Positions 1-64,000 of a DNA stretch of 64,000 bases are shown piece after piece. The DNA is taken from contig NZ_SVEV01000002.1 of assembly GCF_015057185.1 (NCBI RefSeq), positions 1-64,000 of the forward strand. The letters are read 5' to 3'. Origin of the DNA: Pseudobutyrivibrio sp. (GTDB lineage Bacteria > Bacillota > Clostridia > Lachnospirales > Lachnospiraceae). The notes beneath the pieces were generated by a model. The model saw only the letters and a program-made list of their open reading frames with translations. It made no database searches and was not told the origin of the DNA. The position numbers were made by a program, and so were the translations under genes. How positions within the stretch are numbered: position 1 is the stretch's first letter; each line of letters begins with the position of its first letter.

Positions 1-6
1 CTCCAT

Positions 7-597
7 TTGTTGATTATACAATATTTGAAGGGAATATCTCATTTTGTTTTGTACTATTTAGATGCTAACACTAAAGGTTTAATAGCTGATATTGATGTGA
101 CAAATATTTTCACCGTTATACCAGTGATTGTATTTTTATTGTTGCTAAGTCCTCAAATGGATTTTATGTTTAAACCGAGTTGGGAAATACTAGTATTAGG
201 GAAAAAAGCAAAGGATGCTCAAATCATATCATCGATGATGCTTTTGTATGTAGTAATACTAGCATATAACTTTTCGCCTATTGTGGTAGGTGATAAATCT
301 TATTGGAAAGCGTTAGCATTTTCGGCAATTTTAGCTTTGATAGCGTTTATGATTTCTGCATGTACGGATTATCACTATAAACGTCTACAAATTAAACCTA
401 AAAATAGACTAGTTGTTTTTATGGTCTCAAAGGGATTGACATTTTTCTTTGTATCGATTTTGTTGTTGGTTGTGATTGTTTTAAATGAATATGCTTCAAT
501 TAATAATAAAGGTTTGTTTTCAACAATTGTTTTTATGGTATCTTTGGTAGAAACTTTGTTTATTTCTTTTTTTTGTGTCAGTAATTACAACTCCTAG
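7..597 (+). CDS. Hypothetical multi-pass membrane protein, probably 5'-truncated by the window
   Basis: I do not recognise the family. The 196-residue reading has about five hydrophobic segments (roughly residues 35-50, 75-92, 103-120, 142-160 and 172-190) and short charged loops, so it should be an inner-membrane protein. The frame is open back to base 1 and the TTG at 7 has no visible ribosome site, so the true start probably lies upstream of the window. The gene ends in the small frame that starts at 575. Its position beside an ATPase/Toprim pair suggests, as inference only, a membrane component of an accessory or defence locus. Confidence 0.5.
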   Translation: MLIIQYLKGISHFVLYYLDANTKGLIADIDVTNIFTVIPVIVFLLLLSPQMDFMFKPSWEILVLGKKAKDAQIISSMMLLYVVILAYNFSPIVVGDKSYWKALAFSAILALIAFMISACTDYHYKRLQIKPKNRLVVFMVSKGLTFFFVSILLLVVIVLNEYASINNKGLFSTIVFMVSLVETLFISFFCVSNYNS

Positions 598-802
598 GAG
601 TAGGCTGAAAATTCATAGTGCTGATTCTTTTTGTATTCCAAAAGATGGCCTCTATATTTTATCTGGTGATGATGATAAATTGTTAATATGTGGAGATAAT
701 CCATTATATAATGAGGTTACCAATATTTATTTTGTGAGAAAAGATGATATCTATTCATCACCAGATAAGTATTATTTAGAATATACAAGAGACGAGAAGT
801 AA
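575..802 (+). CDS. Small hypothetical protein overlapping the upstream membrane gene
   Basis: This is a 75-residue acidic, soluble reading with a GTG start inside the last codons of the upstream gene, giving a 23-bp overlap typical of translational coupling. No Shine-Dalgarno sequence is visible and no family is recognised. Codon use resembles the neighbours. It may be a real coupled gene or a chance frame. Confidence 0.35.
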   Translation: MSVITTPRSRLKIHSADSFCIPKDGLYILSGDDDKLLICGDNPLYNEVTNIYFVRKDDIYSSPDKYYLEYTRDEK

Positions 803-921
803 AGAAATTAATATATATTGGTGCCTCGTATTATATAGTCATAGCCATTCTGAACACTGGGCACATTGGGCACATTGGTGTCTGACCCCATTACGAAAAT
901 GTTACAAATGGATAAAAGAGA

Positions 922-959
922 AAAGCTGTTGATTAACCGAGTGGTTAATTGACAGCTTT
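922..959 (+). terminator. 17-bp stem-loop downstream of the first gene pair
   Basis: Arms 922-938 and 943-959 pair over 17 positions, including two G-T wobbles, around a GAGT tetraloop. It could end transcription of the upstream genes, but the following AGTTCTTA is only weakly T-rich, so termination is inferred from position. Confidence 0.5.
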
Positions 960-1014
960 AGTTCTTAATGATTGAATACGTATAATAGAATAAATTAGAT
1001 AGTGAATATTATTT

Positions 1015-1044
1015 AAGGGCAAACCAAGAGACTGGTTTGTCCTT
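1015..1044 (+). promoter_or_regulatory. Leader hairpin after a TATAAT box
   Basis: Arms 1015-1026 and 1033-1044 pair over 12 positions (one G-T) around AGAGAC. The hairpin begins 28 bp after a TATAAT at 981-986, so it would lie in the 5' leader of the transcript for the ATPase gene. It belongs to a recurring pattern of promoter-near hairpins in this window. Confidence 0.45.
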
Positions 1045-1118
1045 AGGTTTATACAGGGATTTATCAATAAAGGTTAAGATTGAGAAATAAAATGATTTAA
1101 ATTAAACCAAAAAAAATG

Positions 1119-1147
1119 TTTAAAAACAAATACGGTAATAGTATAAT
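1119..1147 (+). promoter_or_regulatory. Putative promoter of the ATPase/Toprim operon
   Basis: TTTAAA (1119-1124), 17 bp, then TATAAT (1142-1147). Transcription would begin just before the strong site CGGAGG that serves the ATG at 1167. The -35 box is poor. Confidence 0.4.
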
Positions 1148-1166
1148 GTAATCGGAGGTATTACAT

Positions 1167-2276
1167 ATGACAATACTAAAGATAAGTGCAAAGAATTTTA
1201 AAAACCTAGCTGATGAAGTTGAAATTGATTTTGTACCAAAGGCAAGAAAGACTAGTGAAGATAAGGAATATGAATTAAATGAGATAGCAGATGGTCTTTT
1301 TGTATTTTCTACAATGGCATTTGTTGGAAAAAATGCATCAGGAAAAACTACTGCATTAGACTTAATCTCTGTTGCATATGATATTGTTTTTGCTTACAGA
1401 GTAGAAAAGCCGTATAACCTAAATAATGTAGAGATATGTATTTATTTTTATGATAAAGGATACATTTATAAATATAAAACTAGACTACTAAAGAACCCAT
1501 TGAATAATGGGGTGGTTTTTAATGATGAATGCATATGGGAGAAACAGTATTACAAGAGCTACGTAAACAATATTTATGATGACGATGGATTTGAAATGTC
1601 TAACGTGCAAGGAAAGCTGCCGGAAGATGTTTCAAAAGTATTTTTATTGGAACCTAATAGGATTGTTCGCCCAATTTTATTCAATGAAGTATTAGATGGA
1701 ATAACTGCGTATGATTTTGCATTTGGATTAAAGTCATTATTAGATGACGGTGATGAAATACTAAAGAAGATTTTGAAAATATTTGACGAGAACGTCAGTA
1801 ATCTTCGCATGGATGAAAGCGGAAACTATGTTTTGAATTATTTGGGAAAAGAAGAAAAATATTCGGTGTCAGAATTGTATTCTGTTCTTTCAAGTGGAAC
1901 TACCAAGGGTATAGCATTATACATGATAATAGTAACCTCATTAAAAGCAGGATTTCCGATCCTAATAGATGAAATCGAAAATCATTTTCATAAAACCTTG
2001 GTAGAAAACATCATTAGCTTGTACAAGGATAAGACAGTAAATAGGAATAATGCGATTCTCATTTTTTCAACACATTATTGCGAAGTCCTAGATTTGTTCA
2101 ATAGACAGGATAATATATATATCGCTAATGCTGACAATAAGGTTCATCTAAACACTATATTTGAAAAATACAACTTTAGAAATGATATTCTTAAGAGCAA
2201 GCAGTTCTATAATAATGCATTTAAAACAGCCGTAAACTATGATGCTCTTATGGATTTGAAAAAGGCGCTGAAATGA
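1167..2276 (+). CDS. AAA15/OLD-like ATP-binding protein
   Basis: This 369-residue ATPase is of the SMC/ABC-like AAA15 type. The start is ATG after GGAGG. It opens with the typical beta-strand (LKISAKNFKNL), has a Walker A (GKNASGKTT, about residues 54-62), a signature-like SSGTTKG near 240, and a Walker B (PILIDEIENHF, about 266-276) followed by an H-loop-like FSTHY. The next gene begins at 2273 with a 4-bp overlap and encodes a Toprim-like protein. Such split ATPase/Toprim pairs (AbiL-, PARIS- or OLD-like) act as anti-phage systems in which the ATPase senses infection and restrains the nuclease. The role here is inferred from that architecture. Confidence 0.75.
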   Translation: MTILKISAKNFKNLADEVEIDFVPKARKTSEDKEYELNEIADGLFVFSTMAFVGKNASGKTTALDLISVAYDIVFAYRVEKPYNLNNVEICIYFYDKGYIYKYKTRLLKNPLNNGVVFNDECIWEKQYYKSYVNNIYDDDGFEMSNVQGKLPEDVSKVFLLEPNRIVRPILFNEVLDGITAYDFAFGLKSLLDDGDEILKKILKIFDENVSNLRMDESGNYVLNYLGKEEKYSVSELYSVLSSGTTKGIALYMIIVTSLKAGFPILIDEIENHFHKTLVENIISLYKDKTVNRNNAILIFSTHYCEVLDLFNRQDNIYIANADNKVHLNTIFEKYNFRNDILKSKQFYNNAFKTAVNYDALMDLKKALK

Positions 2277-2812
2277 AAAAGTTGATAATGTGCGAGGGAC
2301 CAAATGAACTGGCGATAATGAAAATTTTGCTAAATAATAATATGTTGATTTTCTCTGAAGATGATTTGCTTGGTTTAACTCCATATCATGCTAGGCAAAT
2401 TGGAAAGTCAGGACAAGTTAAAGCAGAATTGAATCAATATAGTGGGCTTGTTGATGTTATTCGAATTGGAGATAAACAGAGCGATGAATTAAAAATTCCT
2501 ATGGAGTACAAGGGGATGATTAATTCTATCGAAAAGTATTGTACTAAACCCGAACTTGAGATTTTACTTATAATTGCTGAAGGGATTTACAGTAAGTATC
2601 AAAAGGTGAAATCAAAAGTCTCTCCAAAGCAGTTTGCAAAAGACAACATTATATTCAATGGTGTGAGATACAATAATTCAACCAAATTCTTCGAAGAGTA
2701 CTTCGGCGAACGTCCTAAAGTGCTTTATGATGCAATTGTTAAGTACAGTGAAGTTAATAAAGGGCATGGTAAGTCGGAAAGATATCTGGTGGAATTATTA
2801 GGACGAGACTAG
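2273..2812 (+). CDS. Toprim-like nuclease partner of the ATPase
   Basis: The 179-residue protein starts with a strand ending in a conserved acidic motif (LIMCEGPNE, residues 4-12), which matches the first Toprim motif. About 60 residues later VIRIGDKQSDE fits the D-x-D strand. This is the expected layout of the small effector nuclease in two-gene ATPase/Toprim defence modules. The ATGA overlap with the upstream ATPase implies coupled translation. I infer a metal-dependent nuclease held inactive by the ATPase. The family assignment rests on two short motifs, so another small hypothetical family is possible. Confidence 0.55.
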   Translation: MKKLIMCEGPNELAIMKILLNNNMLIFSEDDLLGLTPYHARQIGKSGQVKAELNQYSGLVDVIRIGDKQSDELKIPMEYKGMINSIEKYCTKPELEILLIIAEGIYSKYQKVKSKVSPKQFAKDNIIFNGVRYNNSTKFFEEYFGERPKVLYDAIVKYSEVNKGHGKSERYLVELLGRD

Positions 2813-2936
2813 AAAAAACTATAGAGGAGTAAAGAGCACGGGGGGTAAAAGAAGATGCATTGCGCAATAAATCATATTAAGTAGTCGAGTAGTTGATACA
2901 ATCCAGGGTACAGTTTTACATAGGGAGGTTGAAAAA

Positions 2937-5900
2937 ATGTTTGAACGTATAAAAAGAAAAATGAATAAGAGAGCCCTGGTAAACTCTGTAAATATAAGAG
3001 AATCCGGAAGAATATATGAAGCTCTAACGCCAACAGATGATATCGGACATGGTGAGGAATATTTGGCAGCGTTGGGTTGGGCTTTAGCTCAACCTAACAT
3101 TCACAATATTGCAGTTTCAGGCCCTTACGGTTCGGGAAAGAGTAGTGCAATCAAAACCTATCTCAAGAGGTATGAAGACAGTGAAGTTGTTTATATTTCA
3201 TTAGCTGCTTTTGATTTAAAGGAATCAGAAGGCAATGACGAGCCTGATAGTCAGAATACTAATAGGAAAATTAATGAAGAAAAACTTGAGGCAGCTATAT
3301 TAAAACAATTATTTTATTCTGTTGACGGAAAAAGAATTCCACAGAGTAGATATAGGAAATTGCAAGCAGGAAAAAATTGGAAGAGCATCTGGGTGGCGGT
3401 TGCATTGGCTATTATAATCCCCGCTATTTTGTATTTCTCATTTCCAAAGAATGCGCAAGGTTTTATAGATTGGGTCAATGCATTTGGTGGGCATAAGACA
3501 CAGCTCATATATGGCATTTTGGCGATAGCTGCTTTTTATGTATTAGCATGTATTGTTGGTTGGTTTAGACGTAGTGGAAGCATTAAAGAGATTAAAATAT
3601 TAGACAAGGCAACACTGGGAAGTGCAGCATCAAGTGAAGAATCCATATTTAATAAAAACATGGATGAAATTGTATACTTTTTTGAATCTACAAAGAAGAA
3701 AATTGTAATTATAGAAGATCTGGATAGATTTGAAAATTCAAGTATCTTTGTGGCTTTAAGGGAGTTAAATAGTGTAATTAACAATAATGAAAAAATAAAT
3801 GGAAATGTGAAATTTGTTTATGCCATAAAGGATGATATGTTTAAAAAGCCGGGAGAACGCACAAAATTCTTTGACTTTATAATACCTATTGTTCCGTATA
3901 TTAGCTCAGTTAATTCCAGAGAGATACTTCGTGAAAAAATGAAGTTGGCTTCGTATGACATATCAGATAAGTATATTTCATTAGTGTCTCCATATATCAG
4001 TGATATGCGAGACTTGACGAGTATTTGTAATGAGTTTAACGTTTTTAAGAACACATTAAAGGGAAAACAGCAGTTAAATCTTATAGACGAGAATATGCTT
4101 TCTCTTGTTATTTATAAAAATCTGTATCCAAATGATTTTGCGGAATTAGAGAATGAAAGCGCATCGAGTCTTATAAGAATGGCATTCAAGAATAAAAGAG
4201 ATCAGATATCTAAGCAGAATGAGCTGATTAATAAGAAAAAGCAAAACGAGAAAGAGATACTTGCCGAGATTGAACATGAGGCTCTTAAAAGCATAAAAGA
4301 GTTAAAACTTGCTCTACTCAATTCGTTAACTGGATTTGAATCAGCAGTCTATATGATTTATGTGGCCAATAAGCAGTACACTTTAAAGAACATATTGCAG
4401 GATGATTTTGATGTTGAATTACTAAAAAAGAATTTGAATGTTTATTGGATGACCCCCAATACCAACAGTAGTACAAGTATAAGTAATCCAGAAGAAGTTG
4501 TAAAACAAAATGGAGATTATTTTACTAGGATAGAACGTGTAAAGAAGGGGCTTGCAAAATGCAAAAATGATTCTCGCCGTGCTGTAGAAGAATATGAAAA
4601 GAAAATAAATGAAATGAAGTCATATTCTATGAAACAAATCATTGTGGAATTTGGAATAGAATTTCTTGATGATAAAGTTAAAGAAAATGACCTTCTTGTA
4701 TTTATGCTGAGAAATGGTTATATCGAGGAAAACTTTGAAAACTACATAAATTACTTCCATCCAAATAGTATTACCAAAGATGATATGAACTTCATTCTGG
4801 GGATTAGAAACCATAGAAGTGTTGGAGACTATACATACACAATAAGTAATCCGGAAAGAGTTTATTCTATGCTTCAGGTTTACGAGTTCAAACAGGTTGA
4901 AGTCTTTAATTACGACATGGTCGATTATGTATTAGATAATGGTGATTCATCGGCTTTAGATAATCTTTTGGAAAAGCTTAAAGATCAGTCACAGGAGAGT
5001 ATAGACTTTATTAAAGCTTACGTGGAGCGAGATAAACATTTGGATGTGTTTTTCAGACTAATCTGCGAAGATAATGATGAATTTTGGGACTCATTGGTTG
5101 CGGATGATGCAATGACAAAGGAAAAACAGTACAAGTATCTTGTAAACATGCTGAAGTACGCAACTGTTGAAGATATAGCAGCCATGAATGATGGTTGGGT
5201 GGAGGATGAAGGTGACAACAGTGTCGATTCCTTGGTTGGTTTACTTACAAGTGATGAAGACTCACTGAAAAAAATAAGTGAAGCTCCTGCAGATAAGACA
5301 ATAGCGCTTATAAACAAATTAGAAATTGAGTTCAGTGATGTCAATATTCAAGGTATTGATGAGAAGATACAAAATGCTATCATTGACGGTTGGTCATATG
5401 CGCTAAACCCAAAAATGCTTCATAGAATATTTGCGCTTAAACTGCCAGAACATGAGGAGAAACTCGATGTTCAAAATTATACAGCAATACTTGAAAGTGA
5501 TTTTAAGTCATTAATAGAATATGTACAGGATGATAGATTCTTTGGTGATTACGTAAAAAATGTAGTACTTGAAATGGAGACTAACATGCAAGAACCCACA
5601 GAAAGCATAGAAGATATCCTTGAAAGATTGTCAGATAAGAGCATTGATTTATGTCTACAGTTATTGGAAAAGGAAAACGCTGTTTGGAATGATATTTCAA
5701 TGTGTTTGGCATCTGAGGAGAACGCAACAGAGACCAAGGAATTATTGTGGAAGAAACTTCTGGAGTGCGATAAAATCAAGGCTTCTTGGGAAAATTATAT
5801 CGCATTTGATAACATGTTCGGTCCAGAAAAAGAGTTGGGTGCTTTCTTTAAACGACATATAAACGAATTCTTATCAGATGTGGATAATGAAGCTATCACA

Positions 5901-6620
5901 GATGAAATCATAATAGGATTATTGTATATAGATTTATCTGAGGATGAGTTCAGAAGATGCATTCAAGTATTTGAAATCAATAACTATGCTGACTCAATTG
6001 CAAGCTTTTCAAAAGAAAAAATTTCTGTGCTCATTGAAGAAAAAGCGCTTTTATTCAGTACAGAGCGTTGGGAAGAAATGGGGACAGTAGCGCCTGAATT
6101 ACGAATAAAATATGCAAAATCGAAAAGTAAAGAATTTATTAAGACTATTGATCAGATTGAGTTACGGACTACAGAGATAAACGAGATTTTAGTAGATGAT
6201 GAATTTTCTGAAGCTGATAAAAAAGCTGTTTTGGGAAGAATCACTGCAGAAAAATTAGAAGTTGATACGGCGTTAATTTTAAAGGACGTACCATTCTCAA
6301 TTGGACGTCCTTTGGCAGATGCAGCATGGAGGGTTTTGGAAACAGATATGCGATATGCACTCCTGTTGAATCAAATTTCATTGTTTAAGGATGATGAGCT
6401 GGCGAGCATGTTTGGTGAGTTAGATGAGGTATATCATACCTTATCAGATAGATCAAAGCACAAGTTTAAGTTGGCAGATACGAAGTACAATAATGATCTT
6501 TTGACTGTATTAGCAAAAAGAGATTATATTACAAGTTTCAAACCAGACAAGGATGGAAAAGAGAATGTACTTGTCGGATTTGTGAAGCAAATAAAAAGTG
6601 CTCCCGTGCTTGCAAATTGA
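2937..6620 (+). CDS. YobI/KAP-like P-loop NTPase with inserted membrane helices
   Basis: This 1227-residue protein starts at an ATG after GGGAGG. The N-terminal region has a Walker A (GPYGSGKSS, about residues 62-70). Two transmembrane segments (about 150-168 and 186-205) then interrupt the P-loop domain, followed by a Walker B (KIVIIEDLDRF, about 255-265). Helices inserted into the nucleotide-binding fold are the hallmark of KAP NTPases, and the N-terminal sequence resembles the YobI subgroup. The remaining ~900 residues are helical, acidic and rich in HEAT-like stretches. KAP/YobI proteins occur in conflict and phage-exclusion contexts. Here the gene overlaps an XRE regulator and follows an ATPase/Toprim pair, which supports a defence role by inference. 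Confidence 0.75.
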   Translation: MFERIKRKMNKRALVNSVNIRESGRIYEALTPTDDIGHGEEYLAALGWALAQPNIHNIAVSGPYGSGKSSAIKTYLKRYEDSEVVYISLAAFDLKESEGNDEPDSQNTNRKINEEKLEAAILKQLFYSVDGKRIPQSRYRKLQAGKNWKSIWVAVALAIIIPAILYFSFPKNAQGFIDWVNAFGGHKTQLIYGILAIAAFYVLACIVGWFRRSGSIKEIKILDKATLGSAASSEESIFNKNMDEIVYFFESTKKKIVIIEDLDRFENSSIFVALRELNSVINNNEKINGNVKFVYAIKDDMFKKPGERTKFFDFIIPIVPYISSVNSREILREKMKLASYDISDKYISLVSPYISDMRDLTSICNEFNVFKNTLKGKQQLNLIDENMLSLVIYKNLYPNDFAELENESASSLIRMAFKNKRDQISKQNELINKKKQNEKEILAEIEHEALKSIKELKLALLNSLTGFESAVYMIYVANKQYTLKNILQDDFDVELLKKNLNVYWMTPNTNSSTSISNPEEVVKQNGDYFTRIERVKKGLAKCKNDSRRAVEEYEKKINEMKSYSMKQIIVEFGIEFLDDKVKENDLLVFMLRNGYIEENFENYINYFHPNSITKDDMNFILGIRNHRSVGDYTYTISNPERVYSMLQVYEFKQVEVFNYDMVDYVLDNGDSSALDNLLEKLKDQSQESIDFIKAYVERDKHLDVFFRLICEDNDEFWDSLVADDAMTKEKQYKYLVNMLKYATVEDIAAMNDGWVEDEGDNSVDSLVGLLTSDEDSLKKISEAPADKTIALINKLEIEFSDVNIQGIDEKIQNAIIDGWSYALNPKMLHRIFALKLPEHEEKLDVQNYTAILESDFKSLIEYVQDDRFFGDYVKNVVLEMETNMQEPTESIEDILERLSDKSIDLCLQLLEKENAVWNDISMCLASEENATETKELLWKKLLECDKIKASWENYIAFDNMFGPEKELGAFFKRHINEFLSDVDNEAITDEIIIGLLYIDLSEDEFRRCIQVFEINNYADSIASFSKEKISVLIEEKALLFSTERWEEMGTVAPELRIKYAKSKSKEFIKTIDQIELRTTEINEILVDDEFSEADKKAVLGRITAEKLEVDTALILKDVPFSIGRPLADAAWRVLETDMRYALLLNQISLFKDDELASMFGELDEVYHTLSDRSKHKFKLADTKYNNDLLTVLAKRDYITSFKPDKDGKENVLVGFVKQIKSAPVLAN

Positions 6621-6994
6621 AGAGATTAAGTGATGGTATGGATATTATGAGTAATCGCTTAAAGACAGTAAATCAATTATTGGATGAGCGAAAAATCAGT
6701 CAGAAGGAATTCTCGGAAAAAACAGGTATCCCTCAGAGCACAATTAGTGATTGGAGAAAGAAACAAACTAATCCTGCTTCAGATAAGATAATGATTATAT
6801 GCAAAGTACTTGATGTGACTCCAGAATGGCTTTTGTCAGGAATAGAGGAATACGGTAGTAGAGGTAATAAAGCCGATTACTATGTAATAGATAGAGAGTC
6901 AGACTTGGGTGAATTAATGAGTGCATATAGTGACATGGATTTAAATCAAAGGAATCGATTGATAGGATATGCAAAGGCGCTCCTAGAATTATAG
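6617..6994 (+). CDS. XRE-family transcriptional regulator
   Basis: The protein has an N-terminal helix-turn-helix (about residues 14-70; QKEFSEKTGIPQSTISDW is the recognition region) and a short acidic C-terminal part. The TTG at 6617 overlaps the stop of the NTPase gene, but ATG codons at 6638 and 6647 are equally plausible starts and no ribosome site decides between them. The tight coupling to the large NTPase suggests it regulates that operon. HTH class is clear; target is unknown. Confidence 0.7.
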   Translation: MKRLSDGMDIMSNRLKTVNQLLDERKISQKEFSEKTGIPQSTISDWRKKQTNPASDKIMIICKVLDVTPEWLLSGIEEYGSRGNKADYYVIDRESDLGELMSAYSDMDLNQRNRLIGYAKALLEL

Positions 6995-7050
6995 GAGCGT
7001 AAATTTTTGACTAAGAAATCCGTAAAATAGGATATATTAGAAAGGGAGTA

Positions 7051-7648
7051 ATGGCGAGAAAGAAAAGAGAGTGGTATCCAGGGGCTGTATATCATGTTAT
7101 GAGTAGAGGAAATCGACAGATGCCAATATTCAAGGATAATAGTGACTACAAACAGTTCATGAATTATCTAGCATTTGTGAAGAAAAAACATCCTTTTAAG
7201 TTGCACGCATATTGTTTGATGACAAATCATTTTCATCTGGGAATTGAAACAGAAAATGATGAAATATGGAAGATTATGCAGAAATTATTATCGCTATATT
7301 CCTGCGATTTCAACTGTAAGTATAAATATGTTGGGCATGTTTTTCAGGGTAGGTACGCATCGAGACTAATAGAGGATGATACATATTTTCTTGAGGTCAG
7401 TAGATATATACACCTTAATCCGGTGAAGTCGCTAATGGTTAGGGATGGATGCATTGGATTATAAATATAGCAGTTATCGTAATTATATGGATTATGAAAA
7501 TGAAAAGCTGCTTGTGGGTACAGGAGAAATTGAAACAAGTAGAGTCTTAAATATGTTTCCCAATCAAGGAAAAGAAGGGTATCGAATGTTTGTGGAGGGC
7601 AAGATTTCTTATGATGAAAAAGAATTATATGCATTGCCATACTACTAG
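7051..7648 (+). pseudogene. Frameshifted REP-associated (Y1/IS200-like) transposase
   Basis: The first 137 codons encode a Y1 transposase: an N-terminal GAVYHVMSRGNR motif, the HUH pair in MTNHFHLGIE, and the HLNPVK region near the end. The frame then stops, while the adjacent frame from about 7445 continues with the usual YKYSSYRNYM block and a C-terminal tail ending at 7648. A one-base slip near 7445-7455 separates the two halves, so the gene is probably inactive unless the ribosome shifts frame. The start ATG at 7051 follows GGGAGTA. No inverted ends of an element are visible. Directly downstream is a psiE relic, so the region is a site of rearrangement. Confidence 0.8.
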
Positions 7649-7653
7649 CATGA

Positions 7654-7698
7654 CGCAAGTATTTATTCTATGAGAGGGATTTTGAGGAGGAGATATAG
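7654..7698 (+). pseudogene. 3' relic of a psiE-like gene
   Basis: Fourteen codons plus stop match the end of the intact psiE gene at 22235-22279: 41 of 45 bases are identical and the encoded tail (RKYLFYERDFEEEI) is the same. All four differences are synonymous. Nothing psiE-like lies upstream of 7654, so the rest of this copy has been lost, probably when the REP transposase and the ATPase/NTPase block arrived. Confidence 0.85.
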
Positions 7699-7773
7699 GA
7701 AAAATAATTTGATTTTACTTTCGATTTAGTTATACTCAAGTTAAAAGATGATGTGTAAAAGGAGGTAATATCT

Positions 7774-8412
7774 ATGTCAGAAATGAACACAAAAGCAATG
7801 TACAAGCTCTCTTACGGATTATTTGTCTGTACCGCAAAGCGTGGCGAAAAAATAAATGGTTGCATTATCAACACTACTATTCAGGTCGCGTCAGAGCCTA
7901 ACACTATTTCCATTGCGGTCAACAAGGCAAACTATACACATGATATGATTCTTGAGACAAAGAAGTGTAACATTTCTGTTATTGCACAGGATGCCTCCTT
8001 TGATTTGTTCAAACATTTTGGATTCCAATCCGGTCGCGACGTTGACAAATTTGCAGATTATTCACAGTCTAATTACCAAATTGCGGAAAACGGTATTCCA
8101 GTGATTGTCGCTGGTACAAATGCTCACTTTTCATTAGAAGTACAGCAGACGGTAGACCTTGGTTCACATACACTATTCATTTGTAAGCCAACTGCCATGG
8201 AAGTTCGCTCAGATACCAGCTCTTGCACTTACGAATACTACCAGAACAATATCAAGCCAAAGCCAGAAGCAATAGCTACAACACCAACTGGCGAGACAGT
8301 CTGGCGTTGTCGTATCTGCGGATACGAATATGTAGGTGAAGAAGTGCCAGATGATTTCATTTGCCCAATTTGCAAGCATGGCAAGGATGATTTTGAGAAA
8401 GTGGAAAAGTGA
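7774..8412 (+). CDS. hrb: Flavin reductase-rubredoxin fusion (high-molecular-weight rubredoxin)
   Basis: The 212-residue protein joins an FMN-binding flavin-reductase-like domain (about residues 8-155) to a C-terminal rubredoxin (about 168-208). The rubredoxin shows both iron-binding knuckles, CRICGYEYVG and CPICKHGKDDF. Hrb proteins pass electrons from NAD(P)H to diiron flavoproteins that reduce O2 or NO in anaerobes. The ATG at 7774 follows AAAGGAGG. It stands alone between accessory genes; with superoxide dismutase at 19 kb it forms part of oxidative-stress defence. The domain pair is clear, the exact electron partner is not in the window. Confidence 0.85.
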   Translation: MSEMNTKAMYKLSYGLFVCTAKRGEKINGCIINTTIQVASEPNTISIAVNKANYTHDMILETKKCNISVIAQDASFDLFKHFGFQSGRDVDKFADYSQSNYQIAENGIPVIVAGTNAHFSLEVQQTVDLGSHTLFICKPTAMEVRSDTSSCTYEYYQNNIKPKPEAIATTPTGETVWRCRICGYEYVGEEVPDDFICPICKHGKDDFEKVEK

Positions 8413-8459
8413 TGAATATAAAGTTGCGCTCTTTAAACTAACAATAAAGGATTACGTTC

Positions 8460-11435
8460 ATGAATCTTCTAGTTCACAACCTAGATACACTTCGAAAAAT
8501 AATTCGCAACCTGATGCGAGAGAATAGAGAGCTTAAAGAAAAATTGAAATCCGCAGGAATTCCATATGAATCTGCGGATTTCTTTTGTAATGAAGAAGAT
8601 AACGAACAATTTGATCTTGACCAAGGCGGAAGAATACAACCTAGATTTATTACTGATGACATGGCAAAAGATTTTTTTCGTATGTTTTGGGGGAGACATG
8701 ATGTATATGCAAAGCGAGGAACAAACGGAGGATATTTTCCACAATGTGAAAATAGATGGAATGTGAATACATGTCCTTGGCAACGCGGAGAAAAGCATAA
8801 TTGTAAAACTTGTCCAAACCAAAGATATGCATCTATCTCAACCGAAATACTGAAGAATCATCTTATAGGCTATAGAGAGGATGGGGCAGATGCTATTGGT
8901 ATATACCCTCTATTGCCAGATGGAACATGTAGATTACTTGTATTCGATTTCGATAATCACGATAGTGCGTCAGAAGATAATCAGAACGTAAAAGAAGAAG
9001 TAGATGCATTAAGAGTAATATGCGAACGAAATGGTTTGCATCCGTTAGTGGAACGTTCGCGGTCAGGAAAAGGCGCTCATGTGTGGCTATTTTTTCAGAA
9101 ACCGATTGCTGCCAGTAAAGCCAGAAAATTTGGTTATCTGTTGTTAGATAAGGGTGCGATGTCTGTAAATCTTAAGTCATTCTCCTATTATGATAGAATG
9201 TTTCCAGCGCAAGATTACAGTGATAATTTAGGGAATCTCGTTGCGTTACCGCTACAAGGGCGTGCTTTGTTAAAAGGAAACACTGCATTTGTAGATGAAG
9301 ATTGGAATGCTTATCCTGACCAATGGAAGGTGCTGTTAGAAAATACTCCGAAACTTGATGAAGAGACAGTAGATGCTTACATAATAAAGTGGCAATCAGA
9401 GTTGCATGGAACTATGGCATTAAGCGCAAAAATTGATAGCGATTATAAGCCTATGCCATGGAGAAGAAGTAACCAATTAGATAATAAAGATGTTGATGGT
9501 AGACTTCATATTGTTTTAGCGGATGGAATATACATAGATACCCTGAATTTGACACCACATATAGCAAATCAATTTAGGAACATGGCAGCATTTGATAATC
9601 CTGAATATTATAAGAATCAGAGAATGGGGTATTCTAATTTTAAGAACTCGAGAACTATATATCTTGGAGAGGATATTTCGGGTTATCTTAAAGTTCCTAG
9701 GGGACTTCTAGAGGCAATACTTGAACAATGTAATAAGGCAAGTATTGAATATGAGATAGAAAATGAACGAGAGCTAGGCCGTCCTATTAAGGCTACTTTC
9801 AATGGAGATTTGCATACGCAACAACAGCTTGCAGCCGAGAAGTTGCTGACGAATGAGGATGGAGTACTTGCAGCAGCCACTGCATTTGGAAAGACAGTAG
9901 TTAGTGCATATCTAATAGGCAAAAGAAAAGTCAATACATTGATTTTATTACAGAGCAAAGATTTGTTAGAACAATGGGTGGATGAGTTAAACAAATTCTT
10001 AGATATTGATGAGGAGTTACCAGAGTATTTTACAAAGACAGGACGGAGAAAGAAAAGAGACAGTGTAATTGGTGTGCTTCATGGAACTAAGAATACTTTG
10101 ACAGGAATCATTGATGTTGCCATGGTTGGCTCAGTTTATTCCAAGGGGAAATTCATAGATGAAGTTAATAACTATGGCATGATAATTATGGATGAATGTC
10201 ATCATGCAGCATCGAATACGGCAGTTGCAGTATTAAGAAAGCTTAATGCGAGGTTTGTATATGGTGTATCCGCAACACCTATTAGAAGAGATAATCTCGA
10301 AAAAATGATATTCATGTTGCTTGGTCCAATTAGGCATAGATATAGTGCAGCTGATAGGGCGAACGAACAGGGGATTAGTCATTATTTCATTCCAAGATAT
10401 ACAAGAGCTGTTGATAAAAATGGAAGTAAAGAGGATATCAATAGGGCTTATGAAATTATTGCTTCTAATGAACGTAGAAATAATCAAATATTGGAAGATG
10501 TCAAATATGTTTTAGCCAATCGAATGACACCAGTTATTCTCACAAGAACAAAGGAACATGCGAAATACTTTTACGAGCAGCTTAAGGACATAGCTGACAA
10601 TACATTTTTATATTATGGTGATAATACAGATAAGGATAATAGAGAGATTAGAAATACAATGAAAAGTGTATCCGAGGATGAAACTATGCTTTTGATAGCT
10701 ACAGGTTCGAAAATCGGAGAAGGATTTGACTTGCCTAGGTTAAATACATTGTTTCTTGCTGCACCTATCTCGTTTGAAGGACGATTAGAGCAGTATGTAG
10801 GTAGATTAAATCGCAATTATCCAGGGAAGAATGTCGTATATGTTTTTGATTATATAGATTCGCATATGCGATATTTTGACAAGATGTTTAACAAAAGACT
10901 GAGAACCTATAAGAAGATTGGATACACAATGTTATCATTCGAGGATATCACTAGGAGACAAGATGCGTTTGCAAAGTCAGCTTTTGATAGCCAATGTGAC
11001 ATCTCAGAAATAAATGCAATTTATGATTCGCAGAATTACATAAATCGGTTTGAACAAGATATTATATCTGCAAAGAAAAATGTCGTTATATCCAGTCCAT
11101 CTATAAATGAAAAGAAAATTTATAGACTTTTAGATATTGTTAAGGAATTGCAAGAAAAAGGTGTAGAAATCTTGGTTTATACTAAACCAGCCGATTCGTA
11201 CTCATATGGAGATTCTTCTGACATAGAGAAGCTTATTTTTGAATTAAAGGAACATGGAATTGAAGTTGTACTTGATGAAGAAGCTGAGTGTTTCGCGATA
11301 ATTGATGAGCTTATAGTTTGGCATGGAGGAATGAACCTTCTTGGAAAAGCAGATGGTTGGGATAATTTGATTCGTGTGGAAGATAATAAGATTGCAGAAG
11401 AATTAATGGTAAGGGCGGATGTTATTGATCATTGA
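8460..11435 (+). CDS. TOTE-type archaeo-eukaryotic primase-superfamily 2 helicase
   Basis: The 991-residue protein begins with a short coiled coil (about 8-32), then an AEP primase domain with the catalytic strand LLVFDFDNHD (about 158-167) and the SRSGKGAHVW block. A Cys-rich stretch (CPWQRGEKHNCKTCP) lies ahead of the primase strand. A superfamily 2 helicase follows: Walker A-like ATAFGKT near 475, DECHH near 578, SATP near 603 and GRLNR near 781. The end (about 850-985) folds like phospholipase D but lacks the catalytic His and Lys before FAIID, so that domain is probably inactive. This order matches primase-helicase proteins of TOTE conflict systems. It appears to stand alone; no other TOTE component is adjacent. 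ATG at 8460 follows AAAGGA. Confidence 0.8.
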   Translation: MNLLVHNLDTLRKIIRNLMRENRELKEKLKSAGIPYESADFFCNEEDNEQFDLDQGGRIQPRFITDDMAKDFFRMFWGRHDVYAKRGTNGGYFPQCENRWNVNTCPWQRGEKHNCKTCPNQRYASISTEILKNHLIGYREDGADAIGIYPLLPDGTCRLLVFDFDNHDSASEDNQNVKEEVDALRVICERNGLHPLVERSRSGKGAHVWLFFQKPIAASKARKFGYLLLDKGAMSVNLKSFSYYDRMFPAQDYSDNLGNLVALPLQGRALLKGNTAFVDEDWNAYPDQWKVLLENTPKLDEETVDAYIIKWQSELHGTMALSAKIDSDYKPMPWRRSNQLDNKDVDGRLHIVLADGIYIDTLNLTPHIANQFRNMAAFDNPEYYKNQRMGYSNFKNSRTIYLGEDISGYLKVPRGLLEAILEQCNKASIEYEIENERELGRPIKATFNGDLHTQQQLAAEKLLTNEDGVLAAATAFGKTVVSAYLIGKRKVNTLILLQSKDLLEQWVDELNKFLDIDEELPEYFTKTGRRKKRDSVIGVLHGTKNTLTGIIDVAMVGSVYSKGKFIDEVNNYGMIIMDECHHAASNTAVAVLRKLNARFVYGVSATPIRRDNLEKMIFMLLGPIRHRYSAADRANEQGISHYFIPRYTRAVDKNGSKEDINRAYEIIASNERRNNQILEDVKYVLANRMTPVILTRTKEHAKYFYEQLKDIADNTFLYYGDNTDKDNREIRNTMKSVSEDETMLLIATGSKIGEGFDLPRLNTLFLAAPISFEGRLEQYVGRLNRNYPGKNVVYVFDYIDSHMRYFDKMFNKRLRTYKKIGYTMLSFEDITRRQDAFAKSAFDSQCDISEINAIYDSQNYINRFEQDIISAKKNVVISSPSINEKKIYRLLDIVKELQEKGVEILVYTKPADSYSYGDSSDIEKLIFELKEHGIEVVLDEEAECFAIIDELIVWHGGMNLLGKADGWDNLIRVEDNKIAEELMVRADVIDH

Positions 11436-11563
11436 GATTTTATTCCTCCAGCCATTGGATGAAAACGAGAGACCATATAATGAAGTACGGTCAAACAAGT
11501 GAACACAATTTTATGACAAATACCTAGTATAATGAGCCCATTAACTGCATGGAGGTGGTAAAT

Positions 11564-11812
11564 ATGAAGAAAGCAAAGGTGTTATTAGCGCTTGTATTTT
11601 CACTAGTTTTTATTGCGGAATCAGTTCCTACAGTGGTGGTAAATGCAGCTGAAGAAACAACAGTTGTCTATGTTACTAAAACTGGAGAAAAGTATCATTC
11701 TGAAGGCTGTAGATATTTAAAGAAAAGCAAGATAGAAAAAAGCTTGGAAGATGCAATCGATGAGGGGGATGAACCATGCAGCGTGTGCCATCCGCCTCAG
11801 ATAACAGAATAG
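11564..11812 (+). CDS. Small secreted protein with Ada-like zinc-binding motif
   Basis: This 82-residue protein has a clear signal peptide (MKKAK start, hydrophobic core to about residue 22, cleavage near VNA). The mature part has the pattern YHxxGCxxL...CSVCHPP, seen in Ada-type metal-binding tails of secreted nucleases and other surface proteins. The ATG at 11549 lies inside the GGAGGTGG ribosome site, so the start is 11564. It is a stand-alone version of a domain usually found at the end of larger proteins; function unknown. Confidence 0.7.
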   Translation: MKKAKVLLALVFSLVFIAESVPTVVVNAAEETTVVYVTKTGEKYHSEGCRYLKKSKIEKSLEDAIDEGDEPCSVCHPPQITE

Positions 11813-11890
11813 GTTGGTTTTAAAGGAAGACAATACTTTACAGGGATAGCATCAATTTAGATTTGCTGTAATCTATATAGGTATAATAAG

Positions 11891-11912
11891 GCTGTGGTAT
11901 ATTCACCACAGC
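11891..11912 (+). promoter_or_regulatory. GCTGTGG hairpin with T-run, directly after a TATAAT box
   Basis: Arms 11891-11897 and 11906-11912 pair perfectly, followed by TTTTTC. It can be the intrinsic terminator of the small secreted gene. A TATAAT (11882-11887) ends only 3 bp before it, so it could equally be a 5'-terminal stem of a new transcript. The 15-bp motif ATCAATTTAGRTTTG occurs on both sides (about 11851 and 11923), suggesting operator half-sites. Confidence 0.5.
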
Positions 11913-11959
11913 TTTTTCTTATCAATTTAGGTTTGTCATAAAAATGAAAATGTATTTAA

Positions 11960-11988
11960 TTGAAAATATGACAGAGCTGGTATATAAT
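11960..11988 (+). promoter_or_regulatory. Promoter of the XRE-ImmA operon
   Basis: TTGAAA (11960-11965), 17 bp, TATAAT (11983-11988), 26 bp before the start at 12015. This is a near-consensus housekeeping promoter. Confidence 0.7.
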
Positions 11989-12014
11989 ATTTACATGAAA
12001 TGGAGGACGTGGGC

Positions 12015-12347
12015 ATGAGTGAAAGTATTCAAAGCAATAGACTTAAGGAATTGCGCAAGAATAGTAAATTAACTCAGGAGCAAATGGCTCAATATCTTGG
12101 AGTTGATCAGAGCTTGGTTACAAAGTTGGAAAATGGCACTAGAGCATTAAATTTGTCATTAATAGAAAAAATATGTAGTTTGTTTTGTTGTACAGAGGAT
12201 TATTTGTTTGGAGCAGATGATGAATATACACCGATAACATTTGCATTTAGAGCAAATTGCATTCAAGCAGATGACTTGGAAAGTATAGCTGCTGTTAATA
12301 GAATTGCTAGAAATATTAGATATATGAATAGTTTATTGGAGAAATAA
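12015..12347 (+). CDS. XRE-family regulator (ImmR/antitoxin-like)
   Basis: The 110-residue protein is almost entirely an HTH domain (about residues 7-62; LTQEQMAQYLGVDQSLVTKLE) with a short C-terminal helix. The in-frame ATG at 12000 overlaps the GGAGG site, so 12015 is the better start. It overlaps the next gene by one base. An XRE protein followed by an IrrE/ImmA-type protease is a standard pair in which the protease cleaves or binds the repressor. It probably represses its own near-consensus promoter. Confidence 0.8.
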   Translation: MSESIQSNRLKELRKNSKLTQEQMAQYLGVDQSLVTKLENGTRALNLSLIEKICSLFCCTEDYLFGADDEYTPITFAFRANCIQADDLESIAAVNRIARNIRYMNSLLEK

Positions 12348-13102
12348 TGATGAAGTCGGATCAGGAATTGAATTCACTTGCATTGCAGACTCGAAGAGGC
12401 TGGAATGAAGATGGATATACACCTATTGATATCTTTGGAATAGTTAATGGATGGAAGGAAAAGAATATAACTGTGCTTAGATATCCACTTTCAGATAGAA
12501 TTAGTGGAATGTGTACTAGAGTAGATGATGATATAGTGATTTGCATCAATTCAAAAACATCATATGGTAGACAGCGTTTTACGCTTGCTCATGAATTATA
12601 CCATGTCCTCTATGAAGATATAGATGGTCAGGTAATATGTAATAAGAGTATGAGTGAAAATCAGTCTGATTCAGAAAGGGAAGCTGATAAGTTTGCTAGT
12701 TATTTGTTGATGCCTTATGATGCACTGTTCCAATATGCAGCAAATAATCAAAAGTGGACACTTAGAAAGGTTATAGATGCGGAGCAGTTTTTTCAAATAA
12801 GTCATTTGGCTATGTTGTTTAGGTTAACAAGTAATGGGTTTATAGATGAGAAAACCGCAGAAGAATATAGAGATGTCACTGTTTCTAGAATGGCTGCACT
12901 GCTTGGCTATGGAAAAGAGTTGTATCAGCCGGCACCAGAGAATAGGCAATATTTTGCGACGGGAGAGTATATTCGAAAAATAGAAGATCTGTCAGCAAGA
13001 GATTTAATCTCCAATGGCAAAAGGGAAGAATTGTTATTAGAGGGATACAGAGCTGATATTGTATACAATCTTGAAGAGGAGGAAGGTAACTTGAATGACT
13101 GA
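12347..13102 (+). CDS. ImmA/IrrE-family metallopeptidase
   Basis: The 251-residue protein carries the M78 zinc motif HELYH (in TLAHELYHVLYED, about residues 80-92) and a downstream glutamate-rich helix (SEREADKFASYLLMP) that supplies the third ligand. Length and order fit the family. It follows its XRE partner with a one-base overlap (TAATGATG). It overlaps the start of a truncated PIN-domain gene by 8 bp. Together they look like a regulated protease/toxin module whose last gene is broken. Confidence 0.85.
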   Translation: MMKSDQELNSLALQTRRGWNEDGYTPIDIFGIVNGWKEKNITVLRYPLSDRISGMCTRVDDDIVICINSKTSYGRQRFTLAHELYHVLYEDIDGQVICNKSMSENQSDSEREADKFASYLLMPYDALFQYAANNQKWTLRKVIDAEQFFQISHLAMLFRLTSNGFIDEKTAEEYRDVTVSRMAALLGYGKELYQPAPENRQYFATGEYIRKIEDLSARDLISNGKREELLLEGYRADIVYNLEEEEGNLND

Positions 13103-13229
13103 TGAGTATTTCTTCGATACAGATTGTTTATCAGCGTTTTTGTGGATAAATGATGTAAATATATTAAAAGAGCTATATGGAGGGCGGATAATATTTTTAT
13201 CATATACGCCACTTTCATTTGACACATGA
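13095..13229 (+). pseudogene. Truncated PIN-domain-like protein
   Basis: An ATG inside the end of the ImmA gene opens a 44-codon frame whose start (EYFFDTDCLSAFLW) looks like the first strand and acidic residue of a PIN-domain nuclease. A typical PIN domain is about 130 residues; this frame stops after the second strand. No continuation in another frame is evident before 13305. I read it as a 3'-deleted toxin, leaving its regulator and protease behind. Confidence 0.55.
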
Positions 13230-13304
13230 AAAGTATATCAAATCTTATCCAATGCTACAAATCTGAATTATTTTTCGGAAATATTAGCAAAGGAGGATGC
13301 TGCT

Positions 13305-13433
13305 ATGGGAAAAGTTCACCACGGTGGAAAAGTTGGTCATGCCGGCAGGGTTTTAGCTAGCAAGCACACTAGTAAACCTGCTAAGAGTAATGCTGGAAAA
13401 ACTTTAAACAAGCATAAGCAAGCTTACCACTAA
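13305..13433 (+). CDS. Small basic His/Lys/Gly-rich protein
   Basis: A 42-residue frame begins with ATG seven bases after a strong AAAGGAGG site. The product is strongly basic and rich in Lys, His and Gly (MGKVHHGGKVGHAG...), with no hydrophobic segment. The strong ribosome site argues for a real gene. Function unknown; nucleic-acid binding is only a guess from charge. Confidence 0.55.
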   Translation: MGKVHHGGKVGHAGRVLASKHTSKPAKSNAGKTLNKHKQAYH

Positions 13434-13493
13434 GAGAAAGACCTGAGCATGTCGTTAAAAGACTCATTTTAATGTTTAGAGAGGAAATTATAA

Positions 13494-15200
13494 ATGGATT
13501 GGGCAAGTCTGTTTAAATACCACATACTTGAACGAGGCTATGATTATTATGTTGAGGACAGAATCGAGATAGTTAGTGCCGATGAAAACGAAGTTAATGC
13601 TCGAGTAGATGGCAGCGAAATCTATGATGTTGTTATTAAGGTTGAAAATGGTAATGTTACTCAAATGGAGTGTAACTGTCCATACTCAGCTAAAGGCAAC
13701 AATTGTAAGCACATGGCGGCAGTGTTATATGAATATTTTGGAGATGAGGTTGCACCAGGCGGGGCTGAGCAAAATGAAAATTATTTGACTCATCTAAGAC
13801 GAGAAAGTGAAAAGATTAAGGATGATGTTGAGCGTTTGCTGACAATAATCCCAGAGGAAGAAAAGCAGCAATTATTAACGAAATTACTTCTTAATGATGC
13901 TGAGTTGAGAAATTCATTTAAGCTAAAGTATGATTATAATCTAGATTCTAAACAACAGTTAGCATTGGTACAGGAGATTGATGCGATTGTAGAAGAAAAT
14001 ACTTATCGAGGTTATGTTGACTGGAATCATGCATATGATTTTTGTTGGTCTTTAAAACAATTTTTGGAAGAAAGGGTGGACTTTATTATTGATAAGGGAG
14101 CGTTGGAACCTGCATTTGATTTGACCAATAAGATTTTTATGTTAATAGGTTCGATTGAAATGGATGATTCTGATGGCGGTTCCTCTATGGTGACAGAGAA
14201 ATGTTATGCTATTTGGAGAAAAATCTATAGGAATGCTGATGAGAAGTTTAAGGGTAAAATTAGAAACTGGTTCTGGTCATATAAAGAGGGACGGTTAGTA
14301 GACTGGATAGAAGAATATTTATTAGAATTTAGAACTTCAGAATTGGCTACCAAGGATGAAATTCTAGCCATTATGAAGGAACTTGATACTGAGATAGAAG
14401 CACATAGTAATACAAACGATTGCGGTTATATGTATTCTGTCGCAGAAGGTCGTGTGAGCCTTATTGATAAACGTATAGATTGCATGCGACGTCTTGGCTT
14501 ATCGCAGAAGGAAATTGATAATTACTGTGATAATCATATGCAATTTTATGTTGTCAGAATCAGAAGAATTGAGGCTTACATTGAGGAACAGAATTATGAA
14601 GAGGCAATTGCTCTGCTTATCCTTAGTAAACAGTTAGATGCAAGTGATAAATCGTTAGTGAGAAGTCACAGTAATAAATTGATTGAACTCTTTCAGCTGA
14701 TTGGTCAAACAGAATACTATGCAGAAGAACTAAAGTATAATCTCTTGAGTTGTAGCCAGTCAGACGTTGGCAACTTCAAGAAGTTGAAGTCCCTGTATTT
14801 TGAAAATGGTTCGGAGGGATGGTCTGAATTGGTTGAGCTGATTATAGAGAAGAATAGTGAAAGCCACGTGATATATGACATTCTTATCGAAGAGCATAGA
14901 TTTAACCAACTCATGGACGTGCTGGATGAATACAATAATGTTTATATTTTGGAGAAATATTTCAAAATTCTTTCAAGAGAAGTACCTGAAAGAGTGATTC
15001 GTCTGTATGCCAACTACATAGAGGAAAGCATTCATCGAGCTTGTGATAGAAAAGCATACAGAAGCATAGTAAGATACTTGAGAACGATGAGTTTTTCTGA
15101 TATTGGTAGAGCTCGGGCGATAGAGATAGCTAATAAGCTAAAAGCTGAATATCGTAGAAGACCGGCACTAATAGATGAGTTAAATAAATTGGGGTATTAG
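13494..15200 (+). CDS. SWIM zinc-finger protein
   Basis: This 568-residue protein has the SWIM motif CNCPYSAKGNNCKH at about residues 62-75, following a beta-rich N-terminus, and a long helical repeat region after about residue 100. SWIM proteins of this size occur beside helicases and in conflict loci. The ATG at 13494 follows AGAGAGG at a short distance. No partner helicase is immediately adjacent, although the TOTE helicase lies 2 kb upstream. Confidence 0.8.
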   Translation: MDWASLFKYHILERGYDYYVEDRIEIVSADENEVNARVDGSEIYDVVIKVENGNVTQMECNCPYSAKGNNCKHMAAVLYEYFGDEVAPGGAEQNENYLTHLRRESEKIKDDVERLLTIIPEEEKQQLLTKLLLNDAELRNSFKLKYDYNLDSKQQLALVQEIDAIVEENTYRGYVDWNHAYDFCWSLKQFLEERVDFIIDKGALEPAFDLTNKIFMLIGSIEMDDSDGGSSMVTEKCYAIWRKIYRNADEKFKGKIRNWFWSYKEGRLVDWIEEYLLEFRTSELATKDEILAIMKELDTEIEAHSNTNDCGYMYSVAEGRVSLIDKRIDCMRRLGLSQKEIDNYCDNHMQFYVVRIRRIEAYIEEQNYEEAIALLILSKQLDASDKSLVRSHSNKLIELFQLIGQTEYYAEELKYNLLSCSQSDVGNFKKLKSLYFENGSEGWSELVELIIEKNSESHVIYDILIEEHRFNQLMDVLDEYNNVYILEKYFKILSREVPERVIRLYANYIEESIHRACDRKAYRSIVRYLRTMSFSDIGRARAIEIANKLKAEYRRRPALIDELNKLGY

Positions 15201-15329
15201 AATATGAGTGTGAATATAGGCAAACAGCTGCGATGAGGTAAAAAACTATAGAAGTTAGTATAAGAATGAAGTATTATATATAATTATAGAATTTTATATA
15301 GAATTATATAAAACATGAGGTGATTATAT

Positions 15330-15634
15330 ATGCAAAAAAGAAATCCTTACAGTATTAGTTTTGGAAGAATTCCGCATCAGTATATAAGTAGAAGTTTATT
15401 GATAGAGGATCTTATAGACACACTTAATAGTGATCCTGTAGAAGAGCAAGCTTTTAAGTTAACAGGTGTTAGAGGAACAGGAAAAACTGTTACTTTGACG
15501 GCTATTGAGAGAGAACTGAAGGATGATAATCAGTGGATTATTGTAGATTTAAAGTCCAATTCTGATATTTCTAAAGAGTTAGTGGCAAATCTCTATGGAG
15601 AAGTGCCTTTTCTAACATCATTTATTGATGCAAA
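15330..15634 (+). pseudogene. ATP-binding protein, 5' part (split by IS91-like insertion)
   Basis: The N-terminal part of an AAA/STAND-like ATPase, with Walker A (GVRGTGKT near residue 47). The frame runs a few codons into the element and stops at 15641. Joining 15330-15634 to 18179-18929 restores one continuous 351-codon frame, so the gene was intact before insertion. ATG at 15330 follows TGAGGTG. Confidence 0.85.
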
Positions 15635-15908
15635 TCGTTAAGGAAAGAATCGAAGATGGTGCAAACGAAAAAGCAGCATGCGCTTTTCGATAACTGCCCT
15701 TTCGTTTGCATCAATTTCGATTTTTCCTGGTTGAACAAAGCGCGTCCGGGTTGCCGGTATATATGGGCTTTCAATCAGACCGCTTCTGCTCCAAGTGTAG
15801 CATGGATCCTCTGATAACTGTACTGTTTTATGCAAGAAAACTGCAATGACTGCATCAGAAATAAGCCTTTAAAAGGCTTCACATAAATCCGTATTCTGTT
15901 TCAAAGTA

Positions 15909-17084
15909 TCAGCAGAGCAGATGCGGCTCTGGCCGGAACAAAGAAGGATCAGCACCTATTGGAATGATCCTTCCGCCACAGGATGAACATTTACAGACAT
16001 CCTTGTTATAGAGAAGCCGGATGATCGCCGGGGCATCTAGATCCTTCAGCCGGGACAGATACTTTTTGCAGCCAAGAAGGTTCCTGCACAGAGTAATCTT
16101 ACGATTCTTGTTGCGTGAAGACAGAAGCCCATAGTGACGTATCCGGACAAACATCTTGGGCGGGACATGCATCAGGAACCGGCGGATGAATTCTTCGCCG
16201 GTGATAGTGACCTCTTTCCATTGTCCCTGGTTTTTGTAATCTTTAGCAGTAAAGGTAACCGAGCTGTCCGTCATACTTTTAATACGGTAGTTGCTGATAG
16301 CGATCCGGTGGGTATACTTCCCAAGATATTTGATAACGGACTCTGCGCCATCAAACGGTTTCTTACAGTAAGGGATCCACTCTTTTTTATAGCAGGAGTC
16401 CAGCAGTTCCTTGAACGCATAGTGGTTTTTGAAGCATTCCGCCTTGCCATGAAATTCAAGCTTTCCGTCTTCCCAAAGGTTCTTCAGCTCCGCAAGATAC
16501 TTTCCGCGGAAAAGGCGTGAAACGACCCGGATGGGAAGAAAGAAATCTTCTCCGTTGTCTTTCCAATGGTTTTTGGGGTCAAGACCACCGCCAAGCACAA
16601 CGGCATGGATATGGGGGTGAAAGTTCATTTCACTCCCCCAGGTATGGAGAATGCAGATATATCCGATGTCTGCACCGAGATATTTGCTGTCGGAAGCCAG
16701 TTCCCGCAGTGTATCGGAAGATGCGTGATATAGAGCATCATACAGAAGCTTCTGATTGCTGTAGATGACTGGATTCAATTCCTCCGGGACAGTGAAGACT
16801 ACATGGAAGTATGGCGCTTCCAGTACATCTTCACGACGGGCGTCTACCCACTTTTCCTTTGGAAACTCCTGGCACATCGGACAGCACCGGTCGCGGCAGG
16901 AATTATAGTGGACGGAAATACAGCCGCACTCTTCACACACGCTAACGTTGACGCCAAAAGCACCTGTTTTGCAGTTCCTGATGTGATAAGCTGCTTTTCG
17001 CTGAGCCGCGGAGAGTTCATGAGTTTTCGTGTACTCAGGATAAAAGCGATTGAACACATCCTGAATTGTACAGGCGGTGCTCAT
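15909..17084 (-). CDS. IS91-family (Y2/HUH) transposase
   Basis: The 391-residue protein has an N-terminal zinc-binding region (CEECGCISVH, then CRDRCCPMCQ, about residues 50-80), an HUH motif (FHPHIHAVVLGGG, about 153-165) and the YLGKYTHRIAISNY block near 260 that contains the catalytic tyrosine region. These are the features of IS91-type rolling-circle transposases. The start overlaps the end of the recombinase gene by 4 bp, so the two are co-translated. The frame is intact, so the element could be active. Confidence 0.9.
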   Translation of the reverse strand: MSTACTIQDVFNRFYPEYTKTHELSAAQRKAAYHIRNCKTGAFGVNVSVCEECGCISVHYNSCRDRCCPMCQEFPKEKWVDARREDVLEAPYFHVVFTVPEELNPVIYSNQKLLYDALYHASSDTLRELASDSKYLGADIGYICILHTWGSEMNFHPHIHAVVLGGGLDPKNHWKDNGEDFFLPIRVVSRLFRGKYLAELKNLWEDGKLEFHGKAECFKNHYAFKELLDSCYKKEWIPYCKKPFDGAESVIKYLGKYTHRIAISNYRIKSMTDSSVTFTAKDYKNQGQWKEVTITGEEFIRRFLMHVPPKMFVRIRHYGLLSSRNKNRKITLCRNLLGCKKYLSRLKDLDAPAIIRLLYNKDVCKCSSCGGRIIPIGADPSLFRPEPHLLC

Positions 17085-17929
17085 GCTTCACCGCCTTTAT
17101 GCAGGTCATAAGGACTGCGGATTCCAAGAAGGCTCTTGTTGCTGACATGGATATAGACTTCTGTCGATTTTGGATCCACATGTCCAAGCAATGCCTGAAT
17201 GTATTTAATGTCAACACCATCCTCAAACAGATGGCTGGCAAAGCTGTGGCGGCAGCAATGACTGGTTACATGTTTTGTAATACCGGCTTTTACGGCACTT
17301 TTCTTGAAATACTGATTGATACTGTTCTTGTCAAGATACGTGCCGGTCCATGAGCTTGGGAAGAGAATGCCTCTGGGCTTGCCACACTTAAACCAGTATT
17401 CAGTTAGAAGATCAAGGTTGCGTTCAGAAAGGATTGTATATCGATCCCGCCGGCTCTTGCTTTCGCGGACATGGATCGTCTTATTAGTGCGGGAAATATC
17501 GTCATAATGAAGATGTACGACTTCCGACACTCTCAGGCCGGAAGAATACATGGTGGCAATAATCGCTTTGTGTTTAAGGTTGGGCGTATGATCAATAATG
17601 CTCTGTATTTCATCCCTTGAAAGAACAGTAGGCAATGAGCGGTCAAGCTTCATCCTGGGAATGTCTTCATCGTCCCAATTCATCTTAAGAATTCGCTTAT
17701 AGAAAAAACGGATAGATGAGTAATAGTGGTTATAGGTTTGCGGTGCCAGTCCACCTAGCCGCTTTTCTGTCAGGAATGCATCAACATCATCCGTCGTTAG
17801 GGCAGAGACATCTTTATTTACAGTGCGCAGGAAGTAGTCTACTGAATTGCAGTAAGCGTTGATAGTATTTTCTTTTAAGTTCCGCTTTTCCGCTTCGTTG
17901 CGGATCTGGGTAAAAATATCTTCGTACAT
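17081..17929 (-). CDS. Tyrosine recombinase/integrase of the IS91-like element
   Basis: The 282-residue protein has an N-terminal SAM-like DNA-binding domain (about 1-85) and a catalytic domain with Arg in SSGLRVSEV, HCCRHSFASHL (His-x-x-Arg), LLGHVD and the nucleophile tyrosine in STEVYIHVS. It is preceded by GGAGG seven bases before ATG. Paired integrase-transposase genes are typical of a subset of IS91-like elements in Firmicutes; the recombinase may resolve or circularise the element. Confidence 0.9.
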   Translation of the reverse strand: MYEDIFTQIRNEAEKRNLKENTINAYCNSVDYFLRTVNKDVSALTTDDVDAFLTEKRLGGLAPQTYNHYYSSIRFFYKRILKMNWDDEDIPRMKLDRSLPTVLSRDEIQSIIDHTPNLKHKAIIATMYSSGLRVSEVVHLHYDDISRTNKTIHVRESKSRRDRYTILSERNLDLLTEYWFKCGKPRGILFPSSWTGTYLDKNSINQYFKKSAVKAGITKHVTSHCCRHSFASHLFEDGVDIKYIQALLGHVDPKSTEVYIHVSNKSLLGIRSPYDLHKGGEA

Positions 17930-18178
17930 AAAAACCTCCTTGATAGTAGTGTCTGTAGATACAACTACCTATCAGGAGGTGCGTTGGCATCATAATTCCG
18001 ATTGCGGAAGACGCCTGTAAATGCTATTGTTTTCATAGGCAGTGGGGCTTTCCGTATTCAGTTGTTTTGTGTGGTAACTTAACAATACCGAATTACGAAA
18101 AGTACTTCCACTGCTTTTTAATTGTCACTAAAGATAAAACTGCGCCACAGCCCTGGCAGGCCATCGCGCAGCGATTTT

Positions 18179-18929
18179 GTTCAATTTGAATTTGTCTGCC
18201 TTCGGTATTGGTCTGAATATTGAAAAAAAGAGTCCTGTAATTAGCATGGATGTTATCTTGAAAAAGATATTAACTGAGGTACAGAAAAAAGAAAAGAAGG
18301 TACTTGTAGTTATAGATGAGGCGCGTAAGACTGATGCATTGGTTGATTTTATTCAGGAGTTTCAGATTCTGATAAGAAATGAATTTCCAATATATCTTAT
18401 TGCTGCCGGATTGTATGATGATATTGAAAGTCTGGAAAATGCAGATGGACTTACCTTTTTCTTAAGAGCAAGTAAATATGAGATGAAGCCACTTAATCTC
18501 ACCATTATCGAGGATGACTATGAAAGAACTTTGGGCGTGTCAGAAGATGTGGCAATTGAAATGGCAGCACTGACAAAGGGATATGCATTTGCTTATCAGG
18601 CTTTTGGAAAATATATGTGGGAATCGAGTGATAAGCAAATTACGAAAACTGTGTTGGCACAGGTAGATGAGGCATTATCAGTTAAAGTATATGACAAGAT
18701 TTGGAGTGAACTTAGAGAGAAGGAAAAATGGTATCTTCGTTTTATAGTCGAAAAGGATTCTATGGATGTTTCTGAATTGTTAGAACTTACAAAAACTAGT
18801 CATAGTGAATGGAGTGGCCCTCGGAAAAGACTCATAGAAAAAGGAATTTTGGATGGCTCGGACAGGGGGATGATAAAAGTAAGATTGCCTAGGTTCAGAG
18901 AGTATGTAGAGAAATGTACGAACAGTTAA
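18179..18929 (+). pseudogene. ATP-binding protein, 3' part (split by IS91-like insertion)
   Basis: The continuation of the ATPase begun at 15330. It holds the Walker B strand (KVLVVIDEARKTD) and a C-terminal winged-helix-like region (about the last 70 residues). An apparent TTG start at 18177 straddles the element border and has no ribosome site, so it is unlikely to be translated alone. The rejoined protein of 351 residues has the length of AAA_16-like ATPases that end in a winged helix. Confidence 0.85.
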
Positions 18930-19006
18930 CATATAATGTAAGTTAGTTTAGAGCAACCATAATATAATAAGATTTTACATATTCTTTACAATATGTGTAG
19001 TATAAT

Positions 19007-19029
19007 AAAGCTGTGCTTGTCACAGCTTT
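19007..19029 (+). promoter_or_regulatory. 5' stem-loop of the superoxide dismutase transcript
   Basis: AAAGCTGTG and CACAGCTTT pair perfectly over 9 bp around CTTGT, starting immediately after TATAAT (19001-19006). The hairpin would form at the extreme 5' end of the mRNA. No good -35 box at 16-18 bp is visible. Confidence 0.55.
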
Positions 19030-19063
19030 TGCAATATTAATGTACAAAAGGAGGGACTTTACA

Positions 19064-19678
19064 ATGTTTGAACAAGTTAAATTGGATTACGCAACAAATG
19101 CTTTGGAACCATGGATTGATCAACTTACAATAGAGACTCACCATGGCAAGCATCATGCTACATACACTAAAAATTTCAACGATCTAGTTGAAAAAGCCGG
19201 ATTGACCGGAAAGAGCGCTGAGGAAATCTTGGCAAATCTTGACAGCGTTGATGTATCACTTCGCCAGGGACTTAAGAATCAGGGCGGTGGCTACTATAAC
19301 CATAATCTTTATTTTGCAATGTTTTCGCCTAATCCTGCTAAGGCTCCAACTGGCAAGCTAGCAGATGCTATTAATGCCAAATTCGGCAGCCTAGATGCAT
19401 GCAAGGAAGAGATTAACAAACTTGCAGCGGCACAATTTGGCTCTGGTTGGGCATGGCTTTCTACAGACAAATCAGGCAATCTCTCTGTATCTAATTCATT
19501 AAATCAGGACAATCCTATTTCAGAGGGCACTGGCAACATTCCACTCATCGCTCTTGATGTTTGGGAGCATGCATACTATTTAAAGTACAAAAATCTTCGT
19601 CCGGACTACATAAAGGCATTCTGGGAAGTCCTTGATTGGGACAAAGTTAGCGCTAGATATGACGAGATTGTTGGTTAA
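19064..19678 (+). CDS. sodA: Superoxide dismutase (Fe/Mn type)
   Basis: The 204-residue protein has all four metal ligands in their usual settings: His26 in ETHHGKHH, His in YYNHNLYF, and Asp and His in LDVWEHAYYLKYKN. It removes superoxide in the cytoplasm. The start is the ATG at 19064 after AAAGGAGG; the longer frame from 19013 begins inside the leader hairpin and is rejected. The next gene follows after 9 bp and encodes a small flavoprotein, so both may be co-expressed under oxidative stress. Mn versus Fe preference cannot be decided from sequence here. Confidence 0.95.
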   Translation: MFEQVKLDYATNALEPWIDQLTIETHHGKHHATYTKNFNDLVEKAGLTGKSAEEILANLDSVDVSLRQGLKNQGGGYYNHNLYFAMFSPNPAKAPTGKLADAINAKFGSLDACKEEINKLAAAQFGSGWAWLSTDKSGNLSVSNSLNQDNPISEGTGNIPLIALDVWEHAYYLKYKNLRPDYIKAFWEVLDWDKVSARYDEIVG

Positions 19679-19687
19679 GGAGCTTTT

Positions 19688-20179
19688 ATGCGACGCAGAG
19701 AACGAGAGATTACAGACCCTTTAGAAATTGATAGAATCATTAACACTGCTGATTATTTACATTTAGGACTTGTGGATGATGGTGCACCTTATGTTGTGCC
19801 ATTAAACTATGGAGTCACAAAGGATTCAAATGATGGTCATTACATCCTATATCTCCATGGATCTCATGAGGGACGTAAACTAGACATCATTCGCAAGAAT
19901 TCTAAATGCTGTTTCACAATAGAAGCCAATGTGGCGCCATTTACAGGACGAATGGCTTGCCAGTACGGTATGACCTACGAGTGCATAATGGGATTTGGTG
20001 ATATTACAATTGTGGACGACCCACAGGAGAAAATATCATCCTTAAAGGCACTTATGAAGACTCAGACAGGTAGTGATGATTTTGAATTTGATGAGCGCAT
20101 GGTTGCAATAGTAACTGTTATGCGAATCGATGTACATGAACTATCGGCAAAACGCAGGCCGCTGCCTGGTAGTGAGTAA
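19688..20179 (+). CDS. NimA-like pyridoxamine 5'-phosphate oxidase-family flavoprotein
   Basis: The 163-residue protein begins with the NimA/PNPOx-like block (MRRREREITD, then LHLGLVDDGAPYVVPLNYG) and has the split-barrel length expected of FMN-binding proteins that include nitroimidazole reductases. It lies 9 bp after the dismutase gene with its own AAGGAG. I infer a flavin-dependent redox role; substrate unknown. A rho-independent terminator follows directly. Confidence 0.8.
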   Translation: MRRREREITDPLEIDRIINTADYLHLGLVDDGAPYVVPLNYGVTKDSNDGHYILYLHGSHEGRKLDIIRKNSKCCFTIEANVAPFTGRMACQYGMTYECIMGFGDITIVDDPQEKISSLKALMKTQTGSDDFEFDERMVAIVTVMRIDVHELSAKRRPLPGSE

Positions 20180-20182
20180 TGG

Positions 20183-20207
20183 AAGAGCAGCCATAATGGC
20201 TGCTCTT
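20183..20207 (+). terminator. Terminator after the NimA-like gene
   Basis: An 11-bp perfect stem (AAGAGCAGCCA with TGGCTGCTCTT) around TAA, ending in a short T-run. Confidence 0.85.
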
Positions 20208-20298
20208 TTAGTAGTGTCTCAATTTTTACAGATATAAAGCTAGCTGCTAAGGCATGTGGTAATTAGTTTTTGTTCATTAGAAATTCACTCAAAACATA

Positions 20299-20351
20299 TT
20301 GACTTACCATCAATTGATAGTATAATAATTACACTATCAATTGATGGTAAG
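20299..20351 (+). promoter_or_regulatory. Promoter and operator palindrome of the PanAT-like pair
   Basis: TTGACT (20299-20304), 16 bp, TATAAT (20321-20326). It is overlapped by a perfect 19-bp inverted repeat: CTTACCATCAATTGATAGT (20303-20321) and its reverse complement (20333-20351), 11 bp apart. Each arm contains the 10-bp palindrome ATCAATTGAT, so two dimer sites could be filled. The layout fits autorepression by the HTH antitoxin. Confidence 0.85.
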
Positions 20352-20365
20352 GGAGCTTATTGATT

Positions 20366-20761
20366 ATGGACATAAAATTGTCAAAGGCTGAAGTATCGAG
20401 ATTTCTGGCGGAAATGAACAGGATACTAGAAGATGAAAATTTTAATATAGATACTAATTTTAGATTAATTAAATCTACAAAAGAGGAAATTGAATATTCT
20501 ACGCCCTTTACCTTGATTGATTTAGATTTTGATATCTTTGATGTGGTTAATGAGCTGAAATCTTTAGAAGTTAATCATTATTCAGAAGCAAAGTTAGATG
20601 AGGATGATCCTAATCCACCTATATTATTAGTATTTAGTAAAATTATTGGCGGAAAAGAGATATATATCAAAATTAAGTGTAGGGATATCAATAATATCGG
20701 TCAGGTGATATGCGTATCATTTCATTATGCAAAATGGAATATGCAATATCCTTATAAGTAA
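20366..20761 (+). CDS. Putative toxin of a Panacea-type toxin-antitoxin pair
   Basis: I do not recognise the 131-residue protein with certainty. It is soluble, acidic in the middle (DEDDPNPP) and ends in a basic aromatic tail. It precedes a gene with an MqsA-like zinc ribbon, HTH and Panacea domain after 26 bp, under one promoter with an operator palindrome. In PanAT systems the toxin is the small variable partner, so this is the likely toxin by context. Start ATG 20366 follows GGGAG; TTG 20360 is less likely. Confidence 0.55.
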   Translation: MDIKLSKAEVSRFLAEMNRILEDENFNIDTNFRLIKSTKEEIEYSTPFTLIDLDFDIFDVVNELKSLEVNHYSEAKLDEDDPNPPILLVFSKIIGGKEIYIKIKCRDINNIGQVICVSFHYAKWNMQYPYK

Positions 20762-20787
20762 AGTATGATTTTGGTGAGGTAAATATT

Positions 20788-21804
20788 ATGATGAACTGTC
20801 CAATATGTGGAAAAAATCATGAAGTAGAACTTAGAGAAAGAAAAGCCATTACTTTAATAAAAGGAATCAAAGTCGAGTATGATGAAAAATATCTTGTGTG
20901 CCCAGATACTAATGGAGATAATGAGTTTGTAACAGGAACCATGGAAAATGAAAATCTTCTCAATGCAAGAAATGCTTATCGTAAGCAAAAGGGATTGCTT
21001 ACTTCTGATGATATTGTAGACATTAGAGAGAAATATGGTTTGTCTCAGGTAGATTTGTCTCAAGTTTTAGGTTGGGGTGAGGCAACTATTTCTAGATATG
21101 AAAGTAAAGCTATACAGGATTCATCATATGATAACGTGTTGAGGTTAATCAGAAGCAATCCGCTGATTCTTTATTATTTCTATATGAGAAATAGAGAGAA
21201 TTTCAATAAAAATAAAGAAGGTACTCTTTTAGAGCGAATAAATGAAGAAATATCAGCGCATGGAAGAGAAACATTGGCTCGAAATAAATTGGAAAGTTTT
21301 TATTTGAACTATATGGAGCCAACTATTGAAAATGGATATCAGATATTAAATATTGACAAATTGGAACTAATTATCAATTACTTAGCCAAGCATGTAAAAT
21401 ACCTGTTTAAAGTGAAACTCATGAAAATGCTTTGGTATATTGATATACTATTCTACCAGAACAATAGTAGGGCGTTAACTGGGCTTGTGTATCAGCATGC
21501 AAACATGGGGGCACTTCCAATAGGTCATGATGCTATTCTCCAACTGGATAATGTTATATTTAAGGAAGAGATGGCTGAGGACTATGATAACGTGAGGTTT
21601 CATATAATATATAACGATAAAGTTGATTTGAAAGGATTAACAAAAGAAGAGAAGGCTATTATCAATTTGGTAATCGATAAATTTGATACAATGAAAACGA
21701 AAGATGTTGTCGATTATATGCATGATGAAGAGGCATACAAGCAGACAAAAGACGGAGATATTATAGATTTTAATTGGGCGAAAAAGTTGAATAAATTTTT
21801 ATAA
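20788..21804 (+). CDS. Antitoxin with zinc ribbon, HTH and Panacea (SocA-like) domain
   Basis: The 338-residue protein starts with CPICGKNHEV and a second Cys near residue 38 (LVCPD), the MqsA-type zinc ribbon. An HTH follows (about 70-115; LSQVDLSQVLGWGEATISRYES). The C-terminal half (about 190-320) has the Panacea/DUF4065 pattern (KLMKMLWYIDILFYQNNSRALTGLVYQ). This domain order is typical of PanA-family antitoxins, which neutralise diverse small toxins. The HTH should bind the palindrome upstream. A second in-frame ATG follows immediately at 20791. Confidence 0.8.
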   Translation: MMNCPICGKNHEVELRERKAITLIKGIKVEYDEKYLVCPDTNGDNEFVTGTMENENLLNARNAYRKQKGLLTSDDIVDIREKYGLSQVDLSQVLGWGEATISRYESKAIQDSSYDNVLRLIRSNPLILYYFYMRNRENFNKNKEGTLLERINEEISAHGRETLARNKLESFYLNYMEPTIENGYQILNIDKLELIINYLAKHVKYLFKVKLMKMLWYIDILFYQNNSRALTGLVYQHANMGALPIGHDAILQLDNVIFKEEMAEDYDNVRFHIIYNDKVDLKGLTKEEKAIINLVIDKFDTMKTKDVVDYMHDEEAYKQTKDGDIIDFNWAKKLNKFL

Positions 21805-21880
21805 ATACACAGATAAATTAAAAAAACTTCACCCACATTTTACATTCCCCCGTATAATCAAACATATGGAAGGAGGAAGA

Positions 21881-22279
21881 ATGAATAAGGATATACTAGG
21901 ACGCATACATGGATTTATTCTCAGAATGCCTAGCTTCTTAGAAAAAGTGGTGGCGGCTATATTGCTAGTTGGTGTAGCATATAGCTGCATTCAGCTAGGA
22001 CTACATGTGGGCTCGCTAACAGAGCTTGCATTTGATGCATATATCGAGGACATATTAGTCACTGCTTTTAATGCAGTTATCGTAATTGAGTTCATCAGGA
22101 TGCTAATCAAGCATTCTATGAATACAATAGTGGAGGTCCTGATTTTCGCCATAGCCAGAGGACTAGTTGTTGGACACGAGGCTCCTTTAGAGACTCTGGT
22201 CAGAATAATATGTATTGCTATTTTATTGGCTTGCCGCAAGTATTTATTCTATGAGCGGGATTTTGAGGAAGAGATTTAA
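21881..22279 (+). CDS. psiE: PsiE-family phosphate-starvation-inducible membrane protein
   Basis: The 132-residue protein has four hydrophobic helices (about residues 22-45, 52-75, 82-98 and 102-120) and the PsiE-like ends. The true start is the ATG at 21881 after GGAAGGAGG; 21866 lies within that site. PsiE is induced by phosphate limitation in other bacteria; its biochemical role is unknown. The last 14 codons are duplicated at 7654-7698. A terminator follows. Confidence 0.8.
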   Translation: MNKDILGRIHGFILRMPSFLEKVVAAILLVGVAYSCIQLGLHVGSLTELAFDAYIEDILVTAFNAVIVIEFIRMLIKHSMNTIVEVLIFAIARGLVVGHEAPLETLVRIICIAILLACRKYLFYERDFEEEI

Positions 22280-22294
22280 GGAACAAGAATTAAT

Positions 22295-22320
22295 GGGAAC
22301 TGAAGTGTCTTTCAGTTTCC
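22295..22320 (+). terminator. Terminator after psiE
   Basis: A 10-bp stem (GGGAACTGAA with TTCAGTTTCC, one G-T) around GTGTCT, followed by ATTTTTT. Confidence 0.85.
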
Positions 22321-22421
22321 ATTTTTTGTCCTCAATATCCAGCTGAAGTGAAAAAATATTTTACCAATGCTTCTCATTTAGATAGAATAATAAAAAGAGA
22401 ATGTATCAGAACGGGGGCGTT

Positions 22422-23396
22422 ATGTGTACAGCAGTAACATATTATAACAAAGACCATTATTTCGGCAGGAACTTAGACTTAGAGTATTCTTACAATGAAA
22501 CTGTCACCATCATGCCAAGAGGTTACCATTTTCCTATTAGGCATACCTCAGATTTAAACCACCATTATGCATTGATTGGTATGGCGTATGTTGTTGACGA
22601 TTACCCATTGTTTTACGATGCAATAAATGAAAAAGGTTTAGGGATGGCTGGACTTAATTTTCCGGATAATGCTCACTATTGTGAGAAAAGAGATGATGCA
22701 GATAACATTGCCTCATTTGAGCTTATTCCTTGGATACTTGGTCAGTGCACCACGGTTGCCGAGTCCCGTGAGCTTTTGAATAGAATTAACATCATAGACG
22801 AGAACTTCAGCTCACAACTTCCTGCATCGCCACTTCACTGGATGATTTCTGATAAAAACGAATCTATAGTTGTGGAACAGACCAAAACAGGCCTTCGTAC
22901 ATACGATAATCCTGCAGGCGTGATGACGAATAATCCTACTTTTGACATTCAGCTTTTTGAGTTAAACAAATATATGTCGCTATCTACCGAGTCACCACAG
23001 AATACATTTTCATCGCAAATTCCATTGCAGCAGTATAGCCGTGGCATGGGAGCCATTGGCTTGCCTGGAGACTTATCATCCACTTCTAGATTTGTGAAAG
23101 CTGCATTTACAAGAATGAATTCCAAATCAGGGGAATCAGAACTAGAGAATGTTAGTCAGTTCTTTCATATTCTTGGTTCAGTTGATCAGCAGCGTGGTTG
23201 TGTTCACTTAGGTGGCGACGCCTACGAAATCACAATCTACACTTCATGCTGCAATTTGGACAAAGGAATTTACTATTATAATACCTATGAAAACCACCAA
23301 ATCACGGCGATAGACATGCATAAAGCCGACCTAGATTCAGACCGGCTTTTGACATATCCCCTTCGTAGAGGAGAAAATATACTCTACGAAAACTAG
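22422..23396 (+). CDS. Choloylglycine hydrolase-family linear amide hydrolase (bile-salt-hydrolase-like)
   Basis: The 324-residue enzyme starts MCTAVTYY, so removal of Met exposes the catalytic Cys2. Arg16 and Asp19 in FGRNLD, Asn in GVMTNNPTF and Arg in STSRFVKAAF match the Ntn-hydrolase active site. The start at 22422 is required for this and has GGGGG upstream; the longer frame from 22401 would bury the nucleophile. It hydrolyses amide bonds such as those of conjugated bile salts or penicillin V; the substrate cannot be set by eye. It converges with tspO. Confidence 0.9.
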   Translation: MCTAVTYYNKDHYFGRNLDLEYSYNETVTIMPRGYHFPIRHTSDLNHHYALIGMAYVVDDYPLFYDAINEKGLGMAGLNFPDNAHYCEKRDDADNIASFELIPWILGQCTTVAESRELLNRINIIDENFSSQLPASPLHWMISDKNESIVVEQTKTGLRTYDNPAGVMTNNPTFDIQLFELNKYMSLSTESPQNTFSSQIPLQQYSRGMGAIGLPGDLSSTSRFVKAAFTRMNSKSGESELENVSQFFHILGSVDQQRGCVHLGGDAYEITIYTSCCNLDKGIYYYNTYENHQITAIDMHKADLDSDRLLTYPLRRGENILYEN

Positions 23397-23413
23397 ATGG
23401 AGATTTTGGTATC

Positions 23414-23914
23414 CTAATTTAATATCGCAATCATTAAATTTAAATATGCCGCAAAAGTGCACCACAGCAAATAAGGCACAAACAGCATGGCTGCTTTCCA
23501 ACATACCTTCATGGATTTCCATATCATTACGAGGATCATCACCCATAGAATCATTAGCCATACAAATGCTACTGTGTACTGACCGGCGTTGAAAAATATA
23601 ATTGACCAGGCAAAGTTGAAAGCAAGCTGTACGAAATACAAGGTCATTGCCACTAACTTTGCTTTTTTCTTGCTTGGAGTATCAGTCTCTGCAAACATCA
23701 GATAATAGCTTCCCAGCCCCATTAGAATGTACAGAATCGTCCAGGCTATCGGAAACAGCCAAGCCGGCGGTGCCAGCATCGGTTGCTTCATGACACTGTA
23801 GGAATCCATGGCGCTGCCTGTGATAAATGCGCTTATGAATCCCACGGCTAGTGGCAATGCAACCATAGGACTCATTCTGAGTAATTTCTGTGGACATGTT
23901 AATTTTTCATCCAT
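23414..23914 (-). CDS. tspO: TspO/MBR-family membrane protein
   Basis: The 166-residue protein has five transmembrane helices and the family motifs PPAWLFPIAWTILY and a Trp-rich fourth helix (FNFAWSIIFF, then WLMILWVMILVMIW). TspO binds porphyrins and related ligands and has been tied to stress responses. GGAGG lies before the ATG at 23914; the ATG at 23929 overlaps that site. Array I begins about 50 bp upstream of the start, within its promoter region. Confidence 0.92.
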   Translation of the reverse strand: MDEKLTCPQKLLRMSPMVALPLAVGFISAFITGSAMDSYSVMKQPMLAPPAWLFPIAWTILYILMGLGSYYLMFAETDTPSKKKAKLVAMTLYFVQLAFNFAWSIIFFNAGQYTVAFVWLMILWVMILVMIWKSMKVCWKAAMLFVPYLLWCTFAAYLNLMIAILN

Positions 23915-23964
23915 AATAAACCTCCTCATGATTGTGCAATTGTCAATATTGATTTTTGTGAGTC

Positions 23965-24306
23965 ACACTAAGCAGTATCCTTTTTTGTTTAATTCTTAGT
24001 ACAGATTTCTACTTATGTACTAAGAAAAACAAAAACTATTACTGAGTTTAGTGCGTTCTGATTCAAGCGTACTAAACTACAGAATATAATCACGATATCT
24101 TAGTATGCCGGTGTTTATAATGCACTAAATTATAAGGAAAAATGACTATATCTTAGTGTATCCACTGAAAAACATAAATCATTTGAATGCAATCGTACTA
24201 AGAAATAGCGTCAAATTAACTATAGTTTAGTGCAACCAGCTGAAAGTGCACCTGATATAGGCTCAAGCGTACTAAGATTTTTGGTGATACTAATCTGGTT
24301 TAGTAC
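23965..24306. repeat. Phased inverted-repeat array I (YTTAGTRY / RYACTAAR)
   Basis: Twelve 8-bp motifs alternate in orientation. Reverse copies start at 23965, 24017, 24069, 24122, 24195 and 24269; forward copies at 23995, 24047, 24099, 24152, 24226 and 24299. Reverse-to-reverse steps are 52, 52, 53, 73 and 74 bp, and forward-to-forward steps are 52, 52, 53, 74 and 73. Two units carry an extra 21 bp. These equal 5 or 7 turns at 10.5 bp per turn. The sequence between motifs is not conserved. The array fills the gap between tspO and the next gene. Confidence 0.9.
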
Positions 24307-24373
24307 GGACCATAAATACTAGAGCTTATTATGCATTATAGATGCAAAGCCTATGTAAAATTACAGCAAAATA

Positions 24374-24446
24374 TTGTATTGAAATCGAGTTATTGTAAAA
24401 TAGAATCAAACCATAGATTCCTGTTTTTCCTCAGAAAAACAGGAAT
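24374..24446 (+). promoter_or_regulatory. Promoter and leader hairpin of the membrane gene at 24522
   Basis: TTGTAT (24374-24379), 16 bp, TAAAAT (24396-24401). A perfect 12-bp stem follows (ATTCCTGTTTTT 24417-24428 with AAAAACAGGAAT 24435-24446, loop CCTCAG). A second near-perfect hairpin lies at about 24458-24483 (CATGAA...TTCATG). Confidence 0.6.
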
Positions 24447-24521
24447 CGTAACTATCATGAAAATAGATTTATCTATGTTCATGTCCTACATATTGTGAAA
24501 TTAGAGAGAGGAGCACACCAC

Positions 24522-25328
24522 ATGAAACTCCTAGATTACAAGAATTCCCTTGTGAACGATTATAAAAAGAACCGGCGCACATTCATTTTCTATTTGATTC
24601 TCCGTGCCTTAGTCATACTCACACTCATCAGGTGTATCCTGACACGCAACTATGAGAGTGCCATGATTTGCATACTATCGCTGCTTCTATTTTTGATGCC
24701 TGCATTCCTGCAGCAGAAAATGAAAATCAAAATTCCGGCAGTTTTCCAGGCAATCATATTTAGTTTTATCTATGCCGCAGAAATCTTGGGTGAGGTGAAT
24801 CATTACTACGTGCTCATCCCTGGGTGGGATACCATGCTACACACTATGAATGGTTTCCTATGCGCTGCCATAGGATTCTCGCTGATTTATTTACTCAACC
24901 GCGGCAGCAAACATATCAATCTGTCCCCATTCTACCTGACGCTAGTTGCATTTTGCTTTTCCATGACAGTGGGAGTACTGTGGGAGTTCTTCGAATTCAC
25001 CATGGACCAATTCTTCTATTTAGATATGCAAAAGGATTTCATTGTACAAAACATCGGCTCAGTTACCCTGGACCCTAATAATTCAGGTATGCCGTTTTTC
25101 ATTGGTAACATCACTGACACCATAGTTAACACCGCAGACGGTAAATCCTACGTGATTGATGGTGGCTATCTAGATATTGGAATTATCGACACCATGAAGG
25201 ATCTGCTAGTAAATCTAGTTGGAGCAGTAGCCTTTAGCATCATTGGTTACAGTACACTTAAATATTCGAAAAATTCGGCTATTGTAGATAACCTGATGTT
25301 TAAACCAAATGACCAGTCAAACGACTGA
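24522..25328 (+). CDS. Hypothetical DUF2238/YjdF-like membrane protein
   Basis: The 268-residue protein has six or seven hydrophobic helices. It contains the sequence PGWDTMLHTMNGFLCAAIGF and a later acidic WEFFEF segment, which resemble the YjdF/DUF2238 membrane family. The start ATG at 24522 follows AGAGAGGAG; the GTG at 24495 is rejected. Function unknown. It lies downstream of array I and upstream of two ion transporters. Confidence 0.65.
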   Translation: MKLLDYKNSLVNDYKKNRRTFIFYLILRALVILTLIRCILTRNYESAMICILSLLLFLMPAFLQQKMKIKIPAVFQAIIFSFIYAAEILGEVNHYYVLIPGWDTMLHTMNGFLCAAIGFSLIYLLNRGSKHINLSPFYLTLVAFCFSMTVGVLWEFFEFTMDQFFYLDMQKDFIVQNIGSVTLDPNNSGMPFFIGNITDTIVNTADGKSYVIDGGYLDIGIIDTMKDLLVNLVGAVAFSIIGYSTLKYSKNSAIVDNLMFKPNDQSND

Positions 25329-25392
25329 TTATCAATTTGAAAAATATTTTTAACTTTACACAGACTTTACATTCACCTACTACCATGAGGCA

Positions 25393-26373
25393 ATGATGAT
25401 TATGACAATTATTTTATTGGTAGTAGGTTTTATTATGCTTTTGGTTGGGGCGCAGCACTTCGTTGATGGCAGTGCAGCCCTGGCAAAAAATTGCAAAGTG
25501 TCGTCCCTGATTATCGGTTTGACCATAGTGTCCGCAGGCACCAGTGCACCAGAACTTGCCGTCAGTTTATCGGCGGCAGCCCAGGGCTCTAGTGAAATTG
25601 CATTAAGCAACATCCTTGGCTCTAATATTTTTAATTTACTTGCTATCTTGGGGATAAGTGCAATAATGTCGCCACTAATTGTGGAAAAAAACATAATAAA
25701 GAGAGATTTTGCTGGCACAGCATTGGCGACTCTACTTTTATTCATTTGTCTTGCTGGGTTTTCCATAGTGGGAAAATATCCCGCCACTGGAGTAGTGTCA
25801 TCAGCCTATATAACTGAGGTTCCTCGATTTGGAGGACTCATGCTGGCGGGAGCCTACATCATCTATCTTGCCTACGTTTTCACAAAAGAGAGTGGAAAGG
25901 AGGAAAATTTCGGAGAATGTAGGACAATTTCAAACCCAAAATGTGCAGGTTTAATCATCCTAGGGTTATTGATGATTATCATTGGTGGCAGACTTGTAGT
26001 CCATTGCGCAAAAGAGCTTGCTATGCTTGTAGGAATGTCACAAACTCTAGTTGGACTGACCATTGTTGCCATCGGAACATCACTACCAGAGCTGGTAACT
26101 TCAATAGTTGCCACTAGAAAAGGCCAGCTTGGCATTGCCCTTGGAAATGTACTAGGCTCCAATATGTTCAATCTCCTATTTATCCTCGGGTTATCGGCAA
26201 TGATTTCACCAATCCAAGTAAACATAGCATCAATCTACGACCTGTTTATCCTTTTAATTGTCACAATCATCACATGGTTATTCGCATTTACGGAGCGTAA
26301 GCTTAACAAATCAGAAGGAGTTATTATGCTCATTATGTATGCGCTGACCATGACTTACGCAATAACTAGATGA
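25393..26373 (+). CDS. CaCA-family sodium/calcium exchanger
   Basis: The 326-residue protein has about ten helices in two inverted halves, each with an alpha-repeat motif: GLTIVSAGTSAPELAVSL near residue 38 and GLTIVAIGTSLPELVTSI near 220, both followed by GNVLGSN or SNILGSN. These build the ion pathway of YrbG-like K+-independent exchangers that move Ca2+ against Na+ or H+. Starts at 25393, 25396 and 25402 are all possible. A phosphate transporter gene follows after 18 bp. Confidence 0.92.
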   Translation: MMIMTIILLVVGFIMLLVGAQHFVDGSAALAKNCKVSSLIIGLTIVSAGTSAPELAVSLSAAAQGSSEIALSNILGSNIFNLLAILGISAIMSPLIVEKNIIKRDFAGTALATLLLFICLAGFSIVGKYPATGVVSSAYITEVPRFGGLMLAGAYIIYLAYVFTKESGKEENFGECRTISNPKCAGLIILGLLMIIIGGRLVVHCAKELAMLVGMSQTLVGLTIVAIGTSLPELVTSIVATRKGQLGIALGNVLGSNMFNLLFILGLSAMISPIQVNIASIYDLFILLIVTIITWLFAFTERKLNKSEGVIMLIMYALTMTYAITR

Positions 26374-26391
26374 GACTAAAAGGAGAAAATA

Positions 26392-27411
26392 ATGGATCTT
26401 TTTTCAGTAATTTCATTACTAGGCGGGCTGGCTCTGTTTCTTTATGGCATGCGCCTCATGGGAGAAGGCTTGGAAAAATTAGCCTCTCACCGCCTTGAAA
26501 ATATATTGGCACGCCTCACTGGCAAATTGTCCCATGGAGTTTTGTTAGGTGCAGCAGTAACAGCCATAATTCAATCCTCATCAGCCACTACGGTGATGGT
26601 TGTTGGATTTGTTAATTCGGGAATTATGACACTAAAACAGGCAGTTGGTGTTATAATGGGTGCAAACATTGGTACAACAATGACTTCATGGATTTTTTCC
26701 ATGGCGGGAATCGAAAGTGACACCTTTTGGGTGAAAATGCTAAAACCAACATCATTTGCGCCAATTGTTGCCATGATTGGAATCATACTTTTCATGACCG
26801 CCAAGGATAATGCAAAGAAAATATACATAGGAAATATATGCTTGGGCTTTGGTATTCTCATGTATGGAATGGAAAATATGAGTAAATCCATGGCGCCTCT
26901 TGCAGAAAGTGAAGCTTTCGCAGGCGTATTGACAGCAGTGTCTAATCCGATTTTTGGAATAATCGTCGGCATGCTTTTTACTGCTATTATTCAGAGCTCA
27001 TCTGCTTCCGTTGGAATTTTGCAGGCACTGTGCCTTTCGGGAACTGTTAGCTTTGCATCGGTGATTCCTATTGTACTTGGACAAAATATTGGCACCTGCG
27101 CCACGGCTCTACTATCATCAGTAGGAGCCAGCAAAAATGGCAAAAGGGCATCCATGATACATTTGTATTTCAATTTAATTGGAACTGTAGTATTTGTGGG
27201 CGTTTTCTATACGGCTAATTTATTCTTCGACTTTAGGTTTTTGCACCTTGCCGCCACCCCAGTGGCAGTGGCTATAATCCACAGCATTTTCAATGTAGGC
27301 TGTACTGCAGTTCTTTATCCATTTGCAAATCAGGTGGTTAGCCTGGCAGAGAAAACTATCAGGGACGATTGTCGCAGCCCAGCAAATCTGCAGGCAGGTA
27401 TGAAGGTTTAG
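26392..27411 (+). CDS. Na/Pi cotransporter family protein
   Basis: The 339-residue protein has two inverted repeats, each with the signature QSSSA (IIQSSSATTVMVVGF near 62 and IIQSSSASVGILQAL near 201). These mark NptA-type sodium-phosphate symporters. The usual C-terminal PhoU-like region is absent, so this is a short version. The start ATG follows AAAGGAG. A PhoB-like regulator lies directly downstream, so the locus may be tied to phosphate supply. Confidence 0.9.
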   Translation: MDLFSVISLLGGLALFLYGMRLMGEGLEKLASHRLENILARLTGKLSHGVLLGAAVTAIIQSSSATTVMVVGFVNSGIMTLKQAVGVIMGANIGTTMTSWIFSMAGIESDTFWVKMLKPTSFAPIVAMIGIILFMTAKDNAKKIYIGNICLGFGILMYGMENMSKSMAPLAESEAFAGVLTAVSNPIFGIIVGMLFTAIIQSSSASVGILQALCLSGTVSFASVIPIVLGQNIGTCATALLSSVGASKNGKRASMIHLYFNLIGTVVFVGVFYTANLFFDFRFLHLAATPVAVAIIHSIFNVGCTAVLYPFANQVVSLAEKTIRDDCRSPANLQAGMKV

Positions 27412-27476
27412 ATTATTGCTGACAATTTCATTGTTTTGTCAGCATAAAGTCACAGATGATTAATAAAGGAGATTCT

Positions 27477-28145
27477 ATGGCTCTTATTTACATAGTTGAG
27501 GACGATGAAAATATCAGAGAAATAGAGGAGTTTGCTCTTAGGAATGCTGGCTTTGCAGTGGAAAGCTTTCCTAATGCTGCAGACTTTTTTTATTGCCTTG
27601 AGGAAAAACTGCCTGATCTAGTATTGCTAGACGTCATGCTACCCGACGAGAGTGGAAATGACATAGTGAAAAATCTTCGTGCCAGCGAAATCACGGCGTC
27701 TATTCCGGTGATAATGGTCACCGCCAAAACCGCTGAGCTTGATTTGGCAAAAGGACTAGAAAATGGCGCAGACGACTACATCAAAAAGCCATTTTCAATA
27801 GTGGAGCTTATATCTCGAGTTAAGGCGCTGCTGCGCCGCACCGGGGGAGATAGTCAGCAGGTGATTCGTATAGACGAATTAATTTTGGATGATAGAAAAC
27901 ATATAGTTACGGTCGATGGTGAAGCGGTGGACCTAACATTCAAGGAATATGAGCTTCTAAAATATCTATTGATGAATCGCGATATTGTTCTCGGCCGCGC
28001 CCAGATAATGGATAAAATCTGGGGTATGGATTATGAACCAGAATCCCGCACACTTGATATGCATATCAAATCACTGCGAGGAAAGCTAGGAGATTATGGC
28101 AACAGAATTATTACAGTTAGAAATGTGGGCTACAAATTTTGTTAA
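27477..28145 (+). CDS. OmpR/PhoB-family response regulator
   Basis: The 222-residue protein has a receiver domain with the acidic pair in VEDDEN, phospho-acceptor Asp52 (LLLDVMLPDE) and Lys in YIKKPFS, then a winged helix (about 128-220; LTFKEYELLKYLLMNRDIVLGR). Start ATG 27477 follows AAAGGAG. Its histidine kinase is 323 bp further on, separated by array II. Next to an Na/Pi transporter it is probably PhoB-like; this is inference. Confidence 0.92.
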   Translation: MALIYIVEDDENIREIEEFALRNAGFAVESFPNAADFFYCLEEKLPDLVLLDVMLPDESGNDIVKNLRASEITASIPVIMVTAKTAELDLAKGLENGADDYIKKPFSIVELISRVKALLRRTGGDSQQVIRIDELILDDRKHIVTVDGEAVDLTFKEYELLKYLLMNRDIVLGRAQIMDKIWGMDYEPESRTLDMHIKSLRGKLGDYGNRIITVRNVGYKFC

Positions 28146-28163
28146 CACAAGAAGTCATAGCTT

Positions 28164-28430
28164 TATCACAAGCTAACGAAAACATGCGCTCTGCCAAACA
28201 ACTTGCGATAAGAATTCTTTAAATATAGCAATTTTTTATCGCAAATAGACTCTTAAACCCGCATATTCCCGTTGAGTTGTGATAAAAACAGTACAAATTT
28301 GACGATTTTGTATCGCAAACTAACTCTCGACCCGCATATGATCGTTGGGTTGCGATAAAAACAGGACAAATTTGATAATTCTACATAACAAATATACTCT
28401 CGGCCCCAATGTTATCGTCGGGGTGAAATA
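28164..28430. repeat. Phased inverted-repeat array II (TTGCGATA / TATCGCAA)
   Basis: Motifs alternate in orientation: reverse at 28164, 28237, 28311 and a degenerate copy at 28384; forward at 28203, 28277, 28350 and a degenerate copy at 28423. Same-orientation steps are 73 or 74 bp, or 7 turns of 10.5 bp. Here the intervening sequence is also conserved between the last units, so the array looks like recent tandem duplication of a 73-74 bp unit. A small stem inside the unit changes in a compensatory way (ACCC/GGGT in one unit, CCCC/GGGG in the next). The array fills the gap between the response regulator and kinase genes. Confidence 0.85.
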
Positions 28431-28468
28431 ATTCTAATTTTTTACACACCATAAATTCAGGAGGTGTT

Positions 28469-29791
28469 ATGACAGAAAAAATATATTTCAGATTCGTATT
28501 TATGACAATTCTCGTGGCAATGTTAGTCACAACCTGCGGCGCAATTGCCTATTACACTTTATTTGAAAAGCAGGTCCACGAGGACATGCAGGTCACTGCC
28601 CAGATTTTTAAAGACACCGAATTTTTTCAAACTGCAGATATCTCTCAGCTAGAAAACAACACCAAGCTCAAGGACGAAAAGCTGAGAATCACTTTAATGG
28701 AATGGAATGGCACAGTTCTTTTCGACAACACAGTTTCTGCAAAATCTATGGAAAATCATGGTGACCGCCCAGAAATCATAGCTGCCCTTGAAAATGGCTG
28801 GGGAGAAAAAATTCGTAAATCCGATACATTAGGGCGCGTAGACTATTATTACGCCATAGTCCTAAATGATGGCCGCATCCTTCGAATCTCAAAGGAGGTG
28901 GATGGCCTGTTTATAGTAATCATGGCGGTCATGCCATATTGTGGTGCGATTATTATTATTGTTTCCATAATAGGTGCCGTGGTTGCAAAACTCCTTACCA
29001 ATCGCCTCATGACTCCAATCCTACAGGTGGCGGAGAATATTGATGGCGAAATGGACGCCCCTTACCCGGAGCTCTATCCATTCATCAGCAAAATTCGAAA
29101 GCAGCACGATCAGGTTTTAGAATCCGCCCAGCGAGTCAGAGATTTTTCTGCTAACGCCAGCCACGAGTTGAAAACTCCGCTTACCGCCATCTCTGGTTAT
29201 GCACAACTGATTCAAACCAGCGAATTGGAGCCGGACCGCCTACAACATTTTTCTCAGGAAATAGATAAAAATGCTAATCGATTATTGAAGCTAATAGACG
29301 ATATTATCGAGCTTTCAAACCTGGATGCTGGTGAGCTTGAAACTCAATTTGAAACTGTGGATCTCTATGAACTAGCAAAGGATGAATTAGAAATTCTAAA
29401 AATAAATGCTGACAACAGAAACATTTCTCTTAAATTAGAAGGAGAATCTACACGACTCCTAGGCCAGCGTGACTTATTAACCGAGCTAATCGACAATCTT
29501 GTGGAAAACTCCATCCGCTACAACAACCCTGGTGGACATGTTTCTGTGAAAATATTTGAGGCTCGTGGACGCAAGCAACTCATTGTAGAGGACGACGGCA
29601 TCGGCATCCCAAGTGAAGACTTCGACAGGATTTTCGAGCGCTTCTACCGAGTTGACAAAAGCCGCTCCAAAGCCACCGGCGGTACCGGCCTTGGACTTTC
29701 CATCGTCAAACACATTGTGGAGCTCCACGACGGAAGCATCCATTTAGAGAGCAGGCTAGGGGAAGGAACAAAGATTACTGTAATTTTTTAG
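28469..29791 (+). CDS. Sensor histidine kinase (PhoR-like)
   Basis: The 440-residue kinase has two membrane helices (about 9-30 and 148-172) around an extracytoplasmic sensor region of about 115 residues. A linker, a DHp domain with phospho-acceptor His232 (ASHELKTPLTAIS), and an ATPase domain with N, G1 (DDGIGIP) and G2 (GGTGLGLSIVKHI) boxes follow. Start ATG follows CAGGAGG. It pairs with the response regulator before array II. Signal unknown; the phosphate context is suggestive. Confidence 0.92.
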   Translation: MTEKIYFRFVFMTILVAMLVTTCGAIAYYTLFEKQVHEDMQVTAQIFKDTEFFQTADISQLENNTKLKDEKLRITLMEWNGTVLFDNTVSAKSMENHGDRPEIIAALENGWGEKIRKSDTLGRVDYYYAIVLNDGRILRISKEVDGLFIVIMAVMPYCGAIIIIVSIIGAVVAKLLTNRLMTPILQVAENIDGEMDAPYPELYPFISKIRKQHDQVLESAQRVRDFSANASHELKTPLTAISGYAQLIQTSELEPDRLQHFSQEIDKNANRLLKLIDDIIELSNLDAGELETQFETVDLYELAKDELEILKINADNRNISLKLEGESTRLLGQRDLLTELIDNLVENSIRYNNPGGHVSVKIFEARGRKQLIVEDDGIGIPSEDFDRIFERFYRVDKSRSKATGGTGLGLSIVKHIVELHDGSIHLESRLGEGTKITVIF

Positions 29792-29913
29792 ATAGAAAAA
29801 GTTATAGAAAGTTATAGAAAAAATAAAAAGTTATAGAAAGTCATAGAGGAACTTTCGGAAACGGAAAACTCGGTTTTAATCTGATTTTACGTGCCCTCGC
29901 AACCAATATAGTG

Positions 29914-29946
29914 TATAATGTTAGCTGTGGTTTTGCGACCACAGCT
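29914..29946 (+). promoter_or_regulatory. TATAAT box and 5' stem-loop of the gtr-like operon
   Basis: TATAAT (29914-29919) is followed after 3 bp by AGCTGTGG / CCACAGCT (29923-29930 and 29939-29946), a perfect 8-bp stem, then ATTTTG. The stem sequence resembles those at 11891 and 19007. Four direct copies of AAAGTTATAG-like sequence lie upstream (about 29798-29846). Confidence 0.55.
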
Positions 29947-29989
29947 ATTTTGTTGCTTATTTTTAGTAGAATCAGGAGATTATTCCATA

Positions 29990-31033
29990 ATGAAATACAA
30001 TCAAGTAATAATTATCCCAGCTTACAAACCAAAAGAGGACTTAATTGGCTTTGTACAGCAGCTTAGGGAGACATTTGAAAATATCGTAGTAGTTGATGAC
30101 GGTGGACAGGATGAGTTCAGGCACATCTTTGATCAGGTTGGAGAGCTTGGCGCCACAGTCCTAGTTCATGAGGTTAACCAGGGCAAGGGCCGCGCTTTGA
30201 AAACTGCCTTCAAGTATTGCTCAGAGCATGAGGATATCAGCAAAGCTGGTGTCATCACAGTTGACGCCGACGGCCAGCACAAAATCCCTGACATTTGCAA
30301 GGTTGCTGATGCCATGGATGCAAACCCTGAGAAAATCGTCATGGGCTGCCGCATGTTTAACACTGGCAATGTTCCAGCCCGCAGCCTTCTTGGCAATACC
30401 ATTTCTCGTTACGTATACAAATGGTTTGCAGGTATCAATGTTTCCGACACTCAGACTGGACTTCGCGGCTTGCCATACAGCTTTTTAGCCATCGCCTGCG
30501 AGACAGCCGGCGACAGATACGAGTATGAGACCAACATGCTCATCGATATCAAGCGCAATGGCTACGAGATGACAGAGGTTGGCATCCAGACCATTTACGA
30601 GAATGACAACGACTCATCTCACTTCAATCCGCTGGTGGATTCTGTGAAAATTTACGCAGTGATTTTGAAATACTCTATTTCCTCACTTGCATCGGCAGGC
30701 ATCGATTATTTGGTATTTGCCATCGGCCTTCACTTTGGCCTTAGCATTTTGATTGCTACCTATGTTGCTCGTGCAATTTCCTGCATTTTCAATTTCACCA
30801 TCAACAAAAAGGTGGTATTCAAAGGACAGGGCAACACAATTGCACAGTTCGCAAAATATATTATTTTGGTTATTATCTCTGGAACCCTTTCAGGATGGGG
30901 CGTTACACAGCTTTCTCACCTGCTACCACAGGTTTACCCTGTAATCATAAAGATTCCAGTAGAATGCATTTTATACGTATTCAATTTTATTGTTCAAAGA
31001 AAGCTTATCTTTAAAAACAAGACAAATAATTAA
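29990..31033 (+). CDS. Glycosyltransferase family 2 fused to a GtrA-like membrane domain
   Basis: The 347-residue protein begins with a dolichol-phosphate-mannose-synthase-like GT2 domain (about 1-225; VVDDGGQD, then VDADGQHK as the metal-binding motif). Four helices of the GtrA type follow (about 228-345), including the FTINKKVVFK motif. GT2 makes a polyprenyl-phosphate sugar and GtrA is thought to flip it across the membrane, so both steps sit in one protein. ATG 29990 follows CAGGAG; the longer frame is rejected because it starts inside the leader hairpin. Confidence 0.9.
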   Translation: MKYNQVIIIPAYKPKEDLIGFVQQLRETFENIVVVDDGGQDEFRHIFDQVGELGATVLVHEVNQGKGRALKTAFKYCSEHEDISKAGVITVDADGQHKIPDICKVADAMDANPEKIVMGCRMFNTGNVPARSLLGNTISRYVYKWFAGINVSDTQTGLRGLPYSFLAIACETAGDRYEYETNMLIDIKRNGYEMTEVGIQTIYENDNDSSHFNPLVDSVKIYAVILKYSISSLASAGIDYLVFAIGLHFGLSILIATYVARAISCIFNFTINKKVVFKGQGNTIAQFAKYIILVIISGTLSGWGVTQLSHLLPQVYPVIIKIPVECILYVFNFIVQRKLIFKNKTNN

Positions 31034-31051
31034 TAACGGGAGACATTTTCG

Positions 31052-32878
31052 ATGGGACAAGTCCATAGGGTTGTGGAGAATGTATATAAATACGCATTAC
31101 TTGCCGTGGCGGCGCTAGCTCTTGCCATTATCTTTTTCATGAGCTTGGTGGCCACCTGCTATATGTCCAGCGACGATTTGGAAATCACATACTTCTGCAA
31201 AGATAATCTTGTGCTTAATCTTTTTGCAATCATTATTTTTGTAGGCCTATTGTTTTTTGCCCACAGACATTCTATCGGTGACAAGCTATCTGCTAAATTA
31301 GCAGACGCCACCATTTACAAAAGAGTAAAATATATCCTTCTTGGATTAATCCTTTTACTTGGTGTCCTTTGGGTGACCATGACTCAGTTCGTTCCAGCGT
31401 CAGATCAGCTGGACGTTCTCGACAGTGCCTACAAAATCCGAATCGGCGAGACCAATATGGTTGAGCCTGGCGGATATCTTGACCGATACAGCAATCAGCT
31501 TGGCTTGGTTTACATAGAGTATTTCCTAGCAAATATCTGGGGCGATTTTAATATTATTGGCTTTCAATTATTAAACGCAGTTGGGCTTGCACTTTTTTAC
31601 AAAAAGCTTGCAGACATTATGGAAAAAATGGGCGCATCTGCCCTGGCTGTTATTTTTACCTTGGTACTTGGCATCATGTTTTTCCCGCTTATTATGTATA
31701 CCTCATTTGTGTACGGCACCATATGGTGCATGACTCTAGGCATGCTTGCTTTTTATCATGAGCTTTCATTTTTACAGGACTTCAAATTGTGGAGGATTCC
31801 ACTTTGTGGCATTTATGCAGCACTTGCTGTTCAGGTTAAAAATAATGCCCTCATATTCGTAATGGCGATAATCATCTACGGTCTTGTTTTCATCCTTAAG
31901 GATAGACAGCAGATGATAAAAATATTGGTACTGCTAATTGCAACAGGCCTTTGCCTATCAATCTTTTCAGCCATCCCTGCCCGCATCATTAAAAGCAAAA
32001 CAGGCAGCGCCCTTGATCAGGGAATCACTAGCCTCGCTTGGGTTGCCATGGGACTTCAGGAGGGTGTGAAGGCTCCTGGCTGGTGGAATGCCTACAACTA
32101 TTACACCTATGATGAAAATGGTTGCAACACTGCTGCCCAGGAGATAGTTGTCAAGGCAGAAATCGCAGAGCGCATCGCAGCCTTCAAAGCTGATAAAAAA
32201 TATGCCTTTGATTTCTTTTCTTTAAAAATTGCATCCACATGGATTGAGCCTACATTCCAGGGGGTTTGGGTCAATCAAATCAGAACCCACAGAACCGAAT
32301 TTCCAGCATGGCTTGAGTGCATGATGAGCGCCAAGGGCTATACGGTTACGGCCAAATTTTTCAGCTACTTCCAGTTGATTATTTACCTAGGTGCACTTCT
32401 TTGGTTAGCACTTTCTGATAGAGCAGGTTTTGTTACTAAATCATTTATGCTCATGGTTTTTGTTGGCGGATTTTTGTTTCACATCGTCTGGGAGACAAAG
32501 GGCCAATACTCCATCACATATTTCGTACTCCTATTTCCATATGCGGTCATGGGATACGAGGCGCTGGTTAACAAATTTGGTAGAATTCTTGAGCTGGCAA
32601 AGACACCAGCTGCCATCTTACAAAAAAAACAAAATGTTGTTGCTACCTTGATTATCGTAATTACGATAGCGGCATACTTAATTACATATATGGCTATAGC
32701 CGGTGGCTGTCTCACAGCCCACACTGATACATATGGCGTCTACGTAGACTCTTGGGAGGCTGCCGACACCAGCGAGAGCGTTCGCGATATCGAGATTATG
32801 AAGGCCACCTATCAGGGCTACAGCGATTACATTATTTATTTGGAACGTACATTACAAAATAACGGTATAGGTTACTAA
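31052..32878 (+). CDS. GT-C-like multi-spanning glycosyltransferase
   Basis: The 608-residue protein has about 12 membrane helices and a soluble C-terminal tail. An acidic motif in the first external loop (SSDDLE) is typical of GT-C enzymes that take sugar from a polyprenyl carrier. It lies between the GT2-GtrA fusion and a GtrII-like gene in one operon, so it probably adds the flipped sugar to a surface polymer. Specific family not recognised. Confidence 0.65.
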   Translation: MGQVHRVVENVYKYALLAVAALALAIIFFMSLVATCYMSSDDLEITYFCKDNLVLNLFAIIIFVGLLFFAHRHSIGDKLSAKLADATIYKRVKYILLGLILLLGVLWVTMTQFVPASDQLDVLDSAYKIRIGETNMVEPGGYLDRYSNQLGLVYIEYFLANIWGDFNIIGFQLLNAVGLALFYKKLADIMEKMGASALAVIFTLVLGIMFFPLIMYTSFVYGTIWCMTLGMLAFYHELSFLQDFKLWRIPLCGIYAALAVQVKNNALIFVMAIIIYGLVFILKDRQQMIKILVLLIATGLCLSIFSAIPARIIKSKTGSALDQGITSLAWVAMGLQEGVKAPGWWNAYNYYTYDENGCNTAAQEIVVKAEIAERIAAFKADKKYAFDFFSLKIASTWIEPTFQGVWVNQIRTHRTEFPAWLECMMSAKGYTVTAKFFSYFQLIIYLGALLWLALSDRAGFVTKSFMLMVFVGGFLFHIVWETKGQYSITYFVLLFPYAVMGYEALVNKFGRILELAKTPAAILQKKQNVVATLIIVITIAAYLITYMAIAGGCLTAHTDTYGVYVDSWEAADTSESVRDIEIMKATYQGYSDYIIYLERTLQNNGIGY

Positions 32879-32889
32879 GGATTTTTGAA

Positions 32890-34479
32890 ATGAATTTTAC
32901 AACACAGATTGAAAGTACAATTAAAAACATAAAGGAAAAGCTTACCATTCAGCAGCTCACAGCCTTCGCGGCAGTTTTGATTGCAGGGCTATGCGCTCAT
33001 GGCTACGTATTCTTTAATCGAATTTCCTACCATGACAATTCTGCTGATATTTTTGCTTTAGGCGGCACATACGAATCAGGCCGCTGGGCTCTTGGATTTA
33101 TTTATGATATCCAGATGCTCACCAGCAAGCTTTTCGCAGTACCTGTTTTCAATGGCTTACTTTCTGTGATTTTTATTGCCATTGCAGCCATGCTTGTTGT
33201 TGACATGTTCAAAATCAAAAGCAGAGTCTTCTCAGCTTACATCGGCATCATCATGGTGGTTTACCCAGTTGTTACCAGCATTTTTTCATTCATGTTTACA
33301 GCTTGGGAGTATTTCCTTGCACTTTTGCTTTCAGTAGTTGCAGCGCGCTCTCTTTACAAGGGACTCACTGTTAAAAACTTCGTGATTTCTGTAGTTGCCC
33401 TTACATTTAGCTTGGGCCTCTATCAGGCATTCATGGCATTTACCATTGCAGCCTTACTTTTCAAATTGTATTTAGATGTAGTCAATCGTCAGGTTGAGGA
33501 CGTTATTACTTATATTAAGCACGGTTTCATTTACCTTGCTGAGATTCTTCTTAGCCTTGGCCTTTGGGCTGTTATGAAAAAGCTCACTCAGGCAATCAAG
33601 GGCATCAGCGCAGTTGCTTACAAGGGAATGGACGAGGGCTATGATTTATCCCAGTTCCCTGCCAAGCTCATTGGTTCTGTAAAGGCATTTTTCGGCTTCG
33701 GTCAGGCAGGCATCAATGCAGTGCTTTACCTTAGAGCCTTCACAGCTCTCATTGTGATTATTGGAATTGTCCAGATTTTCTGGTTACTATTTACATCCCG
33801 TCAGAAAATGGGAGTAAAGCTTATTTCACTAGTTGGTTTGGCACTTCTTCCAATCGCCATGAATGTGGTTTACATTCTTTCAACTAGCTCAGATTATAAG
33901 GTTGATTCTTTGATGGTTTATGGAGATATTTTTGTTTTCATCATTCCAGCAGTTCTCATTGAAATATTTGAATTTACCCATGGTAATTCTACAGCCCTCA
34001 CTAAATGGCTTGGCGTTGCCACATGGCTTCAGCTTGCTTGCCTTTTTGTTATGTTAGTTGGCTACATTTATCTTGACAATGCTGCATACCTCAAGGGCGA
34101 AATCGCAGTTGAGCAGGCCACAGCATATTTCACAGAACTGGCTGCCAACATCAAATCTACAGAGGGCTTTAGCGATGACATGGAAATTGTCTTCGTTGGA
34201 TGCGATTATCTCGATGACGGCACCAATGCCAAAATCGATAAAATAGATCAGTTTGAAGCAATTCAGCTGGAAAAATATCCTAGATTTACAGACATCATTA
34301 CTTATGGCGGTTCAATCTATTTCATGCAGGAGCACGTTGGCTTCGGCAGCGACACATTGTCCTACGACGATGGCACATTGGCTGCAGACCCACAGGTACA
34401 GGCAATGCCTACATACCCAAATGACGGCGCAATCGCTATAATAGATGGCAAAGTAATTGTAAAACTTGGAGAAGAATAG
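32890..34479 (+). CDS. Glucosyltransferase GtrII-like membrane protein
   Basis: The 529-residue protein has about 11 helices. The first loop SYHDNSADIFALGG, then YESGRWALGF, is characteristic of the Glucos_trans_II family, which transfers glucose from a lipid carrier to O-antigen-type chains. The C-terminal ~110 residues are soluble and face outside. It follows the GT-C gene after 11 bp, and the GT2 partner follows directly. The lipid donor would come from one of the two GT2 proteins of the operon. Confidence 0.85.
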   Translation: MNFTTQIESTIKNIKEKLTIQQLTAFAAVLIAGLCAHGYVFFNRISYHDNSADIFALGGTYESGRWALGFIYDIQMLTSKLFAVPVFNGLLSVIFIAIAAMLVVDMFKIKSRVFSAYIGIIMVVYPVVTSIFSFMFTAWEYFLALLLSVVAARSLYKGLTVKNFVISVVALTFSLGLYQAFMAFTIAALLFKLYLDVVNRQVEDVITYIKHGFIYLAEILLSLGLWAVMKKLTQAIKGISAVAYKGMDEGYDLSQFPAKLIGSVKAFFGFGQAGINAVLYLRAFTALIVIIGIVQIFWLLFTSRQKMGVKLISLVGLALLPIAMNVVYILSTSSDYKVDSLMVYGDIFVFIIPAVLIEIFEFTHGNSTALTKWLGVATWLQLACLFVMLVGYIYLDNAAYLKGEIAVEQATAYFTELAANIKSTEGFSDDMEIVFVGCDYLDDGTNAKIDKIDQFEAIQLEKYPRFTDIITYGGSIYFMQEHVGFGSDTLSYDDGTLAADPQVQAMPTYPNDGAIAIIDGKVIVKLGEE

Positions 34480-34491
34480 GAGCACTTGATA

Positions 34492-35454
34492 ATGAGTAAG
34501 AAATTATCGGTAGTAGTATCCGTATACAATGAGGAGCTAGGACTTCGTCAGTTCTATCAGCACACAGCTCCAATCCTACAGGCGACCAGCAAAAATACTG
34601 GTTGGGACTACGAGTTAATTTTTGTAAACGACGGCAGCAAAGACGCTAGCCTAGACATACTTAGAGAATTCGCAACAGCAGACGAACACGTTGCAGTAAT
34701 CAATTTTGCTGCAAACCGTGGCCATGAGGCTGCCATGATTGCCGGAATCGATTATTCCACTGGTGACGGGGTAGTTTGCATGGACGCTGATTTACAGCAT
34801 CCACCAGAATCTATTCCTGGAATTATTGAGAAATTTAACGAAGGCTTTGACGTGGTTTCCATGATTAGAAATTCCCGCGCCGACGCTGGAATTTTCAAGC
34901 GAATCACATCAGCACTTTTCTACAAAGTAATGAACGCCATGTCTGGCAAGACAAAATTTGAGAATAATTCATCGGACTTTTTTGCCATCTCTAGACGTGT
35001 AGCACTTGTGCTTAAAAATGATTACCGTGAGCGCGTTCGTTTCCTTCGCGGTTATGTTCAAAGCGTAGGCTTTAAAAAGACTACACTTGAGTTTGACGCC
35101 AGTGCTAGAGTTGCAGGCGAGAGCAATTATAATCTCAAAGCACTCATTAAATTATCACTTAATGCCATCTGCAATTTCTCAGATGTGCCTTTGAAAATGG
35201 GAATCTACGCCGGTGTGTTCTCGCTTTTTGCAGCATTTGTACTTTTGATTTATTCCATCGTTCAGTACTTCCTTGGTACTGCACCTAATGGATATTCCAC
35301 AATCATTGTTGTGCTCTGCGTTATGTTTGGCGTTTTGTTCATCATCCTGGGATTCATCTCAGAGTATTTGGCCATCATTTTCGCCGAGGTCAAGAACCGT
35401 CCGATTTACATAGTGGATAGCATCATCACAAAAGACGGCGAAGAGTTAAAATAA
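34492..35454 (+). CDS. GtrB-like bactoprenol glycosyltransferase (GT2)
   Basis: The 320-residue protein has a GT2 domain (about 1-225) with FVNDGSKD and the catalytic DADLQHPPE, then two C-terminal helices (about 232-255 and 265-290). This is the GtrB/YkoT layout of membrane-bound enzymes that load a sugar onto undecaprenyl phosphate. The ATG at 34492 follows AGGAG; the frame's TTG at 34486 is less likely. It probably supplies the neighbouring GtrII-like transferase. Confidence 0.9.
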   Translation: MSKKLSVVVSVYNEELGLRQFYQHTAPILQATSKNTGWDYELIFVNDGSKDASLDILREFATADEHVAVINFAANRGHEAAMIAGIDYSTGDGVVCMDADLQHPPESIPGIIEKFNEGFDVVSMIRNSRADAGIFKRITSALFYKVMNAMSGKTKFENNSSDFFAISRRVALVLKNDYRERVRFLRGYVQSVGFKKTTLEFDASARVAGESNYNLKALIKLSLNAICNFSDVPLKMGIYAGVFSLFAAFVLLIYSIVQYFLGTAPNGYSTIIVVLCVMFGVLFIILGFISEYLAIIFAEVKNRPIYIVDSIITKDGEELK

Positions 35455-35469
35455 GATAGAGTTAATAAA

Positions 35470-36594
35470 ATGGTTTCAAAAATTAAAGAAAAAATTAGTA
35501 TACAAAACATATTGTTCATTCTGCTGTGCGCACTTATGCTTTACTACAGCGCCAAGTTCTCAGGGATTAGCAACGTAAAACTCATGATTATCGCAGGTGC
35601 TTACATCATGATTCGAAGCATCTACATGGGCCACCTGAAATTCGACATGAACATGCTTGTTTTATTCGAAGGCTTTGTTATCAAGGCCATGCTGGACCAG
35701 CACACTGGCAAGGCTTGGAAGGTTCCAACCACACTTGCTATGCCGGTTCTCATGTATCTCCTTGGCAAGGTCATCGCCACAGTTAAATACAAGAAAATTG
35801 AGAAAAAGCAGTACCCACTTGCAACAATCGCCCGTGGCGAATCCTTTAAGCCAGAGCCAGAGCAGCCCCCAGTTATGGTAGCATCTGAGCTGGGCAGCGA
35901 GCTTCGCACTTGGATTTTTACAGTAGCCATTGCAATTGGATTACTGGGCTTTGCTAGGACGATGCTTAATGTCACCGAAGGCTCAGTTTTTCAGGCCTTC
36001 GGCTACTACATGCTTCCTTACAGTGATGAGGTCATGGTTGATAAATATGAATTCTGGTTTGGATTCATTCCTGTAGTCAGTATTGTTTTGGCAGGCTTAG
36101 CATGGGGCATTGATTGCTTACTTAGAAAGTTCTTTGCCACCAAGGAAAAGCTACTTAATTGCAAGTGGATTATTTATTTGACAGTATATCTAGTTGCCTT
36201 TATCGGCTTTTTAGTTTGGTATGTTCGCGACATTCGTTTCCAGGCACTCAAAGAGGCAATCCACCTAATGATTACCGAGCACTGGGGCAATTTCCATTTC
36301 ACGGTAATGCCAATCGACACCAGTAGCAACATGTGGATTGACTACTACCGCGAGTCCGGCATTTTAGTTGGCGCATTCCTCATCATGTTCTTTGTCATGA
36401 TTATCAAGGACGCCATCCAGCTTGCCATTAACGCAAACGTCACGATCCAGACAAAGACATTGCTTATCAGCATGTTTACATTATTCAATATATTCTACTT
36501 CATTCAGTCCACCGCCTTTGACCACCAGTTTTTCTGGTTCTTCGGTCTTATGGTCAGCGGAATGATTAGTACAGTAAAAGACAAGGGACACTGA
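35470..36594 (+). CDS. Hypothetical membrane protein, polymerase/ligase-like C-terminus
   Basis: The 374-residue protein has about nine helices and one cytoplasmic loop near 115-140 rich in Pro and Glu. A YYRESGILVGAF segment near 295 resembles the region after the periplasmic loop of O-antigen polymerases, but the HN motif of ligases is missing. It ends the gtr-like operon. Role in glycan assembly is inferred from context. Confidence 0.6.
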   Translation: MVSKIKEKISIQNILFILLCALMLYYSAKFSGISNVKLMIIAGAYIMIRSIYMGHLKFDMNMLVLFEGFVIKAMLDQHTGKAWKVPTTLAMPVLMYLLGKVIATVKYKKIEKKQYPLATIARGESFKPEPEQPPVMVASELGSELRTWIFTVAIAIGLLGFARTMLNVTEGSVFQAFGYYMLPYSDEVMVDKYEFWFGFIPVVSIVLAGLAWGIDCLLRKFFATKEKLLNCKWIIYLTVYLVAFIGFLVWYVRDIRFQALKEAIHLMITEHWGNFHFTVMPIDTSSNMWIDYYRESGILVGAFLIMFFVMIIKDAIQLAINANVTIQTKTLLISMFTLFNIFYFIQSTAFDHQFFWFFGLMVSGMISTVKDKGH

Positions 36595-36606
36595 TTCAGT
36601 GCCCCT
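36584..36606. terminator. Terminator between converging genes
   Basis: AGGGACACTG and CAGTGCCCCT pair with one mismatch around ATT, followed by TTTTATTTATT on the plus strand. The stem overlaps the stop codon of the upstream gene. Confidence 0.75.
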
Positions 36607-36622
36607 TTTATTTATTGGAAAA

Positions 36623-38056
36623 CTATATTAACAGCATAGGTATAAATGCCATTGTGATATTGTAAGACATGATCAAAGCACCAGTTACCATTGCAACGAT
36701 TAATGCCACGAACTTCATTTTATAGAATAATGGTTCAGAATGAACCATGCGCTTCAATGCATTGATTGCAATTCCAAGCATACTTACAACGCCCAAAATT
36801 CCATATTCATATAGCATGTGTAAAAATATATTATGTGAGTTTGTAAGGTTTTCTCCCACATACATTGGCTCATATATTTCATGGAAAAGCTCTTGGTTAG
36901 CCATGTAGTCATTATAGAAACTTACAGCACCATGGCCAAAGAACTGCTTTACAAATCCCCCATGGGTAAACAAATACACATTGCATCTCCAAATATATCC
37001 TCGCCCACTTCCCCAATGATTATCAAAATACAATCCATTTCGAAGTAATGATTCATTATCAGGTGAGGCCAAAATAGTGAACGTTATGATATAAACAGGA
37101 TATAGGCTGATTAAAATGCACTCTATTATGGCTAGAACCCAAATTGTTTTATTAAACATCGTGTTATTGTGCAGCCACAGTCCAATTACGGAAAGCACAA
37201 TAATCGGAATACTTATAACAGGTGAAGAAAAAAGAATTTCAATATCGCCAATTTCATAGGTATTAGTAAAAATAGTTCTTAGTATGAATGTTGAAAGCAA
37301 ACTGATTCCAACAATAAGCGTATAGATGTAGGCGTCAAATTTTTTATCTGCATGCTTGAGCAGCATAGCAACAATTATCGTAGATTCCAAACAAAATCCA
37401 ATTATCGCAATATCGGTATTACTAACAAAGATTCCAATGGTGCCAAGAAATATTCCAAGGCTTCCAAGTATACTCCATCGTTTTTTTGAAATTAGATTTG
37501 TACAAAACGGTAGCATTATTACAAAATAGAAGCCTACTAAATCTCTATTTCCTATTGTGCCAAAGAACCCTCCGGTTCCCTCTAATGTAGGTGAAAAATT
37601 TAGAAATTGTAGAATAGTAGTGCCTGCAGTAATAATTAAAGCAATAGCGCTACAACGGCAAAATATCAGTTCATTAACACCTGATAAAGACAGAAAAAAT
37701 ACTGTGACAATGATAGTTAGCAGAAACAGAGCTCCGGAACCATAATCGTAAACACCAAATAGTGTGCTTTTATAGTTGCCGTTTAGTAAAAACGAAATAA
37801 GGATGCTGACTGTACCAATGCCTAGCCATACTTTTTCAGGCTTTGTAAGGATAGATATTGGTAAAGTGTTTTTCTTGATTTTCATAAAAATGAAGATACC
37901 AAGATAGGAGAAAATGTAGATAAATGAAATGGCATAAAAGGCCACAAGCTTTGCTCTGGAAATGTCATAATATGCACTTCGCATTATTAGTGGATATATC
38001 AAAAGCATGAAAATGCAGTAGAAATTATTTAATGATTGTAGCCATTCATTTGTCAT
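36623..38056 (-). CDS. O-antigen ligase-family membrane protein (copy 1)
   Basis: The 477-residue protein has about 12 helices, a large external loop, and the hallmark SHNIFLHMLYEYGILG motif near the C-terminus. WaaL/PglL-type enzymes join polyprenyl-linked glycans to lipid or protein acceptors. The start at 38056 has GGGGGTG upstream; the ATG at 38077 lies before that site. It shares its layout and much sequence with the gene at 40042-41490. It lies next to a small secreted protein gene in the same direction, which may be its acceptor; this is inference. Confidence 0.85.
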   Translation of the reverse strand: MTNEWLQSLNNFYCIFMLLIYPLIMRSAYYDISRAKLVAFYAISFIYIFSYLGIFIFMKIKKNTLPISILTKPEKVWLGIGTVSILISFLLNGNYKSTLFGVYDYGSGALFLLTIIVTVFFLSLSGVNELIFCRCSAIALIITAGTTILQFLNFSPTLEGTGGFFGTIGNRDLVGFYFVIMLPFCTNLISKKRWSILGSLGIFLGTIGIFVSNTDIAIIGFCLESTIIVAMLLKHADKKFDAYIYTLIVGISLLSTFILRTIFTNTYEIGDIEILFSSPVISIPIIVLSVIGLWLHNNTMFNKTIWVLAIIECILISLYPVYIITFTILASPDNESLLRNGLYFDNHWGSGRGYIWRCNVYLFTHGGFVKQFFGHGAVSFYNDYMANQELFHEIYEPMYVGENLTNSHNIFLHMLYEYGILGVVSMLGIAINALKRMVHSEPLFYKMKFVALIVAMVTGALIMSYNITMAFIPMLLI

Positions 38057-38086
38057 CAGGACACCCCCATAATGCACCAGAAAAAA

Positions 38087-38112
38087 TAAGGAGCCGAAAA
38101 ATCGGCTCCTTA
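38087..38112 (-). terminator. Terminator of the minus-strand secreted-protein gene
   Basis: TAAGGAGCCGA and TCGGCTCCTTA pair perfectly over 11 bp around a 4-base loop; on the minus strand a T-run follows. Confidence 0.85.
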
Positions 38113-38124
38113 GAAGTCCAAAGA

Positions 38125-38766
38125 TTATTCAACTACAAATGCGAATGTAGCAAATGATTCTGATGCCCAAACAATTCTATTTCCGTCAAGAACTGTTTCG
38201 CAGCCTTCGATTGTTCCGTCTGCTAAGTATCTATAAACCTTGAGATTCTTTCCTGTAGGAATTGTGAGCCCTGTAGGAGTAGGTACAGAGATTGCAATTT
38301 TTCCATTTAATGCTGACAGCCATGTGCCCTGTGCAGTCTGTGCGCTACAATTGTAAACAGCAACTACAGAAGCCTTTGGTCTCCAATGTGACATTAAAGC
38401 TGTTGCAACAGAGTATGTTTTATCTGTGGTTGCAACATTTGCTGTGTAAACCTTTGTGCCAGAAGGGATAACGTCAGGGGTACAAGCTACTGCGCCACCT
38501 GAAGAATCAGCAGATGCAAACTGCTTTAATGTAACACCAGCTGGACCCTGAACGGTAATCTCGCTACCAGCTGACTGGGTAAGCAAATTGTAACCAGCAT
38601 TTGATGTTGTAGTACTGCTAGTAGAAGCATTAACAGCAGAAGCTGCATAATATATGTTATTGTCTTTAACCTTTGCCAATGAGTTTGTTGCAGGAGTCAT
38701 GCTATAAACTGTAGCAGAAACCACAAGCACACCCAAAGCAAAACCAAATACTTTTCTAATCTTCAT
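38125..38766 (-). CDS. Secreted Ser/Thr-rich surface protein (paralogue 1)
   Basis: The 213-residue protein has a signal peptide (MKIRKVFGFALG core) and a mature part that opens with a Ser/Thr-rich stretch (about 45-60). A conserved domain of about 135 residues ends in WASESFATFAFVVE. The same domain ends the divergent gene at 39039. Start ATG 38766 follows AGGAGGG; the longer frame is rejected. I do not recognise a named family. The adjacent ligase-family gene suggests it could be a glycosylated surface protein. Confidence 0.8.
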   Translation of the reverse strand: MKIRKVFGFALGVLVVSATVYSMTPATNSLAKVKDNNIYYAASAVNASTSSTTTSNAGYNLLTQSAGSEITVQGPAGVTLKQFASADSSGGAVACTPDVIPSGTKVYTANVATTDKTYSVATALMSHWRPKASVVAVYNCSAQTAQGTWLSALNGKIAISVPTPTGLTIPTGKNLKVYRYLADGTIEGCETVLDGNRIVWASESFATFAFVVE

Positions 38767-38955
38767 CTTAAACCCTCCTTGATTCCCAATGATATACGGC
38801 CTAATGGCTTTGAATTGATAATACACCTATTCAATAATTTGAAACATATTTTTCACAAATATTACATATCTTTTTCATAATTGACAGATAATGAATATTC
38901 ACAAGGCTTAAATGGATACACAGCGTTATATTAGGAATAATTATTGATTTTGGGC

Positions 38956-39017
38956 TTGACATATCACGCTACGGGATGTAAAATGCAGTCAGTTTCTCGT
39001 CGTTGGGTATTAACGAC
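38956..39017 (+). promoter_or_regulatory. Strong promoter and leader hairpin of the secreted protein at 39039
   Basis: TTGACA (38956-38961), 17 bp, TAAAAT (38979-38984), one of the best promoters in the window. The leader contains GTCGTT / AACGAC (38999-39004 and 39012-39017), then TTAGGAGG before the ATG. Confidence 0.8.
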
Positions 39018-39038
39018 ATGTAAGTTAGGAGGAAAATT

Positions 39039-39812
39039 ATGAATTTAAGAAAAGTATTCGGATTCACAATCGCAACATTCGCAGTAGCTGCTGCAGTTTA
39101 TTTCGTAACACCAGCTATTGACTCACTCGCAGTTGAGTCTTCAACATCAGAAATTACAGAAGGAACAGAGACACCATCTACTAATACAGAGACAACAGAA
39201 TCAGAGGGCACATCAACAGAAGGTACATCAACAGAGGGTACATCAACCTCAGATGTTGAGCTTACAACTTCAACAACAGTAAATGCTACATCAAGTGAGA
39301 CACAGCAGGAAATTAACCATAATAGAAGAGCAGCCGCTGCTGCCGCTGCAGGAACTTCAAGCTATACAGCTGCTGAGTCAACATACGTAGCTCCTAATGG
39401 CGTAAGTGTTCGCCAGTTCACTTCTCAGGGTACAACTCAGGGATTAGTTGCAGGCGCTCCTGGAATCATCCCTTCAGGAACAAAGGTTGTTACAGATACC
39501 GTTGATGCTTCTTCACCTATATATAATGTTGCAACTACAATAATGTCTATGATGAGACCTGACGCATCAGTAGTTGGCGTTATTGCTGCTAATGCACAGA
39601 CAACAGATGGCACATGGCTTTCAACATTAGACGGCGAAATCGCTATGTCTGTTCCAGTACCAACTGATTTAGTTATCCCAGATGGACAGGAATTACATGT
39701 TTACAAGTTCTTGCCAGATGGCTCAATCGAGCAGTGCGAGACAATCATCGACAACGGACGTATTGTTTGGGGAACAGATTCATTTGCTACATTCGCATTT
39801 GTAGTTGAATAA
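39039..39812 (+). CDS. Secreted Ser/Thr-rich surface protein (paralogue 2)
   Basis: The 257-residue protein has a signal peptide (MNLRKVFGFTIA core, cleavage near residue 30-35). A low-complexity Thr/Ser/Glu stretch (about 36-90, with four-residue TSTEG repeats), a short Ala run after RR, and the same C-terminal domain as paralogue 1 follow. The Thr-rich stretch is a likely site of O-glycosylation. It has a near-consensus promoter and good ribosome site, so it is probably abundant. Its codon use is biased and regular, as in highly expressed genes. Confidence 0.8.
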   Translation: MNLRKVFGFTIATFAVAAAVYFVTPAIDSLAVESSTSEITEGTETPSTNTETTESEGTSTEGTSTEGTSTSDVELTTSTTVNATSSETQQEINHNRRAAAAAAAGTSSYTAAESTYVAPNGVSVRQFTSQGTTQGLVAGAPGIIPSGTKVVTDTVDASSPIYNVATTIMSMMRPDASVVGVIAANAQTTDGTWLSTLDGEIAMSVPVPTDLVIPDGQELHVYKFLPDGSIEQCETIIDNGRIVWGTDSFATFAFVVE

Positions 39813-39830
39813 TTATTTCCTAAAGAACTC

Positions 39831-39857
39831 AGGGGCTTGGCAGATCGCCAAGCCCCT
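39831..39857 (+). terminator. Terminator after the secreted protein
   Basis: AGGGGCTTGGC and GCCAAGCCCCT pair perfectly over 11 bp around AGATC; the T-run is weak. Confidence 0.75.
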
Positions 39858-39884
39858 GTTATTAATATGAAATTCATTTCTTTT

Positions 39885-40041
39885 GTTAATTTATACCCAA
39901 AATGTCTCTCTGTAAATTTATTTTAGATTCTTTTTCATGTAATTTTATTTTTAAATTTTTTTCTTGCTAATTCATATCAAAGTTTTTCTATAAATTTATA
40001 TCAATATTTTTCCAGTGCTAATTTGTAATTATTAATCTGAA
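39885..40041. repeat. Degenerate 27-bp AT-rich tandem repeat
   Basis: Units beginning GYTAATTTATA-like at 39885, 39912, 39939, 39966, about 39990 and 40017 repeat every 27 bp (once 24 bp), with a T-rich second half. The repeats are direct and imperfect. They lie between the terminator and the end of the converging ligase gene. Confidence 0.5.
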
Positions 40042-41490
40042 CTAAATAAGTAAACACAAAAATCCAAGAGTTATATTTTGAACAACTAGGAACATTGATG
40101 CTACCATCGCCCCAACAAGCGCTACAGCTCTGACCCTGCAAAAGAAATCATCTGACGTCAGCCCTCTTTTGATTCTTATTATCAAGAATGCCAACCCTGT
40201 GCCTAATCCCAGGATTCCATATTCACACAAAAACTGTAAAAAGATATTGTGGGCATCGTAATTTGGATACAATCCCATTGCTAGTGAAATTTCATAATAA
40301 TCCTTTATATATGCATTTCCAAATCCCTCAGGTCCTTGCCCAAAGAGCATCTGTATAGGATTGCCACTTTTGAATATCTTCCAAGCAGCTTCCCAAAGAT
40401 ATCCTCTATCTGTTCCCCAATGCACATCAAAATATAATAAATTGCTCCAGAAAGTATTTGGATTATGATCATGCATATTCGTATATACGATGATTAAAAT
40501 AGGCATGATACAAACTAAGCCCAGTGCACCAGCACAGATCCACCATATAATCTCACTAAAAAGATTCTTTGCAGCTTTTCTGGCCAATACAATTCCAACA
40601 ATTGATAGAACATAAGTTATAGCAAGAAATCCTGGTCTAACTAGCAACCTTTGATGAATATCCAAAAACCTCGCAGATGGAATAATAGTAAGCAGGCCCA
40701 CAAATGAAAATGCCAATCCAGTCAAAAGCAAGCATACATAATATGCTAAAGGTTTGCTTTTTAGCATAATAATTCCTAGCACCAGCATAATCACCGCAAA
40801 AGCAAGCACCGTACCATCGTTATTAGAAATCAGCACACCGGTAGCTGCTACAAAAGCACTTACAAAACCAAGCCCCTGGATAAATCTATTCCCACCAGCA
40901 GTCAAACCATAAACTGCAAATGGAAAAATCATCACGAAATAAAACCCAGTAAATGAAATATTTCCAAAAGTCCCCAAGAATATGATTTGATTCTCGTATT
41001 GAATCGCTCCAAGCATTCCACCGATGTCATATCCTACAAATTGAATGATAGAAACAACTCCCACGGCGCATCCAGTCACCAACATCATTACGGTAAATAT
41101 GTTGTGCCGCCTAGCCTTTTTGCTATCATCCCCGAGACTCACCATACATATACACGATATGGCCAACGTCAAAAGAAAAATCAGTCCGGTATTATATTCA
41201 AGCTCTCCAATTAACAGCTCCTTGCCCCGGCCATTAATTAAAAAGCAAACAACAAGACTGGCTATGAACAATCCGCCTAGCGCAAATTCCAGATAATAAT
41301 CCTTCAGCGCCCCATCGCTAGTCATAAGTACCACACCGCTCCCCAGCACCAGTATGAAGCTAGCCACATAAAATACCACCAGCTTCGTATTACTAATATC
41401 AAAATACATATCATGCATCACCAGCGGATAGATTACTAGCATGATGAAATAATAGATATATTTTATGGATTTACTAAGCCTAGTATTCAT
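40042..41490 (-). CDS. O-antigen ligase-family membrane protein (copy 2)
   Basis: The 482-residue protein has about 12 helices and the ligase motif (DAHNIFLQFLCEYGILGLG) near the end, matching copy 1 in order and length. Shared pieces include IYPLVM, DISNTKLVVFY and HWGTDRGYLW. The start at 41490 has GGGGAGTTGGGG upstream; the ATG at 41505 overlaps it. It converges with the secreted protein gene at 39039. Each ligase copy lies beside one secreted paralogue, which suggests duplication of a two-gene unit. Confidence 0.85.
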   Translation of the reverse strand: MNTRLSKSIKYIYYFIMLVIYPLVMHDMYFDISNTKLVVFYVASFILVLGSGVVLMTSDGALKDYYLEFALGGLFIASLVVCFLINGRGKELLIGELEYNTGLIFLLTLAISCICMVSLGDDSKKARRHNIFTVMMLVTGCAVGVVSIIQFVGYDIGGMLGAIQYENQIIFLGTFGNISFTGFYFVMIFPFAVYGLTAGGNRFIQGLGFVSAFVAATGVLISNNDGTVLAFAVIMLVLGIIMLKSKPLAYYVCLLLTGLAFSFVGLLTIIPSARFLDIHQRLLVRPGFLAITYVLSIVGIVLARKAAKNLFSEIIWWICAGALGLVCIMPILIIVYTNMHDHNPNTFWSNLLYFDVHWGTDRGYLWEAAWKIFKSGNPIQMLFGQGPEGFGNAYIKDYYEISLAMGLYPNYDAHNIFLQFLCEYGILGLGTGLAFLIIRIKRGLTSDDFFCRVRAVALVGAMVASMFLVVQNITLGFLCLLI

Positions 41491-41586
41491 TCCCCAACTC
41501 CCCAATGAAAAAAATATAGAAGTACTATTCTTATTTATATTCTAATTTAATCATATTACAAACTTGAATGCTATTAAAAAAACAAG

Positions 41587-41615
41587 TTGACAAATAAAAA
41601 GCAAGGCGTTATATT
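41587..41615 (+). promoter_or_regulatory. Promoter for the array III leader transcript
   Basis: TTGACA (41587-41592), 17 bp, TATATT (41610-41615). No gene starts within 950 bp, so transcription from here would cover a long untranslated leader, array III and the PD-(D/E)XK-like gene at 42593. A hairpin (AGTGGC 41655-41660 with GCCACT 41677-41682) lies in the early leader. Confidence 0.7.
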
Positions 41616-42098
41616 AATAAGCGTTTTAACAAACATTCTATTTTTTATCACTATAGTGGCACGGGTTATTCATTTCGCCACTGTGTTTCCAATTTTATTT
41701 GACCTTTGCGGTCACGGGAGTATGAAAAATTTGGATTAAATAGAATACAGGTTTGTAGATTATATTGCCTGGTTCTAGCTTTGTTAGCATCGTTAGAGCC
41801 AGATAGTCTGCAAAGCAAATTAAAGCACACAAGCAGATCTATTATTTGTAAACGTCAAATTGGCGTGACGTGTATTTGTTGCGGGTATTGCAGAACTGCT
41901 TGTACATCAATCCTAGAAGTATTTACTACAATTGACTGTAAATGCTCAGATCAGAAGCAGTGCATCATTAATCGGTAACACGTTGAAAATTACCTGTAAC
42001 ATAAAGCATAAATTACATATTACAAATCGCAACTTGGATTTAAGGAAGATGAAGTGGGCATAAAGTGTCATAAAAATACGGGCATAAAAGCGGCACGA
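41616..42098 (+). other. Long non-coding leader with several hairpins
   Basis: No convincing gene. A 90-codon frame at 41706-41978 lacks a good ribosome site and has an unusual Cys-rich composition. Hairpins include CTGGTTCTA/TAGAGCCAG (41769-41777 and 41794-41802) and ACGTCA/TGACGT (41852-41857 and 41866-41871). It may be a structured untranslated RNA. Confidence 0.45.
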
Positions 42099-42526
42099 CT
42101 ACGTGGAATTTGGATAGTATTATGTAAATCCACGTAGTGCTACAAACCTGAAATGAACAGGCTACGTGGATATTAGAACATAGTCCTAATATCCACGTAG
42201 AGCATCGGGAGAGTAATAGCCATCCTACGTGGATAACGGACAAGTAACACAGAAACCACGTAGTCTGGCAAGACAGATACATAAACATTACGTGGATAAT
42301 AAAACAACAGCTAAATATCCACGTAGCGTGTTAAAACAGAGACATCCTGACTACGTGGAAATCTCAATATTAATCTAAAATCCACGTAGCACCTCAAAAT
42401 AAGAGAAGTTACACTACGTGGGGATTGAAATTAAAGTCCGAAATCCACGTAGTGTCTCAAAATAACCCAAAACCAGTGAAACCAACCCTACGTGGATAAT
42501 AGACTATGCAATCCAAATCCACGTAA
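42099..42526. repeat. Phased inverted-repeat array III (CTACGTGG / CCACGTAG)
   Basis: Fourteen 8-bp motifs alternate in orientation. Forward copies start at 42099, 42162, 42225, 42288 (first base T), 42351, 42414 and 42488; reverse copies at 42130, 42193, 42256, 42319, 42382, 42445 and 42519 (last base A). Forward-to-forward steps are 63 bp five times and then 74; reverse-to-reverse steps likewise. Each unit is exactly 39 bp with a variable 23-bp centre, and units are separated by 24 bp of variable sequence (last gap 35). 63 and 74 bp equal 6 and 7 turns of 10.5 bp. The second unit is a perfect 15-bp hairpin; the others are not. Confidence 0.95.
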
Positions 42527-42592
42527 GTGCACATAAAAGGCTGTCATAGAAGACTAAACGAGGAGTGAAAAAAAGCATAAAAGGGAGTAGTT

Positions 42593-43387
42593 ATGGAAAA
42601 TTACAGAGAAATATTGAAAAAACAGCTAGAGGAACTTGAGGAGCTCCAGAAAACCACAAAGAAAGAACTCAGTAAAGTAAAGAACGCCCCAGAAGGACAT
42701 ATCCATATATCTGAAAGCAATGGAGTCTATCAGTACTATTATGTAGCTGACGGTAAACGCAAGTACATAAAGAAAAAAGAAATGAATCAGGCTAGAAAAA
42801 TAGCACAAAGAGACTATGATAATGAGTTTCTTCAAATGACTGAGATTCTACATGGAAGACTTGATAGATTCATATCTAGCTATGATATAGGCGTTCTAAA
42901 TGAACTATATATACACAAATCCGAAGCTAGAAAACAACTCATCACACCACTTATTAAACTAGATGAAGACTACATAGAAGAATGGAGAGGAATGCATCCT
43001 GCAGCTCAAAATACATTTGATATAGCTAGTTCATTTATTACTAATCGAGGAGAACGTGTAAGATCAAAATCAGAAAAGATAATAGCAGATACTTTGGATA
43101 GATATGGGATACCATATCAATATGAACCATTATTAGAACTAAAGGGATATCATACAGTATATCCAGATTTTGTAGTACTAAATGTCAGAACTAGAAAAAC
43201 ATTCTATTGGGAACATCTTGGAATAATTTCAGATTTAGAATACGCCACGAAGAATTTCAAAAAGATAGAAGAGTATGAGGATAGTGGATATCTTCTAGGG
43301 AAAAATCTTATCATTACTACTGAATCTGATCGCAGGCAACTAGATGTCTCCTTAGTAGAGGAAAAAATCAAAGCATTTTTATTGTAA
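42593..43387 (+). CDS. PD-(D/E)XK nuclease-like protein downstream of array III
   Basis: The 264-residue protein has an N-terminal coiled coil (about 3-30), a short basic beta region (IHISESNGVYQYYYVADGK), a helical middle, and a C-terminal domain. That domain contains SEKIIADTLDRYGIPYQYEP, then YPDFVV about 25 residues later, and WEHLG. The D...ExH pattern fits a PD-(D/E)XK nuclease core (Asp in YPDF, Glu in WEH, Lys lost or migrated). ATG follows AAAGGGAGT. It starts 66 bp after array III. Whether it acts on the array is unknown; the family appears common in Lachnospiraceae by my recollection. Confidence 0.6.
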   Translation: MENYREILKKQLEELEELQKTTKKELSKVKNAPEGHIHISESNGVYQYYYVADGKRKYIKKKEMNQARKIAQRDYDNEFLQMTEILHGRLDRFISSYDIGVLNELYIHKSEARKQLITPLIKLDEDYIEEWRGMHPAAQNTFDIASSFITNRGERVRSKSEKIIADTLDRYGIPYQYEPLLELKGYHTVYPDFVVLNVRTRKTFYWEHLGIISDLEYATKNFKKIEEYEDSGYLLGKNLIITTESDRRQLDVSLVEEKIKAFLL

Positions 43388-43532
43388 ATAATGTTATATA
43401 ATAAAACTAACAATATATATAGATTGTAAATCTCAATATTAAAATATTCAAAAGAGAATGAGGATACTTAAGTAGTATCATATACACAGATGATTAGAAA
43501 TCAATAAACATAACACACTTCAGGGGGGAGCT

Positions 43533-43934
43533 ATGGGGACTTCAAACACTAGAAAAATAAATGAAAGATTCTATGACGAATATAATTATTTTGACAAAGT
43601 TCTGTGTGAAAGATTAAATATAGAAGAACACGGGGTATCAGGATATTTGGCTAAAATGAAAGAGGCCGTGATTGAAGCAAGGGAAGTTATACCTGAATGG
43701 GATGTCACACGTAATCGTTTGACCAATATTCAAAAGCGCCATGCTGATTTAAAACAAAACGATGAATATTTTGAAGATTTTCAAGGTAAGGATGAGGATG
43801 TGGTTTGGATGCAGGTGTTTTGCGAGAAATTGGAGGCTAATGCCGATCCACTTAGTAAGTATTCGACAATGAAGTTTTCCTATAAGACACGTAAAAAATC
43901 ATTGTGGCAGAGAATAGTGGAGCTGTTTAATTAA
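43533..43934 (+). CDS. Small hypothetical cytoplasmic protein (Lachnospiraceae DUF6548-like)
   Basis: The 133-residue protein is soluble and helical, with a basic LTNIQKRHADL stretch resembling the LRHIRNxLxH motif of small Lachnospiraceae proteins, and a Trp-rich basic end (SLWQRIVELF). The family name is tentative. ATG 43533 follows AGGGGGGAG. No functional partner is obvious; it lies between the nuclease-like gene and a sugar locus. Confidence 0.55.
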   Translation: MGTSNTRKINERFYDEYNYFDKVLCERLNIEEHGVSGYLAKMKEAVIEAREVIPEWDVTRNRLTNIQKRHADLKQNDEYFEDFQGKDEDVVWMQVFCEKLEANADPLSKYSTMKFSYKTRKKSLWQRIVELFN

Positions 43935-43973
43935 ATTACAGTAGCCATGATATAACATACAGGAAGGTGCATA

Positions 43974-46205
43974 ATGACAGGGGTTTTAGACAACATAGTA
44001 TATTTAAAGGCAGGGGAAAGAAAGCTATTAAGGACCAGCAAAACGGTCCTTTTATATTGCTTAAGAGGAGTAATAAATGTCCGGGTTGAGGACAGGGCAA
44101 TTCATTTAATAGAAAAGGAAATGCTGGTTATTAATTCTGGTGAGGAATATGGCTGGACCTCGGATCAGGATAGCTTGATCCTGAAGGTTTCAATAGAGGA
44201 TTATCAGCTGCACAATGCCCTAAGAGCAGATAAAACACAAATTATTCTAAGCAGTGTAGAGCATCAAACGAGAGACTATAATTCTCTTCGTTTTATTTTG
44301 GATTCCATAGTAAAACAGACTAGTCGAGATAATAGCTTTGCATTGAAAAGCTTGTATTATCTGCTTTGGGACAAGGTTGTAGAGGATTATTATGTCAAAG
44401 ATAATTACCCAGAACTAATATCAAAAGAGGGGCAAAAATTCCAGGAAATAAGCCAGTTTGTATATCAACATTTCAATGAGAATCTAAGTCTGAGAGAAAT
44501 ATCTGAAAAATATGGTTATTCGGAATCTACCTTCTCAAGACTATTTAAAAAGTACTGCGGGGAGAAATACGTAGACTTCCTCAGGAGAGTGAGGCTGGAG
44601 CATGCTAGGTCATTGCTTTTAGAAACAGATAGCTCTGTTGCAGATATTGCATTCCAAACAGGCTTCGGAAACCTGTCGGTATTCAATAGGAATTTTTTGG
44701 AAATATACGGAATCCAACCATCTAAATATAGGCAAAAACAAAATGCTATAGATGATGAAAATATTGCCAGCAAAAATGATATCAAGCAATACATAGATAA
44801 AACTCTGACCAGTGATGGCAACAGAGTAAGCGAAGAGATTGAACTAAATATTGATGCTAATGGAGGGTATCCAGTTACAAAAACAGTTACGGATGTTTTG
44901 GGACCGGTGAGGGCAAATGAATTGCTTACAGGTCAGCTCCAGAGGACTATTCTTAAAATCAAGGATGACCTGAGGATGAAATATCTTATGGTTACTGATG
45001 TGATGGAGCTAGGCTTTGATAATGATCCAGCTAATCCCTCCTTTGAAAAAATTTGCCTTGCTCTGCAAATCATAACTGACCAATTGCATCTGATTCCAAT
45101 TTTGGAAATAGATAGAACAGCTGCTTGGAAGGGGCTACTTTCCTTTTTGGAGCTGCGATATACCAAAGAAACCATTGGAAAATGGCTGTTTAAAATAAAT
45201 GATAGTAAAGAGTATTCTGCAAACGAATTCTGTAATAAATATATCTCCATAAGCAGGGCTATAAAGGAAGTCATTCCAAAAGCAAAAATAGGTGCAGGAA
45301 ATATCAACTGCATTATCAATCCGGAAAAGCTAGAAAAAATAATCGAATACTTCCAGAAAGAAAATGTAAAAAATGAATTTGTTTCGCTGTTTTGTGCTCC
45401 ATTTTCAGGGGAAGATTATAAAAGTGCCTACTCTGTTAGCGACAAGCATTTCGTGGAAAACAATCTAAATATATTTGAAGAAATAGCAGCCAAATATGCT
45501 TATAAAACAAGCCTTTGGATTGAGGGCTGGGATGCTAACTTAATAATTGGCGATGCCTATAATGACAGCTGCGCAAGAGCCTGTCACACACTAATGCAGA
45601 TTTCAGATTCTATTGAAAAGGTTGAGCATTTTTGTTGCAGCAGAATCAGCGATTGGTCATATGTGACAGAACAGTTCCAGTATCCTATTTGTGGCGCCGG
45701 CGGATTGATTTCAAAGGATGGTCTGAAAAAGCCGGTATATTACTCGCTTTTTATGAATGTGTTTGCACCGGGTTTTTGCATTGCTAAGGGGGAAGGCTAT
45801 TATGTGTCCAAAACGGAGGATGATTACTATTGCCTGATTTTATACAATGCCCAGAGATTCAATGCCCTCTATTATCAGCATGATGGCAAAGTAATGCCTG
45901 AGATGCTTGACTATATTTTCGAAAGTAAAAAGACTAAGACCTTCAAATTGAATTTTTCCAATGTGAAAAATGGCACGTATAATGTAGCATCCTATGAGGT
46001 TGTTTCGAATAAAAATAACGTGCTGGCAGAATGGAAAAATTTGGAATTCAAATCGGTTCTTAATACTGGTGAAATCGAATATTTAAATGCTGTTTGCAAT
46101 CCCAAACTTTCCTATAAAACAGAGATAGTTTCTAATAACGTATTGTCCCTGAAATATGTTCTAGGACCAAGTGATTTTAGCTTGATAATGTTTACACCAA
46201 AATAA
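43974..46205 (+). CDS. AraC-family regulator fused to a GH39-like domain
   Basis: The 743-residue protein has an N-terminal cupin-like region (about 1-85), an AraC double HTH (about 160-258; LSLREISEKYGYSESTFSRLFK and VADIAFQTGFGNLSVFNRNF), and a long C-terminal part (about 270-740) that resembles glycoside hydrolase family 39 beta-xylosidases. The barrel region keeps the DVMELG and LWIEGWD strands. Such fusions are seen in Firmicutes beside glycoside transporters; the domain may act as a sugar sensor. The genes for a GPH transporter and an esterase follow. ATG follows GGAAGGTG. A terminator separates it from the transporter. Confidence 0.8.
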   Translation: MTGVLDNIVYLKAGERKLLRTSKTVLLYCLRGVINVRVEDRAIHLIEKEMLVINSGEEYGWTSDQDSLILKVSIEDYQLHNALRADKTQIILSSVEHQTRDYNSLRFILDSIVKQTSRDNSFALKSLYYLLWDKVVEDYYVKDNYPELISKEGQKFQEISQFVYQHFNENLSLREISEKYGYSESTFSRLFKKYCGEKYVDFLRRVRLEHARSLLLETDSSVADIAFQTGFGNLSVFNRNFLEIYGIQPSKYRQKQNAIDDENIASKNDIKQYIDKTLTSDGNRVSEEIELNIDANGGYPVTKTVTDVLGPVRANELLTGQLQRTILKIKDDLRMKYLMVTDVMELGFDNDPANPSFEKICLALQIITDQLHLIPILEIDRTAAWKGLLSFLELRYTKETIGKWLFKINDSKEYSANEFCNKYISISRAIKEVIPKAKIGAGNINCIINPEKLEKIIEYFQKENVKNEFVSLFCAPFSGEDYKSAYSVSDKHFVENNLNIFEEIAAKYAYKTSLWIEGWDANLIIGDAYNDSCARACHTLMQISDSIEKVEHFCCSRISDWSYVTEQFQYPICGAGGLISKDGLKKPVYYSLFMNVFAPGFCIAKGEGYYVSKTEDDYYCLILYNAQRFNALYYQHDGKVMPEMLDYIFESKKTKTFKLNFSNVKNGTYNVASYEVVSNKNNVLAEWKNLEFKSVLNTGEIEYLNAVCNPKLSYKTEIVSNNVLSLKYVLGPSDFSLIMFTPK

Positions 46206-46264
46206 CTGAGACTTTTTGCAGGCTATTTAATGGAAACGTCCGCAAGAGCTAGTGCAAAAATTGT

Positions 46265-46295
46265 AAAGGATATGATGAATAATTTCATATCCTTT
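46265..46295 (+). terminator. Terminator after the AraC-GH39 gene
   Basis: AAAGGATATGA and TCATATCCTTT pair perfectly over 11 bp, followed by ATTTATT. Confidence 0.75.
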
Positions 46296-46412
46296 ATTTA
46301 TTAGGAAAGAAATTATCGGTATTAACTGCAAGATGGGGTGTGAATCATTAGATAATACCTGCCTTTATGAATAAAATTAAACTAAATTCATAAAGAAAAA
46401 GGGGGATTACTT

Positions 46413-47774
46413 GTGAACACGAAAAAAGGAGAAGTTGGGAATTTACAGGTCGGCATGTACGGTATAGGAAACTTTGCGGCACAGCTATCATGGACAATGG
46501 TAAGCACATATTTGGCAATTTTCTATACCGATGTGTTTGGATTGGCACCGGCTGCAGTTGCACTATTGATGCTGATTGCCAAGGTATGGGATGGAATTAA
46601 CGATCCAATCATGGGAGTTATCATGGAGAAAAATAATTCCAGATTTGGAAAGTACAGACCATTCATCGTAGTGGGAACTATCGTGTTGGTTGTATTTACA
46701 ATTCTCACATTCACAGTTCCAAATTTTGGTTCCACAGGAAAACTTGTGTGGGCATATGTAACCTACATCTGTCTTGGAATGTCATACACAATGGAAAACG
46801 TACCATTCAACGCACTTCCATCGAGAATGACAAAGAACCCAAACAGAATCAATCAGCTATTTTCTGCCAGCATGATGGGTGGCGCTTTCGGTGGAATGGT
46901 CCTCATGTCATGCACACTTCCAATTGTTATGGCGCTTGGAAATGGTGACCAGGCAGTAGGATATCAGAGAACAGCAGCCTTATATGCAATTGTAGCTGTA
47001 ATACTTAATCTAATCGTTGTATATTTTTGCAAGGAAAATGTTGAGACTGTTGAAAAGGCAAAGCAGACTGTAACAACAAAGGAATTGGTAGTTGCTGTTT
47101 TGAAAAACAGAAATCTTATGCTGTTATTGATTTACACATTGATTCTAATGATTTCTGTAATGGGGCGCGTTGGCGTAATGATTTATTTCTATATGTATTG
47201 CGTCGCAAACCCTGCATTGATGGGCGTGCTTATGATTATCCCTAATATTGCTGGAATGCTCGTAATGCCATTTTGCCCAGTTCTCATGAGAAAATTTGGA
47301 AAGAAAAATGTGGCAATTGCTGGAGTTTTAATCGGCTCATTTGGACTTGGAATGATGTTCTTTGGACCATATACAAATATGCCTTGGATGATACTTGCAA
47401 GCATCGTTTACGGCTGCTATAGCATTGGAAGCCCTTGCGGTGGTGGACTTTTGATTGACGCAGTTGATGAATATGAAAAGAAAAATGGTGTGAGAACAGA
47501 AGGCTTGGCTTTCTCTCTCAGCGGCTTGATGAATAAAATTGGTGGTGGAATAGGAAGTGCTGCAGGCGTTGCATTGATTGGATTCTTTGGCTACACAAAT
47601 AACGCAGAGCTCACACCAACAATTTTGAAAGGAATCAACGTAGGTGCAAACCTTATGCCAATAGTCATGATGTTGTTAGCATTGGTGCCATTGTTCTTCT
47701 TTAATGCAAAGGAGAGCAACGGACCTGTTGAAAATAAAGAGACTGTAGCTCAGGACCAGAAGGCTACAGCATAA
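46413..47774 (+). CDS. GPH-family glycoside-cation symporter (MFS)
   Basis: The 453-residue protein has 12 helices and the family features: WDGINDPIMGVIMEKNNSRFGKYRPF in loop 2-3 (the conserved D, R and G residues; positions about 61-86) and GLMNKIGGGIGSA in the second half. It imports glycosides, pentosides or oligosaccharides with a cation. The start is GTG 46413 after AAAGGGGG. It lies between a GH39-type regulator and a carboxylesterase, so xylan-derived substrates are likely by inference. Confidence 0.9.
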   Translation: MNTKKGEVGNLQVGMYGIGNFAAQLSWTMVSTYLAIFYTDVFGLAPAAVALLMLIAKVWDGINDPIMGVIMEKNNSRFGKYRPFIVVGTIVLVVFTILTFTVPNFGSTGKLVWAYVTYICLGMSYTMENVPFNALPSRMTKNPNRINQLFSASMMGGAFGGMVLMSCTLPIVMALGNGDQAVGYQRTAALYAIVAVILNLIVVYFCKENVETVEKAKQTVTTKELVVAVLKNRNLMLLLIYTLILMISVMGRVGVMIYFYMYCVANPALMGVLMIIPNIAGMLVMPFCPVLMRKFGKKNVAIAGVLIGSFGLGMMFFGPYTNMPWMILASIVYGCYSIGSPCGGGLLIDAVDEYEKKNGVRTEGLAFSLSGLMNKIGGGIGSAAGVALIGFFGYTNNAELTPTILKGINVGANLMPIVMMLLALVPLFFFNAKESNGPVENKETVAQDQKATA

Positions 47775-47796
47775 AAATAGGAAGAGGCATTATATA

Positions 47797-49146
47797 ATGA
47801 GTGAAATTTTAATACATACAAAGAAGGGCATAATTCGAGGTGAAGGAAAAAATGGGTACAGTGTTTTTAAGGGTATTCCATTTGCAAAGCCACCAGTTGG
47901 TAAACTGCGTTGGAAAGCGCCTGTGCCTGTGGAGCCTTGGGGTGGAGTTTTAGATGCAACTGAGTTTGCACCAATTTGCCCGCAGGGGGTTCCAGCGCCA
48001 CCTAATCCATACTTTAATGAGTTTTACAGCGATAAAAAATATCAGCGTGAAATGAGCGAGGACTGCCTGTATCTGAATATATGGGCACCAGAAAATGCTG
48101 AGGGCAAGAAGCTTCCTGTGGCGTTTTATATTCACGGTGGCGGCTTCGGTGGCGGCTACAGTTCTGAAATAGAATTTGATGGTGAAGCATTTTGCAAAGA
48201 GGACGTGATTTTGGTAACTATCGCATATCGCGTTGGCGTTTTTGGATTTCTCGCTTTGCCACAGCTTGATGCAGAAAATGAGAACCATATTTCCGGAAAC
48301 TATGGAATGCTAGATCAGATTGAGGCTTTAAATTGGGTTTATGAAAATATTGAAAGCTTTGGTGGAGACCCTGAAAATATCACCGTCTTTGGTCAATCTG
48401 CAGGCTGCATGAGTACCCAGATTCTCATTTCAAGCCAACTCACCGAGGGCAAAATCGCAAAGGCTATTTTTATGAGTGGTCTAACCTGCGATGATGAGTT
48501 CCTGTTTACTCCAACTTTAAAAGAGGAAGAGGAATGCTGCAAGGAAATGCTAGAAGAGCTTTGTGATTTGTCCGTGGCTGAGCTTAGAGAACTCAACGAA
48601 GAGATTTTGCTGAAAAAGCATGAGGCTTTCAATATGAAAATGATGAAAAAAGCCTTTGAAGAGGGGAGTGCAGGTGGACTTTTGATTGTCCCAAATGTGG
48701 ATGGACACCTACTTAAGAAAAATGTCCGTGAAACATTTGCGGCAAATGAATTCCACAAGATTCCTTACATGGTTGGCTGCGTGTTAGAAGATTTGGGAAC
48801 AACAGACGATGACAGGAAAAATAATGTTCCTGGATTGCTGTTGGAGCAGGCAAAAAAATGGGCCCTAAAGCAAGAGGAGGCTACAGGCATTCCTTCATAT
48901 GTATATTCATTCGATTATATTTTGCCGGGAGATGAAAAACCAACTTGGCATTCACTGGAGCTTTGGTACGTGATGGGCACCTATGGTAGAAGCTGGCGCC
49001 CAATGACAGAGGCAGATGCAGCCCTGTCTAGAGAAGCAGTTAAATGCTGGACCAATTTCATGAAAACAGGAAACCCTGAAAGTGCCGAAACTGAGGAGTG
49101 GAAGCCATATACAAATAACAATAGGTTTGTCAGACATTTCGTATAA
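47797..49146 (+). CDS. Type B carboxylesterase/lipase family protein
   Basis: The 449-residue alpha/beta hydrolase has the oxyanion HGGGFGGG block (about 111-118), the nucleophile serine in FGQSAGC (near 206), and SEDCLYLNIWAP. It ends WxxFxxTGNPE-like (CWTNFMKTGNPES), typical of type B esterases, with His in PTWHSLELWYV as base. No signal peptide is present, so it acts inside the cell, probably on esterified sugars imported by the preceding transporter. Intergenic gap 22 bp with GGAAGAGG. Confidence 0.88.
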   Translation: MSEILIHTKKGIIRGEGKNGYSVFKGIPFAKPPVGKLRWKAPVPVEPWGGVLDATEFAPICPQGVPAPPNPYFNEFYSDKKYQREMSEDCLYLNIWAPENAEGKKLPVAFYIHGGGFGGGYSSEIEFDGEAFCKEDVILVTIAYRVGVFGFLALPQLDAENENHISGNYGMLDQIEALNWVYENIESFGGDPENITVFGQSAGCMSTQILISSQLTEGKIAKAIFMSGLTCDDEFLFTPTLKEEEECCKEMLEELCDLSVAELRELNEEILLKKHEAFNMKMMKKAFEEGSAGGLLIVPNVDGHLLKKNVRETFAANEFHKIPYMVGCVLEDLGTTDDDRKNNVPGLLLEQAKKWALKQEEATGIPSYVYSFDYILPGDEKPTWHSLELWYVMGTYGRSWRPMTEADAALSREAVKCWTNFMKTGNPESAETEEWKPYTNNNRFVRHFV

Positions 49147-49166
49147 CCCATAGTCTAAACAAGAGA

Positions 49167-49196
49167 GCAGGTGCAAAAAGATGCACTTGCTTTTTT
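49167..49196 (+). terminator. Terminator of the sugar locus
   Basis: GCAGGTGCA and TGCACTTGC pair (one G-T) around AAAAGA, followed by TTTTTT (49191-49196). Confidence 0.9.
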
Positions 49197-49200
49197 GTTG

Positions 49201-49243
49201 TGCTATAATGTATCAGATTACGTGCGTCTATTTTTAGCGCACG
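49201..49243 (+). promoter_or_regulatory. Extended -10 promoter and leader hairpin of the capsule cluster
   Basis: TGCTATAAT (49201-49209) is an extended -10. CGTGCG (49221-49226) and CGCACG (49238-49243) form a stem about 12 bp later, followed by ATTTTAGGAG, which doubles as the ribosome site of capF. Confidence 0.65.
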
Positions 49244-49262
49244 ATTTTAGGAGCGAATTCTA

Positions 49263-50486
49263 ATGAAAATATTAATAACGGGTGCAGCAGGATTTGTTGG
49301 AAAGAATCTTGTTGAGACTCTAAAGTGCGCAGCCGATGGCAGGGACAAATTCCACGTGCTAGACACTGATGAAATCACAGTATATGAATATGATAGGGAC
49401 TCTACTCCTGAGGAGCTTGACCGATACTGCAGCGATTGCGATTTCGTTTTCAATTTGGCAGGTGTCAATCGACCAAAGGACAACAGTGAGTTCATGGCAG
49501 GCAACTTTGGTTTTGCCAGCACACTTTTAGACACACTTAAAAAACATAACAATACATGTCCAGTAATGCTTTCTTCTTCAATTCAGGCTACCTTGTTGGG
49601 GCGTTATGCAGGAAGTGAGTACGGACAGAGCAAGCTTGCAGGCGAGGAGCTCTTCTTCAAATATGAGCAGGAGACAGGAGCCAAGGTTTTGGTTTACCGC
49701 TTCCCAAATCTTTTTGGAAAATGGTGCAGACCAAATTATAACTCAGCAGTAGCTACATTCTGCAATAACAAGGCAAACGACCTTGAGATTACAGTAAATG
49801 ACCCTAGCACAGAGCTTGAGCTTGTATATATAGATGATTTAGTAAATGAAATGGTCGATGCCCTTCGAGGTGATGAGCATCGTTGTGATTTTGATGATGA
49901 GGGCCAAGTAGTTCCAGATACAGCTGGAAAATATTGCTATGTCCCAGTTTCTCATCATGTAACTTTGGGAGAAATAGTTGAGCTGCTTGATAGCTTCGTA
50001 GCTCAGCCTCAAACTCTTATGATGCCAGCCATTCCAAATGGAAGCTTCGCAAAAAAGCTTTATAGTACTTACCTTAGCTACTTGCCAAAGGACAAGGCTT
50101 GCTTTGATTTGAAAATGAACGTGGACAACCGTGGCTCATTTACAGAGCTTCTTAAAACTACAGACCACGGACAGTTCTCGGTAAACATTTCAAAGCCAGG
50201 CATCACAAAGGGCCAGCACTGGCACCACACAAAATGGGAATTCTTCATCGTAGTTTCAGGTCATGGCTTGATTCAGCAGCGTCGAGTTGGCGTAGATGAA
50301 AATGGAAATCCATTCCCTATGATTGAGTACGAGGTTAGCGGCGAGAAAATCCAGGCAATCCACATGCTTCCGGGATATACGCACAACATCATCAATCTTT
50401 CCGAGACAGATGATTTAGTAACCCTCATGTGGGCAAACGAATTACTGGAGCCTAACCGCCCAGACACCTACTTCGAACCCGTCTAA
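49263..50486 (+). CDS. capF: CapF-like bifunctional reductase-cupin (UDP-sugar)
   Basis: The 407-residue protein has an N-terminal SDR domain (TGAAGFVG near residue 6-13; YGQSK as catalytic Tyr-Lys near 120) and a C-terminal cupin (about 275-400; KGQHWHHTKWEFF with metal-binding His). CapF reduces the CapE product at C4 to give UDP-6-deoxy-TalNAc on the way to UDP-L-FucNAc. CapG and CapE homologues follow. The order F-G-E differs from staphylococcal E-F-G. Confidence 0.92.
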   Translation: MKILITGAAGFVGKNLVETLKCAADGRDKFHVLDTDEITVYEYDRDSTPEELDRYCSDCDFVFNLAGVNRPKDNSEFMAGNFGFASTLLDTLKKHNNTCPVMLSSSIQATLLGRYAGSEYGQSKLAGEELFFKYEQETGAKVLVYRFPNLFGKWCRPNYNSAVATFCNNKANDLEITVNDPSTELELVYIDDLVNEMVDALRGDEHRCDFDDEGQVVPDTAGKYCYVPVSHHVTLGEIVELLDSFVAQPQTLMMPAIPNGSFAKKLYSTYLSYLPKDKACFDLKMNVDNRGSFTELLKTTDHGQFSVNISKPGITKGQHWHHTKWEFFIVVSGHGLIQQRRVGVDENGNPFPMIEYEVSGEKIQAIHMLPGYTHNIINLSETDDLVTLMWANELLEPNRPDTYFEPV

Positions 50487-50538
50487 CCAATCGTATAGGT
50501 CCGGAGATAATTATTAGATAGTTTAATTTAATAAGTGA

Positions 50539-50624
50539 GCATGTAGCTATCAAGCTCTAAGTGTTGCTGCAGGGAACGTTTCAGTGACCGGAAGCAATAT
50601 CTTAGGCTTGAGAGCGTAACATGC
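50539..50624 (+). ncRNA. 86-nt structured RNA element, copy A
   Basis: Outer stem GCATGT/ACATGC; then CAAGC/GCTTG and CTAAG/CTTAG with one bulged T; then TGTTGCT/AGCAATA; and a 24-base apical part. The 3' strand ends GAGAGCGTAACATGC, 17 bases before the capG start. Same length and core as copies B-D. Confidence 0.85.
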
Positions 50625-50641
50625 GGACTAGAGGTATTCAA

Positions 50642-51799
50642 ATGTTTAAGAATAATGGAAAACTTAAGTTATTAATTATAGTAGGAACTCGTCCTGAGAT
50701 TATTAGATTGGCTGCAGTAATTAAGAAGTGCCGCAAGTACTTCGACTGCGTCCTTGCTCACACAGGACAGAACTACGATTACAATTTAAATGGTGTATTC
50801 TTCAAGGATTTGCAGCTTGATGATCCTGAAGTTTACATGGATGCAGTTGGTGACAATCTTGGTCAAACTGTTGGCAATATTATTGCTCGTTCTTATGAGC
50901 TTATGGTTGAGATACAGCCAGACGCTCTTTTGATTCTTGGTGACACAAACTCATGCCTTTCAGCAATTGCTGCAAAACGTCTTCATATTCCAATTTTCCA
51001 CATGGAAGCTGGAAACAGATGCAAGGACGAGTGCCTCCCAGAGGAGACAAATCGTCGTATCGTAGATATCATTTCCGATGTAAACATGGCATACTCAGAG
51101 CATGCACGCCGCTACTTGGCTGAGTGCGGTCTTCCAAAGGAGCGTACATATGTGACAGGTTCACCAATGGCAGAGGTTCTTCACGAGAATCTTGAGGCTA
51201 TTGAGGCCAGCGATGTTCTTGATAAGCTTGGACTTGAGCCAAAGAAATACATTCTCCTTTCTGCACACCGCGAGGAGAATATTGATACAGAAAAGAATTT
51301 TACATCACTTTTCACAGCAATCAACAAGCTTGCAGAAAAGTATGACATGCCAATCCTTTACAGCTGTCACCCACGTTCTCGCAAGCGTCTTGAGGCTACA
51401 GGCTTCAAGCTTGACCCACGTGTGAGAATGCATGAGCCACTTGGTTTCCACGATTACAATCACTTGCAGATGAATGCATTTGCAGTAGTTTCAGACTCGG
51501 GTACACTTCCTGAGGAGTCTAGCTTCTTTACAAGCATCGGCAAGCCATTCCCAGCGGTATGTATTCGTACATCTACTGAGAGACCAGAGGCCCTCGATAA
51601 GGCATGCTTCATCATCGCAGGTATTGATGAGAAGTCTTTATTACAGGCAGTAACAACTGCAATCGACATGAACGAAAATGGCGACTACGGCATTCCAGTA
51701 CCTGACTACGTAGAAGAGAATGTATCTACAAAGGTTGTTAAAATCATTCAGTCATACACAGGAATCGTAAATAAGATGGTATGGAGAAAAGAGGTTTAA
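50642..51799 (+). CDS. capG: CapG-like UDP-N-acetylglucosamine 2-epimerase
   Basis: The 385-residue GT-B-fold epimerase has the IVGTRPEIIRLA opening, HTGQNYD, MEAGNRC and ETNRRIVD, and the late EESS segment, all typical of WecB-type non-hydrolysing epimerases. It converts UDP-2-acetamido-L-talose-type intermediates to UDP-L-FucNAc in this pathway. The start at 50642 follows AGAGG; the ATG at 50621 is inside RNA copy A. The stop is followed by TAATAATG, so capE is coupled. Confidence 0.92.
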   Translation: MFKNNGKLKLLIIVGTRPEIIRLAAVIKKCRKYFDCVLAHTGQNYDYNLNGVFFKDLQLDDPEVYMDAVGDNLGQTVGNIIARSYELMVEIQPDALLILGDTNSCLSAIAAKRLHIPIFHMEAGNRCKDECLPEETNRRIVDIISDVNMAYSEHARRYLAECGLPKERTYVTGSPMAEVLHENLEAIEASDVLDKLGLEPKKYILLSAHREENIDTEKNFTSLFTAINKLAEKYDMPILYSCHPRSRKRLEATGFKLDPRVRMHEPLGFHDYNHLQMNAFAVVSDSGTLPEESSFFTSIGKPFPAVCIRTSTERPEALDKACFIIAGIDEKSLLQAVTTAIDMNENGDYGIPVPDYVEENVSTKVVKIIQSYTGIVNKMVWRKEV

Positions 51800-51801
51800 T
51801 A

Positions 51802-52848
51802 ATGAATTGCGAATTATTTAAAGATAAAACACTTATGATTACTGGAGGTACAGGTTCATTCGGAAGTACAGTTCTCAAGCACTTCCTTGATTCTGACCTC
51901 AAAGAGATCCGCATTTTCTCACGTGATGAGAAAAAGCAGGATGATATGAGACATCAGCTTCAGGCTGAGCACCCTGACCTTGCAGGTAAGGTGAAATTCT
52001 ACATCGGTGATGTTAGAAACATGCGCTCTGTTCAGGATGCTATGCCAGGTGTTGATTTCATTTTCCATGCAGCAGCACTCAAGCAGGTTCCTTCATGCGA
52101 GTTCTTCCCAATGGAAGCTGTTCGTACAAATGTTGAGGGCACTGATAATGTTTTACATGCAGCTGTAGAGGCTGGCGTTCAGCGTGTAGTTTGTCTTTCA
52201 ACTGACAAGGCAGCATACCCAATCAATGCCATGGGTATTTCAAAGGCTATGATGGAGAAAGTTATCGGAGCAAATGCTCGTGTGGCAGCAGGCAAGACAA
52301 CAATCTGTTGTACACGTTACGGTAATGTTATGTGCTCTCGTGGTTCGGTTATTCCTCTTTTCATCGACCAGATCAAAGCAGGAAATCCTATCACAATCAC
52401 AGACCCAAGCATGACTCGTTTCCTTATGAATCTTGACGAGGCAGTTGCCCTTGTTATGTTTGCATTCGAGCACGGAGAGCCAGGTGACTTATTCGTTCAA
52501 AAGTCAGATGCTTCTACAATCGGAGATTTAGCAAAGGCTGTTCAGCAGCTCTTTGGAGATACAGGCACAAAGATTATCGGTACACGTCATGGTGAGAAGC
52601 TTTATGAGACACTTATGACAAACGAAGAGTGCGTTCGTTCAGTAGACATGGGCAACTATTTCCGCGTACTTCCAGATGGTCGTGACCTTAACTACGACAA
52701 GTTCTTCGTAGATGGTCAGGTTCATACAATGGCTAATGATGCCTACACATCACACAACACAAATCGTCTTGATGTACAGGGCACAGTAGACAAAATCATG
52801 ACTACAGATTATGTTCGTGAAATGCTAGAAAAGTTTAAAAATAGCTAG
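51802..52848 (+). CDS. capE: CapE-like UDP-GlcNAc 4,6-dehydratase/5-epimerase
   Basis: The 348-residue SDR protein opens with MITGGTGSFGSTVL, and has HAAALKQVPSCE and a catalytic region around STDKAAYPINAMGISKAM with Met-x-x-x-Lys instead of Tyr-x-x-x-Lys, as in the CapE/FlaA1 class. It starts the UDP-L-FucNAc pathway. ATG 51802 follows AGAGG inside the end of capG; 51781 is rejected. Its stop codon TAG is part of the outer stem of RNA copy B. Confidence 0.92.
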   Translation: MNCELFKDKTLMITGGTGSFGSTVLKHFLDSDLKEIRIFSRDEKKQDDMRHQLQAEHPDLAGKVKFYIGDVRNMRSVQDAMPGVDFIFHAAALKQVPSCEFFPMEAVRTNVEGTDNVLHAAVEAGVQRVVCLSTDKAAYPINAMGISKAMMEKVIGANARVAAGKTTICCTRYGNVMCSRGSVIPLFIDQIKAGNPITITDPSMTRFLMNLDEAVALVMFAFEHGEPGDLFVQKSDASTIGDLAKAVQQLFGDTGTKIIGTRHGEKLYETLMTNEECVRSVDMGNYFRVLPDGRDLNYDKFFVDGQVHTMANDAYTSHNTNRLDVQGTVDKIMTTDYVREMLEKFKNS

Positions 52849-52929
52849 TAATTATCAAGCTCTGAGTGTTACCGAAGGAGACGTGTTAGTCGACGTAGGT
52901 AATATCTCAGGCTTGAGACTGTAACTAGC
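52844..52929 (+). ncRNA. 86-nt structured RNA element, copy B
   Basis: Outer stem GCTAGT/ACTAGC, CAAGC/GCTTG, CTGAG/CTCAG, TGTTACC/GGTAATA, and a small apical hairpin GAC-GTGTTA-GTC. The 5' strand contains the capE stop codon, so translation termination could influence folding. It lies 22 bases before the SMR-like gene. Confidence 0.88.
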
Positions 52930-52951
52930 GAGAAAAAACTAGGAGTAAAAA

Positions 52952-53341
52952 ATGAAAGAGAAAATAAAGTGGTTTGTGATTCTCCACATAATAATTTTGA
53001 TTTATTCATTGAGCGGTATCAGTTCTAAGACTGCTGCTAGCTATGACTTTTTGAGTCTTCAGTGGATTATTTTCTATGGACTTGTTGTTTGTATTTTAGG
53101 CTTCTATGCTATTGCGTGGCAGCAGGTTTTAAAGCATTTACCTCTTATCACAACCTATGCAAACAAGGCAGTTACTACAATCTGGGGCCTCATTTGGGGA
53201 TTGCTTGTTTTTGGAGAGGCAATCACACCACAGAAGGTCATTGGTGCAGCAGTAGTAATTTTTGGTGTATACCTTGTTGTATCTGGTGATGAAGAAGTCA
53301 ATTCAAAGAAAAATGATGAGGAGGTAAAAGAGAATGATTAA
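52952..53341 (+). CDS. SMR/EamA-like small membrane transporter, subunit 1
   Basis: The 129-residue protein has four helices (about 7-25, 35-57, 63-84 and 92-111) and a charged tail of about 18 residues. Two such genes overlapping by 8 bp form heterodimers, as in ArnE/ArnF lipid-linked sugar flippases. In this cluster a role in moving a lipid-linked intermediate or sugar is inferred. Start ATG follows CTAGGAG. Confidence 0.8.
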   Translation: MKEKIKWFVILHIIILIYSLSGISSKTAASYDFLSLQWIIFYGLVVCILGFYAIAWQQVLKHLPLITTYANKAVTTIWGLIWGLLVFGEAITPQKVIGAAVVIFGVYLVVSGDEEVNSKKNDEEVKEND

Positions 53342-53705
53342 ATTTGCACTTATTATGCTCTTTGGTACCTTCATTGCATCATGCTCACAGATTGTACTTA
53401 AGAAAGCAGCAGAAAAAGAATATCCAAGCAAAATTGCAGAGTATTTAAATCCAGCAGTTATGGGAGCCTACATCGTATTCTTCGGAGCTTCAATCTGCTC
53501 AGTATTTGGATACAAGAAAGTGCCTCTTTCCCTTGGCCCAATCCTTGAGGCTACAGGCTACGTTTGGGTTGCCATATTAGGAAAAATTTTCCTCAAGGAA
53601 AAAATCGGCGCAAAGAAGGCAACAGGTTTATTCGTAATTATCATTGGTATTGTTATTGCCAGCTTTGGTTCAGATATCGCAAATGCGATAATTTCACTTT
53701 TTTAA
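53334..53705 (+). CDS. SMR/EamA-like small membrane transporter, subunit 2
   Basis: The 123-residue protein has four helices and the end GLFVIIIGIVIASFG typical of EamA/SMR halves. It overlaps subunit 1 by 8 bp (ATGATTAA), implying equal synthesis. Probable partner of subunit 1 in an ArnE/F-like heterodimer. Confidence 0.8.
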   Translation: MIKFALIMLFGTFIASCSQIVLKKAAEKEYPSKIAEYLNPAVMGAYIVFFGASICSVFGYKKVPLSLGPILEATGYVWVAILGKIFLKEKIGAKKATGLFVIIIGIVIASFGSDIANAIISLF

Positions 53706-53717
53706 TAGGATTTTAAA

Positions 53718-55256
53718 ATGAGTAAAAAAACAAAAAGTATCGTAAGTACCACTATTCTTATTACGATACTATCAATGTGCTTCAAGCTGCTAGGGTTTGT
53801 AAAACAAGCCGTAGTAGCTTATTATTTCGGCACAACGGCGGATACAGATGCATACTATTTGGCCTTTGGATTTGTAGGTACTCTTACATCTGCTTTTATT
53901 AGAGCCATAACACTTTCACTGGTCAGCATATACACCCACACCCTTGTAAATAAGGGACGCGATGCTGCATCCAAGCTCATCAGTGCATGCCTTGAGCTTT
54001 TGGTTCCGGTGGTCATGATGGTCACAGTGCTGGCATACATTTTTACACCGCTGATATCGGCAATGCTTTCGGTGGGATGGAGCGATAGCCCTGAAAAGGT
54101 TCAGCTGCTACAAACGTATTTACGAATCTGCTATCCATTTTTCTTGTTCGCAGTAATCACACTTGTTTGGACATCTGTTATGGATGCCAACAAAGATTTC
54201 GTGGTTAGTAGAACGGAGTCAGCAATAACCAGCACGGTTACCATTGCTTGCTGCGTTCTCCTTAGTCAAATGAAGGGCGTAGATGTTTTGGTCATCGCCC
54301 AATATATTAGCTACATTGCCTTCGGAACCCTTTTGTTGATCCGTGGCCGCAGGTACTTCAAGCTTTCCTTTGTAAAATTCAAGGAAGTGCCAGAGGTTAA
54401 AACTGTTTTGATGACAGCGGGCCCTCTTTTCATAGGAAACTCAGTAGCTCAGATTAATAGAATCGTAGACAATTCATTGTCCACAGGCATCAACGATGGA
54501 GCGCCAACAGCCCTCACCGATGCAGTTACACTAGAGGAGTTTGTTACATTCCTTCTCATCAACAATCTTGTGGACGTGCTATATGTTAACTTCTCAAATT
54601 ACACAGCCAGCGGCGATTTTGAGAAAATGACTGATGTCATGAAAAAGGCTATCAACATCATGATTTGTATCATGATTCCGGTTACGGTGGTTACATGCCT
54701 TACGGCAGATTCTATTGTTTCCATTGCCTTTGAGCGCGGCCAGTTCGATGGCACCTCAGTTGGAATGGTTACAGCAGCCCTTATTGGTTACGCCATAGGC
54801 TTTACTATTATGGGCGTTAGGGATATAGTTATTCGTGGTCTTTATTCCTTTAAGGATACGAAGAGGCCAATGATTACCGGATTTTTTGCAATGGCTTTTA
54901 ATGTGGTATTCAGTATCGTGCTTTCGCGATATATCGGAATAATGGGTATTACCCTTGCCAGCTCAATCAGTATGTTAATCAACTTCCTGATTAACGCACA
55001 CATGATCAAGAGTCACATACCAGGCTACAGATTTTCTGCTCACCTTCCAGTGCTTATAAAACAGCTGCCGGGTGTGGTATTTATCGTAGCCACTGTATAT
55101 GTTGTAAAAATGATATTTACCAATAATATTCTCGTATTCGGCTTCTCAGCCCTCATCGGACTTGCAGGCTACGGACTACTCCTTCTTTGCATGCGCATCG
55201 AAGAGGTGGAATATTTGAAATCGAAAGTATTTAGTCGATTAGGCTTAGCAAAATAA
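53718..55256 (+). CDS. MurJ/MviN-family lipid II flippase-like protein
   Basis: The 512-residue protein has about 14 helices and MurJ-like features: KQAVVAYYFGTTADTDAYYLAF at the end of helix 1-2 (about residues 29-50), GPLFIGNSVAQINRIVDNSL in helix 7, and conserved Arg/Asp residues in the central cavity. In a polysaccharide cluster it may flip a polyprenyl-linked glycan instead of lipid II. Start ATG 12 bp after subunit 2. Confidence 0.88.
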   Translation: MSKKTKSIVSTTILITILSMCFKLLGFVKQAVVAYYFGTTADTDAYYLAFGFVGTLTSAFIRAITLSLVSIYTHTLVNKGRDAASKLISACLELLVPVVMMVTVLAYIFTPLISAMLSVGWSDSPEKVQLLQTYLRICYPFFLFAVITLVWTSVMDANKDFVVSRTESAITSTVTIACCVLLSQMKGVDVLVIAQYISYIAFGTLLLIRGRRYFKLSFVKFKEVPEVKTVLMTAGPLFIGNSVAQINRIVDNSLSTGINDGAPTALTDAVTLEEFVTFLLINNLVDVLYVNFSNYTASGDFEKMTDVMKKAINIMICIMIPVTVVTCLTADSIVSIAFERGQFDGTSVGMVTAALIGYAIGFTIMGVRDIVIRGLYSFKDTKRPMITGFFAMAFNVVFSIVLSRYIGIMGITLASSISMLINFLINAHMIKSHIPGYRFSAHLPVLIKQLPGVVFIVATVYVVKMIFTNNILVFGFSALIGLAGYGLLLLCMRIEEVEYLKSKVFSRLGLAK

Positions 55257-55359
55257 TTGACTAGCCATCGTTGATAATTAACGAGTTATTATTGTATTTT
55301 TAAGGTTATTTATTTTAATTAGTTTTATATAAACAAGCACCTGATAAATATTTTAAATA
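55257..55359. other. AT-rich gap before RNA copy C
   Basis: No gene and no clear terminator. The stretch is AT-rich with a short TAATTAACGAGTTATTA palindrome-like segment. RNA copy C follows. Confidence 0.4.
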
Positions 55360-55445
55360 GCTGGTAGCTATCAAGCTCTGAGTGTTGTCGAAGGAAGCGT
55401 GTTAGCTGACGAAGACAATATCTCAGGCTTGAGAGCGTAACCAGC
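55360..55445 (+). ncRNA. 86-nt structured RNA element, copy C
   Basis: Outer stem GCTGGT/ACCAGC, CAAGC/GCTTG, CTGAG/CTCAG, TGTTGTC/GACAATA, apical hairpin AGC-GTGTTA-GCT. Compared with copy B the apical hairpin changes on both sides, which supports pairing. It lies 44 bases before the aminotransferase start. Confidence 0.88.
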
Positions 55446-55489
55446 AAGTTAAAAACTCAGTAGGTGCTAGGTGTAATAAGGAGGAAATT

Positions 55490-56665
55490 ATGATTCCAGT
55501 TATGAATGTGCAAAGACAGTATGCTTCTTTGCAGGAAGAATTAGATAATGCAGCTCTTGAGGTACTTCACTCAGGCGGATATATTTTAGGACCAAAGGTA
55601 ACAGATTTTGAAAAACAGTTTGCAGACTACTGCGGCGCTAAGTATGCAGTTGGTGTAGGCAATGGTACAGATGCTCTTGTTATCGCGCTTTTAGCTGCAG
55701 GCATTGGCCAGGGTGACGAGGTCATCACAACTGCTATGACATTTGTTTCCACAGCAGAGGCGATTGCTCAGGTTGGCGCTACACCAGTATTTGTAGACAT
55801 TGATTCTGAGACTTACACAATGGACCCAAGCAAGCTTGAGGCAGCTTTCACATCAAAAACAAAGGCTGTCATCCCTGTTCATATTTATGGTCAGGCTGCA
55901 GATATGGATGAGATTTGCAAAATCGCTCATAGCCACAACGCTCTTGTTATCGAGGATTGTGCTCAGGCTGCTGGAGCAAAATATAAGGGACGTCGCACCT
56001 GCTCACTTGGTGACATCGCTTGCGTTTCATTTTTCCCTACAAAGAACCTTGGCGCTGCTGGTGATGCAGGTATCATCGTGACTAGCAACGAGGATTTATA
56101 TAAGGGCTGCATGGCATACCGCGTTCACGGTTCTGGCCTCAACGGTGCTTACACATACGCTAGACTCAATGGACAGGAGTTCGACGAGAGCAAAATTGAT
56201 TTCCACGGAAATCTTCCAAAATACTACAACTATTTAGTAGGCTTCAACTCAAGACTTGATGCTCTTCAGGCAGCTATGCTTTCTGTAAAGCTTCCACATT
56301 TAGATGATTGGAACGAGCGTCGTCGTCAGATTGCAGCAATCTACAATGAAAAAATTACAAACGACAAACTTTCAAAGCCAGTAGTAGCTGATTACAACGA
56401 GCACATCTTCTACGTTTACCCAATGAAGGTAAATGACAGAGCAAAGTTTAGAGCATACATGGAAGAAAAGGGCATTGCAACAGGTGTTTACTTCCCAGTT
56501 CCAATGCATGAACAGGCTTGCTTCGGACAGCTTGGTTACAAGCATGGTGATTTCCCAGTTGCTGAGGATTTGGCAGAGCACGGAGTTACAATCCCTATGT
56601 TCCCAGAGCTCACAGACGAAGAAATCCAGACAGTAATTGATGCTATAAATGCATATACAGAATAA
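55490..56665 (+). CDS. DegT/DnrJ/EryC1/StrS-family sugar aminotransferase
   Basis: The 391-residue PLP enzyme opens with IPVMNVQRQYASLQEEL, has VGVGNGTDALVIAL, EDCAQAAGAKYKG, and the PLP-binding Lys185 in FFPTKNLGAAGDAG. These enzymes aminate nucleotide-linked keto sugars. It probably makes an amino sugar for the polymer; no dedicated keto-sugar dehydratase other than CapE is in the window. ATG follows AAGGAGG. Confidence 0.92.
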   Translation: MIPVMNVQRQYASLQEELDNAALEVLHSGGYILGPKVTDFEKQFADYCGAKYAVGVGNGTDALVIALLAAGIGQGDEVITTAMTFVSTAEAIAQVGATPVFVDIDSETYTMDPSKLEAAFTSKTKAVIPVHIYGQAADMDEICKIAHSHNALVIEDCAQAAGAKYKGRRTCSLGDIACVSFFPTKNLGAAGDAGIIVTSNEDLYKGCMAYRVHGSGLNGAYTYARLNGQEFDESKIDFHGNLPKYYNYLVGFNSRLDALQAAMLSVKLPHLDDWNERRRQIAAIYNEKITNDKLSKPVVADYNEHIFYVYPMKVNDRAKFRAYMEEKGIATGVYFPVPMHEQACFGQLGYKHGDFPVAEDLAEHGVTIPMFPELTDEEIQTVIDAINAYTE

Positions 56666-56702
56666 ATAGGGTTTATATTTACACTTTATTATGGTAAAGT
56701 AA

Positions 56703-56733
56703 AGGAGTATGCGTGGAGCACACGTATACTCCT
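56703..56733 (+). promoter_or_regulatory. Leader hairpin before metY
   Basis: AGGAGTATGCGTG and CACGTATACTCCT pair over 13 bp (one G-T) around GAGCA, followed by ATTTTAG. A weak promoter (TTTATA, 17 bp, TAAAGT at 56672-56700) ends just upstream. Confidence 0.6.
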
Positions 56734-56747
56734 ATTTTAGTTAATAA

Positions 56748-56884
56748 TAACAAGCTCTAGAACATGTTGGAAGGCGCGAGCAGGAAGGCTCCATCCGAAC
56801 AAGGAGGGACCCTTTGGGAGGATTCCTTGTGAAGGAATGGAAGGTGGCCTGCGGGAGTTTTGAAAGACTAGGTTGAGCTTGTTA
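56748..56884 (+). ncRNA. Rod-like structured leader of metY
   Basis: TAACAAGCTC (56748-56757) and GAGCTTGTTA (56875-56884) pair over 10 bp. Nested inside are GCAGG/CCTGC (56770-56774 and 56848-56852), TCCAT/ATGGA, ACAAGGA/TCCTTGT (56799-56805 and 56824-56830) and CCC/GGG. The 137-nt rod lies 15 bases before the metY start. I do not recognise it as a SAM, T-box or cobalamin element. Confidence 0.65.
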
Positions 56885-56899
56885 TAGATGGAGGTAAAA

Positions 56900-58174
56900 A
56901 TGAGCAAGGGAATAGGTACTAGATGTGTGCAGGCTGGTTATACTCCAGGAAATGGCGAGCCACGTCAGATTCCAATTGTGCAGTCTACAACTTTTAAATA
57001 TGACACAAGTGAGGACATGGGAAAGCTTTTTGATTTAGAGGCTTCAGGATATTTCTACACACGTCTTCAAAATCCAACAAATGACTATGTCGCTGCAAAA
57101 ATCGCAGCCCTCGAGGGTGGTACAGCAGCAATGCTTACATCATCAGGACAGGCTGCAAACTTTTTTGCGCTTTTCAATATTTGTGAGTGCGGCAGCCATA
57201 TCGTAGCGTCATCTTCAATTTATGGAGGTACATTCAATCTCATCGAAGTTACCATGAAAAAAATGGGTATTGATGTTACATTTGTTTCTCCAAAGGCTAC
57301 AGAGGAAGAGCTAAACGCAGCATTCCAGGATAATACTCGCGCGGTGTTTGGTGAGACTATCGCTAATCCAGCGCTTACAGTTTTGGATATCGAGAAATTT
57401 GCAAAGGTTGCTCATGAGCATGGGGTTCCACTTATTGTTGATAATACATTCCCTACACCTGTAAACTGCCGTCCAATCGAGTGGGGCGCAGATATCGTTA
57501 CACACTCTACTACAAAATACATGGATGGCCACGGTGCAGCAGTTGGTGGATGTATCGTAGATTCAGGAAAGTTTGATTGGATGGCTCACGCTGACAAATT
57601 CCCAGGACTTTGCACACCAGACGACAGCTATCACGGCATCATATACGCTGAGAAATTCGGCAAGGAAGGCGCATTCATCACAAAAGCTACAGCACAGCTT
57701 ATGCGTGACTTTGGATGCATCCAGTCACCTCAGCATGCATTTATTTTAAATCTTGGACTTGAGTCACTTCACGTGCGTATGCCACGTCACGTTGAAAACG
57801 GTCTTGCAGTAGCAAAATTCTTAAAGGATCAGCCAGAGGTTGCAAAGGTTACATACCCAGGTCTTGAGGGGGATGAGTACTATGAGATGGCTCAGAAATA
57901 TCTTCCTAATGGCGGTTGCGGTGTTGTTTCCTTCGAGCTCAAGGGTGGACGTGCAGCAGCAGAGTCTTTCATGAAAAAGCTCAAGCTCATCGCTATCGAG
58001 ACACACGTTGCCGATGCTCGTAGCTGCTGCTTGAATCCAGCCACATCTACACATCGTCAGATGACAGATGAGCAGCTTGAGGCAGCTGGCATCCCAGCAG
58101 GCCTTATCCGCGTATCTTGCGGTCTTGAGGACAGCGAAGATCTTGTTGCTGACATTGCACAGGCATTAAAATAA
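56900..58174 (+). CDS. metY: O-acetylhomoserine sulfhydrylase
   Basis: The 424-residue PLP enzyme of the Cys/Met metabolism family has YTRLQNPTN, SSGQAANFFALF, and the PLP lysine in HSTTKYMDGHG (near residue 205). It forms homocysteine from O-acetylhomoserine and sulfide. It is a housekeeping gene placed inside the polysaccharide cluster. The start at 56900 follows GGAGG; 56888 lies within that site. A long structured leader precedes it. Confidence 0.93.
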   Translation: MSKGIGTRCVQAGYTPGNGEPRQIPIVQSTTFKYDTSEDMGKLFDLEASGYFYTRLQNPTNDYVAAKIAALEGGTAAMLTSSGQAANFFALFNICECGSHIVASSSIYGGTFNLIEVTMKKMGIDVTFVSPKATEEELNAAFQDNTRAVFGETIANPALTVLDIEKFAKVAHEHGVPLIVDNTFPTPVNCRPIEWGADIVTHSTTKYMDGHGAAVGGCIVDSGKFDWMAHADKFPGLCTPDDSYHGIIYAEKFGKEGAFITKATAQLMRDFGCIQSPQHAFILNLGLESLHVRMPRHVENGLAVAKFLKDQPEVAKVTYPGLEGDEYYEMAQKYLPNGGCGVVSFELKGGRAAAESFMKKLKLIAIETHVADARSCCLNPATSTHRQMTDEQLEAAGIPAGLIRVSCGLEDSEDLVADIAQALK

Positions 58175-58258
58175 TTTTTCCACAGCTAATTACCCAGTAA
58201 CAAAATCGAAAGTGGCAAAACAAATTATATTAGAGTAAAATAATGTAGATTACAGAAT

Positions 58259-58288
58259 GAGATGGTTACAATAACCATCTCTTTTTTT
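58259..58288 (+). terminator. Stem-loop and T-run between metY and the MBOAT gene
   Basis: GAGATGGTTA and TAACCATCTC pair perfectly over 10 bp around CAA, followed by TTTTTTT. It looks like an intrinsic terminator, yet it ends directly at the AGGAG site of the next gene and begins 17 bp after a TAAAAT box (58236-58241). It could therefore be an attenuator or a 5' stem of the MBOAT transcript. Confidence 0.75.
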
Positions 58289-58298
58289 AGGAGAAATT

Positions 58299-59822
58299 AT
58301 GTTATTTAATTCATATATTTTTATATTTTTATTTTTACCAATTTGCATAGTGGGATATTTCCTTTTGAACAAAACAGGGAAATATCAGCTGGGGCACGCC
58401 TTTTTGCTGGGCATGTCATTGTGGTTCTATGGCTATTTTAATCCGGCCTATCTGCTTATTATCATTTCCAGTGTTTGCGTCAACTACACTATTTTCCGCC
58501 TCATGGACAGACGTCAAAATGTAGCTCTTCTAAACGCTTCCATTGAAAATCCAGAATTAGATATTGTTCCAAACACAAGAGTTGGACGATTAAACTCCTG
58601 CAAACCTATCATGGTTCTCGGGGTTGCTATCAATCTTGGCATCATATTCTATTTCAAGTACATGGATTTCTTCATTGAAAATGTTAATGCCATCGCCAAA
58701 ACTGATTGGCCACTTATGCACATCGTGCTGCCTCTTGGTATTAGCTTTTTCACATTCCAGCAGATTTCCTTTATCGTGGACGCCTATAGAGGCGAGGTTC
58801 CTAAATACGACTTTTTAACATATGCTTGCTACGTTACATTTTTTCCACAGCTGATTGCTGGCCCTATCGTTACTCATGATGAGCTCATTCCACAGCTTCG
58901 TGACGTTAAAAAGAAGACAATCAATTGGGACAATATGGCAAAGGGCTTTTATATGTTTGCCCTGGGCCTCGGCAAAAAAGTATTGTTAGCAGATGTGTTT
59001 GGCGTAGCTGTTAGCTGGGGCTTCAATGACGTCTCAGGCCTAAAGGCCACAAACGCAATTATGGTATTGTTAGCATATTGCTTCCAGTTGTACTTTGATT
59101 TTAGTGGATATTGCGACATGGCCATTGGACTTGGCCAGATGCTAAATATAGATTTGCCGGTGAATTTCAATTCGCCATACAAGGCTCTTACAATCACCGA
59201 TTTTTGGAATCGTTGGCACATGACTCTCAGCCGATTTTTCACCAGATATGTCTACATTCCATTAGGTGGCAATCGCAAGGGAAATATTCGTACATACGTT
59301 AATTTATTCATCGTATTTTTGCTTAGTGGCTTCTGGCATGGCGCTGCATGGACCTTTGTGCTGTGGTCTGTACTCAATGGTATTTTTGTAATCATCACGA
59401 GAATGTTCAGAAAAACCTTCGAAGAGATGCACCCAGCATTGGGCTGGCTCATTACCCAGGGATTTTTCAACCTTACATTGGTGTTCTTTAGAGCCAATAC
59501 AATCGGCGATGCAATAGAGTTTATCAAGCAAATTCTCTATGTTGATTTTACAAATATCGATGTAAATATTTTGCACGCCTTCCAGACACCGATGTTGAAA
59601 TTCTTCTTGGACGGAACGGCTGTGACTAATTCATTGCCATTTATATATGTTGGAATGTATTACTTCCTTGCTCTATTCATAGTTTTAGGATGTAAGAATT
59701 CTCATGAGAAAATGGTGAGCTTTACCGTAAATGCGAAATCCTTAATTTGGACTGCGGTGCTACTTGCAGCCAGCATTTTGTCGTTTAGTGGAATCAGCAC
59801 ATTTTTATATTTTAATTTTTAG
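58299..59822 (+). CDS. MBOAT-family O-acyltransferase (AlgI-like)
   Basis: The 507-residue protein has about 11 helices and the family hallmarks: YCDMAIGLGQMLNIDLPVNF, the TDFWNRWHMTLSRFF block and the catalytic His in LSGFWHGAAWTFVLW. It passes acetyl groups across the membrane for O-acetylation of an exported glycan. The next gene encodes an SGNH-like anchored protein, the usual partner. ATG follows AGGAG. Confidence 0.93.
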   Translation: MLFNSYIFIFLFLPICIVGYFLLNKTGKYQLGHAFLLGMSLWFYGYFNPAYLLIIISSVCVNYTIFRLMDRRQNVALLNASIENPELDIVPNTRVGRLNSCKPIMVLGVAINLGIIFYFKYMDFFIENVNAIAKTDWPLMHIVLPLGISFFTFQQISFIVDAYRGEVPKYDFLTYACYVTFFPQLIAGPIVTHDELIPQLRDVKKKTINWDNMAKGFYMFALGLGKKVLLADVFGVAVSWGFNDVSGLKATNAIMVLLAYCFQLYFDFSGYCDMAIGLGQMLNIDLPVNFNSPYKALTITDFWNRWHMTLSRFFTRYVYIPLGGNRKGNIRTYVNLFIVFLLSGFWHGAAWTFVLWSVLNGIFVIITRMFRKTFEEMHPALGWLITQGFFNLTLVFFRANTIGDAIEFIKQILYVDFTNIDVNILHAFQTPMLKFFLDGTAVTNSLPFIYVGMYYFLALFIVLGCKNSHEKMVSFTVNAKSLIWTAVLLAASILSFSGISTFLYFNF

Positions 59823-59830
59823 TAGAGATA

Positions 59831-59897
59831 GCCTATAACTTACACACCTAAGTTTTACTTAAGCGAAGGGATACTTTGGTGTGAAAGCGTAACAGGC
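59831..59897 (+). ncRNA. Shortened relative of the 86-nt RNA (67 nt, copy E)
   Basis: It ends GAAAGCGTAACAGGC, close to the GAGAGCGTAAC end of copies A-D. The outer stem GCCTAT/ACAGGC has one mismatch and the inner stem is CACACC/GGTGTG plus AAGT/ACTT. The 3' strand is followed at once by AGGAG of the next gene, so pairing could affect ribosome access. Confidence 0.6.
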
Positions 59898-59908
59898 AGG
59901 AGATATAA

Positions 59909-60988
59909 ATGAAGGTTAAAGAAAAAAGTAAAAAATGGCTCATAGCAGCCTTGGCACTTGCTCTTGTTATTCTTACAGCTTGCGCCGGAATAATCATATA
60001 TGTGGATCCATATTTTCATTATCATGCTCCAATCAGTGGATTGTATTATGAGCTTGATAATGAGCGTAGCCAAAACGATGGTATCATCAAGCATTTTGAG
60101 TATGATGGAATGATAATCGGCACATCTATGGCGGAGAATTTCAAAACCAGTGAGGCAGAGGAGCTCTTCGGTGGCACATTTATTAAGGTTCCATTTGCAG
60201 GAGGTACCTACAAGGAGCAAAACGATAATATCGCAAATGCGATAGAAGCAAACCCTAATTTGAAAACTGTAATTCGCCCTCTTGATTATGCCTACCTTAT
60301 GGACGACCCTGATAGAGTTCGCGACGATTTGGGCTCTTATCCAGATTATCTTTATGATAACAATCCGTTTAATGACGTAAATTATATTTTCAACAAGGAC
60401 ATACTTTTTAATATTTGCCTACCAATGCTTCAGCATACTAACTCTGATAAAAAAAGTGGCATTACTAGCTTTGACGATTATGCCAACTGGATGGATGAGG
60501 TTGAGTTTGGTGCAGATGTGGTTCTTGGAGATAGAACAGAGTACAAATCACCAGAAAGCGTTCAGCCATTTGTGGACGAGGTTAAGGAAATGGTTGAGGC
60601 AAATATTACTCAAAATGTTACTGACCTTGCTAAGGCAAATCCGGATGTTGATTTTTACTACTACCTGACTCCTTATTCAATTGCATGGTGGGGCTCACAG
60701 GTGGAGCTTGGAAACGCTAACCGCTGGATTGAGGCAGAAAAATACGCAATTGAGCTGATGCTTGAGTGCGATAATATTCATTTATATTCCTTTAATAACG
60801 AATTTGATATAACAACAAACCTTGACAATTACAGTGATGAGTGTCATCATGGGGAGTGGATTAATACTCAGAATTTAGCATGGATATACTCAGGGACAGA
60901 TGAGTTAACTGCCGAAAACTATGAAGACTACATCGCAGTCGAGAAGGATTTTTATCTTAATTATGATTATAATTCACTGATTAGGTGA
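59909..60988 (+). CDS. SGNH-like membrane-anchored partner of MBOAT acyltransferase
   Basis: The 359-residue protein has an N-terminal membrane anchor (about 10-32; not a lipobox by position) and an extracytoplasmic domain with MIIGTSMAENF near residue 68 (GxS-type block) and a late DECHHGEW with Asp and His, fitting an SGNH-type catalytic set. Such proteins finish O-acetyl transfer after MBOAT. Catalysis is inferred from these two motifs. ATG follows GGCAGGAG. Confidence 0.7.
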   Translation: MKVKEKSKKWLIAALALALVILTACAGIIIYVDPYFHYHAPISGLYYELDNERSQNDGIIKHFEYDGMIIGTSMAENFKTSEAEELFGGTFIKVPFAGGTYKEQNDNIANAIEANPNLKTVIRPLDYAYLMDDPDRVRDDLGSYPDYLYDNNPFNDVNYIFNKDILFNICLPMLQHTNSDKKSGITSFDDYANWMDEVEFGADVVLGDRTEYKSPESVQPFVDEVKEMVEANITQNVTDLAKANPDVDFYYYLTPYSIAWWGSQVELGNANRWIEAEKYAIELMLECDNIHLYSFNNEFDITTNLDNYSDECHHGEWINTQNLAWIYSGTDELTAENYEDYIAVEKDFYLNYDYNSLIR

Positions 60989-61074
60989 GTTTGTAGCTAT
61001 CAAGCTCTTGGGGCTACTCAAGGGAGACATGTTAGTCGACCTGAGTGACCTCGAGGCTTGAGAGCGTAACAAAC
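60989..61074 (+). ncRNA. 86-nt structured RNA element, copy D
   Basis: Outer stem GTTTGT/ACAAAC, CAAGC/GCTTG, CTTGGG/CTCGAG with G-T pairs, TACTCA/TGAGTG, apical hairpin GAC-ATGTTA-GTC. It begins on the base after the SGNH stop codon and lies 61 bases before the ABC transporter start. It is the most diverged copy, yet still 86 nt. Confidence 0.85.
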
Positions 61075-61135
61075 GGAGTAGAGCTAGAGTGCCCTACGGG
61101 AGCAAGAAAAACTACAAGGAGTCATATATTATATT

Positions 61136-61801
61136 ATGATTGAAATTAAAAATATTAAGAAAAAATACAAGCGTCACCATGTTCTGAATGGTGTTGACTT
61201 TGTTGTGGAGCCAGGAGAGATTGTGGGTATCCTTGGCGAGAACGGCAGCGGCAAATCTACGCTGCTTACAATTATGGCAGGTTTGCAAAAGCCTGACAGT
61301 GGATTTTTCAATATTGACGGCAAGGATTTGTTGAAAAATACCAGAATTAGAAATGAGTTGGTATCATATGTTCCACAGGAAACTCCACTTATTACAGAGC
61401 TTACCGCCTGGGACAATCTTAGAATGTGGTACACTCCAGAAAAATTAAAGAAGGAGCTTGAAGGTGGATTCCTTGCAATGCTTGGAATCGACCAGTTTAT
61501 AAAGGTGCCAGTTAACCAGATGTCTGGCGGAATGAAAAAGCGACTTACAATAGGCTGCGCCATCAATTCCAATCCAAAGCTTTTGCTTTTAGATGAGCCA
61601 ACTGCAGCCCTCGACTTGGTGTGCAAGGAGCGAATCTACACATACTTTGAGCAGTTCAAAAGACAGGGCGGTTCTCTTATTATTGCCACTCATGAGGTTC
61701 AGGAAATTGAGCTTTGCGACAAGTGCTTCATCCTCAAAGAGGGAGTACTTTCACCATATAAATACGACGGGGATATTCCTCATTTGATAGGAAGATTATA
61801 G
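61136..61801 (+). CDS. ABC transporter ATP-binding protein
   Basis: The 221-residue ATPase has Walker A (GENGSGKST near 34-42), Q-loop (VPQET), signature MSGGMKKR, Walker B (LLLLDEPTAAL) and H-loop (THE). It pairs with the ABC-2 permeases directly downstream to form an exporter. It follows RNA copy D. AAGGAG lies 15 bases before the ATG, longer than usual. Confidence 0.92.
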   Translation: MIEIKNIKKKYKRHHVLNGVDFVVEPGEIVGILGENGSGKSTLLTIMAGLQKPDSGFFNIDGKDLLKNTRIRNELVSYVPQETPLITELTAWDNLRMWYTPEKLKKELEGGFLAMLGIDQFIKVPVNQMSGGMKKRLTIGCAINSNPKLLLLDEPTAALDLVCKERIYTYFEQFKRQGGSLIIATHEVQEIELCDKCFILKEGVLSPYKYDGDIPHLIGRL

Positions 61802-61805
61802 AGCT

Positions 61806-63047
61806 ATGGTTAAGTTTAGAGATTATTTAATTATTCAGTACAAACGAATCTTTAAGCTCCTTCCGGGAATCGTAGCCATGATTTTGGTTGTGGCAGCCCT
61901 TCTTGGTGCAGCAGGCGTAGCTCTTATGTATAGTGACGCCTACAATGAGGAGCAACAGAGATACAAACTTGGTGTTGTCGGCGACACCGATGACGAGATG
62001 ATTAGCCTTGGAGTGTACATGATCGGCACTCTTGATGAGAGCAGGTACATGATCGAGCTGGTTGAGTTCGATGATGAAGAGGCAGCCAAGGACGCTATGC
62101 GTTCAGCAGATATTTCAGCCTATATCGTAATTACGGAGGAGTTCAGTGATGCGTTAAATGCCATGACCAACGATTCCAAGCTGAAATATTATGCCACCTC
62201 AGGTCAAAAGGGTATTTCAAATGTTATGATGGATGAAATCGCCGCCATTGCAACCAACATTATCGTATATTCGGAGACAGGCATTTGCACCCTGCGAGAA
62301 ATAATGAAGCAGGAGGGCTTTGACAAGGCCACAAGACATGAAAATATCGATGACCTTTTCATGATTTACCTAGCTGCACTTATGATTCGTACAAATGTTG
62401 CAGAGATTACAGAATTGGGACTATCCGACGGACTTTCCACCCCAGCATATTATTTTGCAGGAATCCTTTCCTTCTTTATGCTGCTCTTGTCCTTCTGTGC
62501 TATTTCATTTTTCCTTGGACAGAAAAATGCCCAGTACAAATTCATGGGTTCTAAGGGCGTGACTGCCCGTTACCAGATTGTGGCAGAGTACATACCGTTT
62601 TTGACCATAAATGTTCTTTGCACAGCAGTCACACTTGGCGTCATGTTTGTGGTTATGCAGATGGGCATATTTGATATCCAGGAGATTGCAGGAAACACCA
62701 TTAGAAACTTCCTTAATTTTGGAATCAAGCTTATTCCAGTGTGTATCATGTTCTCGGCACTCGGATTTATGATTTTTGAAATTCTAATTGGAGTTATCAA
62801 CAAAATCCTTGTGGCATTTATGCTCTACATTGGTATGGGATATGTTTCAGGCTATTTTTACCCAAAGACATTTTTCCCAGAGCTTGTTCAGAAAATTGGA
62901 GAAAGCATTCCGTCGGGAGTGGCATTTGGATACATGGGAGAAGTTTTGAAGCGAGGCCATGAAGAAAAATATTTGCTAGCAATGCTTGGATATACAATTG
63001 CATTTTTGATTGTATCCATGGTACTTCGTCATCAAAAAATGAAATAA
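61806..63047 (+). CDS. ABC-2-type permease
   Basis: The 413-residue protein has one N-terminal helix (about 20-42), a large external domain (about 45-215), and five C-terminal helices (about 220-405), the layout of ABC-2/YhgE-like export permeases. It lies 4 bp after the ATPase. Substrate unknown; the cluster suggests a surface polymer component or a peptide. Confidence 0.88.
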   Translation: MVKFRDYLIIQYKRIFKLLPGIVAMILVVAALLGAAGVALMYSDAYNEEQQRYKLGVVGDTDDEMISLGVYMIGTLDESRYMIELVEFDDEEAAKDAMRSADISAYIVITEEFSDALNAMTNDSKLKYYATSGQKGISNVMMDEIAAIATNIIVYSETGICTLREIMKQEGFDKATRHENIDDLFMIYLAALMIRTNVAEITELGLSDGLSTPAYYFAGILSFFMLLLSFCAISFFLGQKNAQYKFMGSKGVTARYQIVAEYIPFLTINVLCTAVTLGVMFVVMQMGIFDIQEIAGNTIRNFLNFGIKLIPVCIMFSALGFMIFEILIGVINKILVAFMLYIGMGYVSGYFYPKTFFPELVQKIGESIPSGVAFGYMGEVLKRGHEEKYLLAMLGYTIAFLIVSMVLRHQKMK

Positions 63048-63050
63048 ATT

Positions 63051-64000
63051 ATGAGATACTTACTACTTTTAAAACGATTATTAAAAAAGAAAAGCTACAT
63101 TGTTATGCTGCTAGTTGTTCCGCTGATGGTGTTCATGCTTAATATTATGAGCTCTGGGGACGCAGGACTTATGACAATTGGCGTTTATATCCCTTCCAAT
63201 GATGAATATTCAAATAAATTGAGAGAGGATATCACAAACAATCCTGGGGCGCTGCAGTTCGTTTTTTACGATGATGAGGACGAACTTGTAAAGGCTGTGG
63301 AGAGACAGCAGGTAGCAGAGGCTTGGATAGTTCCAGAAAACTTTGAGAAAACAGTTACTGATATGGCAAGTCGTGGACGGACCAAGGAGAAAATCCAGAT
63401 TGTCATCAGAGAATCAGGACTTACACATATGCTTGGTCGCGAGGTGCTTTGCTCTAGGGTTTACCCAATGGTTGCTAGACAAATCGCATTCAATTACATT
63501 TCAGAAAAAGTATATGATAATAATATGACCGAGGCTCAAATCGACAATATGGTTAACACCTACGACGAATATGGCATCAACGGAAACCTATTTGAAATGG
63601 GATATGTGGATCAAACTGATGCCAGCTCAGACGTTAGCTATTTGATGATGCCTCTTAGAGGAATACTCGCTCTTTGGCTTTTACTTTGCAGCGTGGCTGC
63701 ATCCATGTATTACATTGAGGATGAGAAAAATGGTCTGTTTATTTGGTGGAAAACAAAGCTGCCATTGCTCAGGGATTTAGCATACTATCTTGTGATTGTT
63801 CTGATTCCTTCTATTATGGTGTTAATTGGCATGGCATATGGCGGAGTGTTTACTAGCCTAGGAAGAGAAATTGTGGCTATATTGCTCTATGATTTCGCTA
63901 TAATAGCCTTGGCAAACGTTTTACGACTTTTAATTGGTTCCATAAAGGGGCTGGGAATTATTACCCCTATTCTAATTATGGCATCAGCAATATTTTCACC
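63051..64000 (+). CDS. ABC-2-type permease, 3'-truncated by the window
   Basis: An ATG 3 bp after the previous stop opens a frame that stays open to the last base (316 codons). It repeats the layout of the upstream permease: helix at about 15-33, external domain, then helices from about 205. The two probably form a heterodimer with the ATPase at 61136. The end lies outside the window. Confidence 0.85.
   Translation, partial: MRYLLLLKRLLKKKSYIVMLLVVPLMVFMLNIMSSGDAGLMTIGVYIPSNDEYSNKLREDITNNPGALQFVFYDDEDELVKAVERQQVAEAWIVPENFEKTVTDMASRGRTKEKIQIVIRESGLTHMLGREVLCSRVYPMVARQIAFNYISEKVYDNNMTEAQIDNMVNTYDEYGINGNLFEMGYVDQTDASSDVSYLMMPLRGILALWLLLCSVAASMYYIEDEKNGLFIWWKTKLPLLRDLAYYLVIVLIPSIMVLIGMAYGGVFTSLGREIVAILLYDFAIIALANVLRLLIGSIKGLGIITPILIMASAIFS

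Follow-up and report, generated by a model that had tools for sequence, protein, structure and literature searches.

Why a bacterial genome should keep one short word in alternating orientation, at almost fixed distances, just ahead of a single gene is the question raised by Array III, which lies at positions 42099..42526 (+ strand) of the window analysed here, a 64,000-nucleotide stretch of a Pseudobutyrivibrio sp. contig. It is made up of seven inverted pairs (units) of the form CTACGTGG...CCACGTAG, units 1-4 at 42099-42137, 42162-42200, 42225-42263 and 42288-42326, and units 5-7 at 42351-42389, 42414-42452 and 42488-42526. The site starts (42099, 42130, 42162, 42193, 42225, 42256, 42288, 42319, 42351, 42382, 42414, 42445, 42488 and 42519) reproduce exactly what the initial annotation had claimed, namely 14 alternating 8-bp sites with starts 31,32,31,32,31,32,31,32,31,32,31,43,31 bp apart; 12 of the 14 are perfect and two are one-base variants, TTACGTGG (42288, site 7) and CCACGTAA (42519, site 14). 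The two strands of the window together hold 12 exact matches to CTACGTGG, against 0.52 expected and a maximum of 2 in 100 shuffles. At 10 of the 14 sites the motif is extended by AT on its inner flank, and the same-strand (unit) period is 63 bp, with a final step of 74 bp. The sequence between the motifs had been called mostly unique, and the spacers do differ for the most part: compared over 53 nt that include the motifs, five units share 60-74% identity with the reference unit, and the first unit falls outside the family so defined. Elsewhere in the genome the exact pair CTACGTGG-N15-40-CCACGTAG occurs once more, at C42:52959. The shorter core ACGTGG..CCACGT gives 9 pairs genome-wide, 7 of them in Array III, and its dispersed matches alone mean little, since a reversed-pattern control yields almost as many (7).

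Directly downstream, starting 66 bp past the last site, is the gene for P0001 (42593..43387, + strand), a 264-residue protein for which the reading frame, profile matches and alignment indicate an N-terminal domain followed by a PD-(D/E)XK-like nuclease domain. The latter covers residues 142-261 (43016..43375, + strand) and contains the signatures SKSE (E161), PD (D192) and EH (E207-H208); E161, D192, E207 and H208 are invariant in all 74 aligned family members, motif III reads EHxG, and the canonical Lys is missing. Neither Pfam (E up to 5) nor NCBIfam (E up to 1) gave a match for P0001, and filing the family under a known one was rejected because the Pfam and NCBIfam matches to its members are weak and scattered. 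The C-termini of all six such proteins in the genome match the C-terminal part of PDC-S68 (P0001 with an E value of 1.7e-27), which we take to be a nuclease, the PDC-S68 model itself bearing no description. A model named PD-DEXK matches three of the six at E up to 1 (P0001 weakly, E 0.0064), and at E up to 0.01 the endonuclease phrog_29037 is matched by 23 of the 74 family members and the Holliday junction resolvase phrog_9019 by 15. PDC-S68 and HEAT_CxxC_PDDEXK, both PADLOC candidate defence models, resemble the family in having a C-terminal nuclease-like domain, but they are longer (1202-1273 and 288 positions, respectively) and only their C-terminal parts match. By sequence similarity the family resembles the PD-(D/E)XK nuclease superfamily, and we refer to P0001 as a predicted nuclease. 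Solved structures gave a single poor match (E 0.049). An integrase identity of the N-terminal domain was considered and dropped, as the weak match to phrog_1 (E 9e-4) is common to only one of the 74 members at E up to 0.01. Among phages, one record aligns with 87% of the query, with 30% of residues identical, and the other two match the nuclease part only; all six matching plasmid records likewise cover the nuclease part only.

Is the combination of array and gene peculiar to this locus? The genome contains six paralogous genes of this kind, that for P0001 among them, each behind an alternating array with a different motif (CTACGTGG; GACACGAA; TGCACTTA; GYACTAAR; GCAGTGGTAA; TTGCGATAA). The TGCACTTA array (L003), with an alternating 7-mer score of only 2, was recognised by eye, as was a ParA-like reading frame upstream of L003. 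For comparison we used these six loci together with the best 80 among 571 relatives confirmed by scanning species genomes; all 80 are from Lachnospiraceae, bar one labelled only Clostridiales. Upstream of the gene a score of at least 3 was reached in 55 of 85 loci, each with at least 200 bp upstream. Not one of 850 controls made by dinucleotide resampling reached it, and of the stretches downstream of the gene 5 of 83 did. The remaining 30 loci are under the threshold, and a few low scores depend on AT-rich words and were later excluded. The gene itself is present in 28 of 29 genomes of the genus, at 1-12 copies each, and the protein family in all 21 good-quality genus genomes searched (own included). 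An even draw of 398 genomes from the phylum gave 9 matches at E up to 1e-20, five of them near full-length and of the same family (Lachnospiraceae), the other four mainly to the nuclease domain. One genome with nine nuclease genes (G008) illustrates the variation: five genes score at least 3 upstream, L164 scores 2, L168 has its array downstream, and no array was found upstream of L165 (358 bp available) or L171 (1300 bp). Single arrays examined for spacing have up to 19 sites. This comparative evidence indicates that arrays accompany this nuclease-like protein family, and that a genome would typically hold several such protein-array pairs with different motifs.

If each array is the target of its neighbour, motif and protein should vary together. 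Across the 46 arrays that were both in the alignment and had a motif consensus, motif similarity correlates with identity of the N-terminal domain (residues 37-140) at a rho of 0.29, or a partial value of 0.28 once the nuclease domain is accounted for (0 of 999 permutations), and not with that of the nuclease domain (residues 141-264; partial -0.05, 803 of 999 permutations). The six alignment columns best associated with the motif are S42, V45, N43, L80, I149 and E41, four of which (41, 42, 43 and 45) lie within codons 36-50 of P0001 (HIHISESNGVYQYYY; 42698..42742, + strand). Loops of the type G-[YF]-[QR] pair with ACACG, ACACT or GCACGC motifs 11 times out of 12, and the remaining loops pair with other motifs 33 times out of 34; for loop and motif classes that were picked after inspecting the table, the resulting counts (11/1/1/33) give a Fisher p of 1e-8, or 2e-7 over 36 distinct loops. 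The motifs are also better conserved than their surroundings: in three close pairs of loci they are 98-100% identical, the spacers 72-77% and the genes 91-95%, and in 11 array pairs pooled, 673 of 741 motif positions are identical, as are 2190 of 2896 spacer positions. One of these 11 pairs, L038/L042, has no motif excess (0.42 versus 0.48), its alignment being perhaps out of register. Since the motif tracks the N-terminal and not the nuclease domain, recognition by the neighbouring protein is supported, and we regard it as highly probable that each array is recognised by the protein encoded beside it, with the N-terminal domain reading the 7-8-bp motif. Whether Array III may further be called the private DNA platform of the downstream nuclease-like protein, the two together constituting a nuclease-array element, we judge to be an evenly balanced matter.

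The spacing of the sites bears directly on how such a protein might bind. The initial annotation had suggested helical phasing, a view that random spacing in relatives would have contradicted, and the reverse of random spacing was seen. In 50 arrays of 25 motif clusters, 45 cluster-unique same-strand spacings follow n x 10.5 bp, none deviating by more than 2 bp (R 0.90, best period 10.50, phase 0.00), a fit that none of 20,000 random sets attained, and the mean residual is 0.62 bp against 2.6 expected. In this set only spacings of 30-140 bp had been admitted beforehand, values no more than 2 bp apart were merged within a motif cluster, and seven arrays were omitted: L003, L022, L025, L055, L080 and L086, with spurious or overlapping motifs, and L034, with no usable spacing. 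With none omitted, all 57 arrays give an R of 0.88 over 109 values and a best period of 10.45. Another 18 arrays outside the 50, which together with their motifs were hand-picked, agree more loosely: their 26 values give an R of 0.75 with a best period of 10.3 and a phase of -0.05, again with 0 of 20,000 random sets as good. Three of these values, 60, 71 and 111, miss the grid by 3.0, 2.5 and 4.5 bp, respectively, beyond the 2-bp margin, and were retained. Because the arrays share ancestry, these statistics are not built on fully independent events. The strongest part of the geometry is found inside single arrays, where the gaps differ by about whole turns: 33 and 44 bp in Array III, 20, 30 and 62 in L038, and 33 and 66 in L019.

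The near-constant element is the inverted unit itself, which in arrays holding TAC..GTA spans 35-39 bp from edge to edge in 31 of 32 cases and 42 bp in the remaining one (L076). Between units, the gaps in these arrays take values of 14-17, 25-26, 36-37, 56-59 and 67-69 bp; the only gap outside these classes measures 22 bp, again in L076. The 11 bp added at the one irregular gap of Array III, which had been read as about one more turn, therefore has its counterparts elsewhere, inter-unit gaps changing in helical steps. The 63-bp period of Array III stands, but it is only one rung on a ladder on which 5, 6, 7, 9, 10, 11 and 12 turns are all seen. The array spacing is, in short, a B-DNA ruler. 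The further proposal that a protein reads all sites from one face of the DNA is supported for sites of the same orientation; those of opposite orientation need not share that face, as what is nearly constant is the inverted pair of about 37 bp. Regular spacing might in principle result from passive tandem duplication of units, and some arrays do have near-identical spacers (L062, L051), and whole units have been lost or gained, as between L047 and L049, which differ by a 53-bp indel corresponding to one unit and by a 4-base indel next to genes that are 100% identical after rounding. Yet in Array III, L006, L013, L028 and L038 motifs and phase persist although the spacers differ widely, and gaps that are unequal within one array and still differ by about whole helical turns, despite unlike spacers, contradict mere copying, which we find scarcely credible as the source of the spacing. 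A binding protein is the better account: one dimer would sit on each inverted unit of about 37 bp, and the dimers would line up along one face of the DNA as a filament. We consider this arrangement of dimers likely. It borrows from IS607-family TnpA, whose dimers occupy multiple subterminal repeats cooperatively as a nucleoprotein filament (PMC6188088); that picture is the source of the filament model proposed here. The systems differ in that TnpA is a serine recombinase acting at a transposon end, while the protein described here is PD-(D/E)XK-like and no transposon ends were noticed.

The position of the array relative to the promoter introduces two other readings. About 0.5 kb upstream of Array III there is a promoter-like TTGACA-N17-TATATT (41587..41615, + strand), and promoters of this type recur upstream of related arrays. 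Under a stricter rule 25 of 51 arrays have a promoter, and 24 of these 25 promoters precede their array. Only L006 has its array upstream instead, and the array of L172 was likewise seen by eye to lie upstream of its promoter. It follows that in loci with a promoter the array probably forms part of a transcribed leader. Forty-five nucleotides after the start of the -10 box, a leader hairpin AGTGGC-N16-GCCACT (41655..41682, + strand) precedes Array III. Such a hairpin occurs in 23 of 39 leaders, 18 times starting 41-47 nt after the -10 box start and with differing stem sequences, as compared with a mean of 2.0 and a maximum of 6 of 39 in shuffled leaders; it is often followed by TTCC. Rfam gave no match within the window at gathering scores.

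The arrays could accordingly be viewed as rows of RNA hairpins, a structured leader or a small-RNA array on which the protein would act at the RNA level. Promoter and leader hairpin are where this view would have them, and each of the seven pairs in Array III is able to form a hairpin (-10.3 to -22.7 kcal/mol; z scores from -2.4 to -7.1). However, beyond the motif, pairing between cognate flanks does not exceed that between non-cognate flanks, either over 6 nt taken after a skip of 3 (mean difference -0.09 across 41 gap classes, p 0.48) or over the first 8 nt (48 classes, difference -0.13, p 0.17); the comparison covers the flanks and not the motif arms themselves. For this reason RNA hairpins are not favoured, and hairpin pairing was rejected as the main constraint even though single pairs fold well, in keeping with the earlier remark that a row of RNA hairpins is insufficient to explain the array. 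Nor would RNA need the 10.5-bp spacing of B-DNA, and two nuclease-free arrays, inspected by eye, have no such promoter and leader. We therefore consider an RNA function very improbable, and the idea that the leader makes the whole an RNA system was set aside in view of arrays downstream of the gene and at nuclease-free places. Another system for comparison is TIGR-Tas, described in phage and parasitic bacteria, whose arrays give guide RNAs (PMC12045711). An array next to a DNA-targeting protein, here a predicted nuclease, is the likeness (PMC12045711); the differences are that here the spacing follows the turns of B-DNA and that no RNA constraint was found beyond the motif.

A simpler function on DNA would be that of an autoregulatory or sequestering operator, in which a host nuclease, for example a defence enzyme, coats the array, blocks its own transcription and stays parked there, remote arrays serving as sinks or extra operators and no cutting taking place at arrays. 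Apart from the order of promoter and array in the 24 loci, this agrees with the distance of 28-140 bp from the start of the last motif to the gene, seen in 44 of 51 arrays, with the match of the nuclease domain to the candidate defence model PDC-S68, and with an array (Array II, see below) between two-component genes, possibly in a roadblock position. Up to 19 sites, however, go far beyond the needs of an operator; there are also arrays that follow the gene (G008 C17), that lie ahead of the promoter (L006, L172) or that stand at places free of nuclease genes, where the eight genes scanned beside them have no function in common. As a complete explanation we hold the operator to be unlikely, though not negligibly so. 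Part of it is shared by the nuclease-array element that we favour: where a promoter was recognised, the array mostly separates it from the gene, so that RNA polymerase would cross the array, which suits autoregulation, and the bound protein may, with less confidence than is given to binding itself, restrain its own gene. Such feedback has, in our estimate, an even chance of being real.

What sets the remaining arrays apart is the absence of a nuclease gene next to them. Array I (23965..24306, no strand assigned) comprises 12 sites GYACTAAR/YTTAGTRC in 6 units with periods of 52, 52, 53, 73 and 74, and sits between a TspO/MBR-family gene and a 277-aa reading frame; its motif and 30-bp unit spacing are those of the array belonging to the nuclease gene at G000:C56:27523-28314. 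Array II (28163..28358, no strand assigned), with alternating TTGCGATAA/TTATCGCAA, some with one mismatch, and a period of 73-74, separates a response-regulator gene from a histidine-kinase gene and matches in motif and spacing the array belonging to the nuclease gene at G000:C36:21072-21755. In the five closest relatives of the kinase (L211-L215, 73-53% identity), only 12-16 bases were counted by eye between regulator stop and kinase start, and by score no array stands between regulator and kinase in any of ten kinase relatives, two of which (L219, L220) have another gene upstream; the orthology of these places is assumed from best matches. The genome thus holds further arrays with the same motif as a nuclease-linked one, one of them separating two genes that in the closest relatives are almost contiguous. 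GACACG pairs number 26 genome-wide, against 2 in a reversed-pattern control, and form three arrays, one beside a nuclease gene and two without (C36, C42); C48 holds another array without a nuclease gene, and GCGATA pairs number 13, chance matches included. In G008, the nearest compared relative of the C36 nuclease (67% identity over residues 37-140) has its array downstream, and further arrays are found on C4, C6, C13 and C17. The GGCTAAT pairs and arrays of G008 (L144, L160, L161, L162) match the motif of none of its nuclease-linked arrays found; their reader may be L165, L171 or a protein of another family. As a separate observation made by eye, the spacers of TTGCGATA arrays (L207, L108, L209 and window positions 28163-28358) often hold a second word, alternating and RTGCG-like, about midway.

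Presence at a given place varies as well. Within 1.5 kb upstream of a thioesterase gene, 3 of 25 genomes score at least 3, each with a different motif (GACACG plus CTACGTGG units in G000, GGCTAAT in G008 and GTATTAA in G015), and the other 22 score at most 2, including G019 and G028, both with a nuclease gene near. G019 has a cassette of about 1.5 kb, made of leader, array and nuclease gene, where two relatives have 77 and 81 bp; inspection by eye of its borders noticed no terminal repeats and no target duplications. Between same-motif arrays from different places, spacer similarity exceeds that of shuffles only slightly, so that recent copying of arrays is not supported, and simple recent copying was discarded. 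Phased site arrays, several per genome and in trans, would also be expected of sites that organise a chromosome or plasmid, as those of a centromere or domain-marking protein do. Against this stand the several motif sets per genome and the presence or absence at the same place that varies between species, and no partition ATPase was seen among the eight neighbouring proteins of Array III that were scanned; we deem an organising role quite improbable.

For the nuclease-array element we propose, again with less confidence, that the nuclease domain nicks or cuts at arrays, through which units would be gained or lost and non-autonomous arrays would arise at new intergenic places. The pair would then work like a nuclease-plus-repeat genetic element whose arrays spread in trans. 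We offer this nuclease-driven gain and spread only tentatively, at somewhat less than an even chance. A close parallel is REPIN/RAYT, in which REP repeats are duplicated in trans by a tyrosine transposase (PMC8049555). The likeness extends to inverted pairs of short motifs, diverse spacers, a nuclease-type gene and dispersal in trans between genes (PMC8049555). The protein here is, however, PD-(D/E)XK-like and not a tyrosine transposase: the tyrosine-transposase family is absent from the Pfam matches of the six own proteins, and is not among the 25 of 39 Pfam families listed for the 74 members at E up to 0.1. Helically phased multi-unit arrays and several motif sets per genome are further differences, as are the numbers, 26 GACACG and 13 GCGATA pairs (chance matches included) versus REPIN counts of 69 or more for the E. 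coli genomes of that study (PMC8049555). By this analogy the element is REPIN/RAYT-like in its supposed working and not by membership, the defining transposase being replaced by another type of protein. Two other assignments were dismissed: CRISPR-Cas, since the repeats alternate in orientation and no Cas family (Pfam) is present in eight neighbours and P0001, and restriction-modification, since no methyltransferase is present among the eight neighbouring proteins scanned from 36623 to 49146. The open-access literature, outside which most subscription journals lie, yielded no recognised description of such arrays or of the protein family.

It is conceivable, though rather short of probable, that these loci represent a new class of Lachnospiraceae element, in which a one-gene nuclease polymerises along one face of its own helically phased array of inverted sites, spreads further arrays in trans and has given rise to several orthogonal protein-motif pairs in the same cell, a readable code linking a short N-domain loop to the DNA motif. 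If true, this would establish a nuclease-repeat partnership with whole-turn spacing as the conserved feature and with many natural, mutually distinct protein-motif pairs, would make testable how a cognate protein maintains bacterial repeat populations, and would supply naturally occurring DNA-binding loops whose target words are known.

Other repeats are present in the window. A 52-nt inverted repeat at 38124-38175 and 39762-39813 has arms that are 94% complementary and 1586 nt apart, located at the 3' ends of two convergent reading frames without a Pfam match, near O-antigen-ligase-like genes; possibly it bounds an invertible segment. A repeated stretch of up to 109 nt is found at 50525-50633, 52830-52938 and 55346-55454, the other two copies being 66% and 80% identical to the reference one, and a 33-nt part of it recurs at 61054-61086.
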